Of a DNA stretch of 53,687 nucleotides, positions 1 through 53,687 are shown one piece after another. The notes below the pieces were generated by a model, which worked only from the letters and a program-made list of their open reading frames with translations, was not told the DNA's origin and did not search any database. How positions within the stretch are numbered: the stretch's first letter is position 1; each line of letters begins with the position of its first letter. The position numbers and the translations under genes were made by a program. The DNA comes from Actinomycetes bacterium (lineage in GTDB: Bacteria > Actinomycetota > Acidimicrobiia > IMCC26256 > Chersky-534), in contig JAODBH010000218.1 of the NCBI GenBank assembly GCA_025463865.1, positions 1 to 53,687 on the forward strand, written 5' to 3'.

Positions 1-1
1 G

Positions 2-1033
2 TCGGAGCTGGACGAGCGCAAGGCGGCGATCTTGCGGGCGATCGTGGAGGAGTTCGTGACCACGGCGCAGCCCGTGGGCTCCCAGACGATCGCCAAGACC
101 CGGGAGCTCGGGGTCTCGAGCGCCACCGTCCGCAACGAGATGACCATGCTCGAGCGCGACGGCTACATCGTCCAGCCGCACACATCGGCCGGGCGGGTCC
201 CCACCGACCTCGGTTACCGCTTCTTCGTCGACCACTTCATCCGCCCTGGTGCCCTCCCGCCGGCCCAGCGCCGGACCGTCGCCGACTTCTTCGGTCACGC
301 GCACACCGCGCTCGAAGATCTGCTCCACGAGACGAGCCAGCTCCTGGTCAAGCTCACCGACCATGCCTCGGTGGTCGTCGGGCCGCAGAAGGACACGGTC
401 CTCGTCCACAGCGTGCAGGTCGTCGCGGTCCAGCCCGACGTCGCCCTCGTGCTCGTCGTGCTGTCCAACGGCGACGTCGAGAAGCAGACCGTCCGGTGGA
501 CCGCACCGGAGGGAAGTGACGACCGGTCGGTCCAGGCCCGCGCGGCCAATCTGCTCACCGATGTCCTCTCCGGCCGTCCGCTCGCGCAGCTCACGGCCGA
601 CACCGCGCTCCCGGCGTCCGGGGATCGCGTGGTCGACGACCTCGCGACGCTGGCGTTGGCGAAGCTGGCCGAGACCGACCGGGCGGCAGGCCTCTACCCG
701 CTCTACGTCGGCGGAGCGAGCCGCGTCGCGAAGGACCAGGAGTCGTTCGCGACCACCGAGACCGCCACCCGGCTGCTCGAGCTGCTCGAGCACCAGGTCG
801 TGGTGGTGGCGCTCGTGCGCGACCTGCTCGACCAGGGGCTCACCATCTCCATCGGCTCGGAGAACGACCTCGAGGCGCTGCGTGACTGCTCGATCGTGCT
901 CGCGCCGTACGAGGTCGACGGCCTCACGCAGGGCACGATCGGTGTGCTCGGGCCCACCCGCATGGATTACCGCCGGGCGCTCGCAGCCGTCGCCGCGGTG
1001 TCCGAACAGCTGAACCGGCGGTTGTCCCCGTGA
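2..1033 (+). CDS. hrcA: Heat-inducible transcription repressor HrcA (5' end lies outside the window)
   Basis: Reading frame open from base 2 (SELDERKAAILRAIVEEFV...); winged-helix N-terminus VGSQTIAK...VSSATVRNEM, HTSAGRVPTDLGYRFFVD typical of HrcA; followed directly by dnaJ. Confidence 0.95.
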   Translation, partial: SELDERKAAILRAIVEEFVTTAQPVGSQTIAKTRELGVSSATVRNEMTMLERDGYIVQPHTSAGRVPTDLGYRFFVDHFIRPGALPPAQRRTVADFFGHAHTALEDLLHETSQLLVKLTDHASVVVGPQKDTVLVHSVQVVAVQPDVALVLVVLSNGDVEKQTVRWTAPEGSDDRSVQARAANLLTDVLSGRPLAQLTADTALPASGDRVVDDLATLALAKLAETDRAAGLYPLYVGGASRVAKDQESFATTETATRLLELLEHQVVVVALVRDLLDQGLTISIGSENDLEALRDCSIVLAPYEVDGLTQGTIGVLGPTRMDYRRALAAVAAVSEQLNRRLSP

Positions 1034-2145
1034 CCGAAGACTTCTACGAGCTGCTCGAGGTCGATCGCAGCGCGACGGGCGAGGAGATCAAGCGCTCCTA
1101 CCGCGCGCTCGCGCGGCAGTACCACCCCGACGCGAACCCCGGGGATCCCGAGGCCGAGAGCCGGTTCAAGGAGATCAGCGTCGCCTACGAGACGCTGCGC
1201 GACCCCGAGAAGCGTCGTCAGTACGACACCTTCGGGATCCAGGGGGTCGCGTCGGGAATGGGCGGCCAGCCGATGGACGGCTTCGGCATCAGCGACCTGT
1301 TCGACGCGTTCTTCGGCGGCGACCCGTTCGGCGGGCGCAGGGGCGCGACCGGCCCACCCCGGGGGATGGACGGCGAGGCGGGGATCGAGCTCACCCTGGA
1401 GGAGGCCGCGTTCGGCATCACCAAGCCGATCGACCTCCGGATGCCCGTCGAGTGCACGCGCTGCGAGGGGTCCGGGTGCGAACCGGGCACCTTCCCCAGC
1501 GAGTGCCCGACGTGCCACGGCTCGGGCGAGGTGCGCCAGATCCGGAAGTCGATCCTCGGCCAGATGGTCACCGTCGCGGCGTGCAACGACTGCGGCGGCA
1601 TGGGCAACCAGATCCACTCGCCCTGCATGGAGTGCCGCGGCGACGGGCGCGTCAGCGCCTCGCGCACCATCGACGTCGAGGTGCCCGCCGGAATCGACGA
1701 CGGCCAGCGGCTGCGGCTGCCCGGTCGCGGTCCCGCGGGCCCGCGCGGCGGCGTGCCCGGCGACCTCTACGTCGGCATCCACGTCCTCCCGCACCCCGAG
1801 TTCGAGCGCCAGGGCGACGACCTCGTGCAGGTGCGCCGCATCGGGTTCGCGCAGGCCGCGCTCGGCACCCAGCTCACGGTGGAGACCCTCGACGGTGAGG
1901 AGATGCTCGCGGTCCCGCCCGGCACCCAGGCCGGACGCATCTTCCGTCTGAAGCAGCGCGGGGTCTCGCGGTTGCGTTCGCGCGGACGCGGCGACCTGCT
2001 CGTGCGCGTCGACGTCGAGGTTCCGGAGAAGCTCAGCTCGGAGGAGGACGCGCTGCTCCGCCAGCTCGCGGAGCTCCGGGGCGAGGAAGTCGCGCCCGAG
2101 AAGGACCACAAGTTCTTCTCGCGCATCCGGTCCGCGTTCCAGTAG
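1030..2145 (+). CDS. dnaJ: Chaperone protein DnaJ
   Basis: J-domain (YHPDANP, HPD motif), four CxxCxGxG-type zinc motifs; 4-nt overlap with hrcA. Confidence 0.97.
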   Translation: MTEDFYELLEVDRSATGEEIKRSYRALARQYHPDANPGDPEAESRFKEISVAYETLRDPEKRRQYDTFGIQGVASGMGGQPMDGFGISDLFDAFFGGDPFGGRRGATGPPRGMDGEAGIELTLEEAAFGITKPIDLRMPVECTRCEGSGCEPGTFPSECPTCHGSGEVRQIRKSILGQMVTVAACNDCGGMGNQIHSPCMECRGDGRVSASRTIDVEVPAGIDDGQRLRLPGRGPAGPRGGVPGDLYVGIHVLPHPEFERQGDDLVQVRRIGFAQAALGTQLTVETLDGEEMLAVPPGTQAGRIFRLKQRGVSRLRSRGRGDLLVRVDVEVPEKLSSEEDALLRQLAELRGEEVAPEKDHKFFSRIRSAFQ

Positions 2146-2147
2146 CC

Positions 2148-2900
2148 GTGCTCTTCGATGGTTGGGCCGCCGACGTGCAGGCCGCGGCGCACGTGTTCGT
2201 GCGCGCGCTGGAGCCGGCGGTGGAGGTCTCCGGTGTCGACGGCCACCACCTCGAGCGCGTGCGGCGAGTGCGGGCCGGTGAACGCGTCACCGCGTCCGAC
2301 GGGGCTGGGAACTGGCGGCTCTACGAGGTGTCCGAGGCCGCGAACGCGCGCATCGCGCTCGTCGCGGTGCGGGCCGTCATGCACGAGCCCGTCCTCACGC
2401 CACCGCTCGCGGTCGCGTTCGCGCTGACGAAGCGCGAGAAGCCCGAGGTCGTCGTCCAGAAGCTCACCGAGCTCGGCGTCGATCGCATCCTGCCGGTGGT
2501 CGGGTCGCGCTCGGTGGTGCAGTGGGACGAGCGGAAGTCCGCCGCCGCGCTCGCCCGTTGGGATCGCGTGGCGCGGGAGGCGGCCATGCAGTGCCGTCGG
2601 TCGCGCCTGCCGACGATCGCCGACGTCGTCCCGCTGTCGGCGCTGGCCGGAACCTCCGGCCTGATCGTCGCGGACCGTGGCGCGAGCGAGTCGCCGACGG
2701 GGGTGCCGCTCGTCGGTCCCGACGGGTGGGTGGTCCTGGTCGGACCCGAAGGCGGCTTCTCGCCCGAGGAGCTCATCGGGCTCGACGAGGCCGGACCGGT
2801 CGCGCGCCTGGCCGTCGGGCCCCACGTGCTCCGGGCGGAGACGGCGGCGATCGCGGCCGCCTCGGTGCTCGCCGCGCAACGCACCGTGGGCGACGCATGA
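2148..2900 (+). CDS. rsmE: 16S rRNA (uracil(1498)-N(3))-methyltransferase RsmE
   Basis: HHLERVRRVRAGE N-terminus, LVGPEGGFSPEEL SPOUT motif; position after dnaJ. Confidence 0.92.
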   Translation: MLFDGWAADVQAAAHVFVRALEPAVEVSGVDGHHLERVRRVRAGERVTASDGAGNWRLYEVSEAANARIALVAVRAVMHEPVLTPPLAVAFALTKREKPEVVVQKLTELGVDRILPVVGSRSVVQWDERKSAAALARWDRVAREAAMQCRRSRLPTIADVVPLSALAGTSGLIVADRGASESPTGVPLVGPDGWVVLVGPEGGFSPEELIGLDEAGPVARLAVGPHVLRAETAAIAAASVLAAQRTVGDA

Positions 2901-3024
2901 CGGCGCTCCGTGAGGGAGCCCGCGCGTGGATCAGGGAGTGCAAGTGCCCAGGCCAGAGCACATCCGGGGGCGAACGCCCACATTTTGGTACTGTGCTCCC
3001 GGGGTTCGAGGCTATGGGGGCACT

Positions 3025-3516
3025 TTGACGGAGATCGGTGGTGTGCGCGTTGGCGATCGTCTTCGGGCGATCCGACGCCAGAAGGGTCTGTCGCTGCACG
3101 ATGTCGAAGCGCGCTCAGGCCTCGAGTTCAAGGCGTCCGTGCTCGGCGCGTACGAGCGGGGTGAGCGCGCCATCTCGGTGCCGCGCCTGCTCCGCCTGGC
3201 CGAGATCTACGACGTGCCGGCCGACCAGCTGCTGCCGCGTGACGTCGAGATCGAGATCAACCTCACCGACGGCGCGACCGGCGACTACGAGCACGGTTAC
3301 ACGATCGACCTGGTCCGCTTGCAGGGCAGCGCCGAGCCCGACGCCGCGGTCCTGTCGCGGTACGCGGCCACGATCCAGCTCCAGCGCCAGGACTTCAACG
3401 GCCGCCTGCTGACCATCCGTCGCGACGATCTGCGGGTCCTCGCCGCGGTTCTGGGCCGCAGCGTCGACGAGCTCGGTGCCCGCCTCGACCAGCTCGGGCT
3501 CCGGGCCCACGCCTAG
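3025..3516 (+). CDS. XRE-family regulator, BldD-like
   Basis: TTG start; RLRAIRRQKGLSLHDVEARSGLEFKASVLGAYERGERAISVPRLLRLAEIYDVPADQLLP matches BldD-type HTH. Confidence 0.8.
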   Translation: MTEIGGVRVGDRLRAIRRQKGLSLHDVEARSGLEFKASVLGAYERGERAISVPRLLRLAEIYDVPADQLLPRDVEIEINLTDGATGDYEHGYTIDLVRLQGSAEPDAAVLSRYAATIQLQRQDFNGRLLTIRRDDLRVLAAVLGRSVDELGARLDQLGLRAHA

Positions 3517-3577
3517 ATCCACCGGCGCCGGCAACCAGACGTCGCAGGTCCGGGGGCACGACTACCCTGGTCGGAAC

Positions 3578-4564
3578 GTGGCAACGCCGTCTCCCACCCA
3601 GGTCAAGATCCTCGTACCGGGCAACCACCTCATGGTCGGCCTGCTCGGCCAGCGCGATGAGCTCCTGCGCCTGATCGAGGATGCGTTCCCGGTCGCGATC
3701 CTGGTGCGCGGCAACGAGATCACGGTCAACGGGCCGCCGGTCGAGGCCGAGCGCGTCGGCCGGCTCTTCGAGGAGCTCGTCCTGCTGCTCGAGAAGGGTC
3801 ATACCCTCGACGCGGAGGGCGTCGGTCGCAGCATCACGATGCTGAAGGCCGACCAGCGCCCCACCGAGGTGCTGGCCACCGAGGTGCTGCGCGGCCGCAA
3901 GCCCGTGCGCCCGAAGACGGCCGGCCAGAAGCGCTACGTCGACGCGGTGCGCGAGAACGTCGTCACCTTCGGCATCGGTCCCGCCGGCACCGGCAAGAGC
4001 TATCTCGCGGTCGCGCTCGCGGTCCAGGCGCTGCAGGCGAAGGAGATCAACCGGATCATCCTCACCCGGCCCGCGGTCGAAGCGGGCGAGCGGCTCGGCT
4101 TCCTCCCGGGCGACATGCTGGCCAAGGTCGACCCCTACCTCCGCCCGCTCTACGACGCGCTCTACGACATGCTCGAGCCCGAGACCGTCCTGCGGCTCAT
4201 GGAGCGGGGAACCATCGAGGTCGCGCCGCTCGCCTACATGCGTGGCCGCACCCTCAACGACTCGTTCATCATCCTCGACGAGGCCCAGAACACCACGCCC
4301 GAGCAGATGAAGATGTTCCTCACCCGGCTCGGCTTCGGCTCGAAGGTGGTGGTCACCGGGGACGTGACCCAGATCGACCTCGTCGAAGGTCGGGGCCGCT
4401 CCGGGTTGCTCGCCGTGCGCAACGTCCTCGCCGGCATCCCGCAACTGGCGTTCGTGGAGCTCGACTCCTCCGACGTCGTCCGGCACAAGATGGTGCAGGA
4501 GATCGTCGACGCCTACGAGCGCCACGAGGCCGAGAAGGCCGAGCGGCTGGACGTCGGGTCGTGA
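3578..4564 (+). CDS. phoH: PhoH family ATPase
   Basis: [13 protein letters not shown] Walker [34 protein letters not shown] start supported by TACCCT 8 nt upstream. Confidence 0.93.
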
Positions 4565-5124
4565 GCGACTCCACCCCGAGCGACATCGACGAGGTCGTGG
4601 ACGACCCGCGGGTCGAGGTCTTCGGCGCCGACGAGCAGGTCGACCTGCCGGTCGACGTGCTGCGCTGGGTCGGCCTCGCGCGTCTGGTCCTCCGTGAGGA
4701 GCGGGTGCCGGGTGAAGCCGAGCTGTCGTTGATCTTCGTCGACGAGCAGGCCATCACCGATCTCAACGAGCGGTTCCTGGGCGGCAACGGTCCCACCGAC
4801 GTCCTCGCGTTCCCCATGGACGACGACGTCGTCCTCGGCGGCCGACAGCCCGACCAGGGCGGGCGCGGACCGGGCGCGCCCACCGAGCCCGGAGATCCGC
4901 CGTACCTCATCGGTGACGTCGTCATCTGCCCGAAGCGCGCGAGCGAGCAGGCCGAGGAGCACCGCAACTCGTTGGAGGAGGAGCTGGCGCTCCTGGTGGT
5001 GCACGGCGTGCTCCACCTCCTCAGCTACGACCACAGCGAGCAGGAGGAGACCGAGGCCATGCAGCGCCGCGAACGCGAGCTCCTTGCGAAGTTCGCCGAG
5101 TTCGAGCAGGGCAGGCCGACATGA
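4561..5124 (+). CDS. ybeY: Endoribonuclease YbeY
   Basis: [11 protein letters not shown] zinc motif (HGxLHLxGYDH-like); 4-nt overlap with phoH. Confidence 0.93.
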
Positions 5125-5200
5125 CCCCCGGTCATGAACGCGAGGCGCAACCCCCACCGCGGCGCGCGCTGACCCCCGCCTTCACACTGGGAGGCATCCG

Positions 5201-6508
5201 GTGACGACCAGTGACATCGTGATCGTCATCGTGGTGCCGATCCTCTTCGTCGGGTCGATCTTCCTCGCGCTGTCCGAGACCGCCTTCACCCGATCGAGCC
5301 GCATCCGCGCGCGCTCGATGGAGGAGGAGGGCGTCAAGAACGCGGGCAAGCTCGCCAAGCTGCTCGAGCGGCCCGAACGGACCCTCAACGTCGTCCTGCT
5401 GCTGGTCCTCGTGTCGCAGCTCACGTCGGCCACGCTCATCGGTGTCCTGCTCGAGAACCGCGGCGGCGTGTGGGGCATCATCATCGGCATCGTCGTGCAG
5501 ATCGTGGCGTTCTTCGTGATCGGCGAGGTCGCTCCGAAGACGTTCGCCGTGCAGCACTCCGACCGCGCCGCGTTGTTCGTCACACCGATGCTGTGGGCGC
5601 TCACGAGCTTCTACCCGCTGCGCATGCTCTCCAACGGGCTCATCGGCCTGGCCAACGTCGTCCTTCCCGGCAAGGGCATCAAACAGGGCCCGTTCGTCAC
5701 CGAGGACGAGATCCGCACCATGGCCGACGTCGCGGCCGAGGACGACGCGATCGAGAGTGAGGAGCGCCGGCTCATCCACTCGATCTTCGAGTTCGGCGAC
5801 ACGATCGTGCGCGAGGTGATGATGCCGCGCACCGACATGGTCGCGGTCGAAGCCGACTCCACCGTCGACGACGCGATCAACACCGCCATCGAGGCCGGCT
5901 ACTCACGCCTGCCCGCCTACGAGGACACGACCGACCACATCGTCGGGCTCGTCTACCTCAAGGACCTCGTGCGGGAGGCGCGCGAGAACGACGGCAGCGC
6001 GCGGCCGGTCCGGTCGGTGCTCCGCCCCGCGGTGTTCGTCCCCGAGGGCAAGCGCGTGTCGGAGCTGCTGCAGGAGATGCGCACCGAGCGGTTCCACCTC
6101 GCGGTCGTGATGGACGAGTACGAGGGAACCGCCGGGATCGTCACGATGGAAGACCTGATCGAGGAGATCGTCGGCGAGATCACCGACGAGTACGACGTCG
6201 AGGAGCCGACCATCGAGGAGCTGCCCGACGGCACCCTGCGGGCCCCGGGGCGCACCCCGATCGACGACATCGCCGACCGCTTCGGCCGCGAGTTCCCCGA
6301 CCTCGAGTGGGACACGGTCGGCGGTCTCGTGTTCAACACCCTCGGCCACGTGCCCAAGGAGGGCGAGACGGTCGAGTTCGAAGGTCTGCGCTTCCGGGCC
6401 GAGCGGGTGACCGGCAACCGGATCGTCTCGGTCCTGATCGAGGTCACCGAAGCCCCGGAATCGGCGGCACCCCGCGTCGCCGACGGCAGCGCCCCGGCCT
6501 CACCGTGA
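5201..6508 (+). CDS. CNNM/CorC-HlyC family CBS-domain transporter
   Basis: N-terminal CNNM TM domain (SETAFTRSSRIRARSMEEEG), two CBS domains, C-terminal transporter-associated domain. Confidence 0.9.
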   Translation: MTTSDIVIVIVVPILFVGSIFLALSETAFTRSSRIRARSMEEEGVKNAGKLAKLLERPERTLNVVLLLVLVSQLTSATLIGVLLENRGGVWGIIIGIVVQIVAFFVIGEVAPKTFAVQHSDRAALFVTPMLWALTSFYPLRMLSNGLIGLANVVLPGKGIKQGPFVTEDEIRTMADVAAEDDAIESEERRLIHSIFEFGDTIVREVMMPRTDMVAVEADSTVDDAINTAIEAGYSRLPAYEDTTDHIVGLVYLKDLVREARENDGSARPVRSVLRPAVFVPEGKRVSELLQEMRTERFHLAVVMDEYEGTAGIVTMEDLIEEIVGEITDEYDVEEPTIEELPDGTLRAPGRTPIDDIADRFGREFPDLEWDTVGGLVFNTLGHVPKEGETVEFEGLRFRAERVTGNRIVSVLIEVTEAPESAAPRVADGSAPASP

Positions 6509-7503
6509 CGACCCCCGAAGACCGGTCGCGCGTGGAGTCGTCACCCGAGGAGCGGTCCGAGGAGCTGCGGACCGCGGAGTCGGAGCTCGCGCCGATGGGC
6601 GCCACCGGGTTCCGTTCCGGCTTCGCCACGCTGGTCGGCCGGCCGAACGTGGGCAAGAGCACGCTGATGAACCGGATCGTGGGGGCCAAGGTCTCGATCG
6701 TCTCCGACCGCCCACAGACGACGCGGAACGAGATCCGCGGCGTGCACACCACCGACCAGAGTCAGATCGTCTTCCTCGACACGCCGGGGATCCACCGGCC
6801 GCGCACGCTGCTGGGTGAGCGCACCAACTCGCGCGCGCTCGGCACGCTCGGCGAGGTCGACGTCGTGTGCCTGCTCGTCGAGGCGAACGCGCCCATCGCC
6901 GCCGGCGACCGCTACATCGCCGAGCTCGTGACCGCGGTGTCGACCCCGAAGATCCTGGTGATCAACAAGGTCGACCTCGCGTCGGGCGACCAGGTGCTCG
7001 AGCACCTCATCGTCGCGGCCGCCGAGCTCGGCGACTTCGACGCCTACGTCCCGTTGTCGGGCAAGACGGGGGAGGGGATCGACGCGTTGCTCGGCGAGAT
7101 CGGCTCCCGTCTCCCCGAAGGGCCCGTCTACTACCCGGACGGCATGATCTCCGACCAACCCGAGACGTTCCTCGCCGCGGAGCTCGTGCGCGAGAAGCTG
7201 CTCGCGGTCACCCGCGACGAGCTGCCGCACTCCATCACCGTGAGCGTCGAGGAGCTCGAGCCGGTCGAGGGGGAGAACCCGCCCGACGACCTGATCCGAT
7301 TGCGGGCCACCATCCGCGTCGAGCGCGATTCGCAGAAGGGGATCGTGATCGGCAAGGGCGGATCGGTGTTGAAAACCGCGGCGACCGCGGCCCGCATCGA
7401 GCTCGAGCAGCTCCTCGGCCTGCGGGTCTGGCTGGAGACGCGGGTCAAGGTCGACGCCGACTGGCAGCGCCGCCCAGGCTCGCTCGATCGCCTCGGCTAC
7501 TAG
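6505..7503 (+). CDS. era: GTPase Era
   Basis: GRPNVGKSTLMNRIVGAKVSIVSDRPQTTRN, DTPGIH, NKVD; C-terminal KH domain GIVIGKGG. Confidence 0.97.
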   Translation: MTTPEDRSRVESSPEERSEELRTAESELAPMGATGFRSGFATLVGRPNVGKSTLMNRIVGAKVSIVSDRPQTTRNEIRGVHTTDQSQIVFLDTPGIHRPRTLLGERTNSRALGTLGEVDVVCLLVEANAPIAAGDRYIAELVTAVSTPKILVINKVDLASGDQVLEHLIVAAAELGDFDAYVPLSGKTGEGIDALLGEIGSRLPEGPVYYPDGMISDQPETFLAAELVREKLLAVTRDELPHSITVSVEELEPVEGENPPDDLIRLRATIRVERDSQKGIVIGKGGSVLKTAATAARIELEQLLGLRVWLETRVKVDADWQRRPGSLDRLGY

Positions 7504-7684
7504 GTCCGCGCGCGGCGCCCGCGAGCCTGATATGCAGGCCCGCCGGTCCCGCGGATCGGGTTCCGAATCGGGCGTCCTACAAGTTGCCGCCCGGCAGATG
7601 TCCGACGGTAGAGTGCCGTCGACGTCCGGGCGCCACACGGTGTCGGCTGCATCCACCCACCCACTGAAGCCACCGAGAGGGGAC

Positions 7685-8920
7685 ATGGCGAGCTTCAAGA
7701 CCAAGTGGAGGCGGTGGGCTACGGCCGCCGCAGTACTCGTGGCGGCGGTCGCCTTCGCGGGATGCACCAACAACAACGGTCAGAACTCGTTGCACCCGAA
7801 GGGCACCGAATCGCGGCGCATCCTGTCGCTGTTCACGCCGGTCTTCTGGATCGCGGTGGTCGTCGGTGTCTGCGTGCTCACCGCCGTCGTCGTCTTCGCG
7901 CTCAAGTTCCGCGAGCGGCCCGGCAACACGAACCCGAAGCAGATCCACGGCAGCACGCCGCTCGAGATCGGCTGGACCATCGTGCCGGCCCTGATCCTCG
8001 TGGTGGTCGCCGTGTTCACGATCAAGACGATCTTCCAGATGGACCGCACGCTGAAGAACCCGCTCGAGGTGCAGGCCGTCGGCAAGCAGTGGTGGTGGCA
8101 GTTCAACACCACCACCCATCCCTACAAGGTGACCGCGGCCGACGGCACCGTGACGACCGCCACCCAGATCGTGACCGCCGACGAGGTGCACATCCCCGTC
8201 GGCAAGAGCGTGCAGATCAACGCCCAGGCCTGCGACAAGGCGTTCGACGCGAAGGGCAAGCAGACCGGGCTCACCAACTGCAACGTCATCCACTCGTTCT
8301 GGGTCCCCGAGCTCAACGGCAAGGCCGACGCCGTGCCCGGTCGCGACCACAAGTGGATCATCGAGGCCGACCAGCCCGGCACCTATCTCGGTCAATGCGC
8401 CGAGTACTGCGGGCTGTCCCACGCCAACATGCGCTTCCGCGTCATCGCCGAGTCGCCCGCCGACTACGACAAATGGGTCGCGCAGCAGCAGCAGGGCCCC
8501 GCGCAGGCGCTGCTCGCCGCCGACAACAAGGCGGCCGGCAACGTGCAGAACCTGATCGTCAACACGTTCGGCTGCGTCAGCTGCCATGTGCTCGACAACC
8601 CGAGCAAGTACGCGTTCGGGCCCAACCTCACCCACCTCGCGAGTCGCACCACGTTCGCCAGCGGCTGGTTCGACCTCTACGCCCGCGACAAGAACGGCAA
8701 CCCGATCTTCTCCAAGCCGAACACGCAGAAGCTCGCCGACTGGATCTACGACGCGCCGGGCCAGCTGCCGATGGAGAGCAAGGACTGCCGCCTGCCGGCC
8801 GGGCCGAACGCACCCTGTGCCGGCATGCCGTCGTTCTCGCAGAACACGCCCAAGGGTCAGGCGACGATGACCAAGGCCGAGGCGATGCAGATCGCCAAGT
8901 ACCTTTTGGATCAGAAGTGA
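7685..8920 (+). CDS. ctaC: Cytochrome c oxidase subunit II with fused cytochrome c domain (caa3 type)
   Basis: Lipobox-like AFAGCTNN; CuA motif CAEYCGLSHANM; heme c motif CVSCH. Confidence 0.95.
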   Translation: MASFKTKWRRWATAAAVLVAAVAFAGCTNNNGQNSLHPKGTESRRILSLFTPVFWIAVVVGVCVLTAVVVFALKFRERPGNTNPKQIHGSTPLEIGWTIVPALILVVVAVFTIKTIFQMDRTLKNPLEVQAVGKQWWWQFNTTTHPYKVTAADGTVTTATQIVTADEVHIPVGKSVQINAQACDKAFDAKGKQTGLTNCNVIHSFWVPELNGKADAVPGRDHKWIIEADQPGTYLGQCAEYCGLSHANMRFRVIAESPADYDKWVAQQQQGPAQALLAADNKAAGNVQNLIVNTFGCVSCHVLDNPSKYAFGPNLTHLASRTTFASGWFDLYARDKNGNPIFSKPNTQKLADWIYDAPGQLPMESKDCRLPAGPNAPCAGMPSFSQNTPKGQATMTKAEAMQIAKYLLDQK

Positions 8921-8936
8921 GCACGGGAGCACGCCC

Positions 8937-10862
8937 ATGACCACCGTGTCCGACGCGATCCCCGAGGTCCAGGAGTCGCACCGGCGCGTCGACCTGCTGC
9001 AGCGCCCGGCGAAGTCGACGGGTTGGTGGAGCTGGTTCACGACCGTCGACCACAAGAAGATCGGCATCCTCTACGCGGCCACGTCGTTCGCGTTCCTGGT
9101 CATCGGCGGCATCGAGGCGCTGCTCATCCGCCTGCAGCTCGCGGGGCCGAACGGCAAGGTCCTCACCGCGGCGATGTACAACCAGCTCTTCACCATGCAC
9201 GGCACCACGATGGTGTTCCTCATGGGAATGCCGATGGCCGTCGCCTTCGGCAACTACCTGATCCCGCTCATGATCGGCGCCCGGGACGTCGCGTTCCCGC
9301 GGCTCAACATGTTCGGGTACTGGGTGTTCCTCGTCGGCGGCCTCTTCATCTACTCGTCGTTCCTGCCGTGGAACGGTGGCGCGCCGAACGCGGGTTGGTT
9401 CGGCTACACGCCGCTCTCGAGCGCGCCGATCGGCAACGGGTTCCTGCCGGGCCACGGCGCCGACTTCTGGGCCGTCGGTCTCGTGATGCTCGGCATCGGG
9501 TCCACCACGTCCGCGATCAACTTCATCGTCACCGTGCTCAACATGCGCGCGCCGGGGATGACGTTCCTGCGGATGCCCGTGTTCGTGTGGATGATGCTCG
9601 TGACCGCGTTCCTCACGCTGTTCGCGATCCCCGTCGTCACCGGCGCGCTGATCATGGTCTACATGGACCGCAACTGGGGTTCGAACTTCTTCAACGCGGC
9701 CATCGGTGGCGATCCGCTGCTCTATCAACACCTGTTCTGGATCTTCGGCCATCCCGAGGTGTACATCCTCATCCTCCCGGCGATGGGCATCATCTCGGAG
9801 ATCCTGCCGGTGTTCTCCCGCAAGCCGCTGTTCGGCTACACGGTCGTGGTGTTCTCCGGCATCGCCATCGGCTTCATGGGTTGGGGCGTGTGGGCCCACC
9901 ACATGTTCGCCACCGGCCTGGGGCCGATCGCGGTGTCCGCGTTCGGGCTCTCCACCATGCTCATCGCGGTCCCGACGGGCGTGAAGATCTTCAACTGGCT
10001 GGGCACGGTGTGGGGCGGCGCGTTGCGGCTCAACACCCCGATGCTGTTCGCGCTCGGGTTCATCGCCATGTTCACGATCGGTGGGCTCTCGGGCGTGCTC
10101 CACTCGGTGGTCCCGGCCGACACCCAGCAGACCGACACCTACTTCGTCGTCGCCCACTTCCACTACGTGCTCTTCGGCGGCACCGTGTTCGGCTTCTTCG
10201 GCGGGGTCTTCTACTGGTTCCCGAAGGTCTACGGCCGGATGATGAACGACCGGCTCGGCAAGTGGACCTTCTGGATCCTCCTCGTCGGCTTCAACCTGAC
10301 CTTCTTCCCGATGCACATCCTCGGGCTCGAGGGTCAGCCCCGGCGCACCTACCGCTACGGCGCCGGGCTCGGCTGGGACCTGATGAACCGGATCGCGTCG
10401 GTCGGAGCGTTCATCATCGCCCTCGGCGTCCTGCTCCTCCTGATCAACCTGTGGGTGAGTCGCAAGCACGGGCAGCTGGCCGGTGACGACCCGTGGGACG
10501 GGCGCACGCTCGAGTGGTCGACCCCGTCGCCGCCACCGGAGTACAACTTCGCCGAGGTCCCCGAGGTCGAGGCCCGTGACGACTTCTGGCACCGCAAGTA
10601 CACCGAGGACGACCGCGGCCTGCTGGTCCGGCTCCCGAGCGGTGCGGCCGAGTCGACCGGGCCGGCCGACGCCGAGGCCGCGCACCACATCCACCTGCCG
10701 TCGCCTTCGTACTACCCGCTCGTGCTGTCGCTCGGCCTACCGATCCTCGGCTACGCCGCGGTCTACCACGCGCTGTGGCTCGGCATCATCGGCGCGATCG
10801 TGCTGACGTTCGGTGCGTACGCCTGGGCCATCGAGCCCCCGACCGCGGAGGAGCCCCGATGA
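8937..10862 (+). CDS. ctaD: Cytochrome c oxidase subunit I
   Basis: WIFGHPEVYILILPAMG, HDTYFVVAHFHYV-type motifs; extra C-terminal TM segment after residue ~590. Confidence 0.97.
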   Translation: MTTVSDAIPEVQESHRRVDLLQRPAKSTGWWSWFTTVDHKKIGILYAATSFAFLVIGGIEALLIRLQLAGPNGKVLTAAMYNQLFTMHGTTMVFLMGMPMAVAFGNYLIPLMIGARDVAFPRLNMFGYWVFLVGGLFIYSSFLPWNGGAPNAGWFGYTPLSSAPIGNGFLPGHGADFWAVGLVMLGIGSTTSAINFIVTVLNMRAPGMTFLRMPVFVWMMLVTAFLTLFAIPVVTGALIMVYMDRNWGSNFFNAAIGGDPLLYQHLFWIFGHPEVYILILPAMGIISEILPVFSRKPLFGYTVVVFSGIAIGFMGWGVWAHHMFATGLGPIAVSAFGLSTMLIAVPTGVKIFNWLGTVWGGALRLNTPMLFALGFIAMFTIGGLSGVLHSVVPADTQQTDTYFVVAHFHYVLFGGTVFGFFGGVFYWFPKVYGRMMNDRLGKWTFWILLVGFNLTFFPMHILGLEGQPRRTYRYGAGLGWDLMNRIASVGAFIIALGVLLLLINLWVSRKHGQLAGDDPWDGRTLEWSTPSPPPEYNFAEVPEVEARDDFWHRKYTEDDRGLLVRLPSGAAESTGPADAEAAHHIHLPSPSYYPLVLSLGLPILGYAAVYHALWLGIIGAIVLTFGAYAWAIEPPTAEEPR

Positions 10863-11488
10863 CCGCCGAGCAGATCTCCATCGGCGCCGGACACGACGCG
10901 GAGCACACCGGCACCGGCGTGAGCAACACCAAGCTGGCGATCTGGCTGTTCCTCTCCTCCGACTTCCTCTTCTTCGGTGCGTTCATCTCGGCGTTCCTGC
11001 TCTATGCCGACCGCACCCCCGCAGGAGCGAAGCAGCTCACCGACGAGCTCAACATCCCGTTCACGTCGGCCACGTCGTTCATCCTGCTGATGAGCTCGCT
11101 CACCATGGTCCTGGCCCTGGCGGCGATCCAGCGGGGCGACCACCGCCGGGTGCGGATCTGGATCCTGGCCACCGCCCTGTTCGGTGCGGTCTTCATCGGC
11201 GGCCAGGTCTTCGAGTTCACCGAGTTCGTCCGCAACGGCTACGCCCTGCAGACCAGCACCCAGAGCAGCGCCTTCTTCGTGCTCACCGGATTGCATGGTG
11301 CCCACGTGACCATCGGTATCATCTGGTTGCTGTCACTGTGGGGCCTGAGCTCCCAGGGGCGGCTCAAGACGGCGGATGCACCGAAGGTCGAGCTCGCGGG
11401 CCTCTACTGGCACTTCGTCGATGTGGTCTGGATCGTGATCTTCACCGTCATCTACCTCATCACCCCTCTGACCCAAGGGACCAAATGA
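10859..11488 (+). CDS. ctaE: Cytochrome c oxidase subunit III
   Basis: FFVLTGLHGAHVTIGIIWL, YWHFVDVVWIVIFTVIYL; ATGA overlap with ctaD. Confidence 0.94.
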   Translation: MTAEQISIGAGHDAEHTGTGVSNTKLAIWLFLSSDFLFFGAFISAFLLYADRTPAGAKQLTDELNIPFTSATSFILLMSSLTMVLALAAIQRGDHRRVRIWILATALFGAVFIGGQVFEFTEFVRNGYALQTSTQSSAFFVLTGLHGAHVTIGIIWLLSLWGLSSQGRLKTADAPKVELAGLYWHFVDVVWIVIFTVIYLITPLTQGTK

Positions 11489-11901
11489 GCGACCAGGACG
11501 CACCGTCGGGGAGCACGCTCGTCGAGCACATCGGTCCCGAGGGTGAGTACGAGGCCCCGGCCGAGCTGGGCCCGGAAGGCATCCTCCTGCCGGGTGAGCT
11601 CCACGCCCACCCGGACCCGTTGCAGTACGTGCTCATCGCGGTCTTCCTCTGCGCGGTCACCGCGGTCGAGGTGCTGCTCTATTACGCCGACGGCACCATC
11701 GCCACGTGGGCGCTCGTCACGCTGCTCCTTGCGCTGGCCTTCACCAAGTTCGTCACCGTCGCGGCCTACTACATGCACCTCAAGACCGACGCCAGGGTCT
11801 TCCGCAGGTTCTTCATCCTGGGTGGGATCGGCGCGCTCGTCATCTTTCTGATCGCGCTGACGACCCTGCACGTCTTCAGCGGCGGGTCATGGGCTGGCTG
11901 A
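11485..11901 (+). CDS. Prokaryotic cytochrome c oxidase subunit IV
   Basis: Small TM protein with VTVAAYYMHLKTDARVFRRFF motif, in cox operon. Confidence 0.85.
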   Translation: MSDQDAPSGSTLVEHIGPEGEYEAPAELGPEGILLPGELHAHPDPLQYVLIAVFLCAVTAVEVLLYYADGTIATWALVTLLLALAFTKFVTVAAYYMHLKTDARVFRRFFILGGIGALVIFLIALTTLHVFSGGSWAG

Positions 11902-12788
11902 TCGGGGCGACGTCTCCGCTCGGCCCGGCCCACTTCCCGGCTTGGTCGCCGCACCCCGACGTCTGGCTGCTCGTGGCGCTGATCGGCGCCGGCTACGCGC
12001 TCGCCGTGACCCGGCTCGGGCCGCTGCACGCACCGGATCCGCACCACCCGGTCACCGGCCGACAGGCCACCGCGTTCTGCCTCGGTCTCCTGACCATGTG
12101 GATCGCCTCCGACTGGCCGGTCCACGACGTCGCCGAGAAGTCGCTCTACAGCATCCACATGGCGCAGCACATGGCCTTCACCTTCGTGGCCGCGCCCCTC
12201 TTCCTGCTCGGCACGCCCGCGTGGATGGCCCGGTGGATCCTGAGCCCGCGGTGGCTCTTCGCGACGGCCCGGTGGTTGTCCCGGTTCTTCCCCGCGGTGG
12301 TCATCTACAACGTCGTGTTGGTGCTCGCGCACTGGCCGGCGGTGGTGAACCTCACCATCGAGAACGGTCTCGCGCACTTCGTCGCGCACACGGTCATCCT
12401 GCTGTCGGGCCTCATCATCTGGATGCCCGTGTTCAGCCCGCTGCCGGAGATCCCGCGCTTCTCGCCGACGCTGGCGATGTTCTACCTGTTCCTCGAGTCG
12501 ATCCTCCCGACGATTCCCGCATCGTTCCTCACGCTCGGGAGCTCGCCGCTCTACAAGGTCTACGAGCGGGTACCGCAGCTCTACGGTCTCACCACCGTGG
12601 AAGACCAGCGCATCGCCGGCCTGGAGATGAAGCTCGGGGGCGGCCTGCTGATCTGGATGGCCATCGCTATCGTCTTCTTCCGGTGGGCGTCCGATGAGGA
12701 GCGCAAGGAGCGGGCATCCTCCGGCAAGCGACCGTCCCGCCACGCCGTCGACCGCGAGCTCAGCCAGATGGAGTTGACCAACCGATGA
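11889..12788 (+). CDS. Cytochrome c oxidase assembly protein, CtaG (caa3) family
   Basis: Multi-TM; DWPVHDVAEKSLYSIHMAQHMAFTFVAAPLFLLGTP; operon position. Confidence 0.88.
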   Translation: MGWLIGATSPLGPAHFPAWSPHPDVWLLVALIGAGYALAVTRLGPLHAPDPHHPVTGRQATAFCLGLLTMWIASDWPVHDVAEKSLYSIHMAQHMAFTFVAAPLFLLGTPAWMARWILSPRWLFATARWLSRFFPAVVIYNVVLVLAHWPAVVNLTIENGLAHFVAHTVILLSGLIIWMPVFSPLPEIPRFSPTLAMFYLFLESILPTIPASFLTLGSSPLYKVYERVPQLYGLTTVEDQRIAGLEMKLGGGLLIWMAIAIVFFRWASDEERKERASSGKRPSRHAVDRELSQMELTNR

Positions 12789-13441
12789 CGACCACCGAAA
12801 CGCCCGAAGCGCCGCAGCCGCCTGCCGCGCCGGAGGACAACGCCACGCGACGGGAGGAGTTCAAGACCCGGTTCGTGCTGCCGCTGCTGCTGCCGATCGG
12901 CTCGGCGCTGCTGCTCCTGGTGCTCGTCCTCAGCATCTCCAAGCTCTTCCTCGCGGGTGGGAAGAGCTCATGGGTGACCGCCACGATCATCACGCTGATG
13001 ATCCTCGGCGGCGCGGCGTGCCTGTCGGCCGCCCGCCGCATGCGCTCGTCGTCGATGACCGTCCTCGTCGGGATCGTCGTCGTCCTGACCCTGCTCTCGG
13101 GGATGGTCGTGCTGGGCGCGAGCGGTGAGGAGAAGGTGGGCACGGGTTTCGTCGCGCCGGCCGGACCCGCGGTCCAGACGCTGAAGGTCGAGGCGCTCCC
13201 GAGCATCAAGTTCGACAAGACCCAGTACGACCTGGGCAAGGCCGGCGTCACCGAGGTCGACTACGGCGACGGCGGCGGCTCGCACACGCTGGTGTTCGCC
13301 GGCATCGACGGCTTCGAGCTCGCCGTCCCCGGCGGCCCGACGAAGGGCAAGATCGATCTGAAGGCGGGTACGTACACGATCTACTGCACCGTGCCCGGCC
13401 ACCGCGCCCAGGGGATGGAAGCCAAGGTCGTCGTCAAGTGA
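12785..13441 (+). CDS. Membrane-anchored cupredoxin-like protein
   Basis: Three predicted TM segments then cupredoxin-like domain with SHTL...TYTIYCTVPGHRAQGM (His-Cys-His-Met). Confidence 0.75.
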   Translation: MTTTETPEAPQPPAAPEDNATRREEFKTRFVLPLLLPIGSALLLLVLVLSISKLFLAGGKSSWVTATIITLMILGGAACLSAARRMRSSSMTVLVGIVVVLTLLSGMVVLGASGEEKVGTGFVAPAGPAVQTLKVEALPSIKFDKTQYDLGKAGVTEVDYGDGGGSHTLVFAGIDGFELAVPGGPTKGKIDLKAGTYTIYCTVPGHRAQGMEAKVVVK

Positions 13442-13824
13442 TCGCCGGCCGCCGCGCGGCGGCGGTCGTCGGGATCGCGGTCGGCGCCCTCGGGTTGCTC
13501 GCGGCCTGTGGTGGCTCGAAGTCGAGCTACAAGCCGCCGTCCGGTGCCGCGGTCGCGACGCTCCGGCTCGACGCGGGCAACTTCTTCTTCACGCCGAAGA
13601 ACCCGTCCGAGCCCGCGGGCATCATCGAGATCGACCTCAAGAACGTGTCGGGCATCCAGCACACGCTGGCGATCTCGGGCGTCAAGGGCTTCGAGCTCAA
13701 GGTCAACAGCAAGGGCAGCACCGACGGCGAGAAGGTCGACCTGAAGACCGGCACCTACACCTTCTACTGCACGATCCCGGGCCATCGGGGCCAGGGCATG
13801 CAGGGCAAGCTCACCGTCAAGTAG
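13438..13824 (+). CDS. Cupredoxin-domain lipoprotein
   Basis: Lipobox GLLAACGG; QHTL...TYTFYCTIPGHRGQGM type-1 Cu ligand pattern. Confidence 0.82.
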   Translation: MIAGRRAAAVVGIAVGALGLLAACGGSKSSYKPPSGAAVATLRLDAGNFFFTPKNPSEPAGIIEIDLKNVSGIQHTLAISGVKGFELKVNSKGSTDGEKVDLKTGTYTFYCTIPGHRGQGMQGKLTVK

Positions 13825-14773
13825 GCGGTCCGGCGAGGGGTTCGGCGTCGGGTACCGGCGCCAGGGCCGGGACCACCATCCGCAGCGCGCCGCGTGTGCC
13901 TTCGAGGCGGGCCGGCAGCGCGCCCGCGCTGTCGCCGCTCGCGTAGAGCTCGAGGGCGCCCTCGCCGGCTTCGATGCTTTCGATCTCCACGAGCCGTCCG
14001 CGCCAGGTCTGGACCTCGTCGCGGTCGACGTGACCGCCCTTGAACACCTGCGGGAACGTCCGCAGGAACCGCGCGCGCGACACCGGGCCGACGGCGATCA
14101 CGTCGAGCATGCCGTCATCGAGGGCTGCGTTCGGCGTCACTCGCATCCCGCCGCCGTACGAGCGGCTGTTGCCGACCGCGACGAGCCACGACTCGATCAT
14201 GTGGGCCTCGCCGTCGACGGTGAGCAGGAAGCGGCGCGGCTTGTAGGTGGCGAGGGTGCGGAGCATGGCGACGATGTAGAGGGTGGTGCCGCGGAGGCGT
14301 TGCACCCCGTTGGCCCACTCGTTCGCGGCGGCGTCGAAGCCGGTGCTCGCGACCGTGCAGAACCACGTTGGCGCCTCGTGTGGGGAGCGACCACCGGCCC
14401 ACGCCCGGCCGAGATCCACTCGGGCGATCCGGCCGGCTTCGAGCACCGCGAAGCTGTCGAGCGGATTGCCGACGTCGAAGCCGAGATGCCGGGCGAAGTC
14501 GTTGCCGGATCCGGACGGCACGAGCGCGAGCAGGCCGTCGGTCTCCGCCGCGATGCCCGCGAGCTCGCCGACGGTTCCGTCGCCGCCGCACGCGAGCACG
14601 CCGCGCCCGGCCGCGAACGCCTGGCGCGCGAGCGTGTGGCCGTGCTCCGCGCTCGTCGGCACCTGCAGGTCGATGTCGAGCGCGGAGGCCGCGCACGCCG
14701 CGTGCAGCTCGGGCAGGAGCTTGCGGGTCCGGCCCCGGCCGGCGGCGGGATTGACGATCGCGGTCCACTGCAC
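13817..14773 (-). CDS. Diacylglycerol kinase/YegS-type lipid kinase
   Basis: TAIVNPAAGRGRTRKLL, ACGGDGTVGELAG, LVPSGSGNDFARHLG; GTG start at 14773 supported by TAGATT 7 nt upstream. Confidence 0.87.
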   Translation of the reverse strand: MQWTAIVNPAAGRGRTRKLLPELHAACAASALDIDLQVPTSAEHGHTLARQAFAAGRGVLACGGDGTVGELAGIAAETDGLLALVPSGSGNDFARHLGFDVGNPLDSFAVLEAGRIARVDLGRAWAGGRSPHEAPTWFCTVASTGFDAAANEWANGVQRLRGTTLYIVAMLRTLATYKPRRFLLTVDGEAHMIESWLVAVGNSRSYGGGMRVTPNAALDDGMLDVIAVGPVSRARFLRTFPQVFKGGHVDRDEVQTWRGRLVEIESIEAGEGALELYASGDSAGALPARLEGTRGALRMVVPALAPVPDAEPLAGPPT

Positions 14774-14819
14774 CGCGGAGAATCTAGGGGGTCGACGGCG
14801 CAGGGGTAGCGTGCCCGCC

Positions 14820-15545
14820 GTGGTCCGTGGCATCGACGCTTCCAACATCCCCAAGCACGTCGCCCTGGTCATGGACGGCAACGGGCGGTGGGCGCAGCGA
14901 CGAGGACTGAAGCGCACCGAGGGCCACGCGGCCGGCGAAGAAGCCCTGTTCGACACCGTGAACGGCGGCCTCGACCTCGGGCTGCAGTGGATGACGGTCT
15001 ACGCGTTCAGCACCGAGAACTGGCGCCGTCCGCTCGACGAGGTCCGGTTCCTCATGAACTTCAACGAATCGTTGCTGCTGCGTCGCCGCGACGAGCTGAA
15101 CGACCTCGGTGTGCGCATCCGCTTCATCGGCCGTCGCACCGGTCGCGTCCCGGGCCGTTTGCGCCGGCGCATCGAGGAGGCCGAGGAGCTCACCCGGGCG
15201 AACCGGCGGATGACGCTCACGTTCGCGTTCAACTACGGCGGTCGGGCCGAGCTCGTCGACGCGGTGCAGTCGATCGCGCAGGAGGTTCGCGATGGCCGGC
15301 TCGATCCCGGCCGGATCGACGACAAGGTGATCGCCCGCCACCTCTACGCGCCCGACATGCCCGACCCCGACCTCCTGGTGCGGACGTCGGGGGAGTACCG
15401 GGTCTCGAACTACCTCCTGTGGGAGAGCGCGTACTCCGAATTCGTCTTCACCGACGTGCTCTGGCCCGACTTCCGCCGCGAGCACCTCTTCGACGCCGTC
15501 CGCGAGTTCCAGCGCCGCAACCGCCGCTTCGGCGCCATCGAATGA
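14820..15545 (+). CDS. uppS: Isoprenyl transferase (UPP synthase family)
   Basis: PKHVALVMDGNGRWAQRRG, FNYGGRAELVDAV, DLLVRTSGEYRVSNYLLWESAYSEFVFTDVLWPDF. Confidence 0.95.
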   Translation: MVRGIDASNIPKHVALVMDGNGRWAQRRGLKRTEGHAAGEEALFDTVNGGLDLGLQWMTVYAFSTENWRRPLDEVRFLMNFNESLLLRRRDELNDLGVRIRFIGRRTGRVPGRLRRRIEEAEELTRANRRMTLTFAFNYGGRAELVDAVQSIAQEVRDGRLDPGRIDDKVIARHLYAPDMPDPDLLVRTSGEYRVSNYLLWESAYSEFVFTDVLWPDFRREHLFDAVREFQRRNRRFGAIE

Positions 15546-15566
15546 TCGCAGAACTACACTCGTGTC

Positions 15567-16280
15567 ATGCCGTTGTACCGGGATCAGGGGGTGGTGCTGC
15601 GCACCATCAAGCTCGGGGAGGCGGACCGCATCGTCAACATCATGAGCCAGGGTCGGGGCAAGATCCGGGCCGTGGCCAAGGGTGTGCGCAAGTCGGGCAG
15701 CCGCTTCGGCGCCCGCCTCGAGCCCACGAGCCACATCGCCTTCCAGTGCTACGAGGGCCGAGAGCTCGACGTCGTCACGCAGGTCGAGACGATCGACGCG
15801 TTCCGGCCGTTGCGGGAGCACTACGGCTGCCTCACCCACGCGGTGGCGATGCTCGAGTCCGTCGACCAGGTCGCGCAGGAGGGGGAGCGCAACCTCGCGG
15901 TCTACCGGATGCTGGTGAACGCGCTCCGGACGCTGGCCGGCAACCCGACGCCCCTGGTGGCCACCGCCTTCTTCTGGAAGCTCCTCAGCCTGGAAGGCGT
16001 GCACCCGCAGCTGTCGGAGTGCGTCCGCTGCGGGGCTGACGAGGAGCCGTTTCCCGCGTTCGACCTCGCGGAGGGCGGGGTCCTGTGCAACGACTGCCGG
16101 GTCACCGGCCGTCGCCTCGACCCCGCGAGCCTCGTGCTGATGCGCCGCATGCTGGAGGGCGAGCTGCGCCGGGCGCTGGCCGAACCGCCGGGTCCGGTCG
16201 CCGACGACGTCGAGCAGCTCGCGGTCGCCGCGCTGGAGTACCACCTCGAACGCCGGTTGCGCAGCGCAAGCCTGCTCTGA
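15567..16280 (+). CDS. recO: DNA repair protein RecO
   Basis: YRDQGVVLRTIKLGEADRIVNI, CxxC zinc residues (CVRCG, CNDC), era/uppS/recO neighbourhood. Confidence 0.94.
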   Translation: MPLYRDQGVVLRTIKLGEADRIVNIMSQGRGKIRAVAKGVRKSGSRFGARLEPTSHIAFQCYEGRELDVVTQVETIDAFRPLREHYGCLTHAVAMLESVDQVAQEGERNLAVYRMLVNALRTLAGNPTPLVATAFFWKLLSLEGVHPQLSECVRCGADEEPFPAFDLAEGGVLCNDCRVTGRRLDPASLVLMRRMLEGELRRALAEPPGPVADDVEQLAVAALEYHLERRLRSASLL

Positions 16281-16337
16281 TCGCGGGTGGCGCAATCGCG
16301 GCGGGTGGTCCGGAACCCGCCGGTAGGCTGCGGCCAT

Positions 16338-17651
16338 ATGGCCAACCCCGACCGCATGGACACGATCGTCAATCTCGCCAAGCGCAGAGGTCTGGTCTTC
16401 CCGTCCTCCGACATCTACGGCGGCTTCCGCTCCACCTGGGACTACGGGCCGCTCGGCGTCCTGCTCAAGCGCAACGTCAAGGATGCCTGGTGGCGTTCGA
16501 TGGTGCAGCTGCGTGACGACGTCGTCGGCCTCGACTCCGCCATCCTCATGGCCCCCGCGGTCTGGGAGGCGAGCGGCCACTTGGCCACGTTCACCGACCC
16601 TCTCGTCGACTGCAAGGTCTGCAAGGAGCGCTTCCGCGCCGACCAGCTGCCGGATTCGGGCGCGTGTCCGAACTGCGGGTCGAAGGACTCGTTCACCGAG
16701 GCCCGCAACTTCAACCTGATGTTCAAGACCCACGTGGGCCCGGTGGAGGACGAGGGCGCGGTGGCCTACCTGCGGCCCGAGACGGCCCAGGGCATCTTCG
16801 TCAACTTCGCCAACGTGCTCACCACGAGCCGCAAGAAGCCGCCGTTCGGCATCGCCCAGATCGGCAAGTCGTTCCGCAACGAGATCACCCCTGGCAACTT
16901 CATCTTCCGCACGCGCGAGTTCGAGCAGATGGAGATGGAGTTCTTCGTCCCGCCCGACGAGAGCGAGCAGTGGTTCGAGTACTGGTGCGCCGAGCGCTAC
17001 CGCTGGTACACCGACCTCGGCATGCCCGAGGAGATGCTGCGCCTGCGCCCGCACGAGGAGTCGGAGCTCTCGCACTATTCGACCGGCACCTCGGACGTCG
17101 AGTTCCAGTACCCGTGGGGTTGGGGCGAGCTCGAGGGCATCGCCAAGCGCACCGACTACGACCTCAAGCAGCACGCGAAGTTCTCGGGCAAGGATCTGAG
17201 CTACTTCGACCAGGAGAACGACACGCGCTACGTCCCCTACGTGGTCGAGCCCGCGGCCGGCGCCGACCGCGCGACCCTGGCGTTCCTCCTCGCGGCCTAC
17301 GACGAGGAGGAGGTCAAGGGGGAGAAGCGGGTCGTCCTGCGCCTTCACCACCGCCTCGCGCCGAACAAGGTGGCCGTCCTGCCGCTCTCGAAGAACGAGA
17401 GGCTCACACCCCGGGCGCAGGAGATCGCGGCCATGGTGCGGGCCGAGTACCAGATCGACTACGACCAGTCGGGTGCCATCGGCCGCCGGTACCGTCGCCA
17501 GGACGAGGTCGGCACGCCGTATTGCGTCACCGTCGACTTCGAGACCCTCGACGACGACGCGGTGACGGTCCGCGAGCGCGACACGATGGCCCAGGACCGC
17601 ATTCCGGTCACCGGCCTGATCGCCTACCTGCGGGACCATCTCTCGGGTTGA
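16338..17651 (+). CDS. glyS: Glycyl-tRNA synthetase (alpha2 type)
   Basis: [60 protein letters not shown]. Confidence 0.97.
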
Positions 17652-17727
17652 CGCCCCGCGGTGCCCGGGCTCGCCGTCCGCTTCCCGATGGCCGCCAGGC
17701 GCTCGAGGCCCCTATCCTCTGGTTCTC

Positions 17728-18582
17728 ATGGCCAAAGGGAAGTACTCCAAGCGCCGCGATGTCGGCGGTACCGACGGTGACGCGACGCTCGACGCCGAGG
17801 CGTCGGACGACACGATCGTCGACCTGACCTCGCTCGACGTCGGCGACGCTCCGGACGACCGCGCCCCGGAGCCGCCGCGCACGACCGTCGCGCCCCGGCC
17901 CTCGATGACCCGCCTGTACAAGGCCGATCCGAAGGGTGGGACCAAGGCCCGCGGCAGCGGTCGGGTCACGCCGGCCAAGGCCAGCGCGCAGCCGATGTCG
18001 AAGGAAGACCGCCGCGCCGCGCGGATCGAGGCCCGCCAGGCCGCCCGGTCGAAGGCCCGACCCGTCGCCGATACCCACGCCGCCGATGGCGCCCGGCTCG
18101 CGCCGATCCCGTCCCGCGGGTTCGCGGCCATCATCGACATCGTCGTCGTCGGCATCCTCTACATCGGTATCAGCCGGTTGGTCGGAGCCATCTACGGCAC
18201 GACCAAGAACAACGGGTACAAAGGCGCGGGCAACCTCGTCATCGTGCTGGCCACCTTCGTGATGGTGCTGCTCTACGCCGTGCCGTCGGTCGCGCGTACC
18301 GGCCAGACGCTGGGCCACCGCATCCTCAAGCTGCGGGTCCGGGTCGAGGGCAAAGAAGGGCCGCCGGGATGGGCGGTGGCGTTCCGGCGCTACGTCCTGA
18401 TCGCCGCGCTGCCCAACCTGCCGACGCTCGGGTCGCTGCTCGCGATGTTCGCGGGCCTGTCGTTCTACGTGTTCAAGGACGGGCGCAGCCTGCTCGACCG
18501 GGTGGCCAAGACCCAGGTCATCGCCTACGGACCCGAACGGGCGGGATCCTCGCTCTGGGGCCGCCGGCCGGGCCGCGCGTAG
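17728..18582 (+). CDS. RDD family membrane protein with charged N-terminal extension
   Basis: RGFAAIIDIVVVGILY...GQTLGHRILKLRV; N-terminal ~120 aa low complexity. Confidence 0.85.
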   Translation: MAKGKYSKRRDVGGTDGDATLDAEASDDTIVDLTSLDVGDAPDDRAPEPPRTTVAPRPSMTRLYKADPKGGTKARGSGRVTPAKASAQPMSKEDRRAARIEARQAARSKARPVADTHAADGARLAPIPSRGFAAIIDIVVVGILYIGISRLVGAIYGTTKNNGYKGAGNLVIVLATFVMVLLYAVPSVARTGQTLGHRILKLRVRVEGKEGPPGWAVAFRRYVLIAALPNLPTLGSLLAMFAGLSFYVFKDGRSLLDRVAKTQVIAYGPERAGSSLWGRRPGRA

Positions 18583-18684
18583 CACCGCCCGCGTACCCCG
18601 TAACGATCCCGCCGGTCGGTAGTCTGAGTGGTTCGCGGCCGCGCCCCCCTTGCGTGCGGCCCACCGACGAGTTCCGGAGGCACG

Positions 18685-21318
18685 ATGGCGTACGTCTACC
18701 CGTTCGAGGAAGGCTCCAAGGAGCAGAAGTTCCTGCTCGGTGGCAAGGGGGCGAACCTCGGAGAGATGACGAAGATCGGGCTGCCGGTGCCGCCCGGGTT
18801 CACGATCACGACCGAGGCCTGCAACGCCTACATGGCGCTCGACGAGCACCTGCCCGCGGGTCTCGACGCCGAGGTCGACGCCGCCTTGGCCGCCCTCGAG
18901 GCGAAGATGGGCAAGAAGCTCGGCGACGACGTCGACCCGCTCCTCGTCTCGGTCCGTTCGGGCGCTCCGTTCTCGATGCCCGGGATGATGGACACCGTCC
19001 TCAACCTCGGCCTGAACGACGACTCGGTCCAGGGCCTCGCCAAGCAGACCGGCAACGAGCGGTTCGCGCTCGACTCGTACCGCCGCTTCGTGCAGATGTT
19101 CGGCAAGATCGTGCTCGACGTCCCCGCCGCCGCGTTCGAGGACCAGCTCGAAGAGCTGATGAAGGAGCGTGGGGTCAAGGACGACACCGCCCTCTCGCCC
19201 GACGACCTCCGCGGTCTGGTGGAGACATTCAAGGGCATCGTGAAGCGGGAGGCGGGCGTCGACTTCCCGACCGACCCCCGTGAGCAGCTCCGCTACGCGA
19301 TCGAGGCCGTGTTCAAGAGCTGGAACGGTCGCCGCGCGCGCGACTACCGCAAGATGGAAGGCATCGCCGACGACCTCGGCACCGCGGTCAACGTGCAGAC
19401 GATGGTCTTCGGCAACAAGGGTGAGGACTCGGGCACCGGCGTCGCGTTCACCCGCAACCCGTCGAGTGGCGAGAACAAGCCCTACGGCGACTTCTTGGCC
19501 AACGCGCAGGGTGAGGACGTCGTTGCCGGCATCCGGATCACCGAGCCGCTCGAGGACATGGGCCGCGACTTCCCCGAGCCCTACGTCCAGCTGCTCGGTC
19601 TGATGGACACGCTGCAGACCCACTACCGCGACATGTGCGACATCGAGTTCACGATCGAGAACGGGCGGCTCTTCCTGCTCCAGACCCGGGTCGGCAAGCG
19701 CACCGCGGCCGCCGCGCTGCGCATGGCCGTCGAGATGGAGCAGGAGGGCCTGATCACGAAGGCCGAGGCCGTCCAGCGCGTGGAGCCGGCGCAGCTCGAC
19801 CAGCTCCTGCACCCGCAGTTCGACCCGAAGGCCACCGTCACCGCGATCGGTCACGGGCTCAACGCCTCACCCGGTGCCGCGGTCGGCAAGGTCTACTTCA
19901 CCGCCGACGAGGCCGAAGCTCGGCACGAGGCGGGGGAGCAGGTCATCCTCGTCCGCCCCGAGACCTCGCCCGACGACCTGCACGGGATGATCGCGGCGGA
20001 GGGCATCCTCACCTCGCGCGGGGGGCTCGTGAGCCATGCCGCAGTTGTCGCCCGCGGCATGGGCAAGCCCGCGATCTGCGGCGCGGAGTCGGTCCACATC
20101 GACATGAAGTCCAAGCAGTTCGAGGCCGGCGGCGTCACCGTGAAGGAAGGCGACGTCATCTCGATCAGTGGGACGACGGGCGAGATCGCCGTCGGCGCGG
20201 TGCCGCTCGTGATCCCCGAGCCCACCGGCGGTGACTTCGCCGCCATCCTCGGTTGGGCCGACGAGTTCCGCACCCTCGGGATCCGCACCAACGCCGACCT
20301 CCCCGACGACGCCATCAAGGCCCGCGAGTTCGGGGCCGAGGGCATCGGCCTCTGCCGGACCGAGCACATGTTCCTCGGCGACCGGCTGCCGCTCGTGCAG
20401 GCCATGATCCTGGCCGACAACGAGCACGATGAGAACGACGCGCTCGACGCGCTCGGCGAGCTGCAGAAGTCCGACTTCATCGGGATCTTCGCGGCAATGG
20501 ACGGCCTGCCGGTCACGATCCGCCTCCTCGACCCGCCGCTGCACGAGTTCCTGCCCGACCACGAAGAGCTCGTCGTCCAGAAGGCGCTCGGTCAGCTCGA
20601 CGAGCGGGGCGAGAAGCTGCTCGCCGCCGCGGAGGCCTGGCACGAGGTCAACCCGATGCTCGGCACCCGCGGGTGCCGTCTCGGCATCATCAAGCCCGGC
20701 CTCTACAAGATGCAGGCTCGGGCGATCGCGCTCGCGGCCGTCGAGCGCAAGAAGGCCGGCGGTGACCCCAGGGTCGAGATCATGATCCCGTTGATCGTCG
20801 GCCGTCCCGAGCTCGAGCTGCTCACCGACTGGGTGCGGGTCGAGGTGGCCAAGGTCGTGGCCGAGTCCGGTCAGCCGATCGACTATCTCGTCGGCACGAT
20901 GATCGAGACGCCACGCGCGGCGCTGGTGTCCGGCGACATCGCCGAGACCGCGGAGTTCTTCTCCTTCGGCACCAACGACCTCACCCAGATGGCCCTCGGC
21001 TTCTCCCGCGACGACGTCGAGAGCCGCATCGTGCCCGCGTACCTCGAGCTCAAGCTCATGAAGGTGAGCCCGTTCGAGAGCATCGACCGCGAGGGCGTGG
21101 GCCGCTTGATGCAGATCTCGGTGGCCGAAGGACGGGCCGTACGTCCCGACCTCAAGCTCGGGATCTGCGGGGAGCACGGTGGTGAGCCCGCGTCGGTGCA
21201 GTTCTGCCACGAGCTCGGGCTCAACTACGTGTCGTGCTCGCCGTACCGGATCCCGATCGCCCGTCTCGCCGCGGCCCACGCGGCCCTCGGCTCCGGCGGT
21301 CCGGCCACCACCGCGTGA
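18685..21318 (+). CDS. ppdK: Pyruvate, phosphate dikinase
   Basis: GGKGANLGEMT, GGLVSHAAVVARGMGKPAICG, FSFGTNDLTQMALGFSRDD, C-terminal GICGEHGGEP. Confidence 0.97.
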   Translation: MAYVYPFEEGSKEQKFLLGGKGANLGEMTKIGLPVPPGFTITTEACNAYMALDEHLPAGLDAEVDAALAALEAKMGKKLGDDVDPLLVSVRSGAPFSMPGMMDTVLNLGLNDDSVQGLAKQTGNERFALDSYRRFVQMFGKIVLDVPAAAFEDQLEELMKERGVKDDTALSPDDLRGLVETFKGIVKREAGVDFPTDPREQLRYAIEAVFKSWNGRRARDYRKMEGIADDLGTAVNVQTMVFGNKGEDSGTGVAFTRNPSSGENKPYGDFLANAQGEDVVAGIRITEPLEDMGRDFPEPYVQLLGLMDTLQTHYRDMCDIEFTIENGRLFLLQTRVGKRTAAAALRMAVEMEQEGLITKAEAVQRVEPAQLDQLLHPQFDPKATVTAIGHGLNASPGAAVGKVYFTADEAEARHEAGEQVILVRPETSPDDLHGMIAAEGILTSRGGLVSHAAVVARGMGKPAICGAESVHIDMKSKQFEAGGVTVKEGDVISISGTTGEIAVGAVPLVIPEPTGGDFAAILGWADEFRTLGIRTNADLPDDAIKAREFGAEGIGLCRTEHMFLGDRLPLVQAMILADNEHDENDALDALGELQKSDFIGIFAAMDGLPVTIRLLDPPLHEFLPDHEELVVQKALGQLDERGEKLLAAAEAWHEVNPMLGTRGCRLGIIKPGLYKMQARAIALAAVERKKAGGDPRVEIMIPLIVGRPELELLTDWVRVEVAKVVAESGQPIDYLVGTMIETPRAALVSGDIAETAEFFSFGTNDLTQMALGFSRDDVESRIVPAYLELKLMKVSPFESIDREGVGRLMQISVAEGRAVRPDLKLGICGEHGGEPASVQFCHELGLNYVSCSPYRIPIARLAAAHAALGSGGPATTA

Positions 21319-21743
21319 CGCCGGAGGAGATCTCCACGTACTTCCGCACCATGTTCCCCGACGCCGACTCGATGTACGCGGTCGAGTCGGCCGGGGATCG
21401 TGGCGCGGTCGTACGCCTCAACTTCGACGCCGACCACCACGTGCGGCCGGGGAACACGGTGGCCGGTCCGGCCCTGATGGCCCTCGCCGACGTCGCGGTG
21501 TGGGTGGCCGTGCAGGCGGAGGTCGGACCGAACCTCGACATCGCCACGGTGAACCTCTCGATCGACTTCCTGCGCCGCCCGCCCGCAGGTGACGTGCGCG
21601 CGGTGGTGCGGTTGCTCAAGGTCGGCCGGCGTTTGTCGGTGGGTGACGTCGTCATGTACGCCGACGGCGCCGCCGACCCGGTTGCCCGGGCCTCGGTCAC
21701 GTTCGCGGTTCCCGCCCCGCAGGCCGAGCCCGCCCCGGCCTGA
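21315..21743 (+). CDS. PaaI-type hotdog-fold thioesterase
   Basis: DHHVRPGNTVAGPALMALADVAVWVAV...TVNLSIDFLRRPPAGD; GTGA overlap with ppdK. Confidence 0.82.
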   Translation: MTPEEISTYFRTMFPDADSMYAVESAGDRGAVVRLNFDADHHVRPGNTVAGPALMALADVAVWVAVQAEVGPNLDIATVNLSIDFLRRPPAGDVRAVVRLLKVGRRLSVGDVVMYADGAADPVARASVTFAVPAPQAEPAPA

Positions 21744-21762
21744 GCGAGCGTGCACGGCGCCG

Positions 21763-21788
21763 CGGCATCCCGGACGCCCCGGGTGCCG
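21763..21788 (+). terminator. Hairpin without U-tract after the thioesterase gene
   Basis: CGGCA(t)CCCGG-ACGCC-CCGGGTGCCG, 20 nt past the stop. Confidence 0.5.
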
Positions 21789-21831
21789 GGTGGCGCTGCT
21801 GAGCGGTCGGCCGTCGTGGCAGGATTCGGCC

Positions 21832-22875
21832 ATGGCTGATTCGACGTTGACGATCCACTCGGGCGAGAAGTCCGTCGCGGTACCTGATGTCGACGGCCGG
21901 GTTCCTGCCGACGCCATCGAGGAGCTCACGGGCTGGGTGTTGAAGCCGGAAGGCTGGTGCCGGGGCGCGATCTGCGTGCCCGTGCGCGGCGGTACCGCCG
22001 CCGGGGTCGACGACGCCGGGCTCGTCGATCTCGAGGCCTTCGCCGCGGCGCTGCGCCTCCCGCTCGCCTCCGACGGCGGCGTGGCCGTGCTCGCGGAGTC
22101 CGCGGCGTCGAGAGCCGAGTCGATGGCGTCACTCGAGGCCCCCGACTTCACGCTCTCCGACATCGACGGCGTGGCCCACTCCCTGAGCGACACCCGGGGC
22201 AAGAAGCGGATGCTGCTCACCTGGGCGAGCTGGTGCGGGTGCCGCCACGAGCTGCCGGCGTGGCAGGCCCTGCAGCGGGAGCTCGAGCCGTTCGACTTCA
22301 CGATCGTGGCCGTCGCGCTCGACCCGGCCGACGAGGCGCGTGAGTTCATCGAGGCGGTGGATCCGTCGTTCGTCGCGCTGGTCGATCCCGACCACGTGGT
22401 CGCCGAGCGTTACGGACTGGTCAACGTGCCGTCCACCGTGTGGATCGACGAGCACGACCACGTCGTGCGCGCCCCCGACATCGCGCCCGGTGACGACATG
22501 TTCCGGGAGTTCACCGCGATCGACTCGTCGGTCCACCACGACCAGCTGCGCGATTGGGTCCGCAACGGCGTGCTCCCTTCCGACGAGGACGGCGTGCGGG
22601 CCGACCAGCAACCGCCGTCCCCCGAGGAGCAGCAGGCGCGGGTGGAACGGCGGCTCGCCGTCACCCTGCGCCGGCGCGGCCAGGAGGATCTGGCCGAGGT
22701 GCACTTCGCCCGAGCCAGCGAGCTGGCGCCCCTCGACTGGACGATCAACCGCGGCTCGATGCGCTACCGGGGTGGCGATCCGTTCGGCCAGGAGTTCCTC
22801 GACTTCTTCGAGGGCTGGAAGGCAGCGGGTCGTCCCGGCTACGGCCGGACCGGGATCGACGGCGACCCGTTGTAG
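21832..22875 (+). CDS. Redoxin/TlpA-like thiol-disulfide protein
   Basis: PDFTLSDIDGVAHSLSDTRGKKRMLLTWASWCGCRHELPAWQAL (WCGC active site). Confidence 0.8.
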   Translation: MADSTLTIHSGEKSVAVPDVDGRVPADAIEELTGWVLKPEGWCRGAICVPVRGGTAAGVDDAGLVDLEAFAAALRLPLASDGGVAVLAESAASRAESMASLEAPDFTLSDIDGVAHSLSDTRGKKRMLLTWASWCGCRHELPAWQALQRELEPFDFTIVAVALDPADEAREFIEAVDPSFVALVDPDHVVAERYGLVNVPSTVWIDEHDHVVRAPDIAPGDDMFREFTAIDSSVHHDQLRDWVRNGVLPSDEDGVRADQQPPSPEEQQARVERRLAVTLRRRGQEDLAEVHFARASELAPLDWTINRGSMRYRGGDPFGQEFLDFFEGWKAAGRPGYGRTGIDGDPL

Positions 22876-22929
22876 CTCAGCGGGTCCGCGCCGTCGTGGT
22901 CGTCACACCCCCTCGGTAGAGTCGTTCCC

Positions 22930-24093
22930 ATGGATCCGTCGCCGTCCCCCGAGCTCACGCCCCGGGCCCAGGACTGGGCGGCGACGATGCAGGGCCGCGC
23001 GGTCGGCGGGATCCGCCGGGCCCACGGGAGCTCCGAGGCCAAGGTCGGTGCGGTCGAGCCGCTCGAGCGCCGCCAGCGCGAAGACATCGAGGACGCGTTC
23101 CTCGCGCCCGGTGCGACCCGGGCCCGAGGGGCCGGCCATCGCGAGCGCGGGGAGGAGCCCGATGCGTCCCGCACCTGCTTCGAACGGGACCGGGACCGCA
23201 TCCTCCACGGCACCACGGCGTTCCGCCGGCTCGCGGGCAAGACCCAGGTCTTCATCTTCCCGGAGGACCACCAGCGCACGCGCCTGACCCACGCGCTCGA
23301 GGTGGCGCAGGTCGCGACGAGCATCGCCCGGGTCTGCCGGCTCAACGTCGCGCTCACCGAGGCCATCGCGCTGGGCCACGACTGCGGGCACGGCCCGTTC
23401 GGGCACGCGAGCGAGGACGCGTTCACGCCCTTCGTCCCCGGCGGGTTCGACCACGCGGTCTGGGGCGCCGATGTCGTCCTCGCTCCGCTCAACCTCTGCG
23501 AGGAGACGCTCGACGGCATCCGCAACCACTCGTGGTCCCGGCCCGCACCGGGTACCCCCGAGGGCGAGGTCGTCTCGTGGGCCGACCGCATCGCCTACGT
23601 TTGCCACGACTTCGAAGACGCGGTCCGAGCCGGCATCGCCACTCCCGCGATGCTCCCCGCCGAGGTCGCGGAACGCTGCGGTACGGAACGTTCGCAACAG
23701 CTCCGGGCGTTCATCGCCGGAGTGGTCGAGGCGGTCGCCACCTCCGGCGAGGTCGGCATGACCGAGCCGCTCGCCGACGCGCTCGCCGCGTTCCGCCGTT
23801 TCAACTACGAGCGCATCTACATGCGGCCCGCGTCGGTCGCCCAGGGTGCCCTGGTCGTGCGCGTTCTGCAGGCACTGGTGGAGCTCTACGCCGATCGGCC
23901 CAACACGCTGCCGCTCGCCGAGCTCGCCATGCCCCATCCCGTCACCGGCTTCGCGGCCGGGAGCGCCGAAGCCATGCGCGAGTCCGTCACCTACGTCGCC
24001 GGCATGACCGACCGGTACGCGTGGGCACAGGCCGTCGCGCACCTCGGCTGGGACACCGATGCCCTGCCCGCCGGACTCGATCTGTTGCGGTGA
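22930..24093 (+). CDS. dgt: Deoxyguanosinetriphosphate triphosphohydrolase-like HD protein
   Basis: RDRILHGTTAFRRLAGKTQVF, HALEVAQVA, ALGHDCGHGPFGHASE. Confidence 0.93.
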   Translation: MDPSPSPELTPRAQDWAATMQGRAVGGIRRAHGSSEAKVGAVEPLERRQREDIEDAFLAPGATRARGAGHRERGEEPDASRTCFERDRDRILHGTTAFRRLAGKTQVFIFPEDHQRTRLTHALEVAQVATSIARVCRLNVALTEAIALGHDCGHGPFGHASEDAFTPFVPGGFDHAVWGADVVLAPLNLCEETLDGIRNHSWSRPAPGTPEGEVVSWADRIAYVCHDFEDAVRAGIATPAMLPAEVAERCGTERSQQLRAFIAGVVEAVATSGEVGMTEPLADALAAFRRFNYERIYMRPASVAQGALVVRVLQALVELYADRPNTLPLAELAMPHPVTGFAAGSAEAMRESVTYVAGMTDRYAWAQAVAHLGWDTDALPAGLDLLR

Positions 24094-24153
24094 CCGCCAC
24101 GCTCCGTCCGGGGCAACGGTGCGTGGGCACCGGGTGGGCCTAGCCTCTGTCCA

Positions 24154-25928
24154 ATGGGCATCCTGGACGAGGACGTGCAACGGGTCCGGGAGTCGACCGA
24201 TCTGGTCGCACTCGCGGGCGAGCACCTGGGCCTCCGTCGGGTGGGCCGCCGGTTCACCGGCCTGTGCCCCTTCCACACCGAGAAGTCGCCGTCGTTCTCG
24301 ATCAACCCCGAGCTGCAGCTCTACTACTGCTTCGGGTGCGGCAAGAGCGGGGACGCGATCACGTTCGTGCGCGAGGTCGAGCACCTCGACTTCGTCGACG
24401 CGGTGGAGCGGCTCGCCGCCCGGGCCAACATCACGCTGCGGTACGACGACGTCACGGTCTCCAAGGACCGCCAGCGCAAGACCCGTCTGGCCGAGGCCGT
24501 GGCCGCAGCCGCCACCTACTACCACCGCACCCTCCTCGAAGCTCCAGAAGGTGGTCTCGCCCGCCGATACCTCCGCAGCAGAGGATTCGATGGGGACGCC
24601 GCGCGCACATTCGTGCTGGGCTACGCCCCCGAGGGGTACGACGCGTTGAGCGTTTCACTGCAACAGCAGAAGTTCTCCCGCGACGACCTCGTCGACGCCG
24701 GGCTCGCGTTCGTCAATCGCGCGAACAAGCTCCAGGACAGCTTCCGGGGGCGCCTGATGTTCCCGATCTACGACTCGCGGGGAGAGCCCGCGGGCTTCGG
24801 CGGTCGCACGCTCACCGACCAGGGACCGAAGTACAAGAACTCGGCCGAGTCCGCGATCTACCAGAAGAGCCGCCTCCTCTACGGCCTCAACTGGGCCAAG
24901 GGCGAGATCGTCGCCCGGGGCGAGGCCGTGATCTGCGAGGGCTACACCGACGTCATGGCGTTCGCGCTCTCCGGCGCCCCGAACGCCGTCGCCACCTGTG
25001 GCACCTCGCTCACCGACGAGCACTTCGCGATCCTCAAGAACCTGGCCCGCAAGGTCACGCTCGCCTACGACGCCGACGCGGCCGGTCAGGGTGCCACCGA
25101 GAAGTGGTACGCGTGGGAGCAGAAGTACGAGGTGCAACTCCAGGTCGCCGACCTTCCCGCCGGCCGCGATCCCGCCGACACGTGGAAGGACGATCCCGCC
25201 GCGCTCACGAAGGCGCTCGAGAACGCGAAGCCGTTCCTGCAGTTCCGCATCGATCGCGTCCTCGCCGCCGCCGACCTCACGAGTCCCGAGGGACGGGCGC
25301 GCGCCGCCGAAGCCGTCGTGCCCGTGCTCCGGCAGCACCCGAACGAGCTCGTGCGCGAGGGCTACATCTCGCCGATCGCCGGCCGGCTCGGGTTTGCGCA
25401 CGAATGGTTCAAACGCGCGATCGACAACAGCGCGCCACCGACGCGCGTGGAGGCGAAGCCCGTCGCCGGGTCGCGCATCCCGCGCGCCGACCGGCGCGAG
25501 GTCGAGATGTTGCGTCTCGCCATCCACGAGCCCGAGCTCGTCGCCGACCATCTCGACGCCGCGCTGTTCGTGGGCCGCGCCCCCCGGGCCGCGTACGACG
25601 CGTTGTCGAGCGCGCACACCCTGCACGAGGCGCTGGCCACCACCGACCCCGACGCGCGTGATCTGCTCGAGCGCCTCGCGGTCGAGGAACCCGAGTTCGG
25701 CGAGCAACGGGACGCCTACGTCGTGGAACTGGTTGCAAATCTCACCGAGAGCGCGGGTCAACGGCTTCTGCAGCAGTTCGTGGAGGCCGGGGACGACCGC
25801 TCGTCCGAGGTGAAGCAGCAATTGGACGTGTTGGTGCGCGCTCGTGACGACGGGGAGTGGCCGACTGCGAAGCAGGTCTCCGAAACGTTGCTAGCTTTGA
25901 TTCTCCACGGGTCGGGGCAAGGGGAACC

Positions 25929-25932
<4 letters not shown>
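24154..25932 (+). CDS. dnaG: DNA primase
   Basis: [32 protein letters not shown] zinc finger; TOPRIM ([12 protein letters not shown]). Confidence 0.97.
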
Positions 25933-27290
<1,358 letters not shown>

Positions 27291-27306
27291 GCCGCGATCC
27301 GCCCGG

Positions 27307-27540
27307 CTAGTTGAGCGAGGGCGATCCGACCACGTCGGGCACCACGGTCAGGTCGATCCGCTCGTCACGGCGCAGGCGCTCGAGCCCGAGGGCGCCGGCG
27401 GCCTGCACCTTCTCGGTCACCCGGCTGTCGCGGAGCTTGGCGGCCGCGGAGCGGATCTGCTCGTAGCGGCCACGACCCGCACGCGCCCCCAGGTAGTAGC
27501 CGGCACCGAACCCGATCAGGAGACCCGCACGAAATCGCAT
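27307..27540 (-). CDS. Small YtxH-like membrane protein
   Basis: MRFRAGLLIGFGAGYYLGARAGRGRYEQIRSAAAKLRDS N-terminus. Confidence 0.7.
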   Translation of the reverse strand: MRFRAGLLIGFGAGYYLGARAGRGRYEQIRSAAAKLRDSRVTEKVQAAGALGLERLRRDERIDLTVVPDVVGSPSLN

Positions 27541-27641
27541 GCCGTTGTTGTAGCAAACCCGGGCGGCTCGGGCATCAACGGCTGCCGAGACGGACAAGTT
27601 GGCTCGGGGGCGCGGCTGCGTTTGCTAACGTCCGGTGCCCT

Positions 27642-27713
27642 TCCGGGGTAGCTCAATGGCAGAGCAATCGGCTGTTAACCGATAGGTTGAGAGTTCGAGT
27701 CTCTCCCCCGGAG
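27642..27713 (+). tRNA. tRNA-Asn (GTT anticodon)
   Basis: Acceptor TCCGGGG/CCCCGGA, D-arm AGCTCAATGGCAGAGC, anticodon loop CTGTTAA, T-arm with GTTCGAGTC; discriminator G, no encoded CCA. Confidence 0.95.
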
Positions 27714-27715
27714 CA

Positions 27716-27970
27716 ATGACGGATCCAGTGAGCGTCGATCGACTCGTGGGCCAGCTCGGGTACCTCTTCGAGGACCAGCCCGAGCTGCGGAAGGCCTCCG
27801 CCGCGCAGCTGCGTGATCTCCTCGATCGCAACGACCGGTACGCGCGGGCGCGCGCGGAGTCCCCGCTGGATTCCGACGCCGAGGTCGCCGCCCGGGCCGA
27901 GCGGCTCGAGTCCCACGTCACGCTCGAAGCCGTCGAACAGGCCCGCGCCCGCGTCTCCGACGACGACTGA
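27716..27970 (+). CDS. Hypothetical 84-aa protein starting 2 nt after tRNA-Asn
   Basis: MTDPVSVDRLVGQLGYLFEDQPELRKASAAQLRDLLDR...; balanced composition, no other ORF explains the interval. Confidence 0.65.
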   Translation: MTDPVSVDRLVGQLGYLFEDQPELRKASAAQLRDLLDRNDRYARARAESPLDSDAEVAARAERLESHVTLEAVEQARARVSDDD

Positions 27971-28036
27971 CCCAGGCACGAGACTCGGCGCCCGGTTTCG
28001 GTACCGTGTGTGGGTTCGCGGATGACGAGGTGAACC

Positions 28037-28765
28037 GTGGGCTCGACCGACGCGTGGAACACCATCGAGGTCTCGATCGACGGGCCGGTCGCACACCTGC
28101 GTTTCGACCGGCCCGACCAGAACAACAGCGTGACCGTCGAGATGGTCGACGAGGTCTACGCGTCACTCACTGCACTCGCCGACTCGGACACGGTCGCGGT
28201 GGTCGTGCTCACGGGCAACGGTCGTGCCTTCTGTCCGGGTGCCGACCTCCGGCTTTCGCAGGGAGACGACGCCACCTCGGCGCTGCCCGCGCTCGAGGCG
28301 TACCAGTCGGCCCGCCTGTTGCACGAGATGCCCCAGGTGACGCTGGCTGCGGTCAACGGCGGCTGTGCCGGGGCCGGCATCGCGTGGGCGTCGGCGTGTG
28401 ATCTGCGGGTCGCGTCGAGCCGCGCCCGCTTCTCGACCGCGTTCCTCGACGTCGGCATGGCGGGGGAGCTCGGGCTGTCGTGGACGCTGCTGCGCAACGT
28501 CGGCGGCGCCTGGGCCCGCGACATCAGCTTCCTCCCTCGCAAGCTGACCGCGGAGGAGGCGTTGGCCATCGGCTTCGTGAGCCGGGTCTTTCCCGACACC
28601 ACGTTCGCGGCCGACGTCGACGCCGTCGTCGCCGAGCTGGCGTCACGATCGTTGCCGGCGCTGCGCGACCTGAAGGCCAACTTCCTCGACGCCGAACGCC
28701 TCGACCTCGCCACCTACATCGAGCTCGAGTCCGTCCGCCACCAGACCAACTTCCGAAGCTCTTAG
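28037..28765 (+). CDS. Enoyl-CoA hydratase/isomerase family protein
   Basis: GNGRAFCPGADLRL, AAVNGGCAGAGIAWASACDLRVAS, crotonase fold motifs. Confidence 0.92.
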   Translation: MGSTDAWNTIEVSIDGPVAHLRFDRPDQNNSVTVEMVDEVYASLTALADSDTVAVVVLTGNGRAFCPGADLRLSQGDDATSALPALEAYQSARLLHEMPQVTLAAVNGGCAGAGIAWASACDLRVASSRARFSTAFLDVGMAGELGLSWTLLRNVGGAWARDISFLPRKLTAEEALAIGFVSRVFPDTTFAADVDAVVAELASRSLPALRDLKANFLDAERLDLATYIELESVRHQTNFRSS

Positions 28766-28773
28766 ATCTGGAT

Positions 28774-29244
28774 CTACGGCTTGAGGGCGACCTCCACCTC
28801 GATCTCGACCGCGCCGCCGCGGGGGAGGGCGGAGACGCCGATGGCCGAGCGGGTGTGGCGACCGGCGTCGCCGAGCACCTCGACGAGCAGGCGGCTGGCG
28901 CCGTCGATCACCGCGGGCTGCTGCGCGAAGCCCGGCACACAGGCCACGAAGCCGAGCAGGGTCATGACGCGCTCGATGCGGTCGAGGGAGCCGAGCTCGG
29001 CCCGGAGCACGGACAGCGCGTTGAGGGCCGACCAGCGGGCCGCCTCGAACCCCTGCTCGACCGTGAGCTCGTTGCCGAGCGTGCCCGGGTTCACGATGAC
29101 GCCTTCGAGATTGCGCGGGAGCTGTCCCGAGGTGCGGCAGGTGTCGCCGTGGACGATGACCGAGTCGAGCGGCTCGTGCGGGAAGTACGGGCCGGGCAGC
29201 TCGAGCCCGAGCTCGATGAGGCGTTCGTCGATCGTGGTCGGCAT
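28774..29244 (-). CDS. RidA/YjgF family protein
   Basis: GDTCRTSGQLPRNLEG...TLGNELTVEQGFEAARWSALNALSVLRAELGSLDRIERVMTLLGFVA. Confidence 0.85.
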   Translation of the reverse strand: MPTTIDERLIELGLELPGPYFPHEPLDSVIVHGDTCRTSGQLPRNLEGVIVNPGTLGNELTVEQGFEAARWSALNALSVLRAELGSLDRIERVMTLLGFVACVPGFAQQPAVIDGASRLLVEVLGDAGRHTRSAIGVSALPRGGAVEIEVEVALKP

Positions 29245-29321
29245 GCGGAGGTCCTGTCGTAGGGATCGCGGCGCGATCGGAGACGTGCGAACGGGTGACG
29301 GTGGCGTGCGGGAGCGGTCCG

Positions 29322-30011
29322 CTACGCGGCGAGCGCCCACTGGAGGCCGCCGACCAGGTGCTGCAGGTAGGTCGGGCTCTCCCAGGCGCTCGGGAAGTGG
29401 CCGAGGCTGGTCGAGAAGACCCGGCCGTTGCCCTCGGAGAAGCACCACGAGAGCGGGAAGCCCTCCGCCGGCTGCTGGACCCCCGGGCGGTCGAGGTCGA
29501 GCTGCTCGGGAGGGACCCGGAGCAGCACGTGCGCGTCGGGCCGGATCTCGCGGAACTGGTACACCTCGTCGGTCCAGGACCAGACCGGCCCGAGGTGGCT
29601 GGTGGCGGGGTGGTCGCGGTCGACGACGTCGAGCTCCATCGCCTGGGTCCACGGGTGGCCGTTGAAGCGGGCCCCGACGATGTCGCGGTATCCCGGCCAC
29701 GAGTAGCAGGCATCGGTCGCGGAGTGGATGGCAAGCACCGCGAGGTCGCCCGACGCGAGGCGATCGACGATCGTCGCCTTCTGCGCGTCGCTCCACGGCG
29801 TCTCGCCGATGGTGAAGAGCGCGAGCGCCCGGGCCGACTCGAGCTCGCCGGGTCCGAGCCGGCGCACGTCGGGTACGTGCGTCGCGCGCAGGCCGGCCAC
29901 CTCGGCGACCTGCGCGACGCCGACCGCCGCCTGATCGAGCACGCCGTGCACGCCGGCCGGTCCCGTGAGGTAGGGCGCGACCTGGGTGACCGACAGCAAC
30001 GCGCCCGGCAT
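29322..30011 (-). CDS. ThuA-like domain protein
   Basis: LAIHSATDACYSWPGYRDIVGARFNGHPWTQ...DHPATSHLG...GRVFSTSLGHFPSAWESPTYLQHLVGGLQWAL. Confidence 0.82.
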   Translation of the reverse strand: MPGALLSVTQVAPYLTGPAGVHGVLDQAAVGVAQVAEVAGLRATHVPDVRRLGPGELESARALALFTIGETPWSDAQKATIVDRLASGDLAVLAIHSATDACYSWPGYRDIVGARFNGHPWTQAMELDVVDRDHPATSHLGPVWSWTDEVYQFREIRPDAHVLLRVPPEQLDLDRPGVQQPAEGFPLSWCFSEGNGRVFSTSLGHFPSAWESPTYLQHLVGGLQWALAA

Positions 30012-30394
30012 CAGTGGTTGGTGTAGTCGACCGGTCCGGCGTCCTTCATGCCGATCGCGAACGCGAGGCCGTGGACCGACGCGTGGTCCGTGGTGGGCCG
30101 GATGCTGTGGATCGTGTTCGGCGGGATGCGGACGAGGTCGCCCTGCGAGACCTCGCGCTCCTCGTCGGCGATCACCATGATCCCTTTGCCCGAGGTGATG
30201 TAATAGAACTCGTGGGTCGGGTGCTGGTGCGGGTCGACCAGCCCTCCACCTTCCACCTCGAACTCGCTCACGAGCTCGAGGAAGCCGCCCTCGGTCTCGT
30301 CGTGGAACTCGCGGGGCTTGATGAGCCACCACACCGGGACCGTGCCGTTGTGCTCGGCGACGGGGGCGACATCGGCGATCGTGCGAACGTCCAT
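30011..30394 (-). CDS. Cupin-domain protein (copy 1)
   Basis: DPHQHPTHEFYYITSGKGIMVI...GDLVRIPPNTIHSIRP cupin motifs. Confidence 0.87.
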   Translation of the reverse strand: MDVRTIADVAPVAEHNGTVPVWWLIKPREFHDETEGGFLELVSEFEVEGGGLVDPHQHPTHEFYYITSGKGIMVIADEEREVSQGDLVRIPPNTIHSIRPTTDHASVHGLAFAIGMKDAGPVDYTNH

Positions 30395-30408
30395 GCGGGG
30401 CTCCTGGC

Positions 30409-30792
30409 TCAGTGGGTCGTGTAGTCGATCGGCGGCGCGTCCTTCACGCCGACCGCGAAGCAGAAGCAGTGGATCCCCGCGTTGTCCGAGATCGGCCGCA
30501 GCGTGTGGATCGTGTCCGGCGGGATGTGCACGAGGTCGCCCTGCGAGATGGGGCAGTCCTCGCCGTCGATCGTCATGATGCCCTTGCCCGACGTGACGTA
30601 ATAGAACTCGTGCGTCGGGTGCTCGTGCGGGAAGACGTAGCTGCCCGCCTTCACCTCGAACTCGTTGGCGAGCTCGAGGTAGCCGCCTTGGGTGATCTCC
30701 TGCATCTCACCCGGGCTGACCAACCACCACACGGGCACGGTCCCGTTGTGCTCGATGACCGGAGCCACGCCTTCGATCGAACGGACGTCCAC
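30409..30792 (-). CDS. Cupin-domain protein (copy 2, tandem paralog)
   Basis: FPHEHPTHEFYYVTSGKGIMTI...GDLVHIPPDTIHTLRP; GTG start. Confidence 0.87.
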   Translation of the reverse strand: MDVRSIEGVAPVIEHNGTVPVWWLVSPGEMQEITQGGYLELANEFEVKAGSYVFPHEHPTHEFYYVTSGKGIMTIDGEDCPISQGDLVHIPPDTIHTLRPISDNAGIHCFCFAVGVKDAPPIDYTTH

Positions 30793-30832
30793 AAGGGTCC
30801 CCTCTCGCGGTTCCAGGGCTTCGCGTCGTATC

Positions 30833-30848
30833 CTGACGCCGACGTCAG
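30833..30848. promoter_or_regulatory. Palindrome between divergent cupin and AllA-like genes
   Basis: CTGACG-CCGA-CGTCAG, overlapping TATCCT (30829-30834). Confidence 0.4.
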
Positions 30849-30867
30849 CCTAGCCGGAGGCCCTCCC

Positions 30868-31413
30868 ATGTCGACCCAGACCGAGCGCACGCTCACGCTC
30901 ACCGCGGTGCCGCTCACCGCCGAGAACTGGGCCCCGTTCGGACAGATTCCGGTCAAGGACACCGAGCCCGTCGACCCGGTGCACCTGGAGTTCACCCGGG
31001 CCGACCCGCACTTCAACTTCATCGGCCACCACTGGACCGAGCTCGACGTGGAGGACGGCGCCCCGATCTGCGACCTCCTCAACCGTCACGACACCCACAC
31101 GCAGACGTTGATGTCGATCGACGTCGACGGCGTGCTCGTGGTCGCGCCCAAAGAGGTCGACTTCTCCGACCCCGCGCACGTCGACACCATGCGCGCGTTC
31201 CTGATCCATCCGCTCCAGGCACTGAGCCTCGAGCTCGGGACGTGGCACTGGGGCCCGTTCCCGCTCGGGCCGGGTGAGATCACCATGGCCAACGTGCAGG
31301 GCAAGGGCTACGCCACCGACAACCTGATCGCCTACGTCCGCCGCGACCTCGGCGTCCGCTGTCCCGTCGTCTGGGACCCGACCTCCTACTCCGTTCCGGG
31401 CGCTCCCGGCTGA
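30868..31413 (+). CDS. Ureidoglycolate lyase (AllA)-like protein
   Basis: AVPLTAENWAPFGQ... LVVAPKEVDFSDPAHVDTMRAFLI...GTWHWGPFPL resembles the AllA pattern (Fxxxx-DxxxLRAF...WHHPLF). Confidence 0.65.
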   Translation: MSTQTERTLTLTAVPLTAENWAPFGQIPVKDTEPVDPVHLEFTRADPHFNFIGHHWTELDVEDGAPICDLLNRHDTHTQTLMSIDVDGVLVVAPKEVDFSDPAHVDTMRAFLIHPLQALSLELGTWHWGPFPLGPGEITMANVQGKGYATDNLIAYVRRDLGVRCPVVWDPTSYSVPGAPG

Positions 31414-31420
31414 CGCTCGA

Positions 31421-31813
31421 TCACGGCGCGGCCGGGTCGCCGCCGAGGGCGCGGGTGAGGCCGTCGAGGTCGGCGACGGTGACGGTCAGCGCCGAGTGTC
31501 CCTTGCGCCGGAGCGGTGACGGCACCTTCTCGGCGAAGTGGATGCACACACCCGCGTCATGGTTGGTGCCGAAGCTGAGGCCGTCGTCGACCATGGAACC
31601 GCGGGCGCCGAACGCGGTCCACCAGCGATAGTGCCGCGTGATGTGCGCGCCCGTGATGTTCTCGAGCGGCGTACCGAGCTTCAGAAAGCCGAACGTGGCC
31701 AGGAACGTGCCGTCGTCCGAAACGGTCACCGCGTCCTTCGAGCTCCGGAACCCGAACGGGAGGAGCAGTGGCAGGTAGGCGCGGTCGACGGCGTAGTCGA
31801 AGCGTTGGGTCAC
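31421..31813 (-). CDS. Conserved hypothetical protein
   Basis: VTQRFDYAVDRAYLPLLLPFGFRSSKDAVTVSDDGTFLATFGFL...; 4-nt overlap with upstream reductase gene. Confidence 0.7.
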   Translation of the reverse strand: MTQRFDYAVDRAYLPLLLPFGFRSSKDAVTVSDDGTFLATFGFLKLGTPLENITGAHITRHYRWWTAFGARGSMVDDGLSFGTNHDAGVCIHFAEKVPSPLRRKGHSALTVTVADLDGLTRALGGDPAAP

Positions 31814-33336
31814 GTCGGCTCCAATCTTCCCGGGATCTCGGTGTCGCTCCGTTGCTTCGCGAGCGTCTCCAGCAGTCGCAGCCAGATCTCGCTGGGGGTG
31901 GGGTAGCTCGGCACCGCGTGCCACAGCGCGGCCAGCGGCGTCTTGGTCACGATTGCGATGGTCGCCCCGTGCACCAGGTCGGAGATCTCAGTGCCGACGA
32001 AGGTCGCGCCGACCACGGTGTCGGTGGACGGGTCGATCACCAGCTTGGCCCGGCCGACGTAGTCGTCGCGCAGCACGCGCGTCCCCCCGAGCGCGGCCAG
32101 GTCGTACTCGACGGCCTCGACGTCGATTCCGGCGTCGCGGGCGTCCCGCTCGGTGAGGCCGACCGATCCGACGGCCGGTTCGGTGAAGGTCACCTGCGGA
32201 ACCTGGTCGTGGTCGGCGTGGTCGAGATGGCGGCTGAAGGTGCCGCCGTCCAGCGGCTTCCCCTGCGCCCGCGCGGCGATCACCGCGCCGGCGATCCGCG
32301 CCTGGTACTTGCCCATGTGCGTGAGCAACGCGCGGCCGTTGACGTCACCCACCGCGTACAACCAACCGCCCCGGACACCCGTGACCGTGAGGTGGTCGTC
32401 GACGGTGACGAAGCCGCCTGCTTCGACGCCGACCGAGGCAAGCCCGATGTCGTCGGACCTCGGCCGTCGGCCGGCCGCGACCACGATCTCGTCGGCGACG
32501 ACGGTCGCACCCTTCGCGAGGGTCACGACCACCTCGCCGCCGTGGATCTCGCCGCAGCCCGCGGCGTTGACCTCAGCGCGCGACACCGACCGCACCGTGG
32601 TGCCGAGCTCGACCCTGGCCCCGCACGCCCTCAGGCCGTCGGCCACCATCGCACCGGCGAAGGGCTCGTTCTTGGCCAGCAGGTACGGCACGTCCTGGAC
32701 GAGGGTGAGCTCCACGACGCCGAGGCCGAGAAGCCAGGTCGCGGCTTCGCAGGCGACGGGCCCACCGCCGACGATCACGACCCGGCGCGGCACCGTGTGG
32801 AGGTTGGTGACGTCGCGGGAGATCCATGGCCGCGCCGCGCGTAGTCCCGGGATGTCGGGTACCGACGCCGAGGTCCCGGTGCCGAGCACGACGGCCTGGC
32901 GCGCGGTGATCGTCCGGGTGCCGCCGTCGGGCTTGGTCACCACGACGCGGCGCTCGCCGTCGAGGCGACCGTGCCCGCGGATCACGTCGATCCCCGTGGT
33001 CATGCACCACTGCACCTGCGAGCTGTCGTCGAGGTGATTGACGATGGAATCGCGTCGGGCGAGCACGGCGTCCACGTCGACGGTGCGGTCGCCGATGGCC
33101 TCCTTCACGCCGGCGAGGTGACGCCCGAGATCGAGCACCTCGACCGGGCGCAGCAGTCCCTTGCTCGGCATGCACGCCCAGTACGAGCACTCGCCGCCGA
33201 CGAGCTCGGCTTCGACGATCACGGCCTCGAGGCCCGAGTCCTGGGTCGCGTACTGCGCGGCGACCTCACCGGGAGGGCCGCCACCGATGACGACGACATC
33301 CCACTCGGTGCGGTCGGGATCGATGGACGCGGGCAT
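31810..33336 (-). CDS. Pyridine nucleotide-disulfide oxidoreductase (dihydrolipoamide dehydrogenase/mercuric reductase-like)
   Basis: VVVIGGGPPGEVAAQYA, redox motif GGECSYWACMPSK, C-terminal dimerization domain. Confidence 0.9.
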   Translation of the reverse strand: MPASIDPDRTEWDVVVIGGGPPGEVAAQYATQDSGLEAVIVEAELVGGECSYWACMPSKGLLRPVEVLDLGRHLAGVKEAIGDRTVDVDAVLARRDSIVNHLDDSSQVQWCMTTGIDVIRGHGRLDGERRVVVTKPDGGTRTITARQAVVLGTGTSASVPDIPGLRAARPWISRDVTNLHTVPRRVVIVGGGPVACEAATWLLGLGVVELTLVQDVPYLLAKNEPFAGAMVADGLRACGARVELGTTVRSVSRAEVNAAGCGEIHGGEVVVTLAKGATVVADEIVVAAGRRPRSDDIGLASVGVEAGGFVTVDDHLTVTGVRGGWLYAVGDVNGRALLTHMGKYQARIAGAVIAARAQGKPLDGGTFSRHLDHADHDQVPQVTFTEPAVGSVGLTERDARDAGIDVEAVEYDLAALGGTRVLRDDYVGRAKLVIDPSTDTVVGATFVGTEISDLVHGATIAIVTKTPLAALWHAVPSYPTPSEIWLRLLETLAKQRSDTEIPGRLEPT

Positions 33337-33404
33337 GCAGGCACGCTAGCCACGGCAGGCTTCGTTCCGACGCCCGGCTTCCCGCGCGGCCGTTCACGGC
33401 ACGG

Positions 33405-33426
33405 CTCGCCGGCGCGACCCGGCGAG
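33405..33426 (-). terminator. Hairpin without U-tract downstream of the UGSC-family gene
   Basis: CTCGCCGG-6nt-CCGGCGAG perfect 8-bp stem, 28 nt past the stop at 33455. Confidence 0.5.
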
Positions 33427-33454
33427 GGTCACACCGGAGGTCAGTTGCGGACCC

Positions 33455-34006
33455 TTAGCTGGGGGTGACGCCCAGCATGTCGAGGGCCTGGGGCCAGTAC
33501 TTCTCGGCGATGTCGTGGAGCTCGTCCTCTGGGAGCGCCTCGAGCGGGTACGGCATGACGAGGACCTTGAGGTCGCGGTGGCCCAGGAAGTTGGCAACGT
33601 TGTGGCCGTGGGTCTCGAACTCGCTGGTGACGATCGCGACCGACGCCTTGGCCTGGTCCTCGACCTCGACGGCGTCCGTGATCGTGAACGACGTGCACGA
33701 CCCGCAGGTGCCGAGGCCGATGAACGCGCCGTCGACCTCGCCCGCGAAGTCCTCGATCTTCTTCTTGTCGCGGACGCGGCCCCGGCCGGTCTGGCCACCC
33801 GCGTCGACCTGGATGGTCTTCGCGCCCGCCGCCTCGAGCCGCTGCTTCCAGTCTTCGGCGATGATCCGCCACGAGCGCCACGCGGTATCGGTGCGGAGCC
33901 CGATGGTGAGGCCGGCGAGCGGCTTGTCGAGGGTGTAGCTCGGCGCGCTGACGTCGGGCGCCTTGGGTGCCGTCGGGCGTCGGATCAGAACCGTCGATGC
34001 TGCCAT
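33455..34006 (-). CDS. UGSC-family-like protein (Cys version, CGSC motif)
   Basis: GTCGSCTSFTITDAVEVEDQAKASVAIVTSEFETHGHNVANFLGHRDLKVLVMPYPLEAL; codons TGC GGG TCG TGC so Cys, not Sec. Confidence 0.65.
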   Translation of the reverse strand: MAASTVLIRRPTAPKAPDVSAPSYTLDKPLAGLTIGLRTDTAWRSWRIIAEDWKQRLEAAGAKTIQVDAGGQTGRGRVRDKKKIEDFAGEVDGAFIGLGTCGSCTSFTITDAVEVEDQAKASVAIVTSEFETHGHNVANFLGHRDLKVLVMPYPLEALPEDELHDIAEKYWPQALDMLGVTPS

Positions 34007-34080
34007 TCGCGTACTCCCTCGAAACGCCGGTCGCGGCGGACGCCGCCCGGCAACCCTATGCCCGTGTACGGGCCTGATAT

Positions 34081-34099
34081 CCCGGGACGGTGTCCCGGG
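34081..34099 (-). terminator. Hairpin downstream of tauD-like gene (second hairpin GCCCG-TGTA-CGGGC at 34060-34073)
   Basis: CCCGGGAC-GGT-GTCCCGGG, 4 nt past the stop at 34104. Confidence 0.5.
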
Positions 34100-34103
34100 C
34101 CGT

Positions 34104-34949
34104 TCAGCTGTCGGTCCCGATCGTGATCAGCGCCGGGAGGAGCTCGATGACCGAGAACTCGTTCATCGATGTGCGGCGGAACGTGCGTTCGCCGCCCTGA
34201 CTGACGTCGCCGCGTGCGTGTTGCAGCGCGACGTTGTCCCACACGACGAGGTCGCCCAGTTGCCAGTGGTGCACGTAGATGTTTTCGTCCGCATACAGGT
34301 GCGCGAACAGGTCGTCGAGCAGCTGCGCGCTCTCATCACGCGCAAGCCCTTCAATGCTGTGCGCATGGAGGTCGGTCACGTAGAGCACCTCCTGGCCGTT
34401 GCGCGGGTGCTCGAACAGTGCGGGCCGCAGCATCTCGGGGTCGGTGCCGATGACGTCGAGGTCACGGGCCTTGAACTCGCGCAGGTTCGTCGACACCGGC
34501 AGCACGTGGTGCACCGAACGGCCCTCGACACGCGCGCGCAGGTCGGGCGGGAGCGTCGCGGCCGCGTGCGCGCTGCTCGCGAACAACGTCTCCGTGCCGC
34601 CCTCGGGAAGCGCGACCGCATACAGCGCGAGGCCATGGACGGGGGAGCGGGTGAACGAGAGATCGGAGTGGAATGGCAGCATGCCGCTGCCACCGCCACC
34701 GTCGATCATCTCGATGTTGGAGATGAACGCGGAGCGGTTGCCGTTCCCCATGTCGTCGATGAGGGGGCCGAAGAGTCCGACGAACGCCTCCTGAGCGGGA
34801 GGTTCGAACGACTGGCCGCGGATGAGCAGGAGGTGGTGCTCGTCGTACGCCTGGAGCAGCGTGGCGAGCTCGTCGGGCGTGGGGGCCTTCGTGGCGTCGA
34901 AGCCCCGGACCTCGACACCTAGCGCGGCAGAGAGAGGAATGAGTTCCAT
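34104..34949 (-). CDS. TauD/TfdA family alpha-ketoglutarate-dependent dioxygenase
   Basis: FHSDLSFTRSPVHGLALYAVALPEGGTETLFAS (HxD), GDLVVWDNVALQHARGDVSQGGERTFRRTSM (distal His/Arg). Confidence 0.88.
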   Translation of the reverse strand: MELIPLSAALGVEVRGFDATKAPTPDELATLLQAYDEHHLLLIRGQSFEPPAQEAFVGLFGPLIDDMGNGNRSAFISNIEMIDGGGGSGMLPFHSDLSFTRSPVHGLALYAVALPEGGTETLFASSAHAAATLPPDLRARVEGRSVHHVLPVSTNLREFKARDLDVIGTDPEMLRPALFEHPRNGQEVLYVTDLHAHSIEGLARDESAQLLDDLFAHLYADENIYVHHWQLGDLVVWDNVALQHARGDVSQGGERTFRRTSMNEFSVIELLPALITIGTDS

Positions 34950-34960
34950 GGCGGTCTCCC

Positions 34961-35002
34961 CCCGGAATCGATGCTCTTGCATGAATCGTGACAGATTCCG
35001 GG
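34961..35002 (-). promoter_or_regulatory. Inverted repeat in the tauD-like leader, touching the Shine-Dalgarno
   Basis: CCCGGAATC (34961-34969) and GATTCCGGG (34994-35002); nested ATGC-TCTT-GCAT at 34971-34982. Confidence 0.5.
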
Positions 35003-35045
35003 CAGGAAGTCACGGCTCCGTCCCGTGGGACCGCCCGGTACCCTT

Positions 35046-35084
35046 CCCCGCACGCCGCCCAGGCTCATGGGCGGCGGTGCGGGG
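35046..35084 (+). promoter_or_regulatory. 15-bp hairpin with one bulge that includes the first four bases of the tRNA
   Basis: CCCCGCACGCCGCCC-AGGCTCAT-GGGCGGCGGTGCGGGG. Confidence 0.6.
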
Positions 35085-35153
35085 GTGTAGCTCCGTGGTT
35101 AGAGCAGCGGACTCATAATCCGTCGGTCGGTGGTTCGATACCACCCGCCCCCA
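35081..35153 (+). tRNA. tRNA with CAT anticodon (elongator Met or Ile2; not initiator)
   Basis: Acceptor GGGGGTG/CGCCCCC, anticodon loop CTCATAA, T-arm GGTGG-TTCGATA-CCACC; G1-C72 pair excludes initiator; no encoded CCA. Confidence 0.93.
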
Positions 35154-35178
35154 CGAGAACGTCTCCAGAAGCGCTGGC

Positions 35179-35221
35179 CTCTTCGCCGAACCGGCGAGAG
35201 ACCCGCCTCCCGACGGGGAGG
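35179..35221 (+). terminator. Two tandem hairpins downstream of the CAT tRNA
   Basis: CTCT(t)CGCCG-AAC-CGGCGAGAG (35179-35200) and CCTCCC-GACG-GGGAGG (35206-35221). Confidence 0.5.
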
Positions 35222-35420
35222 ACGATCGTTCGCGGCGCTTCCCGTACGAGGTTCCGCTTCCAGCCAGAGTGGCCGGCCTCAGATAGACAGAAGCGAGATC
35301 GATCTCGACACCGGCCGCTCCCGGCCTCGAGCTCGGAACCGGTGCGCGCGGAAGTCGCAAAGTTCCCGTTCGGACGGCGAGCGCGCAGTCCGCTGTCCGA
35401 ACGGCCTTACCTCCTCCAGG

Positions 35421-36716
35421 TCAAAGCTCCGAGAGCCGCGTCGGCCGGCTGTATGGATCAACAGCTCGGGACGTGCCGAACGCAGGTACCTCGAATCGCT
35501 CGCCGACCTGTACGGGAACCGTTTCGACGCGCCGGCCGGTAGGCACGGTGTCGGTGTCGGAGTCGGGAGGCGGGTGGTGGCGCATGCGATGCAGCCGTAC
35601 CGTCACCAGCCCGAGCAGCACCCACAACAACGAGTTGCGCACCAGCACGATCGAGGCGGGAAAGCCATCGCCCGCGCCCAGCTCGCGCACGAGGTCGAAG
35701 CCGAGCGTGCTGAGTGCGCCGATCACGGCGGTGAGCCAGCCGACGGCTCGCTCGCCACCGGCTGCGGCGATGGCGGCGAACGGAAGCAGCCACGAGGCGT
35801 ATTGAGGCGAAAGGACCGTAGCGGTCACCAGCAGCGCGGCGATCACGCCTACGGAGGCAAGGCCGTCGACGATCCGGGGCTCGATTGAGCGGGTGCGGTT
35901 CGCGAGGACCCAGATGCCGGCCCCGAGCGCGAGTCCGAATAGCGGAAGACCGGTCCGGGCCCACGCGGGCGCGATACCCGTGCGCCACGCGCCAGCCTCG
36001 AAGTACGTGCGTCCCGAGAAGGCTGTGTGCACGAAGGCTCCGACCGTGCTCTCGATCTGCCAGCCACGGGCACCGCGGAACGTGAGCACCTGCACAGGCG
36101 CGTCGGAGCCACCGAACGCTATCCAGGCGCCGAGGCCCGCAATCCCGACGGTCGCAAACGCTATGAGCGATCGCCACGATTGACGGACGAGAAGCGTCGG
36201 TGCGAGCGCGATCGGCCACACCTTGGCGAAGCACGCGAGGGCCAACATTCCTGGTCCCGAAAGCAGCCGTCGCCGCCGAACCAACGCCATGCCGGTGACC
36301 GCCAGGAATACAGACAGCAGGTCCAGACGCAGGTAGAGGAACGGGTACCAGATGAACGCCAAGCCGATCAGGAGGTAGAGCACAGCGGCCTTGCGCCCCC
36401 ATCCCCATGCCATCACGGCCGCGATGGCGAGGTCGAGCACGACTTGCGACCACATAACGTTCACCGTCGACTCCCGCACCGTGCGGCCGTTCAGCGCGTC
36501 GATTGCGGCCACCGTCAGCGGCGGGTATTCCACCGGGAAGTCGCGGTACGGCGTTCCCGCGTGATTCGCGATCCGATGGAAGCGGCGCACGTCCCCGGGC
36601 AGCACAGTCTGCTTGCCCTGGGTCGCGTGGCCTTCGAGCGCCACCCCCACGATCACGAGGCGAACGAGGACGAGGGCCCCTACGAGGCAGGCGATCCTCC
36701 GAGGCGTCGCGACCAT
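35421..36716 (-). CDS. DUF2029/GT87-like membrane glycosyltransferase
   Basis: Multi-TM; YRDFPVEYPPLTVAAIDALNG, YLRLDLLSVFLAVTGMALVRRRR, VLSPQYASWLLPF. Confidence 0.82.
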   Translation of the reverse strand: MVATPRRIACLVGALVLVRLVIVGVALEGHATQGKQTVLPGDVRRFHRIANHAGTPYRDFPVEYPPLTVAAIDALNGRTVRESTVNVMWSQVVLDLAIAAVMAWGWGRKAAVLYLLIGLAFIWYPFLYLRLDLLSVFLAVTGMALVRRRRLLSGPGMLALACFAKVWPIALAPTLLVRQSWRSLIAFATVGIAGLGAWIAFGGSDAPVQVLTFRGARGWQIESTVGAFVHTAFSGRTYFEAGAWRTGIAPAWARTGLPLFGLALGAGIWVLANRTRSIEPRIVDGLASVGVIAALLVTATVLSPQYASWLLPFAAIAAAGGERAVGWLTAVIGALSTLGFDLVRELGAGDGFPASIVLVRNSLLWVLLGLVTVRLHRMRHHPPPDSDTDTVPTGRRVETVPVQVGERFEVPAFGTSRAVDPYSRPTRLSEL

Positions 36717-36896
36717 CTCACCGTATCTACCCCGGCGGCCGTGAGAACCGAGTGAGATTGCGACGGCCTCCACCTGGCACCTGCCGTTCAGGCCTCGGGC
36801 CGCCCCGTGCTTCGGGGCCCACCGTTCTCATTGGAGCCTCATGGTGTCGAAATAGCTCCGGGTGGATCATGACGATTCGGGAATCTTTTCCGTGCG

Positions 36897-37200
36897 TTGT
36901 CCGAGCAGGCAAGACGCTGGTCAGCGGGTTTCCGCTTTGGCATGGGCGTAGCCGCGACGGGAGCATTGTTGGCGGCGACCTTCGCCACCGCGATGCGTTG
37001 GCCGACGGGCTCCTATGAGGCTTGGTTCTTGTGGGTGGCGGTTCGAGCGAACTCAGGAACTCCGCTGTACCGCGGCGTTGACTACGTCACGACACCGTCG
37101 CTATGTGGTCGATGCCGGGTCGGCATTGCGACGGTGGCCTCGTCAACCATCGAACCCGTCGGCGCCATGCCCGTGGTCACGGCACAGGCGGCAGCGTGGA
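36897..37200 (+). pseudogene. Possible truncated remnant of a membrane glycosyltransferase N-terminus
   Basis: GALLAATFATAMRWPTGSYEAWFLWVAVRANSGTPLYRGVDYVTTPS then loss of coherent reading frame. Confidence 0.4.
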
Positions 37201-37220
37201 CCCGCCCCCACCCAACCTGC

Positions 37221-38135
37221 CTACGGCGAACCGTGGGCTATGACCTCGCTGCCGTAGCGGTCGAGGGCTTCGATGGCGTGCGCGAGGGAGTCGCCGGGGA
37301 CGGAGACGCTGTTCCAGGTCACGCCCATCGCCGCCATGCGATCGAGTGACTCGAGGTGGGCGGTCGGCTCGAAGTCGTCGTCGGCCGGACCCGGCAGGCC
37401 GGTGGTGAAGGCGACGTCGATGGTGGCGCGATCCCGGCCGGCCTCGTCGACGTGTCGCCAAAGGTGCTGGAGCATCGGAGCGAGGTCGTCGAGCCCGTCG
37501 AGCGGCACGGTGCGCGAAGTCTGCGCGAGTGTCGCCGTGGCCGGGAACGGGTTCCAACCATCTCCGTGCGCGGCGACGCGGCGGCGGGTGAGCGCGCTGT
37601 TCCCGCCGATCCAGATCGGGACGTGCACCGGCTTCGGGTTCGCCGAGACCGCAGACGCCACGAACCCGGTGCCCTCGAACGCGTACTCGTCCTCGGACCA
37701 CACCCCCCGGAGTACGGAGAGGGCCTCGTCGAACAGGACGTTTCGCTGCTCGAAGTCGACGCCCAGCGCCCGGTACTCGCCGCGCAGGTAGCCCGTCGCC
37801 ACTGACAGCACGAACCGGCCTTCCGAGAGGGCGTCGAGGGTGGCGGCCGCCTTCGCGACCAGGAAGGGGTTCCGGTACGGGAGGACGAGGATGTTGGGGA
37901 TGAGCCGGAGCCGCTCGGTGACGGCCGCGACGAGCGTGAGCGCGACGAACGGATCCAGGGCGTCGTGACCGCCCGCGCTGAGCCACTTCTGCGACGGCGC
38001 CGGATGGTCGGTGAATCCGATGCCGTCGAATCCGGCGGCTTCGGCGGCCTCGGCGAAGCGCGTGATCCCCGCCCGGCTGACGAACTCGGGATTGAACGGG
38101 TGCACCAAGAGGGGGTAGGTCGTCCAGTGATTCAT
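37221..38135 (-). CDS. LLM-class (probably F420-dependent) oxidoreductase
   Basis: AEAAGFDGIGFTDHPAPSQKWL, LVAAVTERLRLIPNILVLPYRNPFLVAKAAATLDALSEGRFVLSVATGYLRGEY. Confidence 0.9.
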   Translation of the reverse strand: MNHWTTYPLLVHPFNPEFVSRAGITRFAEAAEAAGFDGIGFTDHPAPSQKWLSAGGHDALDPFVALTLVAAVTERLRLIPNILVLPYRNPFLVAKAAATLDALSEGRFVLSVATGYLRGEYRALGVDFEQRNVLFDEALSVLRGVWSEDEYAFEGTGFVASAVSANPKPVHVPIWIGGNSALTRRRVAAHGDGWNPFPATATLAQTSRTVPLDGLDDLAPMLQHLWRHVDEAGRDRATIDVAFTTGLPGPADDDFEPTAHLESLDRMAAMGVTWNSVSVPGDSLAHAIEALDRYGSEVIAHGSP

Positions 38136-38246
38136 CGGCGCACAATCTCACGGCCCGGTTGTCAGGAACAGCACAGCCGGGCGCCCTCTCGTTGCGCTCC
38201 GCCGAACTGACCCGATGCGTTCCCTCGAAGTGATCGGTCGTACGTC

Positions 38247-38320
38247 GGCGGGAAGCCCGAGCCCCGCCAACCTGCCCTGCGGCCACCCTGGCTTTCGCCG
38301 GGTTCGCAGGGTTGTTCTAA
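38247..38320 (+). promoter_or_regulatory. Two-hairpin structured leader upstream of the PAS-GGDEF-EAL gene
   Basis: GGCGGG...CCCGCC (38247-38268), then CCCTGCG...CGCAGGG (38275-38311) with an inner CCTGGC/GCCGGG stem, followed by TTGTTCT. Confidence 0.45.
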
Positions 38321-38353
38321 GGCGTGGTCGTCCACGTGCCGATCTGTCCCCTT

Positions 38354-40519
38354 ATGGACGCCGGCCCGAGCGAGAAGGAAGCGACGCGCCCCGACACGAG
38401 CGAATCGACGCCGCTGTCCAAGCTCGAGCGGCCGTCGACCGAGTTGGAGCTGCTGCTCGGGTACTCGCTCGACATCCTCACCGTGCTCGAGCTCGACGGT
38501 TCGTGGCGCTACACCAGTCCCGCCGGGACGCTCGCGATGGGCTATCCGCGAGGCTTCGACCCGGTAGGCGGCATCTTCTCGCTGCTGCACGAGGAGGACG
38601 TTCCCGCAGCCCTCGTCGCCTTCCAGGACCTGGTCGACGGCGTCCGCTCCGAGACCGATCCGATCATCCTCCGCGTCCGCACCCCGGACGGCAGCTACCG
38701 GATGCTCGAGACGGTCGGGCGGAGCCTGGCCGACGATCCCGCCATTCGCGGCATCGTCCTCAACTCGCGCGACATCACCGATCAACGCCATGCCGAAGAC
38801 GCGCTCCGACGAGAAGAACGCCGGTTCCGATCGCTGTTGCAACACGCGTCGGACTTCACGGTCGTCTGGGATGCCGACTTCCGCATCACGTACGTGAGCC
38901 CCTCGGTCGTCGAGGCCACCGGCGGGCTGTTCGTCAGTGGCACCGAGGTGCGACTCGCGGAGCTCGTCCATCCCGACGACTACGAGTACGCGGAGCAGGA
39001 CTTCGCCGACCTGCTCGCGTCACCCTCCGGAACCGTTCGACGCATGCAGTTCCGCGTGCAGTTCGCGGAAGGCGGATACCGCTGGCTCGAAGCCGTGGTC
39101 GCGAACCTGCTCGCCGATCCGGACGTGACCGGCGTGGTGGTGAACGCCCGCGACGTCACCGAGCGTTTCGAGCACGAGCAGCGTCTCGGCCATCAGGCTT
39201 CCCACGACCCCCTGACCGGTCTCCCCAACCGGCTCGCATTCGAGACCGCGCTCGCCGAACGCCTGGCCCACGACCGTCGGGGCTGGGTGGGTCTGTGCTT
39301 CATCGACCTGGATCACTTCAAGTACGTGAACGACAGCCTCGGGCACGGAGCCGGCGACGAGCTGCTCCGGATCATCGCCCGGCGGATCCGCAGCGTCGTG
39401 CGCGAAGGCGCATTCGTGGCCCGGTTCGGTGGGGACGAGTTCGTGGTCATGGCCGGCAACGCCGACATGGCCGCGGTGGAGCGGCTCGGCAGCCGCCTGC
39501 TCTCCGCCATCACGGGCCCGACCCGGCTCGGCGAATCCGAGCTCTACGCCTCGGCCAGCATCGGCGTGGCGGTGGCGTCGCCCTACGAAGCCCGTGATGC
39601 CGAATCGATGATTCGAGAAGGCGACACCGCCATGTACGAGGCGAAGGCGCGTGGGCGGGGTCAGATCGTCCGCTTCGACGACGCCCTGCAGGAGAAGGCG
39701 CGCTCCACGCTCCGCCTCGAGACATCGCTGCAGCACGCGATCCGGCGCGGAGAGTTCACGGTCCACTACCAACCGCTCGTCTCCGCGACCGACCGCGGGC
39801 TCGCCGGGCTCGAGGCGCTCGTGCGGTGGAACCATCCGGACCTCGGCTTGACGATGCCCGCCACGTTCCTGCCCGCCGCGGAACGGAGTGGGCTCATCGC
39901 CCAGATCGACCACCAGGTCTTGCGCGCGGTCCTGCGCGACATGCGGAGCAATCCGGGCATGCCGCGGGTCTGGCTCAACCTCTCGGCCCGCGCGCTCTCC
40001 GAATCCCTCTACACGCGTCCGATCATCGCCGCCGCGGTGGAGGCCGGAATCGGCCTCGACCGGTTGGGATTCGAGATCACCGAGACCGCGTTGGCGGACG
40101 ACATGAGCGCGGTGCGGGAGAACCTCACCCGCCTCCGTCAGCAAGGAGCGAAGATCGCGCTGGACGACTACGGAACCGGCTACGCCAGCCTGGTGAACCT
40201 GAAGCAGTTCCCCATCGACGAGCTGAAGATCGATCAGCGGTTCGTCTCCGAGATGCTCACGCAGTCGCTCGACCACGCGATCGTCTCCGGCGTCACCCGG
40301 ATCGGGCACGCGCTCGGTGTGCAGGTCGTCGCCGAGGGGGTCGAGTCCGCCTCCCAGGCCGAAGCCCTGGTCGAGATCGGCGTCGACCTGCTCCAAGGCT
40401 TCTACTACTCACCGCCGGTTCCGGTCGGGGAGCTCGAAGCGCTGCTCTCGGCGTGGCCGATCCTCCCCACTACCTGCTGGACGTCTACCTTGCCCCGCGA
40501 CCTGTCCGACGGGGTCTGA
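38354..40519 (+). CDS. PAS-GGDEF-EAL protein (c-di-GMP turnover)
   Basis: PAS/PAC segments, RFGGDEFVV, GLEALVRWNHP, LDDYGTGYASLVNLKQFPIDELKID; alternative GTG start at 38324. Confidence 0.93.
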   Translation: MDAGPSEKEATRPDTSESTPLSKLERPSTELELLLGYSLDILTVLELDGSWRYTSPAGTLAMGYPRGFDPVGGIFSLLHEEDVPAALVAFQDLVDGVRSETDPIILRVRTPDGSYRMLETVGRSLADDPAIRGIVLNSRDITDQRHAEDALRREERRFRSLLQHASDFTVVWDADFRITYVSPSVVEATGGLFVSGTEVRLAELVHPDDYEYAEQDFADLLASPSGTVRRMQFRVQFAEGGYRWLEAVVANLLADPDVTGVVVNARDVTERFEHEQRLGHQASHDPLTGLPNRLAFETALAERLAHDRRGWVGLCFIDLDHFKYVNDSLGHGAGDELLRIIARRIRSVVREGAFVARFGGDEFVVMAGNADMAAVERLGSRLLSAITGPTRLGESELYASASIGVAVASPYEARDAESMIREGDTAMYEAKARGRGQIVRFDDALQEKARSTLRLETSLQHAIRRGEFTVHYQPLVSATDRGLAGLEALVRWNHPDLGLTMPATFLPAAERSGLIAQIDHQVLRAVLRDMRSNPGMPRVWLNLSARALSESLYTRPIIAAAVEAGIGLDRLGFEITETALADDMSAVRENLTRLRQQGAKIALDDYGTGYASLVNLKQFPIDELKIDQRFVSEMLTQSLDHAIVSGVTRIGHALGVQVVAEGVESASQAEALVEIGVDLLQGFYYSPPVPVGELEALLSAWPILPTTCWTSTLPRDLSDGV

Positions 40520-40553
40520 CCCGCTCTCGACGCACCCTCCGATTTGCCGTCTG

Positions 40554-40595
40554 GACGTCGAGCCGGTCCGTGCGGATAAGGTGAACCTCACCAAA
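40554..40595 (+). promoter_or_regulatory. Promoter TTGCCG-17-TAAGGT overlapped by a DtxR/IdeR-like palindrome
   Basis: TTGCCG 40554-40559, TAAGGT 40577-40582; TAAGGTGAACCTCACCAAA at 40577-40595 with GGTGA-N3-TCACC core. Confidence 0.55.
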
Positions 40596-40609
40596 GTCGA
40601 GGGGGTCAC

Positions 40610-41461
40610 GTGAGCAGTTGGGAAATCGTCCTACTGGGAGCCATCGCCGGCTTCACGATCTATCTCGGGCTTCCGGTCGGCCGACTGCAGAACGTCTCCG
40701 GCGCGGTGCGGGCCGGTCTCAACGCCGTGGCGGTCGGGATCCTGATCTTCCTGCTCTGGGACGTGTTGTCGGCCGGGATCGACCCGGTCGAGACGTCGCT
40801 CCTCGACGCCCGCAACCACGGCGGCTCCTGGCTCCGGTTCGCGGGCTTCGCCGCGCTCCTCACCGTGTGCGTCGCGATCGGGCTGATGACCCTTGTCCAC
40901 TACGACATGTGGCTCCGACGGCGTCGGGCCGCAGGGGTCGACGGCCCCGGAGCCGCGTCCACCGCGACGCTGCGGTCCCACGCCGGTCCGATCGCGCGTC
41001 TCAGCGAACCAAAGCGGCTCGCGTTGTTCATCGCGCTGGGCATCGGGTTCCACAACTTCTCCGAGGGACTCGCGATCGGGCAGTCGGCGGCGAGCGGAGA
41101 GATCAGCTTGGCGCTGCTGCTCATCATCGGCTTCGGTCTCCACAACGCGACCGAAGGCTTCGGGATCGTCGCCCCGCTCGCGGCGGAGAACGAGCGACCT
41201 TCGTGGGCGTTCCTCGGCGTCATGGGGCTCATCGGTGGAGGCCCCACGTTCCTCGGCACGATCGTCGGCCAGGCGTGGGTGAACGAGTGGCTCTTCACCG
41301 CCTTCCTCGGTCTGGCCGCGGGGTCGATCCTCTACGTGGTCATCGAGCTGCTCGCCGTCGGGCGAAAGCTGGGCTACGTGGAGATCGCGACGTGGTGCAT
41401 CCTGCTCGGGCTGTTCCTCGGCTTCGCCACGGACATGGTCCTGGTCGCAGCGGGCACCTGA
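40610..41461 (+). CDS. ZIP family metal transporter
   Basis: ALGIGFHNFSEGLAIGQSAASGEISLALLLIIGFGLHNATEGFGI (ZIP TM4-TM5 HNxxEG motifs). Confidence 0.92.
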   Translation: MSSWEIVLLGAIAGFTIYLGLPVGRLQNVSGAVRAGLNAVAVGILIFLLWDVLSAGIDPVETSLLDARNHGGSWLRFAGFAALLTVCVAIGLMTLVHYDMWLRRRRAAGVDGPGAASTATLRSHAGPIARLSEPKRLALFIALGIGFHNFSEGLAIGQSAASGEISLALLLIIGFGLHNATEGFGIVAPLAAENERPSWAFLGVMGLIGGGPTFLGTIVGQAWVNEWLFTAFLGLAAGSILYVVIELLAVGRKLGYVEIATWCILLGLFLGFATDMVLVAAGT

Positions 41462-41488
41462 GTCCGGACCCGTCAGGCGCAACCCGGA

Positions 41489-41734
41489 TCAGGCCGCGCC
41501 GCCCGCCCGTTCCTCGCCGATGGCGTCGGTGTGGGCGGCGCGCCACCACAGGTCCGGCCACACCTCGGCCGGGTGGAAGCCGGCCCGGGTCGCGTAACGG
41601 TCCGCCTGGGCCCAGGTCCAGCCCCACGCTCGGGCGGTAGCGATCTCGGAGCCGCCGCACCGCAGCCGTCGGGCGAGGGAGCTCACGTTCGGGTGCCCGA
41701 GGAGCGCCTCGAGCGGGTCGATCGGGAACGTCAC
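41489..41734 (-). CDS. Small hypothetical protein, HTH-like
   Basis: VTFPIDPLEALLGHPNVSSLARRLRCGGSEIATARAWGWTWAQADRYATRAGFHPAEVWPDLW. Confidence 0.55.
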   Translation of the reverse strand: MTFPIDPLEALLGHPNVSSLARRLRCGGSEIATARAWGWTWAQADRYATRAGFHPAEVWPDLWWRAAHTDAIGEERAGGAA

Positions 41735-41953
41735 TCGCGCTCCTTCTCCGGTGGTGTCCGCGCGCCGCGGTGTACATCCCCTTTCTCGCATCGCCACATG
41801 AACACCGTGTCGCCGGCTCGTAGCGATTGCATTGCCATTCGCCGTACCCACGACGGCCGAACCGCGCCAGAGCGCCGTTTACCTGCTGTTTCCTTGACCG
41901 CGCGGCGGCCCCCTTGAAGGCTTCCCCCGACAATCACGGAGGAGCCGACCCCC

Positions 41954-42151
41954 TTGGGCCGCTGCAAGGTCTACGAGATCGAAGGACCCGATCCCGGCGA
42001 GACCGCGGGTGCTGTGCGCTGCCTCAGGGACGCCACCGCGACGATCGAGGTCGGCGACAAGAAGTACCCCATCTGCAAGAAGCACCAGGCCACACGCTGG
42101 CGACTCTTCAAGAAGAAGGGCTGGCTGTACGCGGTCGAATCCAAGGCTTGA
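41954..42151 (+). CDS. Small basic protein (65 aa) with C/C/CxxH potential metal site
   Basis: TTG start preceded by GGAGGAG; GRCKVYEIEGPDPG...VRCLRD...YPICKKHQATRWRLFKKKGWLYAV. Confidence 0.65.
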   Translation: MGRCKVYEIEGPDPGETAGAVRCLRDATATIEVGDKKYPICKKHQATRWRLFKKKGWLYAVESKA

Positions 42152-42198
42152 GCGTCGAGGGCGCGTAGCCTCGGGACTTCTTCGAGGGGGTTCGATCC

Positions 42199-42744
42199 AT
42201 GACGGAGTCGGCGGCTGGTTGGCACGCGGATCCCAGCAGGCGGCACGAACACCGCTACTGGGACGGCGAACAGTGGACGGACGACGTCGCCGACGCGGGT
42301 GTGCAGTCCAAGGATCCCGTGCAGTTCACCCCGCCGACCGACCCGTCGCACATGCCGACCGAAGCGGTTGCGCCCGTGGTCGCAGCGGCTCCGTACCCGC
42401 CCGGATCAGGCGCGCCGACGACCGTCGGCCCGACCGTGGCCCGCCGGCAGTACGCGCCGGTGCCACCGCCGCGGGATCGGTTCCCGCTCTGGGCGATGAT
42501 CGTCATCCCGCTCCTGGTGCTCGCGCTGATCATCGTGGGCATCGTGATCTTCGCGACCTCGAGCGACGATCCGAAGCCGACGAGCACGACGACCACGAGC
42601 ACCACCGCGAGCACGACGACAACGCTGCCGTCGACCACGACGACCCGGCCCATCACGACAACCACCGCTCCGCCGACGACCACGGCCCCGCCGACGACCA
42701 CGGCACCGACCACGACGACAGCCGGCACCACCACGACCACCTGA
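42199..42744 (+). CDS. DUF2510-type protein with TM segment and Thr-rich tail
   Basis: AAGWHADPSRRHEHRYWDGEQWTDDV; one TM; TTTTSTTASTTTTLPSTTTT tail. Confidence 0.82.
   Translation: MTESAAGWHADPSRRHEHRYWDGEQWTDDVADAGVQSKDPVQFTPPTDPSHMPTEAVAPVVAAAPYPPGSGAPTTVGPTVARRQYAPVPPPRDRFPLWAMIVIPLLVLALIIVGIVIFATSSDDPKPTSTTTTSTTASTTTTLPSTTTTRPITTTTAPPTTTAPPTTTAPTTTTAGTTTTT
42584..42741 (+). repeat. Low-complexity Thr/Pro codon repeat inside the DUF2510 CDS
   Basis: Repeated ACGAC/ACCAC units encoding poly-Thr. Confidence 0.85.
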
Positions 42745-42746
42745 TC

Positions 42747-42762
42747 CGGACCGTCAGGTCCG
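42747..42762 (+). terminator. Hairpin directly after the DUF2510 stop codon
   Basis: CGGACC-GTCA-GGTCCG. Confidence 0.4.
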
Positions 42763-42778
42763 ACGGAGGCGAGGACCC

Positions 42779-43333
42779 ATGTCCCGGGAAGCCCTGCTCG
42801 TCATGGACCTGCAGCACGGCATCGTCGAGCGCTTCGGCGACGACGCCGGATCGGTGCTCGGAACGCTCGTCGACGCGATCGCCGCCGCCCGGGCCGCCGC
42901 ACTCCCCGTCGTCTACGTCCGGGTCGCGTTCCGTGACGGCGCGCCGGAGGTGAGCCCGAGGAACACCGTCTTCTCGCGGATGGCGTCGGCGATGAGCGAG
43001 ACGGATCCGAAGACCCGGATCCACGCCGCGTTGGCGCCCCAGCCCCACGACGTCGTCGTGACCAAGCGCCGCGTGAGCGCGTTCACGGGCAGCGATCTCG
43101 ACGTCGTCCTGCGTTCGCTCGGCGTCGACTCGCTCGTGCTCACGGGCATCGCCACGAGCGGCGTGGTGCTGTCCACGCTGCGTCAGGCCGCGGATCTCGA
43201 CTTTCAGCTCACCGTGTTGGAGGACGGCTGCATGGATGCCGACCCCGAGGTCCATCGTGTGTTGATGGAGAAGGTGTTCCCGCGGCAGGCGTCGGTGATG
43301 TCCGCCACCGACTGGATCGACGCCCGGTCGTAG
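42779..43333 (+). CDS. Isochorismatase-family cysteine hydrolase
   Basis: ALLVMDLQHGIVERF, VTKRRVSAFTGSDLDVVLRSLGVDSLVLTGIATSGVVLSTLRQAADLDFQLTVLEDGCMD. Confidence 0.87.
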   Translation: MSREALLVMDLQHGIVERFGDDAGSVLGTLVDAIAAARAAALPVVYVRVAFRDGAPEVSPRNTVFSRMASAMSETDPKTRIHAALAPQPHDVVVTKRRVSAFTGSDLDVVLRSLGVDSLVLTGIATSGVVLSTLRQAADLDFQLTVLEDGCMDADPEVHRVLMEKVFPRQASVMSATDWIDARS

Positions 43334-43360
43334 CGCCCGCACGAACGACCGGCCCGGCCC

Positions 43361-45805
43361 TCACTCGCTGCGCAGCAGTCGGGCGACGGGTGTGCGGGCG
43401 GCGAGCACGCCAGGACCGAGAGCCACGAGGTTCGCGACGACGAGCGTTGCCGCCGCCACCAGGATCAGCGGCAGGATGGGCGTCGTCACGTGCGGGACGA
43501 CACCGACCTGATTCGCAACCGCGATCCAGGCCAGGCGCCCGGCGACCGTACCGATGAGCGTGGCGAACACGAGCGCCATGAGGGCGATCGTGGTCGCCTG
43601 CCACGTGACGACGACGAAGATCTCCCGGCGTACGAGACCCATCGCCTTGAGCACGGCGAAGTCGTTGCGGCGGGCCCGGAGCGAGATGAGCAGCACGTTC
43701 GTGAGCACGACCAGGGCCAGCGCGGCCAGGATCCCGGCGAGGGCGACGGGTACGTTTCGGACGTAGGTGAGTCCCACGACGTCGGTGGGTCGTTGCGGCT
43801 GGCGGTGCTGCAACCAGTCACCCTGGGCGAAGAGGTCGTGGTAGGGCTGCAGCACCGCGTCGAGCTGGGTGCCACTGCGGGGTGATCCGCTCGTCTTGAC
43901 CAAGAGGTCGAAGTCGTTCGGGTCGTAGTTCGCAGCGTGGATTCGCAGCGCGGCCTGGGTGACGAGAGCGCCCGACCCCAACTCGGTGCTGTCGGTACCG
44001 CTGTAGTTGGACAGCGCGGGGAAGGCGGGCACACCGACGACGCGCATGCGGGTCGCGCCGCCTCGCGGGCGCGCAACCCGCACCACGTCACCGACGCGAC
44101 GATGCAGGAGGCGGAGGGTTCGACGCCCGAGCGCGATCTCACCCGTCGTTGCGGGATCCCTTCCGGTGACCACGACCGGCGCCAGACCGCCCCGCAGCGA
44201 CGCCACCCCGATCGCCGGCACGGCGTGGCCATCGACGAGGAGGCTCGCGTAGCGGAGTCGCGCCACGCCCCCCAGCGCCGCGTGCGTGGTCAGGCCGTGT
44301 TCGAGCTGATCGATGTCGGCCTGTGTGGCCTGATCGCCCTTCGAGACGCTGATCACGGCATCCCAGTTCCAGCCGTACCGGGCGGGAGTGGTGAGCAGGC
44401 CGTCGAGGTTCGCGCCGAACACGAGCGCGCCGATGAGCGCGGCCAACCCGAGCGACATCCCGGCCAGCATCGTCCGTGCCGGAACCGCACGGCCGCGCCC
44501 CGAATCGGTGGCCGCTCCGATCCCGAGTGTCGGGATGAATCCCACTCCGAGCGATCGCAGCACCCGCATGGTCCATGCGGGTGGCGAAGCCGGCTGCTCC
44601 CGCGCGAGCGCGGATCGCACCGCTCGGTACACGCCGGTTGCCGCCAGGAGAACGATCGAGACCAGGACGGCGGTGGCCCCGATGAGGAGGCCGAGCACGT
44701 CGACAACGGTCCCCGGATGCGGTTCTGCGATCCGGGCCGGTCCGATCGGGAATCTCCCCGAGCACGCGATCGCGACCGGCACACTGACGGCCGCCACGAT
44801 GGCGGCGAAGGTGACGACGACCAACATCTCGGACCCGAACAGCTGTCCCTGCTCCATGCCCATCGCGCGCAACGCCGGGAAGTCGGGCGTCCGCGCTCGG
44901 GACCGGCGGACGACGGCTTGGGATGCCGCAATCAACGCCGTCAGTCCGAGCACGACCGCGAAGAGCGCCAGCGCGATCGTGCCCGGGCTCGTCGCCCGGT
45001 GCACCGTCGCCGAGATCTGGCCCACCGTCTGGTATTCGATGCCCTCGTGGGGCAACTGCCGGGCGACGGCGGCACGCAGGGCGGGCAGGTCCTCGACGCC
45101 GTGTCGGAGCCGTACGAAGAGTCCGAAGTAGAGCAACGCGTTCCGGTAGCGTCGGTCGAACGCCTCACTCGGGATGATCCGGGCGGGATTGCTGCCGTCG
45201 GCCGCGACGATGTCGCTGTCGATGCGCCCGATGCCCCGGACCCGCATCCGTATCGGCTGCTCCAACTCGGGGTTGCCGGCCTCGGTGAGCCGACCGGGGT
45301 GGACCACGAGCACGCTGCCAATCCGGAGATGGCGTTGGCGCGCCAGCGCGGGGCTCACGAGCACGCCGTGAAGGTCATCGGGATCAGGGAGCGAACCGGC
45401 CAGCATCTTCGGCCTCGCCAGCGTTCGCAGCGCGTGCCCGTCCCGCAGTGCCAGGACCTCGATGTTGTTGGCGCTCGCCATGTCGACGTGACCGGGTCGA
45501 TCCTCGATCAGGGCGAGCAGGCCGTCGATTCGGCCGACGTCTACCACTTGGGGCAGACGGGCCACCGTCGCCGTCGTGAGCTTGCTCTGGGATCCCAGGT
45601 CCGGGTTGACGAGGACCGTTGCGGCCTGGGACGAGTCCAGGAACCGGGAGAACGCGCTCGCATTCCGGCGGGCGCCGATTGCGGTCGCGACCACGACCCC
45701 GGCGACCAGGCCTGCGAGCACCCCGCCGACGACGAGGAACCGGAGGCTGCGTCGAATCTCGGTTCGGGCGCGGAACCCCACCGCCCGTACATCCGCTCGG
45801 CTCAT
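43361..45805 (-). CDS. FtsX-like ABC transporter permease
   Basis: About 815 aa; TM-rich segments at both ends, two FtsX-like segments (LRAMGMEQGQLFGSEM, LKAMGLVRREIFVVVTWQAT). Confidence 0.85.
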   Translation of the reverse strand: MSRADVRAVGFRARTEIRRSLRFLVVGGVLAGLVAGVVVATAIGARRNASAFSRFLDSSQAATVLVNPDLGSQSKLTTATVARLPQVVDVGRIDGLLALIEDRPGHVDMASANNIEVLALRDGHALRTLARPKMLAGSLPDPDDLHGVLVSPALARQRHLRIGSVLVVHPGRLTEAGNPELEQPIRMRVRGIGRIDSDIVAADGSNPARIIPSEAFDRRYRNALLYFGLFVRLRHGVEDLPALRAAVARQLPHEGIEYQTVGQISATVHRATSPGTIALALFAVVLGLTALIAASQAVVRRSRARTPDFPALRAMGMEQGQLFGSEMLVVVTFAAIVAAVSVPVAIACSGRFPIGPARIAEPHPGTVVDVLGLLIGATAVLVSIVLLAATGVYRAVRSALAREQPASPPAWTMRVLRSLGVGFIPTLGIGAATDSGRGRAVPARTMLAGMSLGLAALIGALVFGANLDGLLTTPARYGWNWDAVISVSKGDQATQADIDQLEHGLTTHAALGGVARLRYASLLVDGHAVPAIGVASLRGGLAPVVVTGRDPATTGEIALGRRTLRLLHRRVGDVVRVARPRGGATRMRVVGVPAFPALSNYSGTDSTELGSGALVTQAALRIHAANYDPNDFDLLVKTSGSPRSGTQLDAVLQPYHDLFAQGDWLQHRQPQRPTDVVGLTYVRNVPVALAGILAALALVVLTNVLLISLRARRNDFAVLKAMGLVRREIFVVVTWQATTIALMALVFATLIGTVAGRLAWIAVANQVGVVPHVTTPILPLILVAAATLVVANLVALGPGVLAARTPVARLLRSE

Positions 45806-45902
45806 TGCCGTGCATCCGAGCACCTCGCGCACCCGTCCACCAAGGGCGCCATCCGGCCTTCCGTGGTGGTGCTGGCACGCCCTCCGAGCCCGGCGGAGCT
45901 CG

Positions 45903-45923
45903 CGGACGACACCGTGTCGTCCG
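45903..45923. promoter_or_regulatory. 21-bp perfect palindrome upstream of the permease gene
   Basis: CGGACGACAC-C-GTGTCGTCCG (10-bp arms, 1-nt centre). Confidence 0.6.
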
Positions 45924-45941
45924 GTTGCTCGTCTGCGCCGG

Positions 45942-45964
45942 GGTCAGGTCCCCCCGGACCGACC
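45942..45964 (-). terminator. Hairpin downstream of NTF2/SnoaL-like gene
   Basis: GGTC(a)GGTCC-CCCC-GGACCGACC, starts 2 nt past the stop at 45967. Confidence 0.5.
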
Positions 45965-45966
45965 GG

Positions 45967-46356
45967 TCAACCCGGCTGGCGGAGCGCGGAGAGCATTGCG
46001 GCGCTGTCGATGTAGAACTCGGCCGCGACCACCTTGCCGTCGCTCAACGTCCACACGTGGGTCTCCGCGACGTCGAACGGCACCTGCGTCGCGATCACGT
46101 TGCCGGCGGTGCGGCCGTACTGCACGACCCGGTCGCCGGCCGCGTAGATCTCGATCGGCGTGACCGTCGACTGGATCGTGCTGGCAAGGGTGATCGCGAA
46201 CGTCGCGATCCCGCCAGGACCCTCGTACCGACCGCCCCACGGCAGCGCTTCGTCCTGGGTGATGACGCAGGCGGGATCGCACAGGTCGATGACCCGCTCG
46301 AGGTTCTTCGCGTCGAATGCGGCGTAGATCTCCTGGATGACCCCGAGATTGGACAT
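45967..46356 (-). CDS. NTF2/SnoaL-like protein
   Basis: [47 protein letters not shown]...[18 protein letters not shown]. Confidence 0.82.
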
Positions 46357-46363
46357 GGCTCCT

Positions 46364-46714
46364 TCAGGGATGGGTGAGCACATTGACGACCCGGCCCGAC
46401 GGGTCTCGGAGCATGAACCGGCGAACACCCCAGGGCTCGTCCCGCAGCTCGTAGACGATCTCCTGGCCGCGATCGACGGCGCGCGCGTGCACCGCGTCGA
46501 CGTCGTCGACCTCGATCGAGACGAACGGGTCGCGGCCTCGCTCCGCGTCGGGCTCGAACACGCTGAGCTGCGCCCCGTGGTTCTGGGGCGAGGCCAGGGT
46601 GACGATCCAACCCAGGTCCATCGCGACGTCGAAGTCGAACACGTCGACGTAGAAGTCGCGGGTCTCGACGGGGTTGGCGACGAACAGATTCGGGACCACC
46701 CTGCGCACGGCCAC
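46364..46714 (-). CDS. VOC/glyoxalase-family protein
   Basis: [39 protein letters not shown]...[22 protein letters not shown] start supported by TACCCT 6 nt upstream. Confidence 0.85.
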
Positions 46715-46736
46715 GGGTGCAGGGTAACGAAGGCGC

Positions 46737-46766
46737 CCGCGGTCCGGCGCCCCGTGCCGACCGCGG
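46737..46766. promoter_or_regulatory. Bulged palindrome between divergent VOC and P450 promoters
   Basis: CCGCGGT(c)CGGC-GCCCCGT-GCCGACCGCGG, 11 bp with one bulge. Confidence 0.5.
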
Positions 46767-46849
46767 TACGAATCGGGTACCTTCCGGGACCAAGTCGTCC
46801 GGCCGAGCGCCGGCGACCGGCTCGAAACCGACGGGGGAGGGTTCGAGGC

Positions 46850-48094
46850 GTGACGGCACCCGCGACGCTCGACGGCATCGACCTCACCGATCTCGACAAC
46901 TTCGCGCGGGGATTCCCGCACGACGTCTTCGCGGTCCATCGTCGGGAGGCGCCGGTCTTCTGGCACGAACCCACGCCGCACACGCCTGACGGTGAAGGGT
47001 TCTGGTCCGTCGCAACGTACGCCGAGACGCTGCGCGTGTTGAGCGACCCGGAGACGTATTCGTCCGAGCGCGGCGGGAGCCGCACGGGTGGCGGCACGCT
47101 CCTCCAGGACCTTGCCATGGCCGGCTTCGTCCTCACGATGATGGATGATCCCCGCCACAACCGGATCCGCCGCCTGGTGAGCACCGGGCTCACTCCGCGT
47201 CGGGTCGCGGCGTTCGAGGACGACCTGCGGCGTCGCACCCGAGCCCTGATCTCGGGGGTCGAGGACGCGACCCCGTTCGACTTCGTCGGCCAGGTCGCGT
47301 CGGAGCTGCCGATCCAGGTCATCTGCTCGCTCCTCGGTGTACCGGACGACGACCGGCACCAGCTGAAGGGCGTGATGGACGCGGCGTTCGACGTACGGGA
47401 GGGCGACGCCGGCGGCGCGCTGGCCGAGCCTGGGCGGATGGCGCGTGCCCGCACGTACGCCGAAGCACTGATCGCCGAGAAGCGGGCCCGACCGACCGAC
47501 GACATGCTCTCGGTGGTGGTGCACGCCACCCTCGACGACACCGAACCGCCACAACTTTCCGACGTCGAGGTGTTCTCCTTCTTCTTCCTCCTCTTCTCGG
47601 CCGGGTCCGACACCACCCGCAACGCGACGTCGGCCGGACTGCTCGCGCTGATCGAACGCCCGGAGATGCTCGACGCGTTGCGGGTCGATCCGACGTTGAT
47701 CCCCACCGCCGTCGAGGAGATCCTCCGGTGGAGCGCGCCATCGCCGTCGAAGCGTCGGACCGCCACCAGGCTCACCGAGCTCGGTGGTCACACCGTCGAG
47801 GCCGGTGACAAGGTCTTCTTCTGGGAGTCATCCGCGAATCGCGACGAGCTCGTGTTCGACGCACCGATGACCTTCGACATCCGTCGCAACCCGAATCCGC
47901 ATCTCTCGTTCGGGCATGGCGTGCACTACTGCCTGGGCGCGAACCTCGCCCGGCTGGAGCTGCGGGTCATGTTCGAGGAGCTGCTGGGCACGTTCGCCCG
48001 CTACGAGGTCGTCGAGCCGGCGGAGTGGACCCGCAGCAACCGTCACACCGGGATCCGACGCCTCTGTCTCGAGCTCGACCGATCACCCCGCTGA
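46850..48094 (+). CDS. Cytochrome P450
   Basis: [25 protein letters not shown]-helix, EEILRW, heme loop [20 protein letters not shown]. Confidence 0.95.
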
Positions 48095-48136
48095 TCCACC
48101 TGGCTTGCGCACCCCCGACCGAAGGACGGTTACCAC

Positions 48137-49099
48137 GTGCTCGACTTCCTCGTGAGCGCAGACCTCCTGATCGACGACTTCACCGCGGTCGTCGAGCGCG
48201 CGCAGACCCGTCTCGGCTTCGGGGCGCCGCGTGACAACTGGTTCGGTGGGGCCGAAGGCCGCGGGTTCGAGGTCGTGTTCCTCCGCGCCCAGCCGTCGCT
48301 CAAGGCGGCGCCGACCCGGCTCGAGATCATGGCCTCCCGCTCGATCGACCCGTCGATCCCCATGGCGATGACGCTTCCGCACATGCCCGGTCTCCGCCGG
48401 CATCAGGAGGCGTTCCCGGTCCGCACCCACGGCACCGTGTTCGCGACGAGCGAGATGCAGACGGCGATCGACCGCGTGCGGGAGCTCGGCATCCGGCACT
48501 GGCTCGACGCCAAGAACGAGCTCGCACCGCACGACCGCCTCTGGATCGGAGTATCCGAGGACGGCAAGGACGAATGGATCCCGGGGGACGACGGCGGGCT
48601 CCTCATCGAGCTGGTCGAGTCGGCGTCGATTCCCGGGGTCGTCGAATCCGCGGAGCTCCCCGACCCCACCGACCTGTCGACCATGGAGCCCGGAGCCCTG
48701 GTGCGGATCGTGGCCCGACGATGGTTGGTGCCCGACGTCGATAGCTCGCGCGACGCGTTGCAACACACCTTCGGCGTCGAGATCGACGAAGCCATCCCGA
48801 CCGGGCGGGGCGGCGACGGCCGGGTGCTCACCATCCGACCCGACCATCCGCGCAGCGCCGTCGTCGAGATGATCCAGCCGAGCACCGGAACGGAGGAGGC
48901 CGCGCTCGTCGACCGGCACGGACCCCTACCCTGGCGGATCATCGTCGCGGTCAACGGCCTCGACGCCAAGCGGGAAGACCTCGAACGCCGGGGAACGCCG
49001 TACGAGAACCGCGCCGACCACGTGACCGGCGCCGACAGTGTGGCCGTCGACCCCACGATCCTGAGCGGCGTCCCGATGTCCTTCGTCGACGTGCCCTGA
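48137..49099 (+). CDS. Two-domain VOC-like hypothetical protein
   Basis: ERAQTRLGFGAPRDNWFGGAEGRGFEVVFLRA...; second half VPDVDSSRDALQHTFGVEIDE... Confidence 0.65.
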   Translation: MLDFLVSADLLIDDFTAVVERAQTRLGFGAPRDNWFGGAEGRGFEVVFLRAQPSLKAAPTRLEIMASRSIDPSIPMAMTLPHMPGLRRHQEAFPVRTHGTVFATSEMQTAIDRVRELGIRHWLDAKNELAPHDRLWIGVSEDGKDEWIPGDDGGLLIELVESASIPGVVESAELPDPTDLSTMEPGALVRIVARRWLVPDVDSSRDALQHTFGVEIDEAIPTGRGGDGRVLTIRPDHPRSAVVEMIQPSTGTEEAALVDRHGPLPWRIIVAVNGLDAKREDLERRGTPYENRADHVTGADSVAVDPTILSGVPMSFVDVP

Positions 49100-49107
49100 G
49101 TCGGCGG

Positions 49108-49359
49108 TCAGCCGTCCTTCGCTTCGTCCTCGGGGGCGGTCACGACCTGGGCGGCGGTTGCGAGGCCGTCGGCGAGGTAGGCGATGAGGCGGGATGCGTC
49201 CTCGATCGAGAGCGGGAAGGTCTCGGTGCAGGTGTCACCGCGCCAGACGCTGAGGTTGACCAGGCCCTGATCGAGGTGCCAAGAGGCGCGGAGCGCGGTG
49301 CCGTCCTCGTCGATGAACAGCTCCTTGCCGACGGGAGGGAACGGGTGCACTTCGCCCAT
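49108..49359 (-). CDS. Small hypothetical protein
   Basis: MGEVHPFPPVGKELFIDEDGTALRASWHLDQGLVNLSVWRGDTCTETFPLSIEDASRLIAYLADGLA; protein-like composition. Confidence 0.7.
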   Translation of the reverse strand: MGEVHPFPPVGKELFIDEDGTALRASWHLDQGLVNLSVWRGDTCTETFPLSIEDASRLIAYLADGLATAAQVVTAPEDEAKDG

Positions 49360-49440
49360 GAGCAGAGTGTGGGCCCGGCGAGCTGGAGCTGTCCAGCTGC
49401 TAGCGGCCGGCCCCGGCCTGTCGACTCGGCTCGGCCGCCG

Positions 49441-49932
49441 TCAGGGCGCTTCGAGCAGGGCGGGAAGGAGCTCGGGCCCGTGACGAGTGACGTCGGCGCG
49501 GGTGGGCGCCGACATCGCGAGTCCGGCGAATGTGAACACCGCCGCGACGAGCGTGAGCCAAGGCGTGGCGGTGACGACCGTGGCGAAGAAGCCCACGAGC
49601 TCGACGCAGTTGGACGCGGCGACCTTCAGGAAGAACAGCTGACGGTATTCGCCGCGGACCGCGTCGGGAGTCTCACCGACGATCGGCCGCCGACGCAGTG
49701 CCGCCACGGTCACCAGAGCTGCGATGCCGACCAACACGATCACGCCGAGCCAGACCTCCACCGACGTGCGTGAGCCGTGCCCCGACGTGATGAAGAACGC
49801 AGCCAGCACGATCAGGACATCGGCCTGGACGAAGCTCAACGAGAGCGTTCGCAACTCGGGCAAGGTCGCCCGCCCGCGGGGTCGGACCGGGCTGATGAAC
49901 CGCCACGTGCCGCGCCATCCCGGATCATCCAT
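49441..49932 (-). CDS. Hypothetical membrane protein (four predicted TM)
   Basis: ADVLIVLAAFFITSG, VWLGVIVLVGIAALVTVAAL, WLTLVAAVFTFAGLAM. Confidence 0.65.
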   Translation of the reverse strand: MDDPGWRGTWRFISPVRPRGRATLPELRTLSLSFVQADVLIVLAAFFITSGHGSRTSVEVWLGVIVLVGIAALVTVAALRRRPIVGETPDAVRGEYRQLFFLKVAASNCVELVGFFATVVTATPWLTLVAAVFTFAGLAMSAPTRADVTRHGPELLPALLEAP

Positions 49933-50087
49933 CCGACAGATGTTCCCGTACCCCGTCCGATCGAACCGCAGGGCCCGAGCGCGGGTCAGACGGGCAGGCT
50001 GGGCCCTCGGATGACATTCTTCGGTGGAATCGAATCCGAAGGCGATGTTCGTGCGTGTGTTCGGCAGTGACCGGTTCGGGGGGACGG

Positions 50088-50609
50088 ATGGAAGCGGCGC
50101 CGGCGGATCTCGTGGCGTTCTGCGCCCGGGAATGGTCCCGCCTGGTCGGAACGCTGACGCTCTACACGGGGGACCGCCTCCTCGGTGAGGAGCTGGCCCA
50201 GGAGACGCTGGCCCGTGTGTGTCGCGATTGGGCGCGCATCGGGAATCTGGAGTCTCCCGGAGGTTGGGCGCACCGCGTGGGAGTGAACCTCGCGAACTCG
50301 CACCGACGCCGACAGCGTTCGGCCCGGCGGGCCGCATCCAGGATGGCGCAACGTCCGGACGCGGCGGCGATGACCGATCTCGCGGCGGCCGTGGCGATTC
50401 GCGGGGCGGTGGCGAAGCTTCCGGAGCGTCAACGTCGGGCGCTCGTCCTCCGGTACTACGCCGACCTCTCGGTACGCGAGGTCGCCGACGCGATGCGCGT
50501 CCCGGAAGGCACGGTCAAGACGCTCACCCGCAGGGCGATCGAACGATTGCGGGCGGCAGATCTCCTCGGCGACGCCGAGTTCGAAAGGGAAGCGACCGAT
50601 GTCCACTGA
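50088..50609 (+). CDS. ECF (SigE-like) RNA polymerase sigma factor
   Basis: LLGEELAQETLARVCRDWARI sigma2; LPERQRRALVLRYYADLSVREVADAMRVPEGTVKTLTRRAIERLR sigma4. Confidence 0.9.
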   Translation: MEAAPADLVAFCAREWSRLVGTLTLYTGDRLLGEELAQETLARVCRDWARIGNLESPGGWAHRVGVNLANSHRRRQRSARRAASRMAQRPDAAAMTDLAAAVAIRGAVAKLPERQRRALVLRYYADLSVREVADAMRVPEGTVKTLTRRAIERLRAADLLGDAEFEREATDVH

Positions 50610-51753
50610 ACTGCGCGACACGTTGGAGCTCGGAGCGGGTCAACCCGGATCGACGGCGGACGTCCAGGTCGCCTGGACCCGCGGACGCAAGCTGCGCCGG
50701 CGCCGCACGCTGCGGCGCGGGACCGGCGCGGTCCTGGCTGCATGCATCGTCGTGGCGGGCGTGTACTCCGTCGTCGGCACCGGGAATGACGAACGCGCCG
50801 GACGGCTCTCCGTCGCCACCGACGGAGCCGATCCCGCGGCGGCCGACTTCGCGTTCTCGATGGCGATGCCTGCGGGATGGACGCAGACCTCGCAGTCGCT
50901 CAGCCCCGGCCTGACGGCACCGGCGCGGATCTTTGTCGCGTCGACGTTCGACGCGCCGGCGTCCGGGACGTTTGCACGCGGATGCGCGATCCTTCCGCCG
51001 GCCGAGGCCCTGTCGAAGATGCGATCGGTCGATGCGTTGGTCTGGGTCTTCGAGACCGCCGCTTCGGGTGGCGGCGTGCCTCGCCCGGCCCACCTGGACG
51101 ATGCGGCGGGGTCCGAGCTGCCGTGCGGAGGCGGACCGGTCGCGCCCGGGATCCGCGCCCGCTGGATCCCGTTCACCGAGTCGGGCCGCGACATCTACGC
51201 GGTCGTCGCGGTCGGAGGCGACGCGAGCTCGGAGCGACAAGCGCAGGCATACGCACTGCTGAACTCCATCCAATTCGACGGAACCCCGCCAACAGTCACG
51301 CTTCCGCCCACCGGGCCCCCGGCGACCACGCTCCCGCCCGCGGCCACGACCACCCCGCCGGCCTCGACCGTGCCCGCGGCGAACCTCCCGCCGGCGGACG
51401 CACCGACGGACGCGCGCATCCGGAAGGCCGTGCTCGGATGGCTCGGGACACCAACCGCTGACCTCGCGCCATACGTGGAGGACTTCGCGTCGATCCGGGA
51501 CGTCGAGCTACAAGGCGCGGCGCAACACTCGGCCGCCGAGCTCGCGGCGTACAGCGGTCAGGTCGACTCGGTGACCCTGACGAGTCCCACGACGGCCGAC
51601 GTGCAGTACACGCTGCTCAACGGCGGGCACGTCGTCTTCAGCTCGCTCTCGGGCAGGGTGGTCGAGATCAACGGTCAGTGGATGGTCTCCCGCGAGACGG
51701 TCTGCGACCTCCTGACCCGAGGCGGCCTGCAATGTCCGCCGCGGTCCAGATGA
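50599..51753 (+). CDS. Membrane protein with Pro/Thr-rich linker, putative anti-sigma partner
   Basis: 11-nt overlap with sigma gene; single TM (GAVLAACIVVAGVYSVVG), PPTVTLPPTGPPATTLPPAATTTPPAST linker, C-terminal domain. Confidence 0.7.
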   Translation: MSTELRDTLELGAGQPGSTADVQVAWTRGRKLRRRRTLRRGTGAVLAACIVVAGVYSVVGTGNDERAGRLSVATDGADPAAADFAFSMAMPAGWTQTSQSLSPGLTAPARIFVASTFDAPASGTFARGCAILPPAEALSKMRSVDALVWVFETAASGGGVPRPAHLDDAAGSELPCGGGPVAPGIRARWIPFTESGRDIYAVVAVGGDASSERQAQAYALLNSIQFDGTPPTVTLPPTGPPATTLPPAATTTPPASTVPAANLPPADAPTDARIRKAVLGWLGTPTADLAPYVEDFASIRDVELQGAAQHSAAELAAYSGQVDSVTLTSPTTADVQYTLLNGGHVVFSSLSGRVVEINGQWMVSRETVCDLLTRGGLQCPPRSR

Positions 51754-51858
51754 TGTGGGGGAGTGACGCGCGCCGCTGACTACGACAGGCGCGCGCGCTC
51801 CGTTGCGCCCTACGGTCGGATCCGATGGGATCCGACCGGTGAAAGACGCAGACCTGAC

Positions 51859-52038
51859 GTGAGTTGGAAGCTCTGGCGGGTCGAGGCGCTGGTCGCCGGT
51901 ATCGCGTGCGTCTTCCTGTTGGTGAAGTCGGTGGTCGACGCGTACAGCGGCCACGGTTTCCTCAGCGACCTCGCGTACGGGGTGATCGCGGGCGGTGCAG
52001 CCGCGCTTTGCTGGCGCAACAGCAACGCCCCTCGTTGA
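51859..52038 (+). CDS. Small hypothetical membrane protein
   Basis: SWKLWRVEALVAGIACVFLLVKSVVDAYSGHGFLSDLAYGVIAGGAAALCWRN. Confidence 0.5.
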   Translation: MSWKLWRVEALVAGIACVFLLVKSVVDAYSGHGFLSDLAYGVIAGGAAALCWRNSNAPR

Positions 52039-52111
52039 GCGAGGCGCATTCGGGTACCGTCTCGCGCACACCCACGCCATCCGGGCCGGGCGAGTGGTTC
52101 GAAGAGCGCGC

Positions 52112-52543
52112 ATGAGCCTTCGGAACTTGGGACGCATCGCCGTCGCCTTCTTCATCGGTCTCGCCGGATACGTCCACTACCGGATCTGGAAGGTCGAGTA
52201 CCGCCACGCACCGGTGCGCGAGATGTTCGTCGCCAACTGGGTCCTGTCGGCCGTGATCGCCGTCGGCCTGGTCCTCGTCGTACTCGTGCCGGCCATCCGA
52301 TGGCTCGGTCGCCTGTTGCTCGTCGGCGCACTGCTGCTCGCGGTCGGGAGCATCATCGCGTTCGTGCTGAGCCGCGGGCCCGGCCTCCCGACCTTCCACG
52401 GCACCTTCAAGGAGAGCGGCCTCGAGACCACCGGCAAGTACGTCTTCGACCTCGGGAGTGCGAAGGTGATCCTGGTCTCCGAGTCGATCGCCGCGGTCCT
52501 GTCGATCGTCCTCCTGATCCCGGGTCGGAGGACGCGTCACTGA
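52112..52543 (+). CDS. Hypothetical membrane protein
   Basis: MSLRNLGRIAVAFFIGLAGYVHYRIWKVEYRHAPVREMFVANWVLSAVIAVGLVLVVLVPAIRWLGRLLLVGALLL. Confidence 0.7.
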   Translation: MSLRNLGRIAVAFFIGLAGYVHYRIWKVEYRHAPVREMFVANWVLSAVIAVGLVLVVLVPAIRWLGRLLLVGALLLAVGSIIAFVLSRGPGLPTFHGTFKESGLETTGKYVFDLGSAKVILVSESIAAVLSIVLLIPGRRTRH

Positions 52544-52581
52544 CCTGCCGCGTTCGAGCGGTCACCGGCAACAATGGCGCC

Positions 52582-53589
52582 ATGAAGGCGTGGGCGGTAC
52601 GGGAGCCGGGTCCGATCGACAGCGGGCCACTCGAGCTCATCGAGCGCGAGGAACCTCAGCCGGGGCCGGGCGAGGTGCGAGTCCGGGTGTCGGTCTGCGG
52701 CGTCTGCCGCACCGATCTCCATCTCGCGGAAGGCGACCTGCCGCCGCACGGTCACGAGGTGGTCGTCGGCCACGAGATCGTCGGGGTCGTCGACATGCTC
52801 GGCGACGGTGCGTCGAGGCTCGCGCTGGGCCAGCGGATCGGCATCGCGTGGCTGCGCTGGACGGATGGGGTCTGCCGCTTCTGCCGGCGCGGTGACGAGA
52901 ACCTGTGCGTCGACCCGCGCTTCACGGGCTGGGATGCCGACGGCGGCTACGCCCAGTACGCGGTGGTCGACGAGCGTTACGCCTACGAGCTTCCCGAGCA
53001 GTTCTCCGACGAGAAGGCCGCGCCCCTCCTCTGCGCCGGCATCATCGGCTACCGCGCGTTGCGGAGCTCCGAGCTTCCCGCGGGCGGCAACCTCGGCATC
53101 TACGGCTTCGGCGGTTCGGCCCACCTCGCGGCCCAGGTCGCGATGGCGGAAGGCGCCGCGGTGTTCGTGATGACGCGTTCGGCCGAGGACCGCCGCCTCG
53201 CCACCGAGCTCGGTGCCGCGTGGGTCGGTGACACCTACGACCGACCGCCGGAGCCCGTCGACGCCGCGATCACCTTCGCGCCCGCGGGCGAGATCGTGCC
53301 GGTCGCGATGGAGGCGCTGGATCGCGGCGCGACCCTGGCGGTCGCCGGCATCCACCTGACCGACATCCCCGCATTGCGGTACCAAGAAGACCTGTTCCAG
53401 GAACGCCGGCTCCGCAGCGTGACCGCCAACACGCGCCACGACGGCGAGGAGTTCCTCCGCATCGCGGCCCGGATCGGCATCCAGGTCGAGACCCATCCGT
53501 ACGAGCTCGACCGGGCCGATGACGCCCTGCGCGATCTCGCCCACGACCGCTTCTCCGGCGCCGCGGTCCTGCGCATGCCGCCGGATTGA
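52582..53589 (+). CDS. Zinc-dependent alcohol dehydrogenase
   Basis: CGVCRTDLHLAEGDLPPHGHEVVVGHEIVG, structural zinc Cys cluster CRFCRRGDENLCVDPRFTG. Confidence 0.93.
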   Translation: MKAWAVREPGPIDSGPLELIEREEPQPGPGEVRVRVSVCGVCRTDLHLAEGDLPPHGHEVVVGHEIVGVVDMLGDGASRLALGQRIGIAWLRWTDGVCRFCRRGDENLCVDPRFTGWDADGGYAQYAVVDERYAYELPEQFSDEKAAPLLCAGIIGYRALRSSELPAGGNLGIYGFGGSAHLAAQVAMAEGAAVFVMTRSAEDRRLATELGAAWVGDTYDRPPEPVDAAITFAPAGEIVPVAMEALDRGATLAVAGIHLTDIPALRYQEDLFQERRLRSVTANTRHDGEEFLRIAARIGIQVETHPYELDRADDALRDLAHDRFSGAAVLRMPPD

Positions 53590-53687
53590 CGCCCGCTGGT
53601 CGCGTGCGCGGTGTCCGGCACGGCGGGTTCGATCGCCGCGACATAGCGGTCGAGGAGGCGCCGACCCCATAATTCCGGGATGCCGAA

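Follow-up and report, generated by a model that had tools for sequence, protein, structure and literature searches.

A hairpin in the predicted 5′ leader of a probable tRNA-Ile(CAU) in an Acidimicrobiia genome, and its likely role as a guard of the tRNA fold

The tRNA gene and its surroundings

In the 53.7-kb window (the whole stretch of DNA that was analysed), a tRNA gene on the plus strand lies next to a divergently oriented dioxygenase gene, and a strong inverted repeat spans its 5′ end. The window is contig C191 of a source genome with 285 contigs, and its placement in Acidimicrobiia (Actinomycetota) follows from a genome of the same order (G029) whose tRNA and leader agree with those of an Acidimicrobiia MAG (L070 and L096 are identical). 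The features of the region, some of them predicted, are as follows.

34104 to 34949, minus strand: TauD-family dioxygenase, the divergent neighbour (Pfam PF02668, E 6.8e-47)
35036 to 35044, plus strand: extended -10 element CGGTACCCT, with its hexamer at 35039-35044 (9.3 bits; the next best site in the leader scores 0.4)
35045 to 35049, plus strand: C-rich discriminator TCCCC, of which C46-C49 are complementary to tRNA G1-G4 and predicted to be untranscribed
35050 to 35052, plus strand: predicted transcription start, about 35051, 7 nt past the -10 element, at the purines G50 or A52
35053 to 35076, plus strand: leader hairpin in the predicted pre-tRNA, 9 bp, with arms 35053-35061 and 35068-35076 and a 6-nt loop
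35081 to 35154, plus strand: tRNA gene with CAT anticodon, probably tRNA-Ile(CAU) (ARAGORN; Rfam RF00005, 65.4 bits)
35366 to 35404, no strand assigned: separate inverted repeat, 93% complementary, -29.4 kcal/mol, just past the end of the minus-strand gene 35421-36773

The listed open reading frame of tauD begins at 34982, and the ATG at 34949 has a better ribosome site before it. No Pfam family matches the "GT87-like" gene at 35421-36773 on the minus strand at E 0.001.

ARAGORN labels the tRNA as Met from its CAT anticodon. It is probably tRNA-Ile(CAU) of the predicted lysidine type rather than tRNA-Met, because the source genome has a separate and different elongator Met gene and the congener an initiator gene, the anticodon arm GGACTCATAATCC is common to the window tRNA and its closest orthologues in the order, and tilS is present in the source genome (TIGR02432, 146 bits, contig C207). 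The cloverleaf is also distinct from those of the elongator and initiator Met tRNAs. tRNA-Ile(CAU) is the lysidine tRNA and the substrate of TilS, and the assignment leans partly on the general character of that tRNA. The window tRNA is like it in its CAU anticodon, its anticodon arm and the tilS of its genome; it differs in having the acceptor strand GGGGGUG instead of the usual GGGGCCG, a long leader instead of a short one, and C14. This C at position 14 (window 35094) replaces a near-universal A, which is found in all the order-level orthologues listed, and elsewhere the universal bases of the D-loop and T-loop are present. C14 could be a real oddity, a sign of early gene decay, or an assembly error.

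Most tRNA-Ile(CAU) genes of the order have short leaders or lie 43-85 nt downstream of tRNA-Asn, and by this comparison of sequences the long leader at the window tRNA is a derived state. A few others in the order have long leaders with weaker hairpins of their own (e.g., L081 and L073/L078). No arms like those of the window were found in the order-level tRNA-Ile(CAU) upstream regions, so that the check set by the earlier note, that close relatives should keep the arms, comes out negative at the level of sequence. The congener has no intact copy of the window tRNA.

In the window, tRNA-Asn (27642-27714) lies 7.4 kb from tRNA-Ile(CAU), and the two genes are 43-85 nt apart in several relatives; the pair has therefore been split here, the Ile gene having its own promoter. 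A 48-nt sequence on congener contig C255 (L002:1501-1548 / L006:4688-4735) is 98% identical with the 3′ half of the window tRNA, beginning at A31 and lacking the 5′ half, and other parts of the same contig match the window at 40.6-52.3 kb. From its sequence, this fragment looks like an integration (att) remnant. An intergenic stretch of 25 nt on congener contig C151 (L005 / L062:9700-9724) is like window 35075-35099, which is the leader end plus the 5′ quarter of the tRNA, and has G at position 14. In several relatives (G013:C35, G007:C1, G029:C1, and G037:C81), an intact tRNA-Ile(CAU) gene is accompanied, at distances of 2.5 to 24 kb, by fragments of its 3′ half, and the gene looks like a hot spot of integration.

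Promoter, predicted start and leader fold

The inverted repeat at 35046-35084 (plus strand) comprises 15 bp in the DNA with one bulged G. C35046-C35060 pair with G35069-G35084 around a loop of 8 nt, or of 6 nt if A61 pairs with U68, and the coordinates, the single bulge and the 8-nt loop agree with those of the earlier note on this DNA. The RNAfold energy of 35040-35090 is -37.2 kcal/mol (z = -4.5), and 0 of 200 shuffles were as good. When 46-nt stretches were scanned at step 2 over the whole window (69% GC), the hairpin was the most stable fold, the runner-up reaching -33.2. The hairpin is thus not due to chance. Neither the source genome nor the congener showed the element a second time, so that there is no sign of a repeat family.

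A motif search of tRNA upstream regions in the source genome and its congener, from which the motif was learned, shows that the tRNA promoters share a common -10 motif, GSTANNNT. The only good -10 element in the window leader is CGGTACCCT; the hexamer TACCCT, which had been proposed as -10-like on inspection, does lie within this match to the tRNA motif (9.3 bits for the whole element). A sigma-70 scan requiring a -35 element returned no match, and the shared motif has no clear -35 in an upstream alignment slightly blurred by short leaders. A C-rich discriminator after the -10 element is general in the tRNA promoters here. We infer from the position of the -10 element that transcription starts near 35051, and the four C's able to pair with G1-G4 would therefore not be transcribed. 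Accordingly placed 3′ of these C's, the predicted start does not confirm the presence of the outermost four pairs (C46-C49 with tRNA G1-G4) in the RNA, and the four extra pairs in the DNA can be ascribed to the C-rich discriminator that follows the -10 element together with the G-rich acceptor strand. About 10 bp of the stem would be left from the predicted start, as the earlier note had expected (at least ~10 bp).

The computed leader alone has an MFE of -21.0 kcal/mol (z -4.0), exceeding the stability expected from its composition, and the upper stem of its hairpin has a pairing probability of 1.00. Between the hairpin and the mature 5′ end lies a spacer of 0-4 nt, which varies with start and register. 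In a scan of start sites, the leader hairpin (P 1.00) and the acceptor stem (P 0.98-0.99) form together for starts at 35049-35053; for the predicted start at 35050-35052, pairing of G1-G4 with the leader has P 0.000 and the acceptor stem P 0.99. Starts at 35058-35062, at which the 5′ arm is missing and the G-rich 3′ arm is kept, lower the acceptor stem to P 0.002-0.07, and the G-rich arm then invades the tRNA at its C-rich 3′ half. This collapse argues that the hairpin protects the tRNA fold. At the predicted start, then, the models have the hairpin holding the leader off the tRNA, which is the opposite of capture; they take no account of modifications, tertiary contacts or co-transcriptional folding. 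That the acceptor stem is lost in the models is also partly built in, because the G-rich arm exists only owing to the hairpin. A shuffle test is fairer than removal of the 5′ arm but weaker, and for the window gene alone it gives only P 0.05 and 0.16.

Hairpins in long tRNA leaders of Acidimicrobiia

Across four Acidimicrobiia genomes, the tRNA leaders, all of them inferred from the one -10 motif, fall into short ones (about 1-10 nt) and long ones, which usually have a hairpin immediately ahead of the RNase P site. Among the 59 tRNA genes with a good -10 element in the two congeners, the distance from this element to the mature 5′ end shows two peaks, one at 7-16 nt (38 genes, whose leaders are too short to fold) and one at 20-41 nt (21 genes). 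Nearly all the long leaders of the congeners carry a hairpin 0-7 nt before the tRNA, including those of Gly(CCC), Glu(UUC), Pro(CGG), Pro(GGG), Lys(CUU), Leu(GAG), Cys, and Val(CAC). The long leader of Ser(CGA) has a hairpin too, further back, and Leu(UAG) clearly departs from the pattern. No other scored leader has a hairpin as strong as that of the window. Two other families of the order (genomes G007 and G041) give a similar picture with more exceptions. At the equivalent position, other tRNA leaders carry hairpins of unrelated sequence, despite the lack of sequence conservation.

The excess of hairpins in long leaders is strong (Fisher P = 1e-14, n = 38). With the window gene and the congener set aside, a shuffle test of 22 long leaders found them to exceed their shuffled versions in stability (P = 1e-6). 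In tests of the same type, the 22 leaders also show less pairing with the tRNA body than their shuffled counterparts (P = 0.002), and the acceptor stem is formed more often (P = 0.003). All these P values are somewhat optimistic because some pooled leaders are related or repeated between sets. The sequence that precedes the -10 elements of the long-leader genes has no excess of hairpins (P = 0.73), and neither have short-leader genes (P = 0.43 and 0.09). The hairpin effect is local to long leaders.

The tRNA-Pro(GGG) genes were followed across the order. Their distance is either 8-13 nt without a hairpin or 22-30 nt with one, and the long leaders have a hairpin in 13 of 14 distinct leaders, the sequences being unrelated between lineages. 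Leader hairpins of unrelated sequence are thus gained and lost between orthologous tRNA-Pro(GGG) genes. In a small sample taken beyond the order, most Pro(GGG) leaders are short, and the long ones have a hairpin in most cases from GC-rich DNA and not in AT-rich ones.

The Arg(UCU) leaders (L018, L054, and L103, from three genomes of two families) run against this pattern, unlike most other long leaders: a pairing of about 12 nt with the tRNA body is predicted, and the acceptor stem has P 0.00. On these models they would be better candidates for a capturing leader than that of the window.

A probable guard in the leader, its alternatives and known systems

We consider it reasonably probable (about 0.6) that the hairpin is a self-contained guard in the pre-tRNA 5′ leader, and one of a class in the long leaders of Acidimicrobiia. 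The computations show the fold, the shared promoter motif, the enrichment in the class and, in the models, an acceptor stem that is lost once the 5′ arm is gone; the mechanism proposed here builds on them. The hairpin would sit between the transcription start at about 35051 and the RNase P site and would tie up a leader that is otherwise prone to mispair with the GC-rich tRNA, so that the acceptor stem can form; only 0-4 nt of single-stranded spacer would remain before the cleavage site, and RNase P would then cut off hairpin and spacer together. Long leaders would have been selected for insulation, and RNase P would tolerate the hairpin.

A kinetic brake is a tentative alternative with distinctly poorer prospects, in which the hairpin hinders the contact of the RNase P protein with the leader upstream of -3 and maturation is slow or conditional. 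A kinetic effect on RNase P is possible since the spacer is only 0-4 nt, leader stem-loops have been described as anti-determinants in natural substrates (PMC9433436), and no scored leader has a more stable hairpin than the window's; however, the same arrangement occurs on many different tRNAs of the class, which points to a general device more than to control of a single gene.

Capture of the tRNA 5′ end, as the earlier note had it, is improbable. The full 15-bp stem would form and compete with the mature 5′ end if transcription started at or before 35046, where the models pair G1-G4 with the leader at P 0.97-0.99 and leave the acceptor stem at P 0.01-0.02. The sole good -10 element, however, predicts a start downstream of the capturing bases, the arms are not conserved in orthologues, and the C-rich discriminator accounts for the C's. 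What stands of that proposal is a leader hairpin adjoining the RNase P site, and what does not, at the predicted start, is its mutual exclusion with the mature 5′ end. In the models the acceptor is captured for starts up to and including 35046 (acceptor P 0.02) and free from 35049 on (P 0.98), a flip over only three nucleotides. That a small shift in start-site choice thereby switches the maturation of tRNA-Ile(CAU) off or on is very improbable.

There is little chance that the element is a tailless terminator or a DNA palindrome, acting as a minus-strand stop towards tauD or as a tRNA/tauD operator. The hairpin is strong and GC-rich and lies between divergent genes, and tail-less terminators have been proposed in actinobacteria. 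Against this, neither strand has a U-tract and a terminator scan has no entry for the hairpin, so that the suggested stop for minus-strand read-through is not supported; the separate inverted repeat at 35366-35404 adjoins the end of the minus-strand gene 35421-36773 and is a better candidate for its terminator, and the hairpins in other tRNA leaders would be left unexplained. A functionless chance palindrome, for which the lineage-specific occurrence and the GC-rich window might speak, is just as hard to credit given the most stable fold in the window, the leader z of -4.0 and an enrichment across the class that only long leaders show.

If the hairpin is indeed a guard, a class with either very short or hairpin-bearing leaders would suggest that, in GC-rich genomes, guarding the tRNA fold outweighs leader accessibility. 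The rule is a simple one (a bare short leader, or a long leader with a hairpin) and is testable in any GC-rich bacterium whose start sites are mapped, and in vitro by standard RNase P assays. A literature search that covered few subscription papers returned nothing specific on leader hairpins in actinobacterial tRNAs; leader stem-loops are known, and their systematic use in long leaders appears to be unreported in the searchable literature.

Insulating hairpins are placed before structured RNAs in synthetic constructs. The window hairpin is like these in that a strong local hairpin would shield a downstream fold, and differs in being natural, transcribed from a tRNA promoter and presumably removed by RNase P. 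RNase P leaders are optimally single-stranded, and both leader stem-loops and leader-RCCA pairing hinder the enzyme and occur in natural substrates (PMC9433436). The pairing of the leader with the 3′ RCCA, which lengthens the acceptor stem, is likewise a case of leader pairing that affects RNase P (PMC9433436), whereas the window leader pairs with itself and its hairpin is predicted to prevent leader-tRNA pairing. The bacterial leader stem-loops have in common with the window hairpin a leader that folds on itself beside the RNase P site (PMC9433436). They are described as anti-determinants in some substrates, whereas the hairpins described here occur in nearly all long leaders of the genus, as well as in many from other Acidimicrobiia families, and are predicted to aid the folding of the tRNA.
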